From: Curvivirga aplysinae
GTDB lineage: Bacteria > Pseudomonadota > Alphaproteobacteria > UBA8366 > Aestuariispiraceae
Direction: 5' to 3'
DNA: 33,174 bases
Assembly: GCF_009711445.1 (NCBI RefSeq)
Contig: NZ_SMMC01000186.1
Location: 1-33,174 of the forward strand
This document shows, in pieces, positions 1-33,174 of this stretch; position 1 is the stretch's first letter, and the number at the start of each line of letters is the position of its first letter. The translations under genes were made by a program, and so were the position numbers. The notes under the pieces were generated by a model. That model made no database searches. It was not told the DNA's origin and saw only the letters and a list, made by a program, of their open reading frames with translations.

Positions 1-52
1 TCAAATACTAATTTGGTGTCTCTTCGAATATCTGGATAAACTGAGATCCACA

Positions 53-1087
53 TTACATATTCCCGCCCAACTCTTTTCGAACGATTTCTGCGCCTGCACT
101 TAACGCATGAAGCTTTCCTCTTGCAATCTCACGAGACAAAGGAGCCATGCCACAATTTGTACAAGGATATAACTTATCTGCGTCAACATATTTCAAGGCT
201 TCTCGTAATGTATTCGCTACCTCTTCCGGTTTTTCAATAGCGTTTGTAGCGACATCAATAGCCCCAACCAAAACTTTCTTACCTCGAATAAGCTCAAGAA
301 GTTCAATTGGGACACGTGAGTTATGACATTCTAGTGAAATCATATCGATGTTAGACTTTTGAAGTTTTGGAAAAACTTCTTCATATTGTCGCCACTCTGA
401 CCCTAATGTCTTTTTCCAATCTGTGTTTGCCTTGATACCATATCCATAACAAATATGAACGACAGTCTCACACTTCAAACCCTCAATGGCACGTTCTAAT
501 GTGGCGATACCCCAGTTATTCACATCCTCAAAAAACACATTGAAAGCTGGTTCATCAAACTGAATGATATCCACGCCCGCAGCCTCTAATTCTTTTGCTT
601 CCTGATTGAGGATAGATGCAAATTCCCACGCAAGCTTTTCACGACTTTTATAATGATCATCATAAAGAGTATCGATCATGGTCATAGGTCCAGGTAGCGC
701 CCATTTTATAGGCTTATCTGTCTGCTGCCTTAAAAACTTCGCATCTTGGACAAATACAGGTTTTGAACGACTTACTGGACCCGTAACAGTTGGTACACTC
801 GCATCATAACGATCACGAATTCTCACTGTTTGGCGGTTTTCAAAATCAACACCATTTAGATGTTCGATAAAGGTAGTCACAAAATGCTGACGAGTTTGTT
901 CTCCATCACTCACGATATCAATACCTGCGAGATGTTGTTCTTGAAGCGAGACACGCAAAGCATCTCTTTTTCCATCTGCCAGTTCTTGATCATCAAGTTT
1001 CCACGGAGACCACAGTGTCTCTGGTTCCGCAAGCCAAGATGGCTTCGGCAAACTACCAGCAGTAGATGTAGGTAATAACGTTTTCAT
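53..1087 (-). CDS. mesD: MetE-core methionine synthase, MesD type
   Basis: This 344-residue protein corresponds to the catalytic C-terminal half of cobalamin-independent methionine synthase (MetE) and lacks the N-terminal folate-binding half. The zinc site is visible: an H-x-C pair in VVHICYGYG, a Glu in ISLECHNSR and a Cys near the C-terminus in YPCTNCGMAPL. The family-typical FDEPAF motif is present in the middle. Short MetE-core proteins next to a DUF1852 gene form the MesD class of folate-independent methionine synthases, which need their DUF1852 partner (MesX). It should therefore make methionine from homocysteine using a non-folate methyl donor. It lies 24 bp downstream of the DUF1852 gene in the same direction, in an apparent two-gene operon. 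Homology is clear; the MesD assignment rests on size and neighbour. Confidence 0.88.
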   Translation of the reverse strand: MKTLLPTSTAGSLPKPSWLAEPETLWSPWKLDDQELADGKRDALRVSLQEQHLAGIDIVSDGEQTRQHFVTTFIEHLNGVDFENRQTVRIRDRYDASVPTVTGPVSRSKPVFVQDAKFLRQQTDKPIKWALPGPMTMIDTLYDDHYKSREKLAWEFASILNQEAKELEAAGVDIIQFDEPAFNVFFEDVNNWGIATLERAIEGLKCETVVHICYGYGIKANTDWKKTLGSEWRQYEEVFPKLQKSNIDMISLECHNSRVPIELLELIRGKKVLVGAIDVATNAIEKPEEVANTLREALKYVDADKLYPCTNCGMAPLSREIARGKLHALSAGAEIVRKELGGNM

Positions 1088-1111
1088 AACAATGACTTTT
1101 CTTATATTTGT

Positions 1112-2089
1112 TTATAGAGTGTAACTTGCAGACCATTGTTCTAAAACAGTCTGATACGGCTTAATAAAATGTTCTTCAGCAAACTTTCCTTGCTCTTTTG
1201 CCAACTGGCTGCGCTCTCCCCGATCATAGACAATCTGGGTTAACGAGTGATCCCGATTCTTTAAACTTGGTTGGTAGCATTTTCCGGCAACTGCATTCGC
1301 ATTATATATCTCAGGGCGATATATCTTCTGAAATGTTTCCATAGTACTGATTGTACTAATGAGTTCCAAATTACTGTAATCATTCAATAAATCTCCAAAG
1401 AAATAGAATGCAAATGGAGCAACACTATTGGGCGGCATGAAATAGCGAACCTGCATCCCCATTTTTTTGAAATAATGCTCTGTTAGAGATGACTCATTAG
1501 GTAAATATTCAAAACCTATTACAGGATGATAATTTTCCGTTCGGTGATAGGTTTTATTGTCAGAAACACTCAGGCATATCACAGGCGTTTTTTTAAATGC
1601 CTCTCTATAAGCATTTGAATTGACGAAATATTTGAAGAGATTTCCATGAAGTTCCCCAAAATCATCAGGGACGCTAAATTTTGGTTTCTCTTTGTTATGG
1701 TCTAACAAAAGAATACTAAAGTCATAATCACGTACATAAGAGGAAAAGTTATTGCCAACAATACCTTCAATTCGCTCATTTGTTTTATGATCAAGAATAT
1801 CCGTTTTTAAAACCTCAATTGTGGGAAAGGCATTACCACTGCCCTCAACATCCATGTCGACGGATATAATTTCAAGCGCTACAGAATACCGATCTCCATT
1901 CGGATTATCCCAATGGGCCATGGCATTGAAACGATTATCAATCATGCGTAAGGCGTTGCGTAAGTTATCTTGACGACTTTCACCTCTCGCTAAGTTAGCA
2001 AAGTTAGTTGTAATACGAGTGTTTTCAGATGGTTGATAATTCTCATCGAAGACAATCTTTTTAATTGTAAAGGTAAAATCCTTGTTCAT
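1112..2089 (-). CDS. mesX: DUF1852 protein, MesX partner of MesD
   Basis: This 325-residue protein is recognised as the DUF1852 family, which occurs almost always beside a short MetE-like gene. It opens with MNKDFTFTIKKI and contains the family-typical segment TRITTNFANLARG near residues 25-38. In the studied cases DUF1852 (MesX) is needed for MesD to work, in an oxygen-dependent reaction; the chemistry is not evident from this sequence. It is the first gene of the mesX-mesD pair. The pair diverges from a LysR gene across about 150 bp that holds an inverted repeat, so it is probably activated by that regulator. No signal peptide or membrane segment is visible, so it should be cytoplasmic. Confidence 0.85.
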   Translation of the reverse strand: MNKDFTFTIKKIVFDENYQPSENTRITTNFANLARGESRQDNLRNALRMIDNRFNAMAHWDNPNGDRYSVALEIISVDMDVEGSGNAFPTIEVLKTDILDHKTNERIEGIVGNNFSSYVRDYDFSILLLDHNKEKPKFSVPDDFGELHGNLFKYFVNSNAYREAFKKTPVICLSVSDNKTYHRTENYHPVIGFEYLPNESSLTEHYFKKMGMQVRYFMPPNSVAPFAFYFFGDLLNDYSNLELISTISTMETFQKIYRPEIYNANAVAGKCYQPSLKNRDHSLTQIVYDRGERSQLAKEQGKFAEEHFIKPYQTVLEQWSASYTL

Positions 2090-2184
2090 AGCGACCTACT
2101 ACAAATATCCCAAAGTTAATAGTTAGACAGAACTCTTTTGTCTGAATACAAATCCTGAGAAAAATGAGTAATAGATGTTGTTAA

Positions 2185-2228
2185 TGAATAAAAATGATAA
2201 TAATTAATAAATACATTATTTTTATTCA
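2185..2228. promoter_or_regulatory. Inverted repeat in divergent mesX/LysR promoter region
   Basis: Exact 11-bp arms TGAATAAAAAT (2185-2195) and ATTTTTATTCA (2218-2228) are separated by 22 bp of AT-rich DNA. The repeat lies between the LysR start (2243) and the mesX start (2089), close to the LysR gene. MetR-type regulators bind TGAA-N5-TTCA-like sites, and the outer TGAA/TTCA ends of these arms fit loosely. It is a candidate site for activation of mesXD and autoregulation of the LysR gene. Confidence 0.45.
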
Positions 2229-2242
2229 TAAGTGAGCATAAT

Positions 2243-3124
2243 ATGCTTGAACGAACACATTTAAACATTCTACGCGAATTAGACCGATGCGGCACGCTAA
2301 CAGAAACCGCAGACAAACTATGTTTAACTCAATCGGCTTTAAGCCATACTATTAAGAAACTAGAGTTGCAAATCGGCACGCCAGTTTGGACAAAAGAAGG
2401 TCGGCAATTAATGCTAACGCCTGTAGGTCAATATCTCTTAAATATGGCAAATCGTATATTGCCTCAGTTTGAGCATGCAGAAAATTTAATGCGGCAATTT
2501 GCAGATGGTCAACGTGGTACCTTAAGGATTGGGATGGAATGCCATCCTTGTTATCGTTGGTTATTAACAGTTGTTTCTCCATACCTTTCTGATTGGCCTG
2601 ACGTTGATGTAGATGTGAAACAAGCCTTTCAATTCGGCGGTATGGCTGCTTTATTTGGCTACGACATAGATGTTCTCATTACACCTGATCCTCTTTTTCA
2701 AGCAGGTGTTACTTTCACACCCGTATTTGATTATGAGCAAGTTTTAGTAGTTTCAGCTAAACATCGACTTGCCAAGAATGAGTACATTGAAGCTCAAGAT
2801 TTGATTGATCAAATCCTAATCACCTACCCTGTAGAAGCGGATCGATTAGACATTTTTAATTCGTTTCTATTGCCTGCAAATTGCCGTCCGAAACAACACA
2901 AAACACTTGAAGCTACCGATATCATTATGGAAATGATTGCGGCTCAACGTGGGGTCGGAGCATTCCCATATTGGCTAGTTGAACAATATTCCCAGAAAAT
3001 TGATATAGTGCCTATTAGATTAGGCGAAACAGGCATTCATAAAAAAATCCATCTCGGCATCCGTGAAAATGATATGGATGTAGATTATATCAAAGGTTTC
3101 ATTAAAATGGCACAATCAAGCTGA
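2243..3124 (+). CDS. metR: LysR-family regulator, MetR-like
   Basis: This 293-residue LysR-type regulator has an N-terminal winged HTH at residues 1-60 (LTETADKLCLTQSALSHTIKKLE) and a periplasmic-binding-protein-like effector domain from about residue 90. The effector-domain opening (LRIGMECHPCYRWL) matches MetR, the homocysteine-responsive activator of methionine genes. It is transcribed away from mesX-mesD, the usual arrangement for a LysR activator and its target operon. The MetR call combines domain resemblance and context. Binding to the inverted repeat at 2185-2228 is inferred. Confidence 0.82.
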   Translation: MLERTHLNILRELDRCGTLTETADKLCLTQSALSHTIKKLELQIGTPVWTKEGRQLMLTPVGQYLLNMANRILPQFEHAENLMRQFADGQRGTLRIGMECHPCYRWLLTVVSPYLSDWPDVDVDVKQAFQFGGMAALFGYDIDVLITPDPLFQAGVTFTPVFDYEQVLVVSAKHRLAKNEYIEAQDLIDQILITYPVEADRLDIFNSFLLPANCRPKQHKTLEATDIIMEMIAAQRGVGAFPYWLVEQYSQKIDIVPIRLGETGIHKKIHLGIRENDMDVDYIKGFIKMAQSS

Positions 3125-3240
3125 AACGATACAAACGGTATCAAAAAATTTCCTATCATTGCATCGCTAATAGATAATGTATCTTTATGCTGAAGTAATT
3201 ATCTAGGAAACATTTTATGAGAAAATATCAAGAGAATAAA

Positions 3241-3288
3241 TGGTGCTCGGAGGCAGATTTGAACTGCCGACACGCGGATTTTCAATCC
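3241..3288 (-). tRNA. tRNA-Phe 3' fragment (prophage attachment site)
   Basis: Read on the minus strand, this 48-bp stretch is the 3' part of tRNA-Phe. It holds the anticodon loop TTGAAAA (anticodon GAA), the 3' anticodon strand TCCGC, variable loop GTGTC, a perfect T-arm (GGCAG-TTCAAAT-CTGCC), the 3' acceptor strand TCCGAGC, discriminator A and encoded CCA. Upstream of the loop the sequence no longer pairs (AGGGA where GCGGA would be needed), and no D-arm or 5' acceptor strand follows. This is the usual remnant left when a phage integrates into the 3' half of a tRNA gene. The intact tRNA-Phe should be at the other prophage end. Confidence 0.85.
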
Positions 3289-3315
3289 CTGTCTTTTTCT
3301 TTATAATCAACGCTC

Positions 3316-3381
3316 TGTAGACAGGTTACCACCTTTGTTCACGGTTAATGATATCAATGAGTTAGCTAAGTGGTGTCTACA
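3316..3381. repeat. Inverted TGTAGACA repeats beside att core
   Basis: TGTAGACA (3316-3323) recurs inverted as TGTCTACA (3374-3381), 28 bp and 86 bp inside the tRNA remnant. Similarity extends slightly beyond the cores (GTTACCACC after the first, GTGG before the second). Short repeats in both orientations beside a phage att core are where integrase arm-type sites are expected, but eight bases is short. The assignment is tentative. The rest of 3289-3509 shows no convincing gene. Confidence 0.3.
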
Positions 3382-3509
3382 AAAATGATAGATAAAGCTC
3401 ACTGATAACCTAATCGGCAACTAGCAAGGGCATGAGGAATGAAAGTAAATAAAAACTGCAGAGTATTGCCTCTATAAATAGAAAACTGACTCACAAATCA
3501 AAACGTAAT

Positions 3510-3704
3510 TTGGTAAATTTTACTGCGCAATCCGTTATGTTTCTTATTGGTGTAGCAATTTTATTTCACATTAATCCTACCCAAGTAACCATCAATGATG
3601 AGATCTCTTGGGGATGGTCACTTGCTGCAACCTTCGCATGGGCAGCGGTTATATGGTTATCAATGTCTCTTTTAATATCTTTATTTAAACGTTTCAGAGC
3701 TTAA
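3510..3704 (+). CDS. Small two-TM membrane protein (hypothetical)
   Basis: The reading frame gives 64 residues from a TTG at 3510; an in-frame ATG at 3534 would give 56. Two hydrophobic stretches are visible, roughly residues 8-20 and 38-60, followed by a basic end (KRFRA), consistent with an inner-membrane hairpin. No good Shine-Dalgarno precedes either start, which weakens the call. It sits just inside the att site and converges on another small membrane-protein gene at 3721-3876. No family is recognised. Its position suggests phage-edge cargo. Confidence 0.4.
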   Translation: MVNFTAQSVMFLIGVAILFHINPTQVTINDEISWGWSLAATFAWAAVIWLSMSLLISLFKRFRA

Positions 3705-3720
3705 TTTTAAAGATATTCGC

Positions 3721-3876
3721 TTACGACGAATTCTTTGGGTCATGATGTTCATCCTCATCATCAGATGAACCTGCCATTTTCGAAAACTCGGTAAATGGAT
3801 TCTTATGCAGTATCGCGTAAATAAACGCGAATGGGATACCAACAACGACTAAAATCAAAAAATAAAACGCTTCCAA
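3721..3876 (-). CDS. Small single-TM protein (hypothetical)
   Basis: This 51-codon frame starts at a TTG (3874-3876) preceded by a purine-rich GGGGAAGG. The N-terminus is one strong membrane segment (residues 3-23, AFYFLILVVVGIPFAFIYAI), followed by a short polar region and an acidic, His-containing tail (SSDDEDEHHDPKNSS). That composition looks like a genuine single-span protein with a cytoplasmic tail. It converges with the 3510-3704 gene, and the two stop codons are 16 bp apart. Function is unknown. Confidence 0.45.
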   Translation of the reverse strand: MEAFYFLILVVVGIPFAFIYAILHKNPFTEFSKMAGSSDDEDEHHDPKNSS

Positions 3877-4048
3877 AGAGCCTTCCCCATCGTTCTAAGT
3901 TTGGAATACATAAAGCATAAATGCCGTCTTCTAAAACACAAGATAATCTTAGCGTATAGATTTTAATTCAAATCCATACATTACTTGTTGGACACACCAT
4001 AAAATTGATTTAGTTTCATAAAAACAACAAACAAAGAAGATTGGCCAA

Positions 4049-4873
4049 ATGAATTTCATCCCAGGAAAACAATATAGAAGAAAAGAGATCCACAACGAGT
4101 TTGGAGGATCACGACAAGGCGGCATAGCAAACTGTGCGGCCCATCCTTTCATCTTCATCTTTACAGGTAAATCTGGCTCTGAGTTTGGGTACGATGACCA
4201 CTGGGATGATGATGGCCAATTTATCTACTGCGGGGAAGGTCAAACAGGTGACATGAAATTCCAACGTGGTAATCTTGCTATTCGTGATCATGCGCAACTA
4301 GGTAAAGATATTCACGTCTTCGAAACTCTCGGGAAAAGTAAGCCTGTTAGATATGTTGGTCAATTTGCCTGCACTGGATGGCACGAAGACACGATACCTG
4401 ACAAAAACAAAAATATGCGAAAAGGCCTCTTCTTTCACTTAATCCCAGTGAATGACTTAGTAGATACAGATGAAAGTGCAGTAGAAGAGATATCTCAATC
4501 ACTCATCACAACAAAAGATCTTAATGAGTTGAGAGATCTTGCAATCAGTAATGATGCTCAACCTGGTGCCTATAAATCTGTAGAAGGGCGAAAGAAGATT
4601 TATCTTCGCAGTGGCGCAGTTAAAGCCTATGTGCTGGCTCGAGCTCAAGGTAAATGTGAAGGATGTGGAGAAGATGCCCCATTCACCAATAAGAAGGGTG
4701 TTCCTTATCTTGAGCCACATCACACAAGGCGTCTCTCCGATGGTGGTCCAGACGATCCACGTTGGGTCGCTGCTTTGTGCCCTAACTGTCATAAGGAAGT
4801 GCACTACGGGAAGGATGGAGCAAACTACAATGCTTCGATAATAGAGAAATTATCTCAATTGGAAGCTGGCTAA
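4049..4873 (+). CDS. SRA-HNH endonuclease, ScoMcrA-like (type IV restriction)
   Basis: This 274-residue protein has two parts. Residues 1-135 match the SRA-like domain described in the Streptomyces coelicolor McrA group, with conserved stretches near NEFGGSRQGGIANCA, FTGKSG, GEGQTGDM and GNLAIRDH. Residues about 185-255 form an HNH nuclease with zinc cysteines C203/C206 and C244/C247, catalytic-site HH at 224-225 and a final H252. SRA domains read modified bases, so a DNase cutting methylated or otherwise modified DNA is the likely role. It stands alone on the plus strand near the att site, typical of prophage-borne defence cargo. No methylase is nearby, as expected for a type IV enzyme. The modification recognised cannot be told. 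Confidence 0.85.
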   Translation: MNFIPGKQYRRKEIHNEFGGSRQGGIANCAAHPFIFIFTGKSGSEFGYDDHWDDDGQFIYCGEGQTGDMKFQRGNLAIRDHAQLGKDIHVFETLGKSKPVRYVGQFACTGWHEDTIPDKNKNMRKGLFFHLIPVNDLVDTDESAVEEISQSLITTKDLNELRDLAISNDAQPGAYKSVEGRKKIYLRSGAVKAYVLARAQGKCEGCGEDAPFTNKKGVPYLEPHHTRRLSDGGPDDPRWVAALCPNCHKEVHYGKDGANYNASIIEKLSQLEAG

Positions 4874-4879
4874 TCCCCG

Positions 4880-5254
4880 CTACTCTGCTGCAGAACGAAA
4901 ACTAGATATCTCTTCCTCCAATGCCCGAATATCGACAAGAATATCGGACAATGAGTTAAACGTACTCACCCTCTTCTCATGCGCCATATAGCAATACGAA
5001 GTGATATATGGCCAGAAATGAGGATCGGATCTTTTTTGTAGTCCTGAATACAATATGATCAGAAGCTGAAGATAGTCTTGAGTATCATCTGTTTCATATC
5101 TCACAGATACCCTGGAAGCGCCTTGAGCTGTCCATACATCACTTACACATCTTATAGCTTTGCAGTTTAGCTTATCCGCCTGTTCTGCTAGCCAAGAATT
5201 AAACAAGTGATCTTCAAAATCTATAGGATATGTATTCACTAAAGTGCTTGTCAT
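4880..5254 (-). CDS. Hypothetical protein, 124 aa
   Basis: This soluble 124-residue protein converges on the HNH gene with only 6 bp between stop codons and diverges from the lipoprotein gene. It is rich in aromatic and acidic residues (for example the SDPHFWPYITSYCYMAH region, about residues 76-92) and ends in a short helical stretch (ALEEEISSF). No domain is recognised and no signal peptide is visible. A start of ATG ACA AGC with GGAG-like purines upstream is plausible. Its location between two cargo genes suggests accessory phage function, which cannot be specified. Confidence 0.6.
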   Translation of the reverse strand: MTSTLVNTYPIDFEDHLFNSWLAEQADKLNCKAIRCVSDVWTAQGASRVSVRYETDDTQDYLQLLIILYSGLQKRSDPHFWPYITSYCYMAHEKRVSTFNSLSDILVDIRALEEEISSFRSAAE

Positions 5255-5468
5255 TACGCGCTCCTCTTTGGAGAAACGTTATAACCTAACGAGAACATTT
5301 AGGATACAAGTACATATTCCTGTGATGGGAAAGTAAGCAGTTGTAAGATTTTATTTTTACAATTTTTCGGAAATTTTCTTTTTTGATTGCCTTCTCTCTA
5401 TTTTAGTTTTTTTTAAAGCGATTCCATGCAATAAACCATCACTTCAAATTATTTTTTTAGGGGAAATC

Positions 5469-5843
5469 ATGAAATACCTTTTATCCATTTTTCTAATTGC
5501 TGGATTAGCGGCTTGTCAGAAAACCACAGGCTCTATGTCTGATTATGATATTTCGCAAGAAACACTCATGGCGGCTTATGATAGTGATTTTTCAAGAAAA
5601 GAAGATAGAATTGGCTGGTCACAAGATGTTCAACTTGCTTGGTCACGAGGCGCATTAGCTAAAGCTTGTGGGCTAGAGTTTGATAAAGATTCGTATTTAA
5701 GCAAGTTGGAAAAAGAATTTCCCGAAATAGATCGTTTTACTCATGAATATAACGGTGTAGAATTTTATGCTAATTACTTCAAAAAATATGCTGCAGGTTT
5801 TTGCACAAAAGAACGTATGGATGAAGCTCAAACATATTTATAA
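5469..5843 (+). CDS. Small prophage lipoprotein
   Basis: The protein opens with MKYLLSIFLIAGLAAC, a classical lipoprotein signal peptide with lipobox L-A-A-C and lipidated Cys16. The mature part of about 108 residues is polar and probably helical, with no recognised domain. An AGGGG purine run lies a few bases before the ATG. It is transcribed on the plus strand, opposite to the neighbouring lysis genes, and is followed directly by its own intrinsic terminator. This is a typical moron: a self-contained unit that can be expressed in the lysogen. A surface or periplasmic role such as superinfection exclusion is possible but unproven. Confidence 0.75.
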   Translation: MKYLLSIFLIAGLAACQKTTGSMSDYDISQETLMAAYDSDFSRKEDRIGWSQDVQLAWSRGALAKACGLEFDKDSYLSKLEKEFPEIDRFTHEYNGVEFYANYFKKYAAGFCTKERMDEAQTYL

Positions 5844-5850
5844 ACAATTT

Positions 5851-5880
5851 ATGGGAGCTTAACGGCTCCCATTTTTCTTT
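5851..5880 (+). terminator. Intrinsic terminator of lipoprotein gene
   Basis: Stem ATGGGAGC (5851-5858) pairs with GCTCCCAT (5865-5872) around a 6-nt loop and runs into a T-rich tail. It starts 8 bp after the lipoprotein stop codon. About 70 bp of featureless AT-rich DNA separate it from the end of the convergent lysis operon. Confidence 0.85.
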
Positions 5881-5952
5881 ATACTCTCAACAAGCCCACC
5901 ACCAAAATAGAAACTCACAATAGACTAAATTACATAATTCTAAAATGGGAAA

Positions 5953-6414
5953 TTAGTCTTGAGACTCGCTTAGCTCCTGTTCTAGAGCTGTGATTTGTTT
6001 TTGAAACAGTAAATTGGTAGGTACATGAGAAAATACCCAATCCATAGTCAAGAATGCAAATCCTAGAAACACAGAAAATATAATGTATCTAATATAATTC
6101 ATGAACTCTTGCACTCTAGGATAGGAATCATAAAGGCATATTGAAGATGTTATAAAAGCTGCTATAGGAGCCGAATAAATCAGTAATAGTGAGCCCTCTA
6201 GCCATTTGTTGTAAACTATGAGTAAATTGTGCTCTTTACCCACAGCAGGCACATTGGTCAAAATAGCAATTAGAACCGCTCCTGCTCCTAACACAATATA
6301 ACCGCAAACCCTGAATATTTCCGCAGAATTGTTTTGTTTTTTAGTAGTCTCATCTGCTGTATCAGTGACACTCTTTGGCGACCATCTCTTGACGGAATAG
6401 GTGCGTCTCTTCAC
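5953..6414 (-). CDS. Three-TM membrane protein at end of lysis operon
   Basis: This 153-residue protein starts at GTG (6412-6414) behind a GGAAGGA Shine-Dalgarno. Three hydrophobic segments lie at about residues 35-54, 73-95 and 108-128, with a basic N-terminal tail and a short helical acidic C-terminus. It is the last gene of the minus-strand operon, 15 bp after the 3TM holin. Position and topology would suit a second holin, an antiholin or a superinfection-exclusion protein. No family is recognised, so the role is inference. Confidence 0.6.
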   Translation of the reverse strand: MKRRTYSVKRWSPKSVTDTADETTKKQNNSAEIFRVCGYIVLGAGAVLIAILTNVPAVGKEHNLLIVYNKWLEGSLLLIYSAPIAAFITSSICLYDSYPRVQEFMNYIRYIIFSVFLGFAFLTMDWVFSHVPTNLLFQKQITALEQELSESQD

Positions 6415-6429
6415 TAGCCAATCCTTCCC

Positions 6430-6807
6430 CTATTTTTTCCACAGGCTGATACCTTTCTCAGCCCCACGGCTGACAATATAACCACCGACACCGATCTTTA
6501 GCAATTCCCAAAGGTGGTCTGGCATAACCGCAGAAGCGACACCAAAAACAGGAGCAATTACATAGTTGTGAGCAACGATATATCCAAACAACACCATCAA
6601 CATAGGTCGCCAGTTTCGTTGTAACCAACTTTCACCTTTTGCCTCAGCGATCACAACAGAAGCTGCGGCTTTCTCAATTTCTGCGGCATGAGATAAAAGT
6701 GCGGTTTCAAGTTCAACCTTAACCTTGTCTCTCTCCACTTGATCAGGCAACACCCGATCCAGAACACTACCAATTAAAGGTGTTAATGCTGAAAGTAATG
6801 GGATCAT
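6430..6807 (-). CDS. 3TM-type holin
   Basis: This 125-residue protein matches the 3TM holin family named from gene transfer agents. The hallmark is SWLQRNWRPMLMVLFGY at about residues 60-76, preceded by an amphipathic region rich in Glu and Ala. Hydrophobic stretches fall near residues 1-16, 66-90 and 102-113. It should assemble in the inner membrane and open lesions that let the endolysin reach the wall. It lies between the endolysin gene upstream (9 bp) and a further membrane protein gene downstream. Family match plus context make this secure. Confidence 0.82.
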   Translation of the reverse strand: MIPLLSALTPLIGSVLDRVLPDQVERDKVKVELETALLSHAAEIEKAAASVVIAEAKGESWLQRNWRPMLMVLFGYIVAHNYVIAPVFGVASAVMPDHLWELLKIGVGGYIVSRGAEKGISLWKK

Positions 6808-6816
6808 AACAATCTC

Positions 6817-7254
6817 CTACTCTATATCATTGTAAAAAAGATGATGTCCAATATGAGCAACGGGGAACTTACCCTTTGCCCAATCAGGCGAAATAGATTT
6901 TGTGTGGTAATGTTTGGAGCCTTCTACCAGATCAATTATATCTTCAAAGCAACAACGATAAGCAATATCAAAGGCAGCTTTAAAATGCTGATCGCTTAAA
7001 TCGATTGCTAGAAGCTTTGGAAGATTTGGATCGTTCTTATTCCAACAAGAAAATTGCCACGGATCACGACAAACAGCCTCAACGGTATCATCTACAATGT
7101 CGTCATTCTCATCACGTGACCACCACTTAGGGTCACGCCAACGATTGAGAATAACACACGCTACAGCCATCATACCATCCGGTCCCTCACCCCGTGCCTC
7201 TGCCCAAATAGTACGGGCTAGGGTTTCAACATCTATCAGCCGTATAGTTTTCAT
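6817..7254 (-). CDS. Endolysin, SleB-like cell wall hydrolase
   Basis: This 145-residue protein is the cell wall hydrolase (Hydrolase_2, SleB catalytic) family. Residues 11-25 carry LARTIWAEARGEG with the likely catalytic Glu19. PWQFSCWN at 65-72 and KHYHT at 114-118 are the other family blocks. Such enzymes cleave peptidoglycan glycan strands. No signal peptide is seen, so release through the holin fits. The start overlaps the end of the upstream TM-coil gene by ATGA, and the holin gene follows 9 bp downstream, forming a lysis cassette. Confidence 0.88.
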   Translation of the reverse strand: MKTIRLIDVETLARTIWAEARGEGPDGMMAVACVILNRWRDPKWWSRDENDDIVDDTVEAVCRDPWQFSCWNKNDPNLPKLLAIDLSDQHFKAAFDIAYRCCFEDIIDLVEGSKHYHTKSISPDWAKGKFPVAHIGHHLFYNDIE

Positions 7255-7511
7255 TGCCGATCTCCTTCATTTAACTTGTCTTCAATCCGCAATAAATGAC
7301 CCGTGATGCGGTTCTCTACATCTTTAAGGTAAGAAATGCTCACATAGTCTTTTGCGACTTCCAGCTTGAAATCTGTTAATGCCTTATGGCTTTCATCCAA
7401 GCTGACTTTTTGATTCCACAACATCCAGAAAAGCCCTACGATTACAGGTATCTCAACAACCGTGATCCACCACCCCAATTCCACTGGTGCATTCTCCATA
7501 ATAAATTCCAT
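7251..7511 (-). CDS. TM plus coiled-coil protein in lysis cassette
   Basis: This 86-residue protein has one N-terminal membrane segment (about residues 14-33, containing WWITVVEIPVIVGLFWMLW) and then a helical, charged region likely to form a coiled coil. A second in-frame ATG five codons in is also possible. Its stop overlaps the endolysin start by ATGA. One TM helix followed by a coil resembles inner-membrane spanin subunits or small phage TM proteins of the lysis region. No outer-membrane spanin partner is recognised, so spanin is only a suggestion. Confidence 0.65.
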   Translation of the reverse strand: MEFIMENAPVELGWWITVVEIPVIVGLFWMLWNQKVSLDESHKALTDFKLEVAKDYVSISYLKDVENRITGHLLRIEDKLNEGDRQ

Positions 7512-7548
7512 CTCTCTCGCCTCACCCCCCGTAGTTGGTGAAAGCCAA

Positions 7549-7902
7549 TCAGTTATTGATCAAGTAATCCGCAGTAAGGATTTCTAATGCCTCTGGTGTT
7601 TCAGCGGCTTCAATACGTGGATCGGCAGGGAGGTCACGAAGCTTGTCACGCATCGCAATGGCAGCGGCCTTTTTAGGCGCATCATCCTCAAGCAAAGCAT
7701 CGTCTTTTGCGATGTCGTTTGCTTTGAATAGCGCTTCTCGATCAGCACGAATTTGATCTCGCTTAATGTCGCGAGCCTTCACCATATCAACGGTGATTAC
7801 GTCGCCTTCAAGCTGCCATGCTTCGCGGAAAACTTTAGTGTTTGGCTTTGGAATACTTGCATCCAGTAATTGACCTGATACTTGAATGTAGGATTTTGTC
7901 AT
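7549..7902 (-). CDS. Tail assembly chaperone-like protein
   Basis: A 117-residue product starts at ATG 7900-7902, whose A overlaps the upstream stop as ATGA and which has GGAG about 10 nt upstream. A longer frame from 7917 exists but overlaps more. The block of residues 26-105 (FREAWQLEGDVITVDM, then ARDIKRDQIRADREAL and repeated Ala/Asp/Lys helices) resembles phage tail assembly chaperone (Phage_tail_APC) proteins encoded just after fibre genes. It closes the fibre gene cluster. Likely role: folding or attachment of the fibre proteins. The family match is by eye and moderate. Confidence 0.6.
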   Translation of the reverse strand: MTKSYIQVSGQLLDASIPKPNTKVFREAWQLEGDVITVDMVKARDIKRDQIRADREALFKANDIAKDDALLEDDAPKKAAAIAMRDKLRDLPADPRIEAAETPEALEILTADYLINN

Positions 7903-8303
7903 GCTGCTAAACTCCATGCATTTCTATAATTTCGATTAGTGGGAATTTGATCCCGTTTACAGATTTTGAATTTTGGGCGATTGCCTGTGTTATCCATCCA
8001 GACATGCGGCGGGATATCTTTTTGGATCAGATACTCAACAGCCTGTTCTTCCGTCATTGCCGGGATAACTTCCTCATGTAATATGTGACCATTGGTCACT
8101 TTCCCATCCACGATCTCTAACTGCTGATATACCTCAACGGGAGGGAGAATATCTCCGGCAATAGCACAAGCCATCCAATTTGGATCTGGATGCATAACTG
8201 CTACTGGTTCATCCATGTCATGCTCAAACACCACCGCATATTGTGACTGATAGGGTTCAAGGTGAGACTTAGCCCATAACAAGCGTTCAAAGAGACTTGT
8301 CAT
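7899..8303 (-). CDS. Hypothetical protein of tail-fibre cluster
   Basis: This soluble 134-residue protein lies between the third fibre paralogue and the chaperone-like gene, with ATGA overlaps at both ends, so the three are translationally coupled. It has no recognised domain. Visible features are an acidic central stretch (MDEPVAVMHPDPNWMACAIAG) and a C-terminal basic patch (KFKICKRDQIPTNRNYR). Proteins of this kind often accompany fibre genes in alphaproteobacterial phages, so a fibre-associated or assembly role is likely. Function is not known. Confidence 0.65.
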   Translation of the reverse strand: MTSLFERLLWAKSHLEPYQSQYAVVFEHDMDEPVAVMHPDPNWMACAIAGDILPPVEVYQQLEIVDGKVTNGHILHEEVIPAMTEEQAVEYLIQKDIPPHVWMDNTGNRPKFKICKRDQIPTNRNYRNAWSLAA

Positions 8304-8662
8304 GCTAAGTCTCCCATCACAATTGAATTAAGCTGCTCAAAATCTCGTAAAACCCCAGATAGAGCCACCGACACAGTTCTATAGCTACTGACTGTACTGG
8401 TTTTTGTGGAGGATACATTTGCATCGGTTGAATCCGATCCGATATCAGAACGGTGCCCGTTTGCAATAGTAGTAAAATTAGCCGCAGCCATTGGCGATGT
8501 AAGGTTGTAACTGTATGTACCCGTTCCATTATCCACGACGCTTGAGATATTAAGGCTGCCTCGCAGAGCAATCGTACCTGTACCGTTAAGATTAGCCCAA
8601 GCCTTTACACGTTCTGGCTCAATCGCACGACCATTTACGTTCGTTGTTATTAAATCACTCAT
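8300..8662 (-). CDS. Fibre-domain paralogue 3
   Basis: This 120-residue protein is the third of three adjacent paralogues. The shared core starts with KAWANLNGTGTIALRGSLN and continues through ISSVVDNGTG, a common phage fibre domain built of beta strands (AWxNFxGTG...SxNISSxxDxGTGxYxxNxT). A short variable N-terminus (MSDLITTNVNGRAIEPERV) precedes it, and the last 50 residues differ from the other copies. It overlaps the previous paralogue by ATGA. It probably forms a small receptor-binding or fibre-decorating subunit. Confidence 0.75.
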   Translation of the reverse strand: MSDLITTNVNGRAIEPERVKAWANLNGTGTIALRGSLNISSVVDNGTGTYSYNLTSPMAAANFTTIANGHRSDIGSDSTDANVSSTKTSTVSSYRTVSVALSGVLRDFEQLNSIVMGDLA

Positions 8663-9042
8663 TGCGCTAAATCTCCAAGAAATAGAAGCTGGTCGGTGGG
8701 AGTATCAGAAATGACATTTGTGTCACTTTCTCTGCGAGTAAATCTTAAACTTGTAGTTAGCTTAGATAGGTTAGTCCCCGAAGCGATGGCACCGTTACTA
8801 TTCGATAAACCTGTGTAATTAAAAATGTACTCATCGGCAGCAAAAGCATTTGTGAAATTAGTCGTGTAATCACCTGTGCCATTATCGACCAAGCTGGAAA
8901 TATTCAGGCTATTAAGTAGAGCGATAGTGCCTGTGCCATTGAGATTAGCCCAAGCCTTGGCAGAACCATCAATCACATAATCCGCACCGACACCCTTTGA
9001 CCCGTCTCGCTTGGAGATTTTATCTACTTTGATTTCACTCAT
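8659..9042 (-). CDS. Fibre-domain paralogue 2
   Basis: This 127-residue middle copy of the trio has N-terminal MSEIKVDKISKRDGSKG, resembling the short trimer-entry segments seen in other phage fibres, then AKAWANLNGTGTIALLNSLN and SSLVDNGTGDYTTNFTNAF. The core is nearly identical in the first 40 positions to paralogue 3, while the C-terminal half diverges. Start and stop both sit in ATGA overlaps with the neighbours. Role: fibre or receptor-binding subunit, inferred from the domain. Confidence 0.75.
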   Translation of the reverse strand: MSEIKVDKISKRDGSKGVGADYVIDGSAKAWANLNGTGTIALLNSLNISSLVDNGTGDYTTNFTNAFAADEYIFNYTGLSNSNGAIASGTNLSKLTTSLRFTRRESDTNVISDTPTDQLLFLGDLAQ

Positions 9043-9428
9043 GCTAGTCCCCCATAGATAGAGATTCCGATCAACCCGACATCAGTCTGCGACCCTCCAT
9101 GGTTCCATACTGCTACCGGAAAAGAACTTGCGGTATGCGCGGATTGAGAACTGCTACGCGAAAGAAAGGTGGCTACATTAGACTCTCCCGCCGCAGCACC
9201 CGCATAACCAGAAACCCCATAGCTTGCAGAGTCGAAAGAGTTTGTAAGGTTGAGAACACCTAGCCCTGTTCCGCTATCCACGAACGAGGAAATATTCAAA
9301 CTCCCATTAACAACGGCAGTCCCTGTAATATCGAAATTAGCCCAAGCCTTAGCCGCACTCTGCTTCGTCAAATCGACAGGTGAGCCATCGGGTTTTTCGA
9401 TTGTGTCTGTTATTACTTTTGCTGTCAT
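9039..9428 (-). CDS. Fibre-domain paralogue 1
   Basis: This 129-residue first copy of the trio lies directly after the head-binding fibre gene (ATGA overlap). N-terminal MTAKVITDTIEKPDGSPV is followed by AKAWANFDITGTAVVNGSLN, SSFVDSGTG and NLTNSF. It is the most divergent of the three. Ser- and Gly-rich C-terminal strands fit a beta-structured tip. It is probably a virion fibre component working with the 254-residue fibre upstream. Confidence 0.75.
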   Translation of the reverse strand: MTAKVITDTIEKPDGSPVDLTKQSAAKAWANFDITGTAVVNGSLNISSFVDSGTGLGVLNLTNSFDSASYGVSGYAGAAAGESNVATFLSRSSSQSAHTASSFPVAVWNHGGSQTDVGLIGISIYGGLA

Positions 9429-10189
9429 CCGACCACACTCACACTTGATCCCTCAGGAACGGTTAAAACATTTTCGACTTTCAAAGTGTTAAAGACCCCT
9501 ACATGCTGAGGTTTGTAGACATCTACCTCGGCGCCTATTGCTTGAATAACAACAGGATCACCATTAAAGGTTTCTGAAATCTGAATTGTGGAAGTGGTGG
9601 CATTGATTACATAATAATCTTTGGCTGTTATACCTGTTGGCAAGGTTGTCGCTTTCACCCTTAAAACATCACCGTTGTTGTATTTGTTGTTTGTTCCAAT
9701 GCCTAAAGTATTGTCGATATCATCAACAGTGATATCCTCAACCAAATCCTTCAAAACAGTGTGGTTGCCCTGTAAACTTCCACCACTTACAAGCAACTTA
9801 GATTCTTCGGTTAAATATGATTCACTGCCAAAGCTGATATTGGGGTCTAACTTCGCTTGAGTAATAGCCCCATCTTTAATGTTTTCAGTATCGATATCTG
9901 TTAGTAGGTCTGAGCTTTCATTACTGTAAGGATCAGTTGACCATACATCTAAGTCTTCAGCAGTCTTAAGAATAACTTTATAGTCACCACTCTCTAGCCA
10001 GATAGAGCCGAAAAGCCCATTGGCATCAGCGATAACCGGATGAGTGTTGGCAATTTTTAAGTCTTTCTCTGTGAAGGTGTTTTTTGGTGTGCTGGTCCCT
10101 GTTTTGTAGAAATATAATTTAGCACCAGCAATGGGCGCACCCGTAGCGTCTAGCGCCCTAAAATAAGGCGCATCAAACCGTAATGGCAT
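9425..10189 (-). CDS. Tail fibre with head-binding N-terminus
   Basis: This 254-residue protein begins MPLRFDAPYFRALDATGAPI and continues AGAKLYFYKTGTSTP, the conserved N-terminal module of many podovirus fibres that docks the fibre on the tail hub (related in place to the P22 tailspike head-binding domain). Residues 95-170 look like a short coiled or linking region, and the C-terminus is strand-rich with no enzyme motif. An AGGAG lies 7 nt before the ATG. It follows the gp16-like gene, where P22 carries its tailspike. No depolymerase domain is visible, and three fibre-domain genes follow, which suggests a split fibre. Confidence 0.8.
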   Translation of the reverse strand: MPLRFDAPYFRALDATGAPIAGAKLYFYKTGTSTPKNTFTEKDLKIANTHPVIADANGLFGSIWLESGDYKVILKTAEDLDVWSTDPYSNESSDLLTDIDTENIKDGAITQAKLDPNISFGSESYLTEESKLLVSGGSLQGNHTVLKDLVEDITVDDIDNTLGIGTNNKYNNGDVLRVKATTLPTGITAKDYYVINATTSTIQISETFNGDPVVIQAIGAEVDVYKPQHVGVFNTLKVENVLTVPEGSSVSVVG

Positions 10190-10192
10190 AGT

Positions 10193-12358
10193 TTACTCCT
10201 GTTCTTGTGAGGATTGATAAGCGCCCATTGTTGAAGCATCCAGTAGTGGGATATTTTTAAGGCGCTCTATAACTTTTTCTGGGGAGATGGCTTCACGAGC
10301 CGCATATTCCCCTTGCTTCATTCGATAATGTCCGGCGGCGCGATCAAGACCGTCACCAACTAAAGGAGCAAATCTAAGGACAGAACTTGTTAACAAACCA
10401 CTTTCACGCAAAAACCGGATCATAAAGTTTGCTGAGTTAGAATTATTCAATGCTGTCTTTGGTGGAATTGTCTTATTAACAGTCATAGCAAAGCGGTGGA
10501 TATGTTGACGCTCTTGCTTGGAAAATAATTCCTGAAAAAGTGAAGAGCCTTCTTTACTATCTTTGAATAGGTTAAAAGCATTCCTTCGAATAGCTGCAGC
10601 ATTGGTTTCTGTGTGACGCGGATTAAAGGCTTTGAGTAGAAAGGCATCTTTCATCAGCTTGATTTGATCTGAATCTTCACCAAATACAGATTTGAACCTT
10701 TTCACCATACCTACCTGTTCAGCGCGACTTGTAAGCGTTCCCGTCCCTAATAACATATTCACAACTTGCTCTGGTGTCGCGTTGTTTTCATTCAGGATTT
10801 GGACAGCTAAACGGCCTGTCTTGTCATTGCCAATTCGTTGAAATAGCCGCCCATATTCCGCCCGTAATTCACGAGCAAACTTCAACTGTTTAATTGCTTC
10901 AAGATCACCTGAAAAAAGCCCTTTCTCAACAGCTTCATCTACCCAATCATCCAGAACGGATTTCATCCGAGATAAGGCCGCTTTTTCTGTTTGCGTGGTA
11001 TTGCCACCCATGGAGCTATTGATACTACGACGGAAGAACTCAAGCTCTCGTAAATTTTTAGTTTGGACAGTATCCAAGCCACCAACAACCGAGGCCTTAT
11101 TTCCACCACCCACAACACCCTGAACTGAACTTGATTTAAACTTTGCAGCTCTTTTCAGCACACCTTGCAAAACATTAGCTTCATCAAGGTCAATCGCCAT
11201 ATCTTCGACAACACTGTTAAGACGCTTATGAAGCTCGTCCGTATCTCTTAAAGAAACTTCAACGGCCTGATCGTCAACGGCGTCATATGCTTTACCAACT
11301 TGGGCCTTTACAGACTGTTCAGCTTCTATAAAATTCTTCTGTAATTGCTCACCTATACCTCGGCTTCCATCCGCAGGGCTTCCCGCACCTATCTGATCAC
11401 GAATACCTTGAGCCGCATCATCAATGGCAGCGTCCTGTCTTTGGCTGAACTCTTCCATGACATTTTGCGCCCCCTCTCCACGGTGGCCTTGACGCAAAGC
11501 TTCTTCTTTCTGCAATTGGGCAATACGTCCCTGACCTTCCGGCATGGCCTGACCGCGAGTTAACGGGATTTGGTCAATAGGGTCATCCGCCATACTTTCA
11601 ACAACAGTTTCGCCACCTTCTAGGGCTGTGGATTTTGCAACCTCACTGCCCGGCAAACTCTCACGAGCCACATTAAAGGCTTTCTTTCCTGCCTTAATCA
11701 TCGGAGGTAACAGCGCCTCAGTCGTTGCACCAATAAGCCCATCCTCACCAACCTTCCCAAGGTCCATTTCTTCTTTAATGCCCGTCCCTGTCAGTATGGC
11801 TTGTTGTCCAGCAGATACCGCAGCATCACCGCCGCCAGCAACCATCATTCTTGTAAGCGCATTTGCACCCTTGAATAGCTTGGGCAGCTTGGTTGCTGGG
11901 ATGAGGAATTGTCCTGCCTGAGAAACGATATCCCCAACATCACGACCAGAAAACCCCGGCTTATTGACATAGGCACTTGTTGAATTTCCGTTTTCATCCG
12001 TCCATGTCAAAATAGGATTGTCGTACTTATCTACTGATAGTTCAGGATCGCCAAAATTCCACCAGCCATCAGAATAAATCTTGGCTTTCTCCATTGGGTC
12101 GGTAGTAAGTTCAACGCGCGGATCCGGAAATAGATTTGTTAATCCTGCATCAGAAGCAATACCTAAATCAGTGTCGCCAAGCTCAGGCATATCAGGGAAC
12201 TCAATGCCACCATCATCCTCTGCTGTTTTTGTAGTTCCTTTGATGAATGCAGAGCCTAGACGTGCATTATCACGCATAACAGCTCCATCAGGCAAAGCAG
12301 GTAAATCGCCATTACCTTTAATCTTCGCCCCATTTGGAAGTGGCGGTAAATTATCCAT
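10193..12358 (-). CDS. P22 gp16-like DNA injection protein
   Basis: This 721-residue virion protein begins with two proline-rich repeats (LPPLPNGAK, LPALPDGAV), then hydrophobic helices around residues 145-215 (VSQAGQFLIPATKLPKLFKG) and long charged helices to the end. Order in the gene cluster (after gp7- and gp20-like genes, before the fibre) and architecture point to the P22 gp16 class, ejected into the cell to move DNA through the envelope. It is longer than P22 gp16 (about 609). A GGAG precedes the ATG. A minus-strand terminator hairpin lies immediately upstream, so expression needs either antitermination or a local promoter. Direct similarity to gp16 is weak by eye; the call relies on position and helical content. 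Confidence 0.65.
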   Translation of the reverse strand: MDNLPPLPNGAKIKGNGDLPALPDGAVMRDNARLGSAFIKGTTKTAEDDGGIEFPDMPELGDTDLGIASDAGLTNLFPDPRVELTTDPMEKAKIYSDGWWNFGDPELSVDKYDNPILTWTDENGNSTSAYVNKPGFSGRDVGDIVSQAGQFLIPATKLPKLFKGANALTRMMVAGGGDAAVSAGQQAILTGTGIKEEMDLGKVGEDGLIGATTEALLPPMIKAGKKAFNVARESLPGSEVAKSTALEGGETVVESMADDPIDQIPLTRGQAMPEGQGRIAQLQKEEALRQGHRGEGAQNVMEEFSQRQDAAIDDAAQGIRDQIGAGSPADGSRGIGEQLQKNFIEAEQSVKAQVGKAYDAVDDQAVEVSLRDTDELHKRLNSVVEDMAIDLDEANVLQGVLKRAAKFKSSSVQGVVGGGNKASVVGGLDTVQTKNLRELEFFRRSINSSMGGNTTQTEKAALSRMKSVLDDWVDEAVEKGLFSGDLEAIKQLKFARELRAEYGRLFQRIGNDKTGRLAVQILNENNATPEQVVNMLLGTGTLTSRAEQVGMVKRFKSVFGEDSDQIKLMKDAFLLKAFNPRHTETNAAAIRRNAFNLFKDSKEGSSLFQELFSKQERQHIHRFAMTVNKTIPPKTALNNSNSANFMIRFLRESGLLTSSVLRFAPLVGDGLDRAAGHYRMKQGEYAAREAISPEKVIERLKNIPLLDASTMGAYQSSQEQE

Positions 12359-12370
12359 CTATCTCTCCAA

Positions 12371-12395
12371 CAAAAAAGGAGGCCGAAGCCTCCTT
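12371..12395 (-). terminator. UUCG-loop terminator upstream of gp16-like gene
   Basis: On the minus strand, AAGGAGGC-TTCG-GCCTCCTT (12395 to 12376) is an 8-bp perfect stem with a C(UUCG)G tetraloop, followed by a T6 tail. It sits 12 bp upstream of the gp16-like start, so it separates the antirepressor operon from gp16. Confidence 0.85.
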
Positions 12396-12501
12396 GTTAA
12401 TTCATAGCAGCATCATAGTCTGCAACACTTAGTATATATATCGGTCTCACATTGACCTTAGCCACATTACTTTGAACCGTTTAGTAATAACTTAATCGGA
12501 C

Positions 12502-12753
12502 CTATCGCAAACCTATGTAGAATGCAAAACAAGCGCACAACAAACATACAACTCGCTGAAACAGAATCCACTTCTCTATTTGCTCAGGGCTTTTATCTTC
12601 GTAAAACCCCCTATAAATAAAGTTCGTTCGCAAGCAAACGCGATGCCAAGCCCAAGCAAATTTATTCAAGGTTAGCAGTAAGAAAAATGCCCCCGCAAAG
12701 AAGGGTATAAATAAAATGAGAATTAAGAATGGCATTAATACATATTCTAACAT
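12502..12753 (-). CDS. Small membrane protein of the immI-like island
   Basis: The frame is open from a TTG at 12798, but the ATG at 12751-12753 has AAAGG at proper spacing and gives an 83-residue protein, so it is preferred. Residues 2-28 are strongly hydrophobic (YVLMPFLILILFIPFFAGAF) and residues 62-82 form a second span with cysteines (VVCLLCACFAF). The loop holds charged residues. It is the last gene of the antirepressor operon. Function is unknown; superinfection exclusion would be in character for such a gene. Confidence 0.55.
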   Translation of the reverse strand: MLEYVLMPFLILILFIPFFAGAFFLLLTLNKFAWAWHRVCLRTNFIYRGFYEDKSPEQIEKWILFQRVVCLLCACFAFYIGLR

Positions 12754-12788
12754 AACGCCTTTAATTCTATATATTTTCTGCAACAAAG

Positions 12789-12809
12789 AAAGGGGCAATT
12801 AAGCCCCTT
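12789..12809. terminator. Bidirectional hairpin between small genes
   Basis: AAAGGGGC and GCCCCTT form a near-perfect stem around AATTAA. The hairpin covers the stop codon of the 56-residue gene. On the minus strand it runs into TCTTTG, a weak U-tract. It may partly end transcription before the membrane protein gene. Confidence 0.5.
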
Positions 12810-12969
12810 CTATTTGCAACTCTCTCATTAAGTTTTTCAAACTATCCTTATTTCCCCTAACAAACTCAGCGTTCACCATATCGAATATCTCCACAGTTCT
12901 CGGCCCATGCTCGGACGGGTCCCTGCGAAGCCAAGCTTGATACTCGGCTTCTCTGGATTTGGTGAACAT
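12799..12969 (-). CDS. Small helical protein, 56 aa
   Basis: This short frame starts at ATG 12967-12969 and ends at TAA 12799-12801. The product begins MFTKSREAEYQAWLRR and ends MRELQIEGA. It is charged and helical throughout, with no membrane segment. It starts two bases after the stop of the preceding 76-residue gene, so it is probably co-transcribed and coupled in the antirepressor operon. No domain is recognised. Small charged proteins in this position often bind a host or phage regulator, but that is a guess. Confidence 0.6.
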   Translation of the reverse strand: MFTKSREAEYQAWLRRDPSEHGPRTVEIFDMVNAEFVRGNKDSLKNLMRELQIEGA

Positions 12970-12971
12970 AC

Positions 12972-13202
12972 CTAAGCCGTTTCTATCTCGAGTATTTTAA
13001 ATATACCGTGAATACGTTTACGGGCTTTGGGCTTTATCGTTACCTTTCTGCCTTCCATCCTATTACGTATCTTATCAATACATTCTAGAAACAGCATTTG
13101 CTCTCTCGGCTTTAGTTGTTCCACAAACTCTGACACCTTCTGCTTTTCACTCGGTGTTAGAAGCTTTACCTTTTCAGCAAAGGCATGCTCATGTGGAGTC
13201 AT
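12972..13202 (-). CDS. Hypothetical protein downstream of antirepressor
   Basis: This 76-residue, strongly basic helical protein starts 3 bp after the Rha/KilAC gene stop. It begins MTPHEHAFAEKVKLLTPSEKQ and ends with a Lys/Arg-rich segment (GRKVTIKPKARKRIHG). The basic end could bind nucleic acid. It belongs to the same operon as the Arc-like and antirepressor genes. No family is recognised. Confidence 0.65.
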   Translation of the reverse strand: MTPHEHAFAEKVKLLTPSEKQKVSEFVEQLKPREQMLFLECIDKIRNRMEGRKVTIKPKARKRIHGIFKILEIETA

Positions 13203-13205
13203 GGG

Positions 13206-13952
13206 TTACGCAGCAGAATCAAGCTTTACGTGATCCGGCACTCGCTTCGCGAGCCATTCTAACCCTTTTGGCGTAATAAAAACCCGAGGTCGTGCCTTTC
13301 CATCAATAATGTCACTCTTTACCTCGAAGTAACCTTTTTGAATATAGTATATGCGGGCTACCAAGTTACCACCTTGATAAAAAAGAATTTCTTGCTTTAG
13401 CCACTGAATGAACTTATTTGGCTTGCAATTTAATGCACGACCACCCTGCTGCAAACCGTACAAACCTTCAGCATTTGCAAAACTTTCGTAAAAGTAAACC
13501 TTGTCACGGTCTTCGGCTACTTTTGCTTCTAACTCAATAACTTTCTCTGTTTGATCTGCTGCCAATCTTAGGGCGTCAGCTAAATTATCAGGAATTTCAT
13601 AACCGCCGGTTCGAAGCTTATTTTCTATCTGATTGAATTGAGCGATGTAAGCTTCCTTAAACTTAGCAGCTTCTTTTCCTGTAAAGCCCATAACTAAGAA
13701 AATGAAACCGTCTTTGGTCATTTCATACATACGGTATGTCTGGCCATTTTGTTCATCTACATAAGGGGCCTGCTGAAAATTCAGCAGCCTAAATTCCTCA
13801 CTACAGTCTAGCTTATCTATGGATTGCAGAACATTACGATGTTCTTTTTTAAAGTAAGCCGCCACATCACGAGAATTAGCTTTTACAACGCCATTTTTCT
13901 CATAAACACGTGGCTCAGGTTGACTTTTTGGTAAATTATTACTAGATTCCAT
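13206..13952 (-). CDS. Rha/KilAC-type phage antirepressor
   Basis: This 248-residue protein has two recognised modules. Residues about 15-115 are the Rha (pRha) domain, with the typical SRDVAAYFKKEHRNVLQSID and the later YRMYEMTKDGFIFLVMGFTG. Residues about 135-245 form a KilAC/ANT antirepressor domain (ALRLAADQ linker helix, FYESFANAEGLYG, RALNCKPNKFIQWL, then PRVFITPKGLEWLA). Proteins of this build inactivate phage repressors by direct binding, like P22 Ant. It follows a 54-residue ribbon-helix-helix gene in the same transcript, exactly as Ant follows Arc in P22. A hairpin between the two genes may tune its translation. Its likely target is the main repressor at 32544. Confidence 0.85.
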   Translation of the reverse strand: MESSNNLPKSQPEPRVYEKNGVVKANSRDVAAYFKKEHRNVLQSIDKLDCSEEFRLLNFQQAPYVDEQNGQTYRMYEMTKDGFIFLVMGFTGKEAAKFKEAYIAQFNQIENKLRTGGYEIPDNLADALRLAADQTEKVIELEAKVAEDRDKVYFYESFANAEGLYGLQQGGRALNCKPNKFIQWLKQEILFYQGGNLVARIYYIQKGYFEVKSDIIDGKARPRVFITPKGLEWLAKRVPDHVKLDSAA

Positions 13953-13990
13953 ATCAGAAATCCTTTCTATGACTTAGAAATTTCTACACA

Positions 13991-14019
13991 AACCCTCGGA
14001 AGTACCAGTTCCGGGGGTT
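13991..14019. promoter_or_regulatory. Hairpin between Arc-like gene and antirepressor gene
   Basis: Arms 13991-14001 and 14009-14019 pair over 11 positions with one mismatch around a 7-nt loop. On the minus strand no U-tract follows, so it may act as an mRNA stability or attenuation element ahead of the antirepressor. On the plus strand it is followed by TTTATTTATTTG and could terminate. Confidence 0.5.
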
Positions 14020-14183
14020 TATTTATTTGAGGCTTGTGCCTCCAAGGCATGTAAGCCTTTTTCTATTACTCGACGGAATGTTTCGGATTCAGTCGGCAAT
14101 TTCAGTACATATCGCAAATCATCAATTCGCTGGACAGTTTCTGGCGTTAGCGATAATACTTTACGTTCTGTTAACACTTTCAT
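14019..14183 (-). CDS. Ribbon-helix-helix repressor, Arc-like
   Basis: This 54-residue protein (starts MKVLTERKVLSLTPETVQRI) has a ribbon strand at residues 5-13 (TERKVLSLT) and two helices at about 14-27 and 32-46 (SETFRRVIEKGLHAL), the layout of Arc, Mnt and related RHH repressors. AAGGAG lies 6 nt before the ATG. It is the first gene of the operon that continues into the antirepressor. Its promoter is TTGACA-N17-TATAGT with palindromes inside the spacer, so autorepression and repression of the antirepressor are likely, as for P22 Arc. The RHH fold is clear by pattern. Confidence 0.82.
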   Translation of the reverse strand: MKVLTERKVLSLTPETVQRIDDLRYVLKLPTESETFRRVIEKGLHALEAQASNK

Positions 14184-14216
14184 ATCTACTCCTTTAATAT
14201 ATGATTAAGTGTTGTA

Positions 14217-14245
14217 ACTATAGTATGCATACTTAAGTATGTCAA
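14217..14245 (-). promoter_or_regulatory. Promoter with embedded operators (P-ant-like)
   Basis: Minus-strand TTGACA (14245-14240), a 17-bp spacer and TATAGT (14222-14217) make a near-consensus sigma-70 promoter for the Arc-like/antirepressor operon. The spacer holds two overlapping perfect palindromes: AGTATGCATACT (14222-14233) and CATACTTAAGTATG (14228-14241). These give three alternating AGTATG half-sites, suited to RHH dimers. The divergent RHH gene begins at 14256, so both genes can be controlled here. Confidence 0.8.
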
Positions 14246-14255
14246 TAGGTGTTTC

Positions 14256-14645
14256 ATGGCTTTAGGTAAAGATACCCATCGCAAGGTTGTAAATTTGTCG
14301 AGCGATCTCTTGTCTCGAATAAATATTTATCAAGAAAAGAATAATATAGCTTCAGAAGGTGAAGCTTTCAGACAGCTAATCGAGCTGGGTTTGAATACTC
14401 AAGAGAGTAACGAGGACATATCCATGAGATGCCGCATAGCAAAAGATGAAGGTAAATCCTTTGGTTGGATAATCGCCAATATTCTCGACAATTTACCACA
14501 AGTTGTCGGATATGAAGTAACCTCCAAAGGTCTGACTGTTACTTTTTCAAACGCCGATGTTCTAGTAGGAAAAAAAGACTCTGACAAATGGCATCTTCAC
14601 CTAGAAAGTGGCGGTGTTATGGAGATTTATTACATCCCATTTTAA
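14256..14645 (+). CDS. Divergent ribbon-helix-helix regulator, Mnt-like position
   Basis: This 129-residue protein has an RHH-type N-terminus at residues 8-50: strand RKVVNLSSD, helix LLSRINIYQEKNN and helix SEGEAFRQLIELGLN. A further 80-residue domain of mixed strands (for example YEVTSKGLTVTFSNADVLV) follows and is not recognised; it could be an effector or oligomerisation domain. It is transcribed away from the Arc-like gene over a shared 72-bp control region. In P22 immI, Mnt is the RHH protein that faces Arc and shuts off the antirepressor in the lysogen. The same job is proposed here from layout, not from close similarity. Confidence 0.75.
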   Translation: MALGKDTHRKVVNLSSDLLSRINIYQEKNNIASEGEAFRQLIELGLNTQESNEDISMRCRIAKDEGKSFGWIIANILDNLPQVVGYEVTSKGLTVTFSNADVLVGKKDSDKWHLHLESGGVMEIYYIPF

Positions 14646-14771
14646 GATAGCTCAATTTTGAGCTGACCACTCGCTCTATAGCTCCATCCATTAATCCACT
14701 GCTTCCAACGAATAATTCTATTTTCAAACAACACACTGATACTATCTGATCAATTCAGCAGTTCCAGCTTA

Positions 14772-14802
14772 TAAAGGTTATATAAGCGTTATATAACCTT
14801 TA
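14772..14802. repeat. 14-bp-stem palindrome with ATAA-GCG-TTAT core
   Basis: Arms 14772-14785 and 14789-14802 are perfect complements around GCG. The inner core TTATATAA-GCG-TTATATAA is related to the cores of the next two palindromes. Confidence 0.85.
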
Positions 14803-14816
14803 GGCTAAACCTTCTC

Positions 14817-14840
14817 CGTTGAATAAGCGCTTATTCAACG
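14817..14840. repeat. Perfect 24-bp palindrome
   Basis: Two 12-base halves (CGTTGAATAAGC and its complement) meet without a spacer. The centre is GAATAAGCGCTTATTC, again with ATAA-GC-TTAT. It is 14 bp from the previous palindrome. Confidence 0.9.
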
Positions 14841-14882
14841 AAATAAAAATACACTTCTTTATAGCTACGTTAACCCCAAATC

Positions 14883-14905
14883 TTTCAGATAAGCCTTATC
14901 TGAAA
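14883..14905. repeat. 10-bp-stem palindrome with ATAA-GCC-TTAT core
   Basis: Arms 14883-14892 and 14896-14905 (TTTCAGATAA and its complement) flank GCC. An A-run follows on the plus strand, so it is not a plus-strand terminator. Confidence 0.85.
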
Positions 14906-15038
14906 AAAAGATTATTCCTTTTTCAAAATTGCGCAAGATACAGAAACTATGTAGCATAAAAACACCCGATGTAATGATTCCGGTTTGGTCTATAGTGCCA
15001 TCCATTGACCTACCCTACATTCCTCACTACCTTAAGGT

Positions 15039-15275
15039 ATGCGCTATTTACTATTACTCCTTTTCTTTGTGACTCCTGCCATGGCAGAAGAAGAGCCTAT
15101 TTGGGTTCAGAAGGAGGCGATATGCGTTCATATCCATCCTGAATATCAGGAAGAATGGGGAGGAAAGATGGCTACCTTCCTTCCACCGTTCACCAAGCAA
15201 AACATTGATACCTTCAAATTTATCATTGAAACCAATGAAGGTTACTTAAGACATTGTAGAAATGACGCAACCTAA
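15039..15275 (+). CDS. Small secreted protein
   Basis: This 78-residue protein has a clean signal peptide (MRYLLLLLFFVTPAMA, cleavage after Ala16). The mature 62 residues contain two cysteines (C29, C73) that could form one disulfide, with an acidic start (EEEP). It is on the plus strand between minus-strand virion genes and its end overlaps the gp20-like gene by 4 bp. The Shine-Dalgarno is poor (AAGG almost touching the ATG). Plus-strand orientation suggests a moron expressed in the lysogen. Function is unknown; a periplasmic role is inferred. Confidence 0.6.
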   Translation: MRYLLLLLFFVTPAMAEEEPIWVQKEAICVHIHPEYQEEWGGKMATFLPPFTKQNIDTFKFIIETNEGYLRHCRNDAT

Positions 15276-16801
15276 TAGGTCTTATTGTTTCTGAAATCCT
15301 CTTTAGAAAAACTCCGCCCACCCTGCGGCCTTCCACCCACGCCACTTTGAGGCCTTAACTGTGGCATATCTGCAGTTTCCTTCGGCACCCACTCCCCATT
15401 TCTAACAACAATTTCTGTACCATCTGGCATAACTGCTATTGGTTCGTCTGCTGTTGGAGCTTGTGCTTGCTGCGTATGATAGGGAATACCATCTTTGTTT
15501 ACACTTGGATTAGCGACAGCCATTACTTCCGGTTCAAGATCAAGAGGTGGCATTGAAATCATTTCATCGAACCAATCATCCTCGGCCCCCTCCAATGTAC
15601 CATTCTGTCTCCTAAACTGGCGATAAAACTGAAACTTCCCTATATCTCTTTGAGCTAACTGTTTAGCGACTTTAATAAGGTATTTCTGTGCTTCTGGTGT
15701 ATTCCCCAAAGTTGCTACTGTTTCCATGATGCGTTCAGCGTCTTTGTCGGTTTGGGGTCCTTTTTGCTGTGCAAGTTTTTCCAGAACCATGTTACCCATC
15801 AGGCCAGAGAATTGTTGGCTTTCAGTAAAGTTCTGAACCACGCTATCCGGATCAAGTCCAACCCATTGAGCAATATTACCAACAGCTTGCTTGAGGCCCA
15901 TAGGCAAGGTTTCACCCGGCTTCAAACTATCGAGCACTTTTTCCGCGCCCTGAAGACTGTAGAGACTTGTTTGTGAAGATGTCGCTGTATCTCTAATCCC
16001 TTCGTAGTTACTTACCAGAGACTTGCTCCACTGCTTTTGTTCTTCTCCTACATCATGCGTGACGTTATTAACCGTAACACCGCGCCCCTTACTAACACCT
16101 GCGGCGACCTGATCATATCCCGCCTGAGTAATAAGGCCATTTTTTAAATCTTGGCCCGCTTTTGCTAATGTCGTCTGCGGCTTAGGCTGATCCATAGGCG
16201 GTACATAACCCTCTAACTCACGCGGCTCTCCATATTCGTTAAGTTGCACATAAACAACTTCGCCCGTATCAGGATCAACCATCTTTGTAGCTTTCCCGTA
16301 CTTCTCAGGGTCCATCATGGAGTTGGCCATATTATTCATGGTTTCGAAGAGTTGAGGATTGTAACTCTCTGGCAGTTCCCCCATCGGAATACCAGATTGA
16401 GCGACAAGCTGTTTAAACCCTGCATATGCTTCCGCCTTCTGCTCTTCTGTATGATCTGGATTATCCATAAAAGCCATCATACTTTTTGTGATGCGGGAGA
16501 CAGGCGCTGCGGTATCTTTATGCTTGTTCCACTTATCTTTCCAATCCGCTCTTTTCTTCTGGTTGTGCAATTCATTCATGCTATGACCAGCTTGCCCGTC
16601 TACCTTATATGCCGCATCAATAGCGCCTTGAGGGTCGGTTCTAAGTTGATTGTATAACGGGCTCAGAGCATTCCTGACTTCCGTATTTCGTGCCGTTTCT
16701 TTATTATCCATTTCAAGACGGTCATTCATCAAAGCATTACGTCTGTTGCTTATTCTGTTTCGATCATTTTTAGCTAGATCAACTTGAAGAAAATTGCTCA
16801 T
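15272..16801 (-). CDS. P22 gp20-like DNA transfer protein
   Basis: This 509-residue protein is read from ATG 16799-16801, which has GGTGGAT upstream; a GTG three codons earlier is less likely. It is highly polar and helical, rich in Gln/Asn/Lys, with no enzyme motif, and ends in a Pro/Gly-rich tail (LRPQSGVGGRPQGGRSF). It follows the gp7-like gene after a short gap, as gene 20 follows gene 7 in P22. Such proteins are packed in the virion and ejected with DNA. Similarity is mainly positional, so the specific gp20 label is tentative. Confidence 0.62.
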   Translation of the reverse strand: MSNFLQVDLAKNDRNRISNRRNALMNDRLEMDNKETARNTEVRNALSPLYNQLRTDPQGAIDAAYKVDGQAGHSMNELHNQKKRADWKDKWNKHKDTAAPVSRITKSMMAFMDNPDHTEEQKAEAYAGFKQLVAQSGIPMGELPESYNPQLFETMNNMANSMMDPEKYGKATKMVDPDTGEVVYVQLNEYGEPRELEGYVPPMDQPKPQTTLAKAGQDLKNGLITQAGYDQVAAGVSKGRGVTVNNVTHDVGEEQKQWSKSLVSNYEGIRDTATSSQTSLYSLQGAEKVLDSLKPGETLPMGLKQAVGNIAQWVGLDPDSVVQNFTESQQFSGLMGNMVLEKLAQQKGPQTDKDAERIMETVATLGNTPEAQKYLIKVAKQLAQRDIGKFQFYRQFRRQNGTLEGAEDDWFDEMISMPPLDLEPEVMAVANPSVNKDGIPYHTQQAQAPTADEPIAVMPDGTEIVVRNGEWVPKETADMPQLRPQSGVGGRPQGGRSFSKEDFRNNKTY

Positions 16802-16802
16802 T

Positions 16803-17411
16803 CTATCCACCGTATGCGTAATGTAGATTATTGATGCCCTGCGTTAAGGCATTCGCCCTATTGGCGTATGATGTGCCGCGTGCGTTACCAGCTGTGATAG
16901 CGGCATTTCCGATATTGCCAGCCCCTGCGAAAGATAATGCATTTTGATTTTGCATTGATACATGGCCTAATCCAGCCATAGAGCGGAGGGAGTTTGTATG
17001 ATTGTTATACTCGCCTGAAGCTTCACTACCTGCGTAATCAAGTATCCTTTTTGTTTGAGCCCCACTATTCAAGCGACCAATAGAAGACGCAGATTTATCT
17101 AAGGCATCAATACTTTTTCCGATACGATACTCAAAGCCCGGGGTTTCATAGAAATTTGCCATTGCAGTGGCAGCACGTTCCTCGCGTGTACCGGGAGCAC
17201 CTTTGTAATCAAGACCACTCAAAGCTGAGAGATGGTTTAAGGCGTTATATCCGGCCTCTCTATATGGCTCGCTGTCTTTGCGTGCCAATTCCACTGCTTT
17301 ATTCTGCGCATCAATTGCTGCGTTCGTTCCGCTCTGAATAGCGCTAGCTTGCTTTTTTGCGGCTTGGTAATTTAACAAACCACCTGCTGCTGCTGCCCAA
17401 AAATCACTCAT
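16803..17411 (-). CDS. P22 gp7-like DNA transfer protein
   Basis: This 202-residue protein has an Ala/Gly-rich N-terminus (AAAAGGLLNYQAAKKQASAI), a central block DSEPYREAGYNALNHLSALSGL and a later TPGFEYRIGKSIDALDKSAS. These blocks are typical of gp7-like ejection proteins of many podoviruses and related phages. The C-terminus is rich in Asn/Ala/Gly (GNIGNAAITAGNARG). Expected role: forms part of the channel or complex ejected into the periplasm ahead of the DNA. It overlaps the upstream gene by 4 bp. Confidence 0.75.
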   Translation of the reverse strand: MSDFWAAAAGGLLNYQAAKKQASAIQSGTNAAIDAQNKAVELARKDSEPYREAGYNALNHLSALSGLDYKGAPGTREERAATAMANFYETPGFEYRIGKSIDALDKSASSIGRLNSGAQTKRILDYAGSEASGEYNNHTNSLRSMAGLGHVSMQNQNALSFAGAGNIGNAAITAGNARGTSYANRANALTQGINNLHYAYGG

Positions 17412-17731
17412 GGCTGGTTCTCCAATAATCCTGCATTTCTCATATGTTGCTTAAGCTCATTCACGGAAGCCGTTAGAGCATTGATACTTGTGGCAAGCTT
17501 TTCGATATCAGTGCTATCTCCCTCTGCAACCTCAGTCGGCAAAGCATCGGCACTTGCAACAGCCATTTTCACCAATCCAGATTTGCTTGTCGTCGCGGCT
17601 TGCAACTCGGCAATTGCTTGATCCAATCCTTGCTTGGTCACTAACGTCAGAAACACAGCCCAAAACCATTTAGTGACATTAGGACCTAGAGCTTTAATCT
17701 CTTGTGGTGGTGGTGGAAAGTTAACGCTCAC
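17408..17731 (-). CDS. Small virion-region protein, 107 aa
   Basis: The frame opens at a TTG (17758), but GTG at 17729-17731 is preferred because AAGGAG sits 7 nt before it. The product starts with a proline run (NFPPPPQEIKALG) and a hydrophobic stretch (WFWAVFLTLV), then an Ala/Thr-rich region and a C-terminal coil (SINALTASVNELKQHM). It overlaps the gp10-like gene by 11 nt. It takes the place where P22 has genes 26 and 14. It is too short for a normal tail needle, but the coiled coil makes a needle-related or assembly role conceivable. Confidence 0.6.
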   Translation of the reverse strand: MSVNFPPPPQEIKALGPNVTKWFWAVFLTLVTKQGLDQAIAELQAATTSKSGLVKMAVASADALPTEVAEGDSTDIEKLATSINALTASVNELKQHMRNAGLLENQP

Positions 17732-19118
17732 TGACACTCTCCTTGGTATCCATGGCAAGTATCACAACACGAACGGGGTCAGTTATCGTTACCTCATAGA
17801 CGCGCTTCTTGAACATGCCTAGACGGGTCCATTTACATACCCAACCATACTCGCCTTGCTTACCCATAGAAGCCCAAACCTCATTAGACCATGTGGCTCC
17901 GTTGTTATCTGACCAACGCAACATAGCTTGCGGGTCTTCCCCCTGTCCGTTACCCGTACCGACGCCACTTTCCATTTCCAGTATTAGCTCCGATTGGGAT
18001 ACATTGGCGTTTTCTGCATGGATTATTGGGCTTGTGATAATACGGGGTATTTCGGTGCCATTTTCGGTATATTCATCTTGATCTAGAATATAGATGTTGC
18101 CGTTATAGGCATCCCCCATAACCACTTCGCGGAAAGCCCTTACAGCACCTGTAGCATCGCTTGCAACTGTTGATACCCGCCAATTTGGCAACCCATATGA
18201 TAGACGCTCGTGCCATAATTGTGTTGCGAGATCATAGCACCATGTCGCCTCGGCAAAGGTAAGCACATAAAAGAGATGTCCGTTTTGTGAATAAGTAAAA
18301 GCAACTGCCTGCTCAGGATTTTTATAAGACTCAAACACTTCTTCAATGGCATGAGTAGAAATTCTTACGGGCTGTCGTCCTGTCGCCTGATACACCATAA
18401 AGTCAGAGCCTAGCCAGAAAACGCTACCATCAGCCTTGGCAACTGATTGACCTGCCAAGCACCCCTTCTCGATCACACCATCAGGGAAGCGCTCAAACGG
18501 GAAATTACTGTCACCAGTATTCCACCAAACCTCAATGGTCTTTTCCCCCATCAGCCAAACTTCACGATTACTTACAATCACACCAACCAGGTCGTCGGGA
18601 TGACTTTCAGCTGTGGCATAATCCAAACCGTCATACTCTTTAAACTTTTGAAGTTTAGAGATGGCCCATCGACCTTGTTCACGGGTGTAAATGGCATATC
18701 CATCTAAATAAGCCAGAGAACGTGCCTTTACAAAATCCTCATCTGTAATTTCAGTGACAATACCGCCTTCAATGACATATCCTTTTTCGCCGGATCGAAT
18801 CATTGTCTCGGCAAGGTTCTGAATAATATCAACCGTCCCCGTTCCGGGTATGTCACCAATCTTAATCACGGTCATATCAGCCGAGATTGAATACAACTCT
18901 TCGCCACTAACGGCAAAAAGAACATCATCCCACATATGCAGTCCGCGAATAGGTCCATCGCCAACTGTCTTAAATAACTTTAATCCGGGTGTGCCAATAA
19001 AGGCCATCTTGGCGTAAGCATTGGGTGGCTGAATTTCGGGATAGATATTCACAAGGCGTTGCGTAGCTATCGCTCTGGATCGAGTTTGATAGCTATCTGT
19101 GGAAGGCGGAAATCTCAT
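17721..19118 (-). CDS. P22 gp10-like DNA stabilisation protein
   Basis: This 465-residue protein begins MRFPPSTDSYQTRSRAIATQ and continues RLVNIYPEI, the typical opening of packaged-DNA stabilisation proteins (P22 gp10 family), and is near the P22 length of 472. The body is rich in beta strands and Trp, with repeated blade-like segments (for example DVLFAVSGEELYSI). gp10 closes the portal after packaging and forms the tail hub where fibres attach. The gene lies after gp4 and one unknown gene, matching P22 order. Confidence 0.85.
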   Translation of the reverse strand: MRFPPSTDSYQTRSRAIATQRLVNIYPEIQPPNAYAKMAFIGTPGLKLFKTVGDGPIRGLHMWDDVLFAVSGEELYSISADMTVIKIGDIPGTGTVDIIQNLAETMIRSGEKGYVIEGGIVTEITDEDFVKARSLAYLDGYAIYTREQGRWAISKLQKFKEYDGLDYATAESHPDDLVGVIVSNREVWLMGEKTIEVWWNTGDSNFPFERFPDGVIEKGCLAGQSVAKADGSVFWLGSDFMVYQATGRQPVRISTHAIEEVFESYKNPEQAVAFTYSQNGHLFYVLTFAEATWCYDLATQLWHERLSYGLPNWRVSTVASDATGAVRAFREVVMGDAYNGNIYILDQDEYTENGTEIPRIITSPIIHAENANVSQSELILEMESGVGTGNGQGEDPQAMLRWSDNNGATWSNEVWASMGKQGEYGWVCKWTRLGMFKKRVYEVTITDPVRVVILAMDTKESVSER

Positions 19119-19124
19119 ATGCTT

Positions 19125-19796
19125 CTACCAGCTTGGCCCAAAGCCACCAGTATTATCGCCACCTTTTGACCCTGACTGACTACCTTCATTTTGACCGCCA
19201 AGACCATTACCAGAATTAACATCCCTACCAGCAATTTCATTTCTGCTTGCTGCTTCGCGATTGGCATCCCTCAGAGCTTTCGAGCCATACCCCCCAATAC
19301 CTTGAACACCAACTGAAGAAGCTGTCTTTCCGGCAAGTTCCCGAGATGCCTTTTCATTCTGTCGCCCATATCCATCACCGAACAAACCAAAAGTGATCTC
19401 GTTAAAAAAAGCACTTACTGGATTGAAGTTTGTCGGCTGCAGGTCCTTATCTAGATGACTATAATCATTCTTAAAGGTTTCATTTAAGGTATCCATGCGC
19501 GCGCCTGCTGCCTTTCCAATAAAGGAGGCGCCCGGAATGGGTGTAATTGCCCCCAACACCGTACCGACATTCTCATACCCCACCTCGCCTAAGTCGTCCA
19601 AACTGCCATTAGTAGGGGTGTGATCAGACCCACGCCCCTCACCGTTGCGCCCTTTAAATGAAGATTGACTTGAGGCTCTTGGCACTGCGCCAACTCTCAA
19701 AGCGTTTGTTGGTGTTTTCGGCTCAACAGGTCTAAGGCTTGTTAATACCTTTGCGCCGTTAAAGCCCGTCTTTCCTGTATAGAGTGCGTTTGACAT
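19125..19796 (-). CDS. Gly/Ser-rich protein between gp4 and gp10
   Basis: This 223-residue protein has low-complexity ends: Ser/Arg/Thr-rich near residues 28-70 and Gly/Ser/Asn-rich at the C-terminus (NSGNGLGGQNEGSQSGSKGG). A middle section (GAITPIPGASFIGKAAGARM) is amphipathic. Its ATG shares one base with the upstream stop (TAATG), so translation is coupled. P22 has no obvious counterpart here. It could be a virion or ejection protein; no family is recognised. Confidence 0.65.
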   Translation of the reverse strand: MSNALYTGKTGFNGAKVLTSLRPVEPKTPTNALRVGAVPRASSQSSFKGRNGEGRGSDHTPTNGSLDDLGEVGYENVGTVLGAITPIPGASFIGKAAGARMDTLNETFKNDYSHLDKDLQPTNFNPVSAFFNEITFGLFGDGYGRQNEKASRELAGKTASSVGVQGIGGYGSKALRDANREAASRNEIAGRDVNSGNGLGGQNEGSQSGSKGGDNTGGFGPSW

Positions 19797-20182
19797 TAGA
19801 AATACCTTCTATGAGCAATCATACTTGTTAACGTTGCATCATGCGAAGTATTAGGTAGTGAGAAATACTTTGATGCGAACAATGCTGAACCTTGGTCAGC
19901 TTTCTTAGCAATAGTAAGTGTTAGGGGCTGGTTAAAAGTATCTGTTAATTGGACCGCTAAAAGGTATCCCGTTCCTTGCAACAAAGAATCTGGATGAGGA
20001 AAGTCATCGGTGGCTTTGAGAGTAGTGTGCTCAAAATCCAAAGTTTCAGACATAGCGGCAAGCATATCATTCAATGCCTCAACACCATCTGCCATATCCG
20101 CTGCCGAAACTGATTGCCCTGCAGCAACTACCTTCAGATGCCGCAGAGCTCTTTCAACTACCTTACTTACTTTTGTCGGCAT
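19796..20182 (-). CDS. P22 gp4-like tail accessory / head completion protein
   Basis: This 128-residue helical protein has VERALRHLKVVAAGQSVSA followed by DGVEALNDMLAAMSET, the conserved opening of the P22 gp4 tail accessory factor family, and is close to P22 gp4 length (166) minus its C-terminal tail. gp4 binds below the portal and starts tail assembly. Its start overlaps the 45-residue gene by 20 nt and its own Shine-Dalgarno is poor, suggesting coupling to that small gene. Confidence 0.78.
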   Translation of the reverse strand: MPTKVSKVVERALRHLKVVAAGQSVSAADMADGVEALNDMLAAMSETLDFEHTTLKATDDFPHPDSLLQGTGYLLAVQLTDTFNQPLTLTIAKKADQGSALFASKYFSLPNTSHDATLTSMIAHRRYF

Positions 20183-20300
20183 TTTTCAGCTTTGCTGGCG
20201 TATCCACCCAACCTTGTGGCAACTTACCATCTTCGAAGATTTTTCCCTTTGGATGATCTTTGTGATACCCCCATGCAGGGGATTTATTTTGTTCTGACAT
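20163..20300 (-). CDS. Short protein between coat and gp4, 45 aa
   Basis: This short frame starts at ATG 20298-20300 with AGGAG 8 nt upstream and stops at TAA 20163-20165. The product begins MSEQNKSPAWGYHKDHPKGK and continues IFEDGKLPQGWVDTPAK. It is compact, with two Trp residues and many Lys/Gly/Pro, and no membrane segment. It overlaps the gp4-like start by 20 nt and follows a hairpin after the coat gene. Good ribosome binding and coupling make it a real gene. Its place suggests a head-completion or assembly role; no family is known to me. Confidence 0.75.
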   Translation of the reverse strand: MSEQNKSPAWGYHKDHPKGKIFEDGKLPQGWVDTPAKLKNADKSK

Positions 20301-20317
20301 ATATTTTCTCCTAGAAA

Positions 20318-20341
20318 CACGAACGGCCCCCGAAGGAGCCG
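20318..20341 (-). terminator. UUCG-loop hairpin after coat gene
   Basis: On the minus strand CGGCTCC-TTCG-GGGGCCG pairs over 7 positions (one G-U) with a C(UUCG)G tetraloop. The following TTCGTGTTTC is only a weak U-tract, so it may be a leaky terminator or an mRNA stabiliser that keeps coat expression above that of downstream genes. Confidence 0.65.
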
Positions 20342-20367
20342 CATCGTGTAAGGTTATTGATTGAAGA

Positions 20368-21600
20368 TTAACCGCTAAAGCGATGTGCTAAGCGAGGGTC
20401 AATAGTTGTGGTTCCAAAAAGAACATCTAGTCGCCATTTAGAGACATCATTCCCGCCATCGTAAACAGGGATCAGTCTCACACTCAAACCTTTATAGGTT
20501 TGACGTGATACCTGAACGGCCCCCGGAGGAGCGACCAGCGGTACAGACGTTAAGGCGAAGGCTTTCTTGTTGAATGTGATATTCTGACGATATCCTTGTC
20601 CGCCCGTTCCCATTACAGTAATTACAGCATTATCTGCAGGAGAAGCACTCACGGTCTTAAATGCGCCTTCTGAAACGATGGCGGGAGAAATGGTTAGTTC
20701 TGCATTACCTGCACCATCAGAATCAGCGTTGGACTTAACCACAAACTGACGCAAGAATGGCAAGGTCGCTTTTGTTACAGGGTTAACAGCAAATACGCCT
20801 TCTATGGTAAATACATCACCCTTGTTTAGGATGCCATTCGTAGAGGCATCCCAACCATCGGTAGACAGGGTTTGTTGGCCTGTATCCTTAACAGTTTCGT
20901 ACGCAACGTTCTGACTAGCCCCTTTTACTAAAGGTGTGCCCGCTGCTACCCCGACAACATGAGTAGGTACGTTTTGGGCCATATTAGTATCTACACCGCC
21001 AATTTTGCCTAGATGCCCATTTCGATAAGCGCCTTTGGCAGCGTCTTGGATGTAAAGGGATGTCTGAGAGCCCAATAAGCCCCAGTGATCACTAGGGGAT
21101 AAAATACTACAGCGATCTGCCGTAGGGTTCGCCATCTCGTCCATACGTTCGATAGGCCGAGCATAGCTGGCATATGATTCTACCTTATTGCCCGGGGTTC
21201 CTACCCAAGACGGAATATCTTTATAGAGTTCCATCACATCCATATCGATATTATTTGCCAGCTGAACCATTGCAGGTTTAATTACACGCTCTGAAAGCTT
21301 CTTAATGCTTAGGGTTAAGTCAGTGGAACTGAACTTAAAATCAATCCCCCGCATTTTATCCACCCGTACAGTGCGCTTACCTTCCACAACATCTTGCGTA
21401 GACATTGTTTCACCTTCACGTACTGTAAAGTCTGTAGGCACGCGAAAACTTACCGTATCGCCGGGTTCGTAGCCGTTCTGCGATTGAGTAAAGTCTTCCT
21501 CATAGCCACGGAAAACCTTTTTCGCAGCTACTAATTCGTTATCCAAAATCATCACAGCTTCTTTGGTGATGATATCGGCTGTTAATGTTGTATTAGCCAT
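20368..21600 (-). CDS. Major capsid protein, P22 coat (gp5) family
   Basis: This 410-residue protein matches the P22 coat family. N-terminal MANTTLTADIITKEAVMILD and LVAAKKVFRGYEEDF are characteristic, as are the blocks YEPGDTVSFRVP and SIKKLSERVIKPAMVQLANN. P22 coat has 430 residues. It forms the icosahedral shell of the HK97 fold. It follows the scaffold gene by 14 bp and is followed by a stable hairpin, in keeping with high expression. Confidence 0.92.
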   Translation of the reverse strand: MANTTLTADIITKEAVMILDNELVAAKKVFRGYEEDFTQSQNGYEPGDTVSFRVPTDFTVREGETMSTQDVVEGKRTVRVDKMRGIDFKFSSTDLTLSIKKLSERVIKPAMVQLANNIDMDVMELYKDIPSWVGTPGNKVESYASYARPIERMDEMANPTADRCSILSPSDHWGLLGSQTSLYIQDAAKGAYRNGHLGKIGGVDTNMAQNVPTHVVGVAAGTPLVKGASQNVAYETVKDTGQQTLSTDGWDASTNGILNKGDVFTIEGVFAVNPVTKATLPFLRQFVVKSNADSDGAGNAELTISPAIVSEGAFKTVSASPADNAVITVMGTGGQGYRQNITFNKKAFALTSVPLVAPPGAVQVSRQTYKGLSVRLIPVYDGGNDVSKWRLDVLFGTTTIDPRLAHRFSG

Positions 21601-21614
21601 TTCCTCAACTTTCT

Positions 21615-22418
21615 TTAATCGTTGGATTCACGCCACTTCACATATTCTCCCATCGACATATCTTTAGGGTCCTTATTAGGATTATCCCCTCCCTTTACCA
21701 ATGGTGTGGGTGGCGTGGATTTAGTTGGTGTTGGGGCAGGTTTGGTGGTTAGTTTTGCACCAATTCTACCCATTTCTTGAATTGCAGCGATGGGACTCAT
21801 TTCAGCTATTCGCGCCGAAAGCTCAGGATTCTTTCCAAGATGATAAGCAACCTTATGACCACCTTTCATCTCAAGAAGGGTCTCAGCCATCACAGGCGAA
21901 ATAGGCAAGTCATGGTGAAAGACCTTTTCAAAATCTGCGAACTCATCAATTCCACTATCTAAGAGCGCTTCTTGCTTTTCCTGATAAGTTCGAATTTGAT
22001 CTTGTTGAATTTGCTTTTGCTCAGCGTCACTTGATGCCTGCTCACGCTCTAAACGCTTCCGTTCGGCACCATACTCACCAAGAGCAATATGATAATCGTC
22101 GATATCTTCGAAATCTTCTGACTTTGGGCGCTCCAACTTCACCGGCTCTTGTGGAGGTGTCGGTTGTTGATTACGCAAGGCTTCCACTTCGGCACGTAAA
22201 CGTGCGTTTTGGCGTTCAAGCTTGCCCGGTCTGTTACGTTTTGGCTTTTCTTCTTCGCCACTCTCCTGATCGGTATCCTCACCGTTCTCAGGTTGTTCAT
22301 TTTCGGGGTCCGATACTTCCTCCCCCTGATCAAGTTCTTCGCCTTGATCTACTTCGTCAGGCAACCGTTGATCTTCAATTGCATCCGGATTTACGTCTTC
22401 CATATCTTCAATGTGCAT
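21615..22418 (-). CDS. Scaffolding protein
   Basis: This 267-residue protein is very acidic in residues 1-60 (runs of Asp/Glu such as DQGEELDQGEEVSDPENEQ), then has a long helical charged region (residues 75-180) and a Thr/Pro linker (KPAPTPTKSTPPTP) before a short C-terminal segment that would bind coat protein. Position between portal and coat is that of P22 gene 8, a 303-residue scaffold. AAAGGAAG precedes the ATG. The function is to direct procapsid assembly and then leave. Confidence 0.85.
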   Translation of the reverse strand: MHIEDMEDVNPDAIEDQRLPDEVDQGEELDQGEEVSDPENEQPENGEDTDQESGEEEKPKRNRPGKLERQNARLRAEVEALRNQQPTPPQEPVKLERPKSEDFEDIDDYHIALGEYGAERKRLEREQASSDAEQKQIQQDQIRTYQEKQEALLDSGIDEFADFEKVFHHDLPISPVMAETLLEMKGGHKVAYHLGKNPELSARIAEMSPIAAIQEMGRIGAKLTTKPAPTPTKSTPPTPLVKGGDNPNKDPKDMSMGEYVKWRESND

Positions 22419-22436
22419 TTATCTTCCTTTCGGTAC

Positions 22437-24356
22437 TCACCGTTCTGGCATCAAAAAACCCGCCTCTTGCGGGGCGGGCTGTTGGGGTTGAATTAATCCG
22501 TGTAATTCCTGCATGACCAGTTGTCGGACAACTTCTTGCAGGGATACATCTCGTTCACTTATGTTGAGTTGTTTTTCAACATTGGTAAGTCGCTTTGTTT
22601 CCAAGTCTTCTTGCTTATGAGCAACCTCCAATTCAAGTATTGGGTTTGGTGGCGGTGGTGGCGCCTGCTCCCCTTCTTCACCAACTAACTCAGGTGGCAT
22701 TGTTTTCTTCATTCGCTCGGCGATTTCATCAGCTCCAGGCCAATCCAAATTCTTAAATAGCAAATCACCAATAGTCGCCATCATCTGAGGATTGGACTGA
22801 ATAAGTGCTTGCATACCGTCAGCCGCTTCCATCCGTTTCGTAGAATATTGCGGCCCTGTGGTAACTGTCACATCATACTTACCTACAGAAAGGTCGTTCA
22901 TAACGATCTCTGCACCAGTTGCAGCATCAATCTCTGTCTGGTTAACAGAAACAAATTCCTCCGTATCATCCTCACCTAGAATGCGTACAATACGTCCTGT
23001 GTCATAAACACGAGGGATAAGATCAATCAAAAGCTGTCCGCAGTAACTAATAGCGATGGAAAGGTTATCCATATAGACGTAAGTGCCAATATCAGATTCT
23101 TGCTGTCGCGCTTGGATAGCTTTACCACTTGTCTCGTTGGATCGTGCGCCTAGGGCAGCATCATAAATGCCGACCGTAGATTTCATATCATCAGAGGCAA
23201 GCGCAGATTCTTGAAGCATAGCGGCGGGGATGTCAGGTGGACGCTCTCTTGTAGGTGGTGGTGCATTATCTACAGGCTTATATGGTAAAAACGGTTTTGA
23301 TCCTTGGTTTGCATTCGCCCAAAAGTCTTTGAAGTCCTTAACTTGATCCTCTGCTACAATGTAAGGTGCTTTAGGTTGATCGTTTAACATTTCAGCGCCA
23401 ATAGTGCGGAAATAATTATAGAGTCGTTGCGGGTCTTTCGCGTTTCTAACGATTCCGTGTCTGTGCACTTTATTACCCATTGTAACTTCTTCACCAACAA
23501 CAGGAATTACAGGAATATTTTTGCCATCCCAATCATGAGGGCCGTCAAGGACCTCTGCACCATTCACGATGCACATCTTGATTTGCTCAACATCAACCAC
23601 ACGTTCCTGTATGATTTGCACCGTATCTAAGGCGCCTAACTGCTCAATGGTTTCTTTATGTACTACCTCACCAGTGCTAAGCATTACAATTGTCTTCTTA
23701 TGCTTTTCTTTGAACCAATACTCAGCGACACGAACGGTTTCGATGTTTACCCAATCACCATAGTCATGGTTTTCTGTTTCAAATCCGACTAGGCTTGCCT
23801 TTGGATATTGTGCTTTAAATGCCTCCATACTCAGGCGTGACGGGATGAAACAATATTGAGCATCTTCTTTAGTTATTTCTTTTGCGTCAGGGTCCCAAAC
23901 CACACCAAAAGGATCATCAATGCGCTGAATACGCAAATCCTGATCAAAACTATCATCGTCAGCATATTCTTTAATAATTCTGAAATGACCTAACCCGCAA
24001 ATGACAGCATGCTCAGCAGCCGTAACATACGCATTCTTCGCACGGCTCTTCTGCTCAATATTACGTATAAGCCCGGTTAATACTTTTGCGATCTCTTTAT
24101 CAGCCTGATCATCAACCGGATTAACCTTAATAGCAGGACGATTGATACGAATATCACCCGTCACCTGACGTACGTATTGAGGGATACGGTTGATAGTGAG
24201 CATAGGACGGTCTTTGCGTGCCCTGCGCGCCTCTTCGGGCCATTGATACTCACCGCCAATACGAAATTCCAAATCTTCTCGTGCTTCTTCCCGATTTTCA
24301 CGGTCAAAGTCCATCGCTCGACTATATCTCTCTCGCATGTCTTTTAGATTAATCAT
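22437..24356 (-). CDS. Portal protein, P22 type
   Basis: This 639-residue protein matches P22-like portals. Near the N-terminus are SRAMDFDRENREEAREDLEF and then GGEYQWPEEARRARKDRPML, followed by TINRIPQYVRQVTGDIRINR. The C-terminal part has a helical barrel-like region and ends in a Pro/Gln tail. ATG at 24354-24356 overlaps the terminase stop as ATGA; the frame also opens at a TTG four codons earlier. P22 portal is 725 residues, with a longer barrel. It forms the dodecameric DNA gate and docks terminase. Confidence 0.9.
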   Translation of the reverse strand: MINLKDMRERYSRAMDFDRENREEAREDLEFRIGGEYQWPEEARRARKDRPMLTINRIPQYVRQVTGDIRINRPAIKVNPVDDQADKEIAKVLTGLIRNIEQKSRAKNAYVTAAEHAVICGLGHFRIIKEYADDDSFDQDLRIQRIDDPFGVVWDPDAKEITKEDAQYCFIPSRLSMEAFKAQYPKASLVGFETENHDYGDWVNIETVRVAEYWFKEKHKKTIVMLSTGEVVHKETIEQLGALDTVQIIQERVVDVEQIKMCIVNGAEVLDGPHDWDGKNIPVIPVVGEEVTMGNKVHRHGIVRNAKDPQRLYNYFRTIGAEMLNDQPKAPYIVAEDQVKDFKDFWANANQGSKPFLPYKPVDNAPPPTRERPPDIPAAMLQESALASDDMKSTVGIYDAALGARSNETSGKAIQARQQESDIGTYVYMDNLSIAISYCGQLLIDLIPRVYDTGRIVRILGEDDTEEFVSVNQTEIDAATGAEIVMNDLSVGKYDVTVTTGPQYSTKRMEAADGMQALIQSNPQMMATIGDLLFKNLDWPGADEIAERMKKTMPPELVGEEGEQAPPPPPNPILELEVAHKQEDLETKRLTNVEKQLNISERDVSLQEVVRQLVMQELHGLIQPQQPAPQEAGFLMPER

Positions 24357-25693
24357 GAACCCATCCAACTACCGCCACTCCCACTTTCAGAGAGCCAGCT
24401 ATTCACACTTTCAACTTTTTTCTTAACGGGATATGCAAAAGTCAGAGATAAAGCATCTGCAATATCCGGACTTTGCTCTAATTGATCTTTAGGAATTAAT
24501 TGTAAGCGATCACCAGCACCAGCCATATAGGCGATACTTCGTAAATCACGCTTCAAATCCTCTTTGTATTCACTATCCTCAGGCAAGGAACCATTCTCAC
24601 CGATCCATGAACGCGCCTTGCTGTACATCTCAGCCCGCTTATTCTTGAACAAGGTACTTTCTGTCGCTTGCTCACCAAACTTCACACCTCGAATGACATC
24701 CCTATAGCCCCACTCCGTAAGCAGGTCGATAACCCCAGCACCGCCTCCAGCTTCTGCAGCATCAATAAAAACCATATCTGCCTTAAAGCTCTTAATGCAG
24801 GTTTCAACGATGATTGTTGCTATTTGCTTGGTCCAATTCGTTCCGCTTGGATGCAGAACCTTAATCATCTTCGTTTCATCGCCTTGACGATGGTAAATGA
24901 CATTCCTGTCGCGGCTCATAGCCAAATCAACGCCAGCGATCCGAACAGCATTGTCGTAAGTTCCCGAAGGGTGCTTTCTTGCAAATGCCTCTGTTATAAA
25001 TTCATCTTCGATATACTGGTTTTCAGTACCATCTAAGAATTTAGCGTAGATTTCCTGATCAACATATTTATCACCACCAAGCCGTCGAAGCTCAACCTTG
25101 AGGTCGTCAATTGCTTCTTTAGACAAAAGAGGATTGTCATAGGTGGTAAAACTAAAATGCTTCCAATCCTTCACGCCTGCCTGTTCTTGCTGGCAAAGTT
25201 CATAAAACTGGTTCTTACCCTTTGGAGCACCACCGATAATTGCCCGACTTTTAGGATTATCCAGTAACATAGGGCGTACCGCATTAGCCCAAAGATAAGG
25301 ATTCTTGAGAATGATCCCTGCCTCATTCAGAATGACCAGATCATAACCGAACCCCTCCCAGTTCTCAGGCTTGTCGGCGGATCGGAAATCACAGACACTA
25401 TCACCGATCATTACCTTGTTATCGGTCTTATCCCATTTCCACATATCTGGCGGAAGCTGTCTAAGTGTGGGCATCCAGTAACGTTCAATGTAACGCTTGA
25501 TATTAGCACTAACAGTATCCCCCCAAAGAATACGCTGAGAGCGGCCTATCATCTCTGCGTCAATGGTCCAATTACTTACGCCGTGTGTAAAACCAAAACG
25601 GCGGCCCTTAGCCACCGTCTTAAATCTTGCTGCATCTTCAAATAACCGAAGCTGAGGCTCGGTGTATTCTACGTTTAACTGGATTTCTCGCAC
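24353..25693 (-). CDS. terL: Terminase large subunit
   Basis: This 446-residue packaging motor has ATPase motifs near AKGRRFGFT (residues 28-36, divergent Walker A) and YDLVILNEAG (117-126, Walker B with catalytic Glu). The nuclease domain has GVDLAMSRDRN (254-264, first metal-binding Asp) and VFIDAAEAGG (308-317, second Asp). It starts with GTG 25693, overlapping the small terminase gene by 19 bp. It pumps and cuts the phage concatemer; headful packaging is likely from the P22-type head. Confidence 0.9.
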   Translation of the reverse strand: MREIQLNVEYTEPQLRLFEDAARFKTVAKGRRFGFTHGVSNWTIDAEMIGRSQRILWGDTVSANIKRYIERYWMPTLRQLPPDMWKWDKTDNKVMIGDSVCDFRSADKPENWEGFGYDLVILNEAGIILKNPYLWANAVRPMLLDNPKSRAIIGGAPKGKNQFYELCQQEQAGVKDWKHFSFTTYDNPLLSKEAIDDLKVELRRLGGDKYVDQEIYAKFLDGTENQYIEDEFITEAFARKHPSGTYDNAVRIAGVDLAMSRDRNVIYHRQGDETKMIKVLHPSGTNWTKQIATIIVETCIKSFKADMVFIDAAEAGGGAGVIDLLTEWGYRDVIRGVKFGEQATESTLFKNKRAEMYSKARSWIGENGSLPEDSEYKEDLKRDLRSIAYMAGAGDRLQLIPKDQLEQSPDIADALSLTFAYPVKKKVESVNSWLSESGSGGSWMGS

Positions 25694-25950
25694 GAGATTA
25701 ATTGCCGCTTAACCACAAGCTCAATTGCTTTGCCATCCTTGCCGCTCAACTCAGCCTTCAACTCCTGCGGTAGTACCTTCCCAAGCAAAGTACAGAAAGT
25801 CTTTGGGTCTTCGTGTGCTACGCTTACCAAATAGCTTTGCCCGCCTACCTCCTCAAAAGCATTCATAATTGCAGTCTTAAGTTTAGACGTGGTTGCATTA
25901 GGTGTTCCCTTTGTGCGACCTCCTGTTTTAGCCTGCCCTTTGCCTGCCAT
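25675..25950 (-). CDS. terS: Terminase small subunit (putative)
   Basis: This 91-residue protein starts with a basic, Gly-rich segment (GKGQAKTGGRTKGTPNATTS) and then helices (KLKTAIMNAFEEVGG and FCTLLGKVLPQEL), the usual build of short terminase small subunits in alphaproteobacterial phages. It directly precedes and overlaps terL. It should bind the pac site. It is the first gene of the virion operon, following a strong terminator. Confidence 0.75.
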   Translation of the reverse strand: MAGKGQAKTGGRTKGTPNATTSKLKTAIMNAFEEVGGQSYLVSVAHEDPKTFCTLLGKVLPQELKAELSGKDGKAIELVVKRQLISCEKSS

Positions 25951-25973
25951 CTCTATTTCTCTCTACTTTAGAC

Positions 25974-26000
25974 ATAAAAAAAGCGCCCCGAAGAGCGCTT
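25974..26000 (-). terminator. UUCG-loop terminator between nuclease and terS
   Basis: Minus-strand AAGCGCTC-TTCG-GGGCGCTT forms an 8-bp stem (one U-G) with C(UUCG)G and a T7 tail. It closes the secreted nuclease gene just before terS, so late genes need antitermination or a promoter near 25951-25973. Confidence 0.88.
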
Positions 26001-26022
26001 GTGTTTTAAAACTACAATGTTC

Positions 26023-26838
26023 CTATTTACCTAAACTTTGAAGTTGCCGGAAAGAAATCTCACAACTCTGCCAATCATCCTTAGGATGACAGCCAAACTC
26101 TCTATCACCTTCAAGTTCATTCCAGAACAGATAGTAGCTATTTGTGCCGCTCCCATCTACAACAGCTTTCCAGAATGCGTGCGGAACAGCGATCTTATGT
26201 TTCTTTCCAATGAACTTCTTTTCTTCATTATTTATGAATATCGTTGCTGCAGAAAAATGAAGCTCTTCGCCATCTTTTAAGCGTTTACGGTTATGCGTCT
26301 CAAAGTCATACCAAGCGCCGCCTTGACTATTAAACTGTGGTAACTGTGGTGCGATATTGGACATGTAGTTGATCTCAAATACTGTACAAGCATCATCAAT
26401 ATCTTCGATAGGAAGTTTGTCTTGACCTTCAAGCTCAGCATCCATTCCGTCATTATCACGATCGCCACCGGACACGAAATACGGTACTAAATGCCCACGA
26501 TGATAACCGCTATTCGTGTAGTCAGACGTCACCACTTGGTTCTCCTCAGGAAGTGCTGGATCAGGTTTAAAGGATTTCCAACGACCTTCTCTTTCCGGAG
26601 TATCTAAGTATTCCGTCTCACCCTTCCAAAATGAGATAAACGGTATGTTGTTAACATGGTCATAAGCCGTAACATAACCGCGACGCACAATGACTTCATC
26701 AAGGGTAAATGGGATAGGTCCAGGTGTATGCTTGTCAAACCAAGTCTGTTTAGCATCCCCTTCTAATTCTACACATTTAGGCGCGGCCAAACTCGGCGTC
26801 GCGATAAGTGCAAATACAACAGCCAGTATCTTTTTCAT
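26023..26838 (-). CDS. Secreted DNA/RNA non-specific endonuclease
   Basis: The frame is open from 26940, but the ATG at 26836-26838 has AGGAGG 10 nt upstream and starts a clear signal peptide (MKKILAVVFALIATPSLAAP, cleavage near Ala18-Ala19), so it is chosen (271 residues). The nuclease core has RGHLVP with catalytic H116, then NYMSNIAPQ with N161, and N170, W176 and E180 in NSQGGAWYDFE. This is the NUC1/EndA betabetaalpha-metal family. The enzyme should be exported to the periplasm or medium. It has its own terminators on both sides, like a cargo cassette. Confidence 0.88.
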   Translation of the reverse strand: MKKILAVVFALIATPSLAAPKCVELEGDAKQTWFDKHTPGPIPFTLDEVIVRRGYVTAYDHVNNIPFISFWKGETEYLDTPEREGRWKSFKPDPALPEENQVVTSDYTNSGYHRGHLVPYFVSGGDRDNDGMDAELEGQDKLPIEDIDDACTVFEINYMSNIAPQLPQFNSQGGAWYDFETHNRKRLKDGEELHFSAATIFINNEEKKFIGKKHKIAVPHAFWKAVVDGSGTNSYYLFWNELEGDREFGCHPKDDWQSCEISFRQLQSLGK

Positions 26839-26896
26839 AATTTCCCTTCCTCCTAAGTGAAAGAAAGGAATACACTTGAATCGAGATTTCAGGCAA

Positions 26897-26926
26897 CAAA
26901 AAACCCGCTGACCTTTGGGCAACGGG
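26897..26926 (-). terminator. Intrinsic terminator before nuclease gene
   Basis: Minus-strand CCCGTTG (26926-26920) pairs with CAGCGGG (26910-26904), then a T6 tail at 26903-26898. It ends the transcript of the 231-residue membrane protein gene and shows that the nuclease ORF does not begin at 26940. Confidence 0.82.
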
Positions 26927-26983
26927 CATAAAGATTTCAATATTAAGTGATTTGTACCCTAAAAGTGCGACATTTGCAACATT

Positions 26984-27679
26984 TTAATTTTTTTCTAATA
27001 GACATCCGGTTGAAGAATATTCGTCTAACGTCCCCATGATATCTCTCTTTATTCCTAGAAAATTTGTGCCTCTGAATTTTATTATATCATCCAACGCAAA
27101 TAGCTTTGAAGAATATTTTGCTGTCTGCTCCCAAGCATCATTATGAGAGATCTCTTCCCATTCCCAGTCGCGTACCCTTGAAGCTCCATTACCGGATTGC
27201 CTAAAGCTGTGTAAGGTTGAGATTGAGCAGTGTTCAGATAGTAACGTTTCCACTTCTGAAGCCCAGATGTCAAGACGGTCTATCCATTCAGAAAAATCTT
27301 TTTTTTCATCGTATATTGTCAGTCCCTCAAAATACTTATTTGATAGATCTTGAAGAAAACTCTCTTCATTACAAACTCTCTCAAGCTGAGTAACAAATAC
27401 TTTTAATGCCTCACTCTTACTCGCATCTATTCTAGCTGGCGTAAATAAAACCTCGCCAAAAATCATAAACAAAGCTGATGCACATATTGAAACGGCACCT
27501 AATACTCCAAGTTTTAATTCGTCTTCGATATCTCCGAAAACAGGGAACATATACAACAATAAAAAGAAGAATGATGTCTGGATAAAAAACCAAACAAAGT
27601 TCTTTCGCCATCCATCATTGCTGTTTAGCAGGTTCTTACAGGCTAGCTTAAAGACCGTTATATAATATTTAAAAACCAT
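26984..27679 (-). CDS. Two-TM membrane protein, 231 aa
   Basis: Two hydrophobic segments lie at about residues 27-46 (FVWFFIQTSFFFLLLYMFPV) and 56-74 (LGVLGAVSICASALFMIFG). A long cytoplasmic or periplasmic domain of about 155 residues follows, with helices (SEALKVFVTQLERVCNEESF) and a Trp/Glu-rich part. GGAGAGG sits close to the ATG. The topology recalls two-TM sensor or SLATT-like defence proteins, but no motif confirms that. It lies between the early regulators and the secreted nuclease. Confidence 0.6.
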   Translation of the reverse strand: MVFKYYITVFKLACKNLLNSNDGWRKNFVWFFIQTSFFFLLLYMFPVFGDIEDELKLGVLGAVSICASALFMIFGEVLFTPARIDASKSEALKVFVTQLERVCNEESFLQDLSNKYFEGLTIYDEKKDFSEWIDRLDIWASEVETLLSEHCSISTLHSFRQSGNGASRVRDWEWEEISHNDAWEQTAKYSSKLFALDDIIKFRGTNFLGIKRDIMGTLDEYSSTGCLLEKN

Positions 27680-27766
27680 AACCTCTCCAAAGCATTAGCA
27701 TTCCGATTGCTAACACTATTACAAAAAACATCAACTCTTTGTCAGTATGGAGATATGTTTAACTAT

Positions 27767-28171
27767 TTAAAGTAAATTTTCTTTGCTCACGATATTATCT
27801 AACGCATAGCCTTTCCAGCGGCGTATTGTTGCCCTATCTTTCTTTAAACTTCTTGCGATCTTTTGAGGCCTTACACCCATCGCACAAGCAAACAATGCTT
27901 TGGCATGGCGGCGGTCCTTCACATGATTGAACCATAGTAACGCCTCATCCATTTCATCAACACGCTTACTGGATGGTGTGGCCCTTGGCATATCCTCTTC
28001 GGTATAACCGTATGCATCGAAAAACGTTTGCACCATGTCAGGCCAGCTTGACCGATAGCCCATTGGATACACATCATCCATCTTGATTGAACGTAAGGTC
28101 TCTATCGCCTCCTCTAGGCGGATAAAGACATACTCCGCATCCAAATAATCCAACTTCCTGATTACACCCAT
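27767..28171 (-). CDS. DUF6362-like HTH protein
   Basis: This 134-residue protein ends in a helix-turn-helix-like segment (PQKIARSLKKDRATIRRWKG, about residues 101-120) after a helical body with WPDMVQTFFDAYGY and VDEMDEALLWFNHV. This arrangement resembles DUF6362 proteins of alphaproteobacterial prophages. AAGGAT precedes the ATG. It is the last gene of the replication block and close to the transition to late genes, where phages often carry a late-gene activator or antiterminator. That role is inference. Confidence 0.68.
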   Translation of the reverse strand: MGVIRKLDYLDAEYVFIRLEEAIETLRSIKMDDVYPMGYRSSWPDMVQTFFDAYGYTEEDMPRATPSSKRVDEMDEALLWFNHVKDRRHAKALFACAMGVRPQKIARSLKKDRATIRRWKGYALDNIVSKENLL

Positions 28172-28186
28172 ACCCTTGATCCTTCC

Positions 28187-28921
28187 CTACTCTGCTGCCT
28201 CTGCATTACGGCCCATACGCAAATCCAGAAATTCCTTTAGCTGATGCCCTACCCGTTGGCGCTCATCTTTATTAACTGGTTTCCAATTAGGTTTAGCTTT
28301 GAAGATTTCCTGCTTTATGCGTGATAGCTCGGCTCTCAACTTCATTCGTCCCTCTGCGCTTTCCCGACAAAATGCAAGTATTTCCGATGGTGTAGGCTGA
28401 AAGGTTTTCTCCTTTCTGTGCCGACGAAACGCATCAGCTACACAATCAGGGCTATATCCCGTTACATCTTCCATAAAGGTCAGGATACGCGCTTTAAGGT
28501 CTGTCGCATCCATTCCGTTACGTGGAGCTTGACTGCTGGCGCATTTTGCCAATTCCACAGCAAATAAGGATTGTTGAACTGGTCGTTTCATCACGTTCTC
28601 TACAAGGTTGATAGCTTGATCCAAATCATTGAGGCAGATATCCGCAGGATTGCCTATAGCGTAAACTTCGTTAATTTCGCCATTGGCTTTCAGCATCAAT
28701 CTCAGCCGAGGCTTGAGCGTAGCCGGAAACGATGCCACCAGTGCCTGATCCACCGCCACCGGATCGCCCGCCTTGCCCGCTTCGATTACGGCTGGTGGAA
28801 GAGTAGTCGTTGAGTATCCAGTTTTCCCAAGTTCGGTACCAGTCGACTTTCGTTGCTGCTTGTCCAGACTTACCAATCCAGTAGTTTTTGAATTTTCTTG
28901 CTTCAATGCAGATTTGCTCAT
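28187..28921 (-). CDS. Replication-associated protein overlapping O-like gene
   Basis: This 244-residue protein starts at ATG 28919-28921 behind AAGGAGG at good spacing, which sits inside the upstream gene. Residues 1-84 are encoded in the same DNA as the C-terminus of the O-like protein, in another frame. The remaining 160 residues are helical, with TGYSPDCVADAFRRHRKEKT and TPSEILAFCRESAEGRMKL, like helper or loader proteins encoded after replication initiators. An internal ATG at 28696 would remove most of the overlap but has only a weak ribosome site. Function as a helicase loader (lambda P position) is inferred. Confidence 0.65.
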   Translation of the reverse strand: MSKSALKQENSKTTGLVSLDKQQRKSTGTELGKTGYSTTTLPPAVIEAGKAGDPVAVDQALVASFPATLKPRLRLMLKANGEINEVYAIGNPADICLNDLDQAINLVENVMKRPVQQSLFAVELAKCASSQAPRNGMDATDLKARILTFMEDVTGYSPDCVADAFRRHRKEKTFQPTPSEILAFCRESAEGRMKLRAELSRIKQEIFKAKPNWKPVNKDERQRVGHQLKEFLDLRMGRNAEAAE

Positions 28922-29528
28922 CAGTCAAACCCTCCTTATGGGCAAAGGTGATTTCTTTCTCGGTTGGTTCCCAATCCTCTGGAAGTCGTGTACCGCGTTT
29001 TGTCTTTTTGGGCGGGAGTGACGGATTTTCCGGCACCACTAAACTATCGGTCTCGGGTTCGGGTTCGGGTTCGGGTTCGGTTGTATCGATAGGGTTTCGA
29101 TAGGCTATAGATAGCCCTTTCAATTCATCAAGATCACAGGCGTATTTATCAGCCTTCAAATCCTTGATTACATTGGCTTTCAGATCACAATCCGGTAATG
29201 CTAAGGCAAGCTTAACAGCGCCGATAGCGTGTTTCTTGTTGGTGGTCGGTGATTTTTCCAGAAATTTGGCTATCTTTAGGATAGATTCATCCTTGTTCCA
29301 CTCTATCAATAGGGCTTTGCATAGGCTATCGATAGCCTTTAAAACTTCTGTTTCCGCCCATCCCAAATCTGCCATTGCATAGCCTATCTGTAGCCTATAA
29401 CAACCAATGGAATTGGTATGGGTAGAGGTATGCAGATATAGATAAAACAATCTTGCCTTATCATCAGCCAAGCTCAAAAACCGCTTAGATTGCCATATAG
29501 TCGTGTTTATTTTTCCATAGTCACGCAT
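28671..29528 (-). CDS. O-like replication initiator (winged helix)
   Basis: This 285-residue protein has an N-terminal helical winged-helix-like region (residues 5-100, with TTIWQSKRFLSLADDKARLF and YRLQIGYAMADLGWAETEV) seen in phage replisome organisers. A Glu-Pro repeat (EPEPEPEP) linker follows near 150, then a second conserved domain (THKEGLTDEQI, KFKNYWIGKSGQ, VDWYRTWENWI) as in phage replication proteins, and a Gly/Ser tail. The gene contains iteron-like DNA repeats, as lambda O does. GGAG lies about 7 nt before the ATG. Confidence 0.78.
   Translation of the reverse strand: MRDYGKINTTIWQSKRFLSLADDKARLFYLYLHTSTHTNSIGCYRLQIGYAMADLGWAETEVLKAIDSLCKALLIEWNKDESILKIAKFLEKSPTTNKKHAIGAVKLALALPDCDLKANVIKDLKADKYACDLDELKGLSIAYRNPIDTTEPEPEPEPETDSLVVPENPSLPPKKTKRGTRLPEDWEPTEKEITFAHKEGLTDEQICIEARKFKNYWIGKSGQAATKVDWYRTWENWILNDYSSTSRNRSGQGGRSGGGGSGTGGIVSGYAQASAEIDAESQWRN
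29055..29078. repeat. Hexanucleotide tandem repeat (4 x GGGTTC)
   Basis: Four exact copies of GGGTTC (plus strand) encode the Glu-Pro linker of the O-like protein. Whole-codon slippage would change linker length without a frameshift. Confidence 0.9.
29084..29400. repeat. Iteron-like repeats inside O-like gene (candidate origin)
   Basis: Two copies of a degenerate 39-bp unit lie at 29084-29122 and 29304-29343, each containing an ATAGGCTAT-N-GATAGCC core followed by TTT. A third block at 29376-29399 has CATAGCCTAT and TAGCCTAT in tandem. The two long copies are read in different codon phases, so protein conservation does not explain them. Lambda-type origins consist of such repeats within the initiator gene. 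Confidence 0.6.
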
Positions 29529-29566
29529 CTTTGCGCTCCAATTCCTTCTTTATCTGTATACTTTTA

Positions 29567-29800
29567 TCAGCCATGTTTATCGGCTCCAGGTGCGGGTGTT
29601 CTCATTAATACTTTATAGGCCGTACAGGTCCGCGCTACGTTCGCAGGGTTTCTATTATCAAACTGTGTAGCAGCTGCACTTATAAGGCTAACCATAGCCT
29701 CTCTATATTCTTGCTCGGCTTCTGTGGTGCATTTGGGACAGGCGTCTATATGCCGGCCATGACCTACGAAACCTTTACCGCTGCACACAGGGCATGTCAT
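29567..29800 (-). CDS. Small zinc-ribbon protein
   Basis: This 77-residue protein has two Cys pairs, C3/C6 (CPVC) and C21/C24 (CPKC), around a GKGFVGHGRH turn, a DnaJ-like or rubredoxin-like zinc knuckle. The rest is one or two helices (TEAEQEYREAMVSLI). Its start overlaps the upstream nuclease gene by ATGA. It probably stabilises a protein or nucleic-acid complex of the replication module; no precise role is known. Confidence 0.72.
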   Translation of the reverse strand: MTCPVCSGKGFVGHGRHIDACPKCTTEAEQEYREAMVSLISAAATQFDNRNPANVARTCTAYKVLMRTPAPGADKHG

Positions 29801-30609
29801 AGCAAAGCCCTCTGTTGCTCCATTACCGATCTGTTAGGAGGTAACCATTCAGCAAGCTTCTCTTCTATTTCACGATAATTTTCAGGATACTCAGCCTTAA
29901 AATTTGGGGTAAATTCGTTTTCTACCCACTGCCCTCTAGCCCCACCTTGGCTTAACCATCTTGATTGAGACCACAGGGATTGATTAAGTTTTAACTCTTT
30001 AAAATCTGTGCGTGTCACATAACCATACTTCTCAAGTAATATGAGTAATTGCATGGCTTTTATTTTCCATGGTGTAAGCATCTTAGGTGAAGGAACACCC
30101 GCGGAAACACGGGGGACAGTAATAGGTAGTTCAATTCGTTCAATTGGCGCACAGTCAAACCAATCATCATATAAAAACCATGTTCTATAATTGGCTTCTT
30201 CTGCATCAATTGGATTAGGCAGGCTTGGGTAAAAATCTATGTCCCATTTTTCGGGGGCAAGCTCAGCATCTATCAATATTTGCGAATGTCGCTGCCTCTT
30301 GTTTATGCGCAATATAGTTATACCAAGGAATTCACAGATATCCTCTACAGCGGTGTTTCTCTTGTTCGACGGTACAAGTATGGCTCGAAAGTCTGGTCCT
30401 GCCTGTTCACTGCGGCGACTTGGCAATATCTGCGAAAGAACTTTTGGATTTAGAACCAGTTTTGCCTCAATCCCGACTTGGATTTTTGATTTATCATGTA
30501 AGAGAACAATATCAAAACCACCCGTTTCAGGGTAAGCGGTCCATTCATCAGGTAGAGAGTTCAAGAAGTCTTCGCAAAGGTCTTTCTCTTTGTCATAAGT
30601 GTAGTTCAT
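29797..30609 (-). CDS. PD-(D/E)XK-type nuclease candidate
   Basis: In this 270-residue protein, residues 20-55 fit the restriction-fold core: PETGGFDIVLL with D33, then VGIEAKL with E48 and K50 (ExK). The segment GPDFRAILVPSN gives the next strand. The remainder includes a helix-rich C-terminal domain (TPWKIKAMQLLILLEKYGYV, TRTDFKELKLNQ) that may bind DNA as a winged helix. It is coupled by ATGA overlaps to both neighbours. Possible roles are recombination or resolution of replication intermediates. Confidence 0.68.
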   Translation of the reverse strand: MNYTYDKEKDLCEDFLNSLPDEWTAYPETGGFDIVLLHDKSKIQVGIEAKLVLNPKVLSQILPSRRSEQAGPDFRAILVPSNKRNTAVEDICEFLGITILRINKRQRHSQILIDAELAPEKWDIDFYPSLPNPIDAEEANYRTWFLYDDWFDCAPIERIELPITVPRVSAGVPSPKMLTPWKIKAMQLLILLEKYGYVTRTDFKELKLNQSLWSQSRWLSQGGARGQWVENEFTPNFKAEYPENYREIEEKLAEWLPPNRSVMEQQRALL

Positions 30610-30788
30610 GCCTCTACTCCCTCAAATAATTTCTTCCTATCCTTAGGCATCTCCCAACAGTCCTGCTTATCCTTTGGTAGATGGTCGGAATTGTTCTTTG
30701 CACATCGGATAGTAGCGATTACGGAAGAAGGGCATGGGTTGCCATGTTCGCAGTTCTGGCATTGCTTTTGGAAAGGCATACAAGTCAT
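30606..30788 (-). CDS. Cysteine-rich small protein
   Basis: This 60-residue protein has six cysteines (C3, C10, C13, C19, C29, C44), a likely zinc-binding arrangement. AGGGGGG precedes the ATG. It starts ten bases after the DUF1064 gene and ends in an ATGA overlap with the nuclease gene, so it is a genuine operon member. No family is recognised. Confidence 0.65.
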   Translation of the reverse strand: MTCMPFQKQCQNCEHGNPCPSSVIATIRCAKNNSDHLPKDKQDCWEMPKDRKKLFEGVEA

Positions 30789-30798
30789 ACTCGCCCCC

Positions 30799-31119
30799 CT
30801 AAACTTCTCTGATATCGATATTGAAAAAGGCTTTCATAAGTTTCTTTTTCAATACATAAACTTTGTCTTTGCGGGTGGATGGCGATTTCACATCTTCAAC
30901 GACGTTCGCGCCGCTTTCGATGTAAGAATAATCAGCCCAATATTCGCAAATCTTGATTCCGTTAAGCTCGAATTTAAACTTTGGTTGAAATTTGAGATCG
31001 GAAATTTGCCCCGCACGTTCCAACAGTTTCAAATCACCATGGCGGCGAAACTCTTTCCTGCTGGCGTAACGAACTCCGTGAACGATAACAGGCTCATTTC
31101 TGTACTTGCGAGGCTTCAT
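30799..31119 (-). CDS. DUF1064 putative Holliday-junction-type nuclease
   Basis: This 106-residue protein matches DUF1064, a phage family related to endonuclease VII/T7 endonuclease I-like PD-(D/E)XK enzymes. Typical blocks are the early RYASRKEFRRHGDLKLLERA, then FQPKFKFELNG, and EYWADYSYI with D63, then EDVKS with D76-V-K78. It probably resolves branched DNA before packaging. It follows the GapR-like gene by 2 bp. Confidence 0.78.
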   Translation of the reverse strand: MKPRKYRNEPVIVHGVRYASRKEFRRHGDLKLLERAGQISDLKFQPKFKFELNGIKICEYWADYSYIESGANVVEDVKSPSTRKDKVYVLKKKLMKAFFNIDIREV

Positions 31120-31121
31120 GA

Positions 31122-31385
31122 CTACATCCCAATAGCTGACATGTAGGTTTCAAGAAGTGCCTCTTGTTCAGCACGATCCGCATCATCCATCTTTCGGATT
31201 TTTAGGATTTCAACCATGGTCTTTTTATCAAAGCCATCACTAACCGCCTCGGCGAAAATTTGCTTTTCATCTTCTTGGGCTTCTTTAACTACCCCCCTTT
31301 GACGTTCAATGCGCTCTATAAAGCTGCGAAGACGTGCGCCAGTTGCGCCGCCGGGGCCTTGTTCTGTATGTGTTTGTTCAGACAT
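31122..31385 (-). CDS. GapR/DUF2312-like DNA-binding protein
   Basis: This 87-residue protein matches DUF2312: RLRSFIERIERQR, VKEAQEDEKQIFAEAVSDGF, ILKIRKMDDADRAEQEALLE and an end YMSAIGM. In Caulobacter the family member GapR is a nucleoid protein that binds overtwisted DNA ahead of forks. The family is an alphaproteobacterial marker. It is the first gene downstream of a strong terminator. A phage copy could help its own replication or replace host GapR at phage DNA. Confidence 0.85.
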   Translation of the reverse strand: MSEQTHTEQGPGGATGARLRSFIERIERQRGVVKEAQEDEKQIFAEAVSDGFDKKTMVEILKIRKMDDADRAEQEALLETYMSAIGM

Positions 31386-31396
31386 TCTCTTTCCTT

Positions 31397-31499
31397 AAAA
31401 AAAAATGCCGTGACCCTCAGCCCGAAGGCCACGACAGTTAACAGGGAGGCTTCACGTCTGGGAGACGGTTGAAGCGTGGTCAGATTAAGCCCCTGACCA
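31397..31499 (-). promoter_or_regulatory. Three-hairpin leader with terminator
   Basis: On the minus strand three hairpins follow one another in 103 nt: TGGTCAG/CTGACCA (31499-31477), a long stem with GCTTCA/TGAAGC and CGTCT/AGACG plus a 2-nt bulge (31475-31449), and CGTGGCC/GGTCACG (31433-31409) followed by a T9 tail. The last is an intrinsic terminator between the CII-like and GapR-like genes, at the place of lambda tR1. Confidence 0.78.
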
Positions 31500-31503
31500 A
31501 TGG

Positions 31504-32007
31504 CTATTCAGCGGCAACACCCCGAATAGGAATTGCTTTCGTGCCGCAAGAATACTCAACGGTTGACTTGATGTTATTCATCACGTCGTTAACACCTGTT
31601 ATTGCTTTAAAAATATCCGCCTTCTCATTTGGCGTTACGTTTGTGCCGCCGGGCCCGTCAGGCGCTTGCGATTTACGAATTGTATCCGTGAGGTGACTTG
31701 TCTTACTGTGAAGAACCAACATTGCATCGGTTAAATCTTCAACCGCTTGCCCTTCTCCACCAACCTTATGAAGTAACCAACTTGCAAATGGTGCTGGATA
31801 ACCTCGTTCGACACATGCTCGATCAAGCTCTACATAATAATCAATGCTTGGCAGGACATATTCATGCTCATCATTTGCAGCGTTGTATAGAGTTGGCGCC
31901 TTCAATCCGATTTTAGCAGCGGCTTCTTTTGCGCCTAAAATCTCAATGTAAAGACCTGCAACACCTGAACGCGTTAACGGGTTAACCTTCTTTTGCAAAG
32001 TCATCAT
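31504..32007 (-). CDS. CII-like regulatory protein (putative)
   Basis: This 167-residue protein has an HTH-like stretch at about residues 26-45 (AKEAAAKIGLKAPTLYNAAN) in a helical domain (LPSIDYYVELDRACVERGYP), followed by a Ser/Gly linker and a C-terminal helix. It is third in the early operon after cro-like and a small gene, like a CII or CP76-type regulator. GAAGGGG precedes ATG 32005-32007. Its start overlaps the upstream gene by ATGA. The DNA-binding call is moderate. Confidence 0.6.
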   Translation of the reverse strand: MMTLQKKVNPLTRSGVAGLYIEILGAKEAAAKIGLKAPTLYNAANDEHEYVLPSIDYYVELDRACVERGYPAPFASWLLHKVGGEGQAVEDLTDAMLVLHSKTSHLTDTIRKSQAPDGPGGTNVTPNEKADIFKAITGVNDVMNNIKSTVEYSCGTKAIPIRGVAAE

Positions 32008-32216
32008 AAAACCCCTTCACCGTTATGATTGTGTTGATTTTGATTGGTGGTATCTTTCACACCATGAGAAACGATACCCGACATACCCACTCTCGCAGAC
32101 GCGTCAGTAGACATGGACAGCCCATTCATGTCTCTGTCGTGATCAACCGTTTTATTGATAGGTTCCACGCTAGGCATGAAGGCGGATTTACGGAACAGAG
32201 GCCAAGCATCATCCAT
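32004..32216 (-). CDS. Small early protein, 70 aa
   Basis: This 70-residue polar protein has many Asp/Asn/His/Ser and no recognised domain (for example VEPINKTVDHDRDMNGLSM). It overlaps the Cro-like gene by 8 nt and the CII-like gene by 4 nt, so coupling supports it despite a poor Shine-Dalgarno. An opposite frame on the plus strand is ignored as a shadow. Confidence 0.5.
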   Translation of the reverse strand: MDDAWPLFRKSAFMPSVEPINKTVDHDRDMNGLSMSTDASARVGMSGIVSHGVKDTTNQNQHNHNGEGVL

Positions 32217-32436
32217 GGGAGGAGTCCAGATTGAGTGATTTCTTTTGCAACGTAATTTCCACTCCGATCACCTTGCATATCTCGTCCATGTTCTTGGATT
32301 GAATATCTGCACCTTTTATTAATCGAGTTATGGCTTTTCCATCGTTAACTGCGGCCTTACCCAAGGTGGACAGGGAAATATTTTGATTAGAACAATATGC
32401 TTTAGCACTATCGATCAGTTGTTGTTTTGTTGACAT
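32209..32436 (-). CDS. Cro-like HTH protein
   Basis: This 75-residue protein has an HTH of the lambda repressor/Cro type: ISLSTLGKAAVNDGKAITRL with recognition helix near residues 30-40, then KNMDEICKVIGV. AAGGAT precedes the start. It is divergent from the plus-strand repressor and is driven by a TTGACA promoter that contains an operator. It should repress the repressor gene and its own promoter, allowing lytic growth. Confidence 0.82.
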   Translation of the reverse strand: MSTKQQLIDSAKAYCSNQNISLSTLGKAAVNDGKAITRLIKGADIQSKNMDEICKVIGVEITLQKKSLNLDSSHG

Positions 32437-32463
32437 CGCATCCTTACCTTTCAGTTAATTCGA

Positions 32464-32492
32464 AGAATGTGGGATTTTTCCCTCATTGTCAA
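32464..32492 (-). promoter_or_regulatory. Early promoter for Cro-like operon
   Basis: Minus-strand TTGACA (32492-32487), a 17-bp spacer and CATTCT (32469-32464, weak -10) lie just upstream of the Cro-like start. Operator 1 lies inside the spacer, so repressor binding would block polymerase directly. Confidence 0.68.
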
Positions 32493-32544
32493 TGGGATTT
32501 TTCTCACATTGGCAAAACAACAGATTCAGGGGATATTTCCCACA
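32468..32544. promoter_or_regulatory. Three repressor/Cro operators
   Basis: Three 18-bp pseudo-palindromes share the half-site TGTGGGA: operator 1 TGTGGGATTTTTCCCTCA (32468-32485), operator 2 AATGGGATTTTTCTCACA (32491-32508) and operator 3 CAGGGGATATTTCCCACA (32527-32544). Operator 3 reaches the A of the repressor ATG and covers a possible -10 (GATATT, 32532-32537) spaced 17 bp from TTGGCA (32509-32514). The layout copies lambda OR. Confidence 0.8.
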
Positions 32545-33174
32545 TGAGCCAAACATATGAAAATAGCGTCAAAGGGCGCGTAAGGCGTAGAATGGATGAG
32601 TTGAAGCTCAACCAGAACGCAGCAGCTATCAAGGCTGGTCTCCAGCGAACCGCCGTTCGTGATATTTTGGAGGGTAGATCCAAAAACCCTAGAGCTGATA
32701 CACTAAAAAAATTAGCCGTTGCTCTAGAATGCTCTGTTGACTGGCTATCTACTGGTCACGGAGAGCCGCACACCCTTAAGTTTACCCCTACAATCCCCTC
32801 ATCTTCTGAAGATGCGAACTCCAGTCAGTTTGGCGAAAGGTTAAGTCTGATAATCAGCCAGCTCGGCGGCTTAAGTAAGTCATCAGAAATACTGGGGTGC
32901 CCAGAAACATTGCTTGAAAAATGGATTATAGGCGATGAGAATATCCCAGGTAATGTTGCAGCTCATCTTTGTAGCTTAGCCGAAAAGAGTATGGATTGGC
33001 TGTTTTATGGTAAAGAGCAGAATCTTGATGAAGACTTGTTTCGTGTTGTTTGGGAAGAGTTTCACGCTGAAGCCGAGAGATTGGACTTAGAACTACCCAC
33101 AGATAAGAAACTAGACTTAATATTCCTGCTATTTAAATATTTTAAAAATACCGCAAACACCAAAGAGAGGGAGC
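32544..33174 (+). CDS. Prophage repressor with two XRE HTH domains (runs off window)
   Basis: The frame is open from ATG 32544 to the window end (210 codons plus one base, no stop), so it is partial. Residues 11-72 form one XRE HTH (RMDELKLNQNAAAIKAGLQR, then DTLKKLAVALECSVDWLSTG). Residues 96-156 form a second, diverged one (LSLIISQLGGLSKSSEILGC, then SLAEKSMDWLFYG). Both end in DWLxxG, so they look like a duplication. Residues 157-210 show no S24 peptidase, and no Ser-Lys catalytic motif is seen. A predicted -10 places the transcript start at or near the AUG, so a leaderless mRNA as for lambda cI is possible. It is the lysogeny repressor, opposite the Cro-like gene. Confidence 0.82.
   Translation, partial: MSQTYENSVKGRVRRRMDELKLNQNAAAIKAGLQRTAVRDILEGRSKNPRADTLKKLAVALECSVDWLSTGHGEPHTLKFTPTIPSSSEDANSSQFGERLSLIISQLGGLSKSSEILGCPETLLEKWIIGDENIPGNVAAHLCSLAEKSMDWLFYGKEQNLDEDLFRVVWEEFHAEAERLDLELPTDKKLDLIFLLFKYFKNTANTKERE

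Follow-up and report, generated by a model that had tools for sequence, protein, structure and literature searches.

Does the cassette of small genes at positions 12502-14645 of a Curvivirga aplysinae contig form an antirepressor module of the kind known from the immI region of phage P22, and if so, of what parts is it made? A first-pass annotation, made from the sequence alone, had read the cassette as a repeat of the logic of P22 immI (mnt-arc-ant), placed in a prophage and built of non-homologous or distant parts. The stretch of DNA analysed here, called the window, is the entire contig C24 (33,174 bp) of a genome totalling 3.56 Mb.

The cassette lies in a P22-type late-gene cluster

The minus strand of the window carries a P22-type morphogenetic cluster, with a terminase among its genes. 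The portal matched phrog_156, the coat protein phrog_283, Hc3 phrog_578 and the DNA ejection gene phrog_598, and the P22-fold coat, portal, Hc3 and ejection genes follow one another in the syntenic order by which such a cluster is recognised. The cassette is flanked by a gene in the position of gp20 (15272-16810) and one in the position of gp16 (10193-12358). This placement had been proposed earlier and is borne out by Vibrio phage 234P9, in which the homologs of the two flanking genes abut (7750/7750 in L099) with nothing between them. Relative to that phage, the cassette is therefore an insertion. The match of the gp20-position gene to Vibrio phage 234P9 is solid (E 5e-22) and that of the gp16-position gene is weak (24% identity, E 1e-6); no convincing relatives of the gp16-position protein were found in IMG/VR and phage records. 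An intrinsic terminator (12376-12395, minus strand) separates the cassette from the gp16-position gene; in P22, too, a terminator stands between ant and the late gene that follows. On the other side of the cassette, a 78-aa ORF with a signal-peptide-like start (15039-15275, plus strand) converges on the gp20-position gene with a 4 bp overlap. It is kept in contig L092 of IMG/VR, where the gp20-position protein shares 70% identity with that of the window.

Genes and proteins of the cassette

The two divergent ribbon-helix-helix (RHH) genes are separated by 72 bp (14184-14255), as had been noted. The one on the minus strand (14019-14183) encodes 54 aa and takes the position of arc, and the one on the plus strand (14256-14645) encodes 129 aa and takes the position of mnt. 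The minus-strand gene is followed by that of a 248-aa Rha-KilAC antirepressor (13206-13952, minus strand). All three ORFs were confirmed, as were the two domains of the antirepressor. KilAC proteins are often called antirepressors by annotation alone. The 248-aa protein is a member of the Rha/KilAC antirepressors (PF09669, PF03374) by profile: it scored above the Pfam gathering threshold for Phage_pRha (8.7e-31, 106.8 bits) and ANT (4.5e-17, 62.8 bits), and matched NCBIfam TIGR02681.

A Pfam search with the two RHH proteins of the window gave neither an RHH nor an Arc match. They were assigned to this class because they match each other (phmmer, 4e-4) and because a 154-aa homolog of the 129-aa protein in genome G467, which aligns along the length of the window protein with 33% identity, passes Pfam RHH_1 (22.1 against 20.5 bits). 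In the AF2 model of the 129-aa protein (pLDDT 68, pTM 0.48) two helices lie where an RHH domain needs them, and they are followed by a C-terminal alpha-beta domain of one helix and four strands. This agrees with the earlier description of a longer protein in the Mnt position with an extra domain, which differs from the C-terminal domain of its P22 counterpart. A Foldseek search of the model against PDB returned nothing significant, a PDB sequence search with both RHH proteins returned a weak CopG-family match and nothing else, and no convincing relatives of the 129-aa protein were found in IMG/VR and phage records. A chromosomal relative of 116 aa is present in G033 (L088:12853-13203), outside any evident prophage. 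It has the motif RCRxAxxEGxSFGWI.ANI in common with the 129-aa protein and adjoins a long proline/alanine-rich FliK-like ORF and a TetR-like ORF.

Downstream of the antirepressor gene, on the minus strand, are small ORFs of 76 aa (12972-13202) and 56 aa (12799-12969), and an ORF of 98 aa (12502-12798) with a TTG start, hydrophobic stretches and uncertain coding status. None of the three has a family match, and comparison with the gene adjoining the G175 antirepressor (see below) gave nothing. No toxin-family match was found among the cassette proteins.

Operon promoter and operator candidate

The operon of the small RHH gene and the antirepressor has a predicted promoter TTGACA-17-TATAGT (14217-14245, minus strand), which matches at 11 of 12 positions and is the highest-scoring promoter of the region. 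AGTATG half-sites at 14222, 14228 and 14236 form the perfect palindromes AGTATGCATACT and CATACTTAAGTATG, confirming the earlier observation of three half-sites in two overlapping palindromes within this promoter. The half-sites belong to contiguous, alternately inverted 7-bp units (TAGTATG/CATACTT/AAGTATG, 14221-14241) within the -35/-10 spacer, and this stretch is the operator candidate. Both palindromes occurred together in 0.07% of dinucleotide shuffles of the 72 bp. An operator-like palindrome in the spacer of the antirepressor promoter is also a feature of P22 immI, binding being a prediction in our case; the alternating 7-bp units are a difference from P22. Omega-type RHH repressors use heptad arrays, and the 7-bp units recall these rather than the half-site spacing of Arc. 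For the 129-aa gene, no plus-strand promoter of at least 8/12 was found.

Two other sets of repeats were seen in the window. Three operator-like repeats (TGGGATTTTTCCC-like) at 32470-32551 lie between a minus-strand ORF and an HTH repressor ORF (at about 32544) that runs off the contig; they are likely to be the primary immunity operators. The three longest perfect palindromes of the window (31 bp with a 3-nt centre, 24 bp, and 23 bp with a 1-nt centre) fall within 134 bp at 14772-14905, downstream of the 129-aa RHH gene. They share a core like ATAAGC-n-TTAT, and their tails are not of the terminator type. We rejected them as CI operators, since the CI-type repeats at 32470-32551 are TGGGATTTTTCCC-like, and a reading as chromosomal repeats was not borne out, no other convincing copies being found in the genome.

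A predicted antisense unit at the antirepressor start

Between the small RHH gene and the antirepressor gene we found a candidate antisense unit (13920-14028) that is absent from the first-pass annotation. A putative promoter, TTGACT-17-TAGATT (13920-13948, plus strand), is located inside the 5′ end of the antirepressor gene. The predicted RNA of about 73 nt (13955-14028, plus strand) would start beside the antirepressor start codon at 13952 and cover the antirepressor ribosome site, including the Shine-Dalgarno sequence GAAAGGA (13961-13967, minus strand). A predicted intrinsic terminator with 12 pairs and a U-rich tail (13990-14020, plus strand) overlaps the stop codon of the small RHH gene at 14019. 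The RNA is predicted to fold into two hairpins, a 5′ hairpin over the anti-Shine-Dalgarno stretch and the 12-bp terminator hairpin (z -5.0).

In the P22 record (NC_002371), sar is a 70-nt antisense RNA that starts one base before ant, from a promoter inside ant, and ends at the arc stop. The unit in the window is thus in the position of sar, predicted to reach from the start codon of the antirepressor gene to the stop of the small RHH gene, and P22 sar folds as the predicted RNA does (z -5.3). The likeness to sar (RF00262) covers length, two-hairpin fold, position and target, with the transcript only predicted here. There is no recognisable sequence kinship: an Rfam search of the window gave no match to sar or other meaningful RNA, and the RF00262 model found nothing in the window or in the five other modules described below, against 97.8 bits for the P22 positive control. 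A His_leader match overlapping the antisense terminator (E 0.048, below its cut-off) was discarded as not meaningful. In the portions of the open-access literature that were covered, sar figures as a P22 element, and no alphaproteobacterial counterparts were found there.

Synonymous recoding of the 5′ end of the antirepressor gene yielded such a promoter in 5% of cases, and the antisense promoter alone is therefore weak evidence. The combination of promoter and terminator is much stronger evidence for the predicted unit. A search for the combination returned it as the sole match in the window on both strands, against a background of 5 in 1.76 million strand-bases of other loci, and a lenient joint unit was expected 0.0012 times per start. 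A relaxed rule (promoter 8/12, weaker U tail) returned the annotated P22 sar start (1591). The built-in terminator scan misses the sar terminator of P22, so that its silence is no evidence; the terminator rule applied to the 68 loci described below is likewise blind to it, and it is recovered only with the U-tail setting loosened.

Recurrence in other alphaproteobacterial genomes

The first-pass annotation had suggested a search for the same gene order in other alphaproteobacterial prophages. Genomes were searched with the antirepressor protein or profile, and the loci found were then inspected for RHH genes. Five further modules with a divergent long RHH gene, a small RHH gene and a KilAC or Rha gene were obtained (G175, G485, G467, G464 and G435), the divergent RHH proteins having 138-281 aa and the small ones about 54-86 aa. 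The small RHH protein of the window resembles its own 129-aa neighbour and the small RHH proteins of the other modules. The N-termini of the antirepressors vary, being Rha in the window and G175 and AntA in G435, and the G485 protein joins a Rha head to another C-terminal part. The effector part is thus exchangeable. A different N-terminus fused to KilAC was also seen beside a small HTH gene in an operon of tail genes (L024:5713-6474); its KilAC part is 53% identical to that of the window over residues 92-247, a domain swap at the antirepressor N-terminus.

In G485 the module is situated between genes for a tape measure and a J-type tail fibre, in G467 between those for tail tube and tape measure, and in G175 it adjoins a tail tube gene and a HigBA pair. 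Four modules, including that of the window, therefore have late genes around them, and these belong to at least two unrelated virion types. The scanned neighbours of the G435 and G464 modules gave no phage family match. Directly beyond the divergent RHH gene of G175 are a HigB toxin gene (Pfam 6.5e-29) and a HigA-like HTH gene (L101:8697-9494). Two loci were left out of the count. At G158 (L104:5240-6298) an RHH gene (RHH57) diverges from a KilAC ORF with a 13-bp hairpin between them, a related but different order that is possibly a two-gene relative of the module, and at L110 an RHH gene diverges from another small ORF and Rha, with no small RHH gene detected.

RHH proteins are common antitoxins, and the HigBA pair beside the G175 module and the chromosomal relative of the 129-aa protein outside a prophage would fit an RHH pair that works as a regulator in its own right, or as the antitoxin of a toxin-antitoxin-like cassette, and whose place beside Rha resembles immI by chance. 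As the order RHH-RHH-KilAC/Rha is found in all six loci with differing antirepressors, and the cassette proteins are without a toxin-family match, we regard this as very improbable.

An antisense terminator was present in all six modules and in 3 of 68 non-redundant other Rha/KilAC loci (Fisher, 4.5e-7), by terminator and promoter rules that were finalised after viewing these loci and that allowed loops to 21 and one mismatch. The terminator rule was satisfied in 2.4% of random windows. Thus the modules differ from the other Rha/KilAC loci, which mostly lack the antisense terminator and nearly all lack an RHH pair. Antisense promoters were likewise found in 6/6 modules, with predicted starts from -5 to +10 relative to the antirepressor start codon, which in G175 and G467 was reassigned by hand from the ribosome sites. 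Since CAT, which makes up part of the -10 match, is the complement of the start codon, other Rha/KilAC starts served as controls. The promoters were looked for once the layout was known. The promoter scores at the start codon were 9, 9, 8, 9, 7 and 9 (of 12), against at most 8 in 64 controls (Mann-Whitney, 1.2e-5). The sequences were TTGCCA-17-CATATT (in two modules), TTGCCA-17-CATAAC, TTGCCT-17-CATATT, TTGCTA-17-CATATC and, in the window, TTGACT-17-TAGATT. In G464 the gap measures just 18 nt, and the locus fits only if its terminator is placed within the small RHH gene. The 5′ loop predicted for G467, UCCUUUC, complements the Shine-Dalgarno sequence GAAAGGA.

The hairpin could instead act on the sense strand, as an attenuator or partial terminator that lowers antirepressor output in a real module that makes no antisense RNA. 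In the window and G175 it has T's on both sides, so that the sense orientation also passes the terminator rule, and the sense-strand folds are stable. The sense orientation passes in only 2/6 modules, however, against 6/6 for the antisense orientation; the minus-strand tail in the window, GTGTAGAAAT, is poor for termination, and predicted antisense promoters lie at the start codon in all six modules. We therefore consider a sense-strand element unlikely and an antisense RNA the better reading of the hairpin.

Relation to P22 immI

The reading of the cassette as a counterpart of P22 immI is supported by agreement in gene order, orientation, operator placement and co-direction with the late genes. 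As in immI (NC_002371), a longer RHH gene diverges across a promoter region from a small one, the small one is first in the antirepressor operon, and the antirepressor gene runs with the late genes as a moron in the late operon. The moron-type insertion, the predicted RNA in the position of sar and the recurrence in five genomes provide further support. The antirepressor is Rha-KilAC where P22 has Ant, the site is between gp20 and gp16 where that of P22 is between gp16 and gp9, and no sieA was seen. A survey of "ant morons" described ten types in sixteen P22-like phages; all were in the interval from gene 16 to gene 9, and the rest of the morphogenetic cluster had none in the surveyed phages (PMC2629481). 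The cassette resembles these as a variable, independently controlled antirepressor cassette in a P22-type morphogenetic operon, and differs from them in lying outside the region of genes 16-9. Taken together, we give the reading of the cassette as an immI-like antirepressor module, carried by a P22-type prophage as a moron in its late operon, a probability of about three in four. The predicted elements in the six loci also support a recurrent immI-like module, which would have come about by convergence or by very deep divergence.

The earlier claim of non-homologous or distant parts holds, since an HMM of 14 module RHH domains gave only noise, about 0 bits, for the P22 Arc and Mnt frames. Descent from a common ancestor with P22 immI, followed by strong divergence, rather than independent assembly, would explain why the layout is the same in every respect and why the ejection-gene neighbourhood is common to P22, and the RHH fold and the short lengths of the parts would let sequence similarity fade. 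Against common descent, similarity to Arc, Mnt and sar is not above noise, the antirepressor family is unrelated, and other modules are in tail operons of unrelated virions; we think it rather unlikely. The wider interpretation is a portable module of immI type, in which the four-part logic of P22, including an RNA in the position of sar, was built from unrelated repressors and RNA with exchangeable KilAC/Rha effectors and moves between late operons of unrelated virion types. This would be convergent evolution of a complete circuit, for which we see even odds.

A model for the module and its significance

From the gene layout, promoter, palindromes and hairpins present in the DNA, and from their recurrence in six loci, we infer that both RHH proteins bind DNA, that the RNA is made and acts, and that the antirepressor targets a repressor. 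In the lysogen, the long RHH protein (in the role of Mnt) and the small one (in the role of Arc, autoregulatory) would occupy the palindromes within the promoter and keep the operon of the small RHH gene and the antirepressor off. A constitutive antisense RNA of about 73 nt, started beside the antirepressor start codon, would pair with the intercistronic region and hide the antirepressor ribosome site, so that leaky or late read-through mRNA would give little antirepressor. A lapse of repression, on entry into a naive cell or on induction, would release a burst of Rha-KilAC protein, which would inactivate a phage repressor and favour lytic growth. An antirepressor in a late operon is exposed to late read-through, which may plausibly be why an antisense layer is added.

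With sar, P22 immI is a textbook example of a lysis/lysogeny switch under the control of an antisense RNA. A recurrent module of this architecture, but of unrelated parts, would suggest that antirepressors in late operons demand silencing in several layers, by two repressors and by an antisense RNA against read-through. The six modules would then offer six systems in which such multi-layer silencing may be tested, together with a rule by which antisense RNAs missing from prophage annotations can be found.

What the first reader, a model, noticed from the sequence alone, without database searches (positions are those of the whole stretch)
29084..29400. Iteron-like repeats in the initiator gene read in different frames
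A unit of about 39 bp (ATAGGCTAT-N-GATAGCC core) occurs twice, about 220 bp apart, with a third partial block. The two long copies encode unrelated peptides (LKGLSIAYRNPID versus LKAIDSLCKALLI) because they are in different codon phases. Selection must therefore act on DNA. This is the arrangement of lambda ori, where O binds iterons in its own gene.
Basis: partly seen in the sequence, partly recalled or inferred. Interest (0 to 1): 0.62.

Follow-up and report, generated by a model that had tools for sequence, protein, structure and literature searches.

The report
Phage origin inside its initiator gene
Inside a prophage's replication-initiator gene lie tandem 11-base DNA repeats that are probably the binding sites of that same protein, so one stretch of DNA is both gene and replication start; this is a known layout, but here one set of sites also spells part of the protein's own predicted DNA-reading helix.

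Summary
The repeats are real and exceed chance. Units with up to 2 mismatches number 7 in the gene and 6 in the other 32 kb; no codon-preserving shuffle matched this (0/500). Three consecutive units are read in three frames (LSIA/AYRNP/PIDT). A 51%-identical homolog has the same motif at the two main places, one in a shifted frame. Homologs in Klebsiella, Acinetobacter, Escherichia and Firmicutes phages carry their own 11-bp arrays at corresponding places; two groups show reduced synonymous variation there. In some relatives the pre-linker array is inverted relative to the other. Best reading: initiator-binding iterons of a replication origin inside its own gene, as in lambda O, SPP1 gene 38 and pSK41 rep. 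The protein is not shown to be a lambda O family member. The unusual part: one array lies in codons of the predicted winged-helix recognition helix, conserved across several families; the lambda O control lacked this. Binding and origin activity are inferred, not shown.

The parts
28671..29528 (-). Initiator gene, 285 aa: predicted winged-helix N-domain (about 1-90, with helices to about 145), disordered Glu-Pro linker (about 136-178), C-domain resembling primosomal/DnaT-like proteins (about 180-250)
   Evidence: phrog_1701 DnaD-like helicase loader E 2.5e-20; phrog_3992 primosomal protein E 1.1e-16; phrog_1408 E 2e-14; weak DnaT Pfam E 0.018; AlphaFold2 models
29373..29400 (-). Iteron array A, 2 units (CTACAGATAGG CTATGCAATGG), codons 43-52 (strand b1 to helix H2)
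   Evidence: not seen in homolog L003 at this place
29302..29340 (-). Iteron array B, 3 units (CTATCGATAGC CTATGCAAAGC(C) CTATTGATAGA), codons 63-76: most of recognition helix H3 (59-71) to start of strand b2
   Evidence: conserved place in homologs
29269..29279 (-). Isolated iteron-like unit CTAAAGATAGC (2 mismatches), codons 84-87
29082..29119 (-). Iteron array C, 3 units (CTATCTATAGC CTATCGAAACC CTATCGATACA) read in three different frames, codons 137-150, just before the linker
   Evidence: conserved place in homologs
29047..29081 (-). Repetitive Glu-Pro linker codons (GAACCC repeats) abutting array C
29252..29311 (.). Among the least stable stretches of the replication region, between arrays B and C; candidate unwinding element, weak evidence
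   Evidence: nearest-neighbour stability; position not consistent across homologs
28187..28921 (-). Next gene, 244 aa, overlapping the initiator frame by 251 bp; possible lambda P-like partner by position only
   Evidence: no family match; weak similarity to the L003 downstream ORF, E 0.003 in a single comparison

Best explanation
The 11-bp units are iterons bound by the N-terminal winged-helix domain of the protein encoded by the same gene, and together they form the replication origin of this P22-like-portal prophage. Inferred mechanism: initiator molecules bind side by side, about one per helical turn, on array B (and A) in the winged-helix codons and on array C before the linker; contacts between arrays about 220 bp apart shape or melt the DNA between them; the C-domain, with or without the adjacent gene product, delivers the host helicase or primosome. 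Shown: the repeats, their codon-independent conservation, their place, and similarity of the gene to initiator families. Inferred: binding, melting, origin activity, self-regulation.
For: Units are 43-fold denser in the gene than in the rest of the window and no codon-preserving shuffle reaches the count. Mean 11-bp autocorrelation in both array regions over several families, 0.54 and 0.48 at lag 11 with a second peak at lag 22; 11 is not a multiple of 3 (families were chosen for having arrays). Homolog L003 keeps the motif at both main places although the region before the linker is in another frame. Homologs have own-sequence arrays: Klebsiella GGGTTTCGAAAGGGTT, Acinetobacter GAAGGGGCTTCAAAGGGGCTT, Geobacillus E2 CGGTATCGATACGGTATCCATAG, Exiguobacterium CCCTATCGATACTGTATCGATAC. 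Motif shared between helix-coding and later codons beyond codon expectation (p<=0.03) in 13 of 27 homologs. Synonymous diversity is low over both arrays in 71 Klebsiella-group and 48 Acinetobacter-group sequences. The motif finder recovers the four annotated lambda O iterons as positive control. In Dunaliella viridis virus SI2 the array persists just after the stop codon of the N-domain ORF. Initiator-family matches; winged-helix models, with weak hits to the N-terminal domain of a DNA-binding protein that I take from memory to be the pSK41-type plasmid initiator (4pql) and to a Rep-DNA complex (5kbj).
Against: No binding, footprint or replication data. Foldseek E-values are all above 0.001, so the structural link is to winged-helix proteins in general. 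No consistent AT-rich unwinding element. Firmicutes homologs and the L087/L216/L222 group have only the pre-linker array. Homologs are not all independent (five Acinetobacter-type rows, two nearly identical), so the combined p-value is overstated.
Confidence: 0.8

Rival explanations
1. Autoregulatory operator: the protein binds sites in its own gene mainly to block transcription or limit its amount, and the true origin lies elsewhere.
For: Sites lie inside the gene for the DNA-binding protein; nothing here shows unwinding; DUE evidence is weak.
Against: Placement before the linker matches proven origins in lambda O and pSK41 rep; SPP1 oriL also lies in its initiator gene. Autoregulation and origin function are not exclusive.
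Confidence: 0.1
2. RNA-level element: palindromes or complementary arrays form mRNA hairpins that control expression.
For: Units are near-palindromic; one is a terminator-like match at 29103-29116; in Acinetobacter phages the two arrays are 25 nt, 96% complementary.
Against: Array orientation varies: direct in the window gene, L003, Klebsiella L185, L231 and L321, inverted in Acinetobacter phages and L002, so long-range pairing is not conserved; tandem 11-bp spacing fits DNA faces better. No fold of this RNA was run.
Confidence: 0.04
3. Mobile or slippage-born repeats (palindromic element insertion or microsatellite-like growth) without function.
For: The neighbouring linker is itself a simple repeat.
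Against: The motif is not dispersed in the host genome; distant families have different-sequence arrays at the same gene places; synonymous constraint.
Confidence: 0.03
4. Sites serve another DNA-binding protein (host or phage), not this one.
For: Binding specificity was not tested.
Against: Sites travel with this gene across unrelated hosts and change sequence between initiator families.
Confidence: 0.03

Closest known systems
Phage lambda O gene / ori-lambda (and Stx phages)
   Same: Iterons inside the initiator gene, between the DNA-binding N-domain and the C-domain, read in more than one frame; recovered by the same motif finder
   Different: Lambda has four 18-bp iterons (20-24 bp apart) and an adjacent AT-rich tract, and none found in winged-helix codons; here 11-bp tandem units, two or three arrays, one in the recognition-helix codons. 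No Pfam lambda O family match.
RepA_N plasmid initiators (pSK41 rep)
   Same: Winged-helix, DnaD-like N-domain binds boxes centrally in its own rep gene; the ori-encoded part is a linker (PMC5703833)
   Different: pSK41 has four Rep boxes only in the dispensable central part; no RepA_N Pfam match here; structural hit weak
SPP1 gene 38 / oriL
   Same: Phage initiator binds direct repeats inside its own gene (PMC6316719)
   Different: SPP1 has a second origin, oriR, elsewhere; its sequence could not be fetched, so it was not compared here
phrog_1701 DnaD-like helicase loader / replication initiation PHROGs
   Same: N-domain match over residues 1-161
   Different: Family models describe the protein only and say nothing about internal iterons

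Membership tests
Origin embedded in the initiator gene (general kind) | Multiple iterons inside the coding sequence, selected at DNA level | tested here: met
Origin embedded in the initiator gene (general kind) | Initiator binds the iterons | not testable with these tools
   needs EMSA or footprinting
Origin embedded in the initiator gene (general kind) | Segment supports replication | not testable with these tools
   needs mini-replicon test
Lambda O family | Match to the lambda O protein family | tested here: not met
   No lambda O model among Pfam matches at E<=0.1; PHROG matches are DnaD-like loader and initiator families
Lambda O family | AT-rich tract adjoining the iterons | tested here: inconclusive
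   moderately AT-rich windows between arrays, not consistent across homologs
RepA_N initiators | RepA_N domain by sequence | tested here: not met
   No RepA_N match at E<=0.1
RepA_N initiators | N-domain fold like the pSK41 Rep N-domain | tested here: inconclusive
   4pql and 5kbj among many winged-helix hits, probability 0.82-0.98 but E-values 0.2-0.5
DnaD-like phage helicase loader/initiator (phrog_1701) | Profile match over the N-domain | tested here: met
   E 2.5e-20, residues 1-161

The most novel reading that the evidence does not exclude
Changes of iteron sequence and of reading specificity would then be coupled, helping to explain why each lineage has its own iteron sequence at the same gene place.
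Probability: 0.35. Interest if true: 0.72.

Novelty: new variant of a known kind. Interest (0 to 1): 0.5.

Why it matters
It predicts exact, uncharacterised origins, by sequence alone, for a family of temperate-phage initiators found in several bacterial phyla, including phages of Acinetobacter, Klebsiella and Escherichia. If sites in the recognition-helix codons are functional, they make a clean test of how a DNA-binding protein and its target can evolve when encoded by the same bases.

Tried and rejected
Dispersed genomic repeat: rejected, no excess elsewhere in the genome. Rac prophage YdaU as a solved relative with oriJ: YdaU is annotated DUF1376 and the papers read did not place oriJ in ydaU. 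Profile search of solved structures: nothing significant. A scan of genome contigs found no relative, and a mixed alignment was too diverse to scan with. No near DNA relative in phage records. Promoter scan no better than shuffles. SPP1 could not be fetched. A lambda P-like role for the next gene has only positional support. Literature searches in the open library found the general kind but no report of arrays in recognition-helix codons; subscription papers are not held.

Full report
What is there. The minus-strand ORF 28671-29528 (285 aa) belongs to a prophage with P22-like portal, scaffold, major head and terminase genes. It matches DnaD-like helicase loader and replication-initiation PHROGs. 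AlphaFold2 gives a confident winged-helix N-domain (recognition helix 59-71, wing strands 75-78 and 83-86), a disordered linker (136-178) and a C-terminal helical domain. That helix 59-71 is the recognition helix follows from the order of elements in a winged-helix fold; it was not tested.

The repeats. The finding's coordinates and peptides are correct. The true unit is 11 bp: eight units in three arrays, plus an isolated one at 29269-29279. With up to 2 mismatches to CTATCGATAGC there are 7 in the gene and 6 in the other 32 kb; 500 shuffles that keep the protein and codon usage reach at most 5. Because 11 is not a multiple of 3, the three units of array C are read as LSIA, AYRNP and PIDT in three frames. 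With the linker masked, repeated k-mers still exceed nearly all codon-preserving shuffles.

Relatives. L003, a 51%-identical homolog in an IMG/VR contig of higher G+C, has the same motif in the recognition-helix codons and before the linker; before the linker the motif is in another frame. More distant homologs have arrays of different sequence in the same places: Klebsiella TTTCGAAAGGG units at codons 58-62 and 135-139; Acinetobacter, Escherichia and other Klebsiella TTCGAAGGGGC-type units at about codons 59-67 and 148-155; Firmicutes TATCGATAC-type units only before the linker. The common skeleton looks like CCC-N-W-TCGA-W; this is by eye. A test for a motif shared between recognition-helix codons and codons 105-230 beyond codon expectation gave p<=0.03 in 13 of 27 homologs, including the window gene. 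The combined p-value (3e-11) assumes independence that does not hold, since several rows are one lineage.

Orientation. In Acinetobacter phages the two arrays are inverted relative to each other (25 nt, 96% complementary), so the same DNA reads as EGASKGL in the helix and APSKPL before the linker. In Klebsiella phage ST974-OXA48phi18.2, a relative of about 60% identity, they are direct. Position is kept while frame and strand are not: the mark of selection on DNA.

Synonymous constraint. Among 71 distinct Klebsiella-group genes the lowest 9-codon window of synonymous diversity is codons 58-66, the helix array (0.028; the array as a whole 0.061 against 0.203 for the rest, degeneracy-matched p=0.004), and the next is codons 145-153; the array before the linker has p=0.01. 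In 48 Acinetobacter-group genes the helix array has p=0.003 and the pre-linker array p<0.001. Sequences within a group are related, so the p-values are guides.

Controls. The motif finder recovers the four annotated lambda O iterons at codons 117-139 and nothing in lambda's helix codons. In Dunaliella viridis virus SI2 the array CCGTATCGATA CCCTATGCAAA CCCTATGCATA lies just after the stop of the N-domain ORF, with linker-like DNA following: the DNA sites seem to persist where no longer translated in that frame.

Interpretation. The layout equals that of proven origins in initiator genes: lambda O (PMC7466680), SPP1 gene 38 (PMC6316719), pSK41 rep (PMC5703833). The last shares a DnaD-like winged-helix N-domain, boxes in the gene centre and a linker encoded by the origin. 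By function the window locus most likely works like these. By family it is a DnaD-like phage initiator; lambda O and RepA_N sequence membership were not met at the thresholds used. The distinctive point is an array in recognition-helix codons, where the peptide is unlikely to be dispensable. Whether those sites are bound, and whether they couple the evolution of reader and target, is open.

Noticed in passing
28671-28921: The initiator ORF and the next gene (28187-28921) overlap by 251 bp in different frames; the true start of the second gene may lie further in.
   Followed up: no
26023-26940: Secreted-looking DNA/RNA non-specific endonuclease (PF01223, E 4e-27) between the terminase and replication regions of the prophage.
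   Followed up: no
4049-4873: Protein with HNH endonuclease match and weak SRA-domain match, possibly a modification-dependent restriction enzyme.
   Followed up: no
31122-31385: Small GapR-like DNA-binding protein (PF10073, E 6e-24) encoded in the prophage early region.
   Followed up: no
L319:3120-3977 (E. coli K-12 ydaU): Six CTGATGTTCAA-like units (codons 49, 77, 130, 141, 145, 151; codon-shuffle p about 0.02): a candidate for the origin of the Rac prophage (oriJ) inside ydaU.
   Followed up: partly
L014:3600-3690 (Dunaliella viridis virus SI2): Three 11-bp iterons lie just after the stop codon of the N-domain ORF; the gene may be split in two with the array between.
   Followed up: partly
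L039:130-915: Distant homolog with four or five tandem CCTATCGA units encoding LSNDLSIALSNDLSI before the linker.
   Followed up: no
29047-29081 and homolog linkers: The linker after the pre-linker array is a simple-repeat, purine-rich coding strand in most homologs (EPEP, QEQE, KEKE, TEKTTEK); it may have a DNA-level role too.
   Followed up: no
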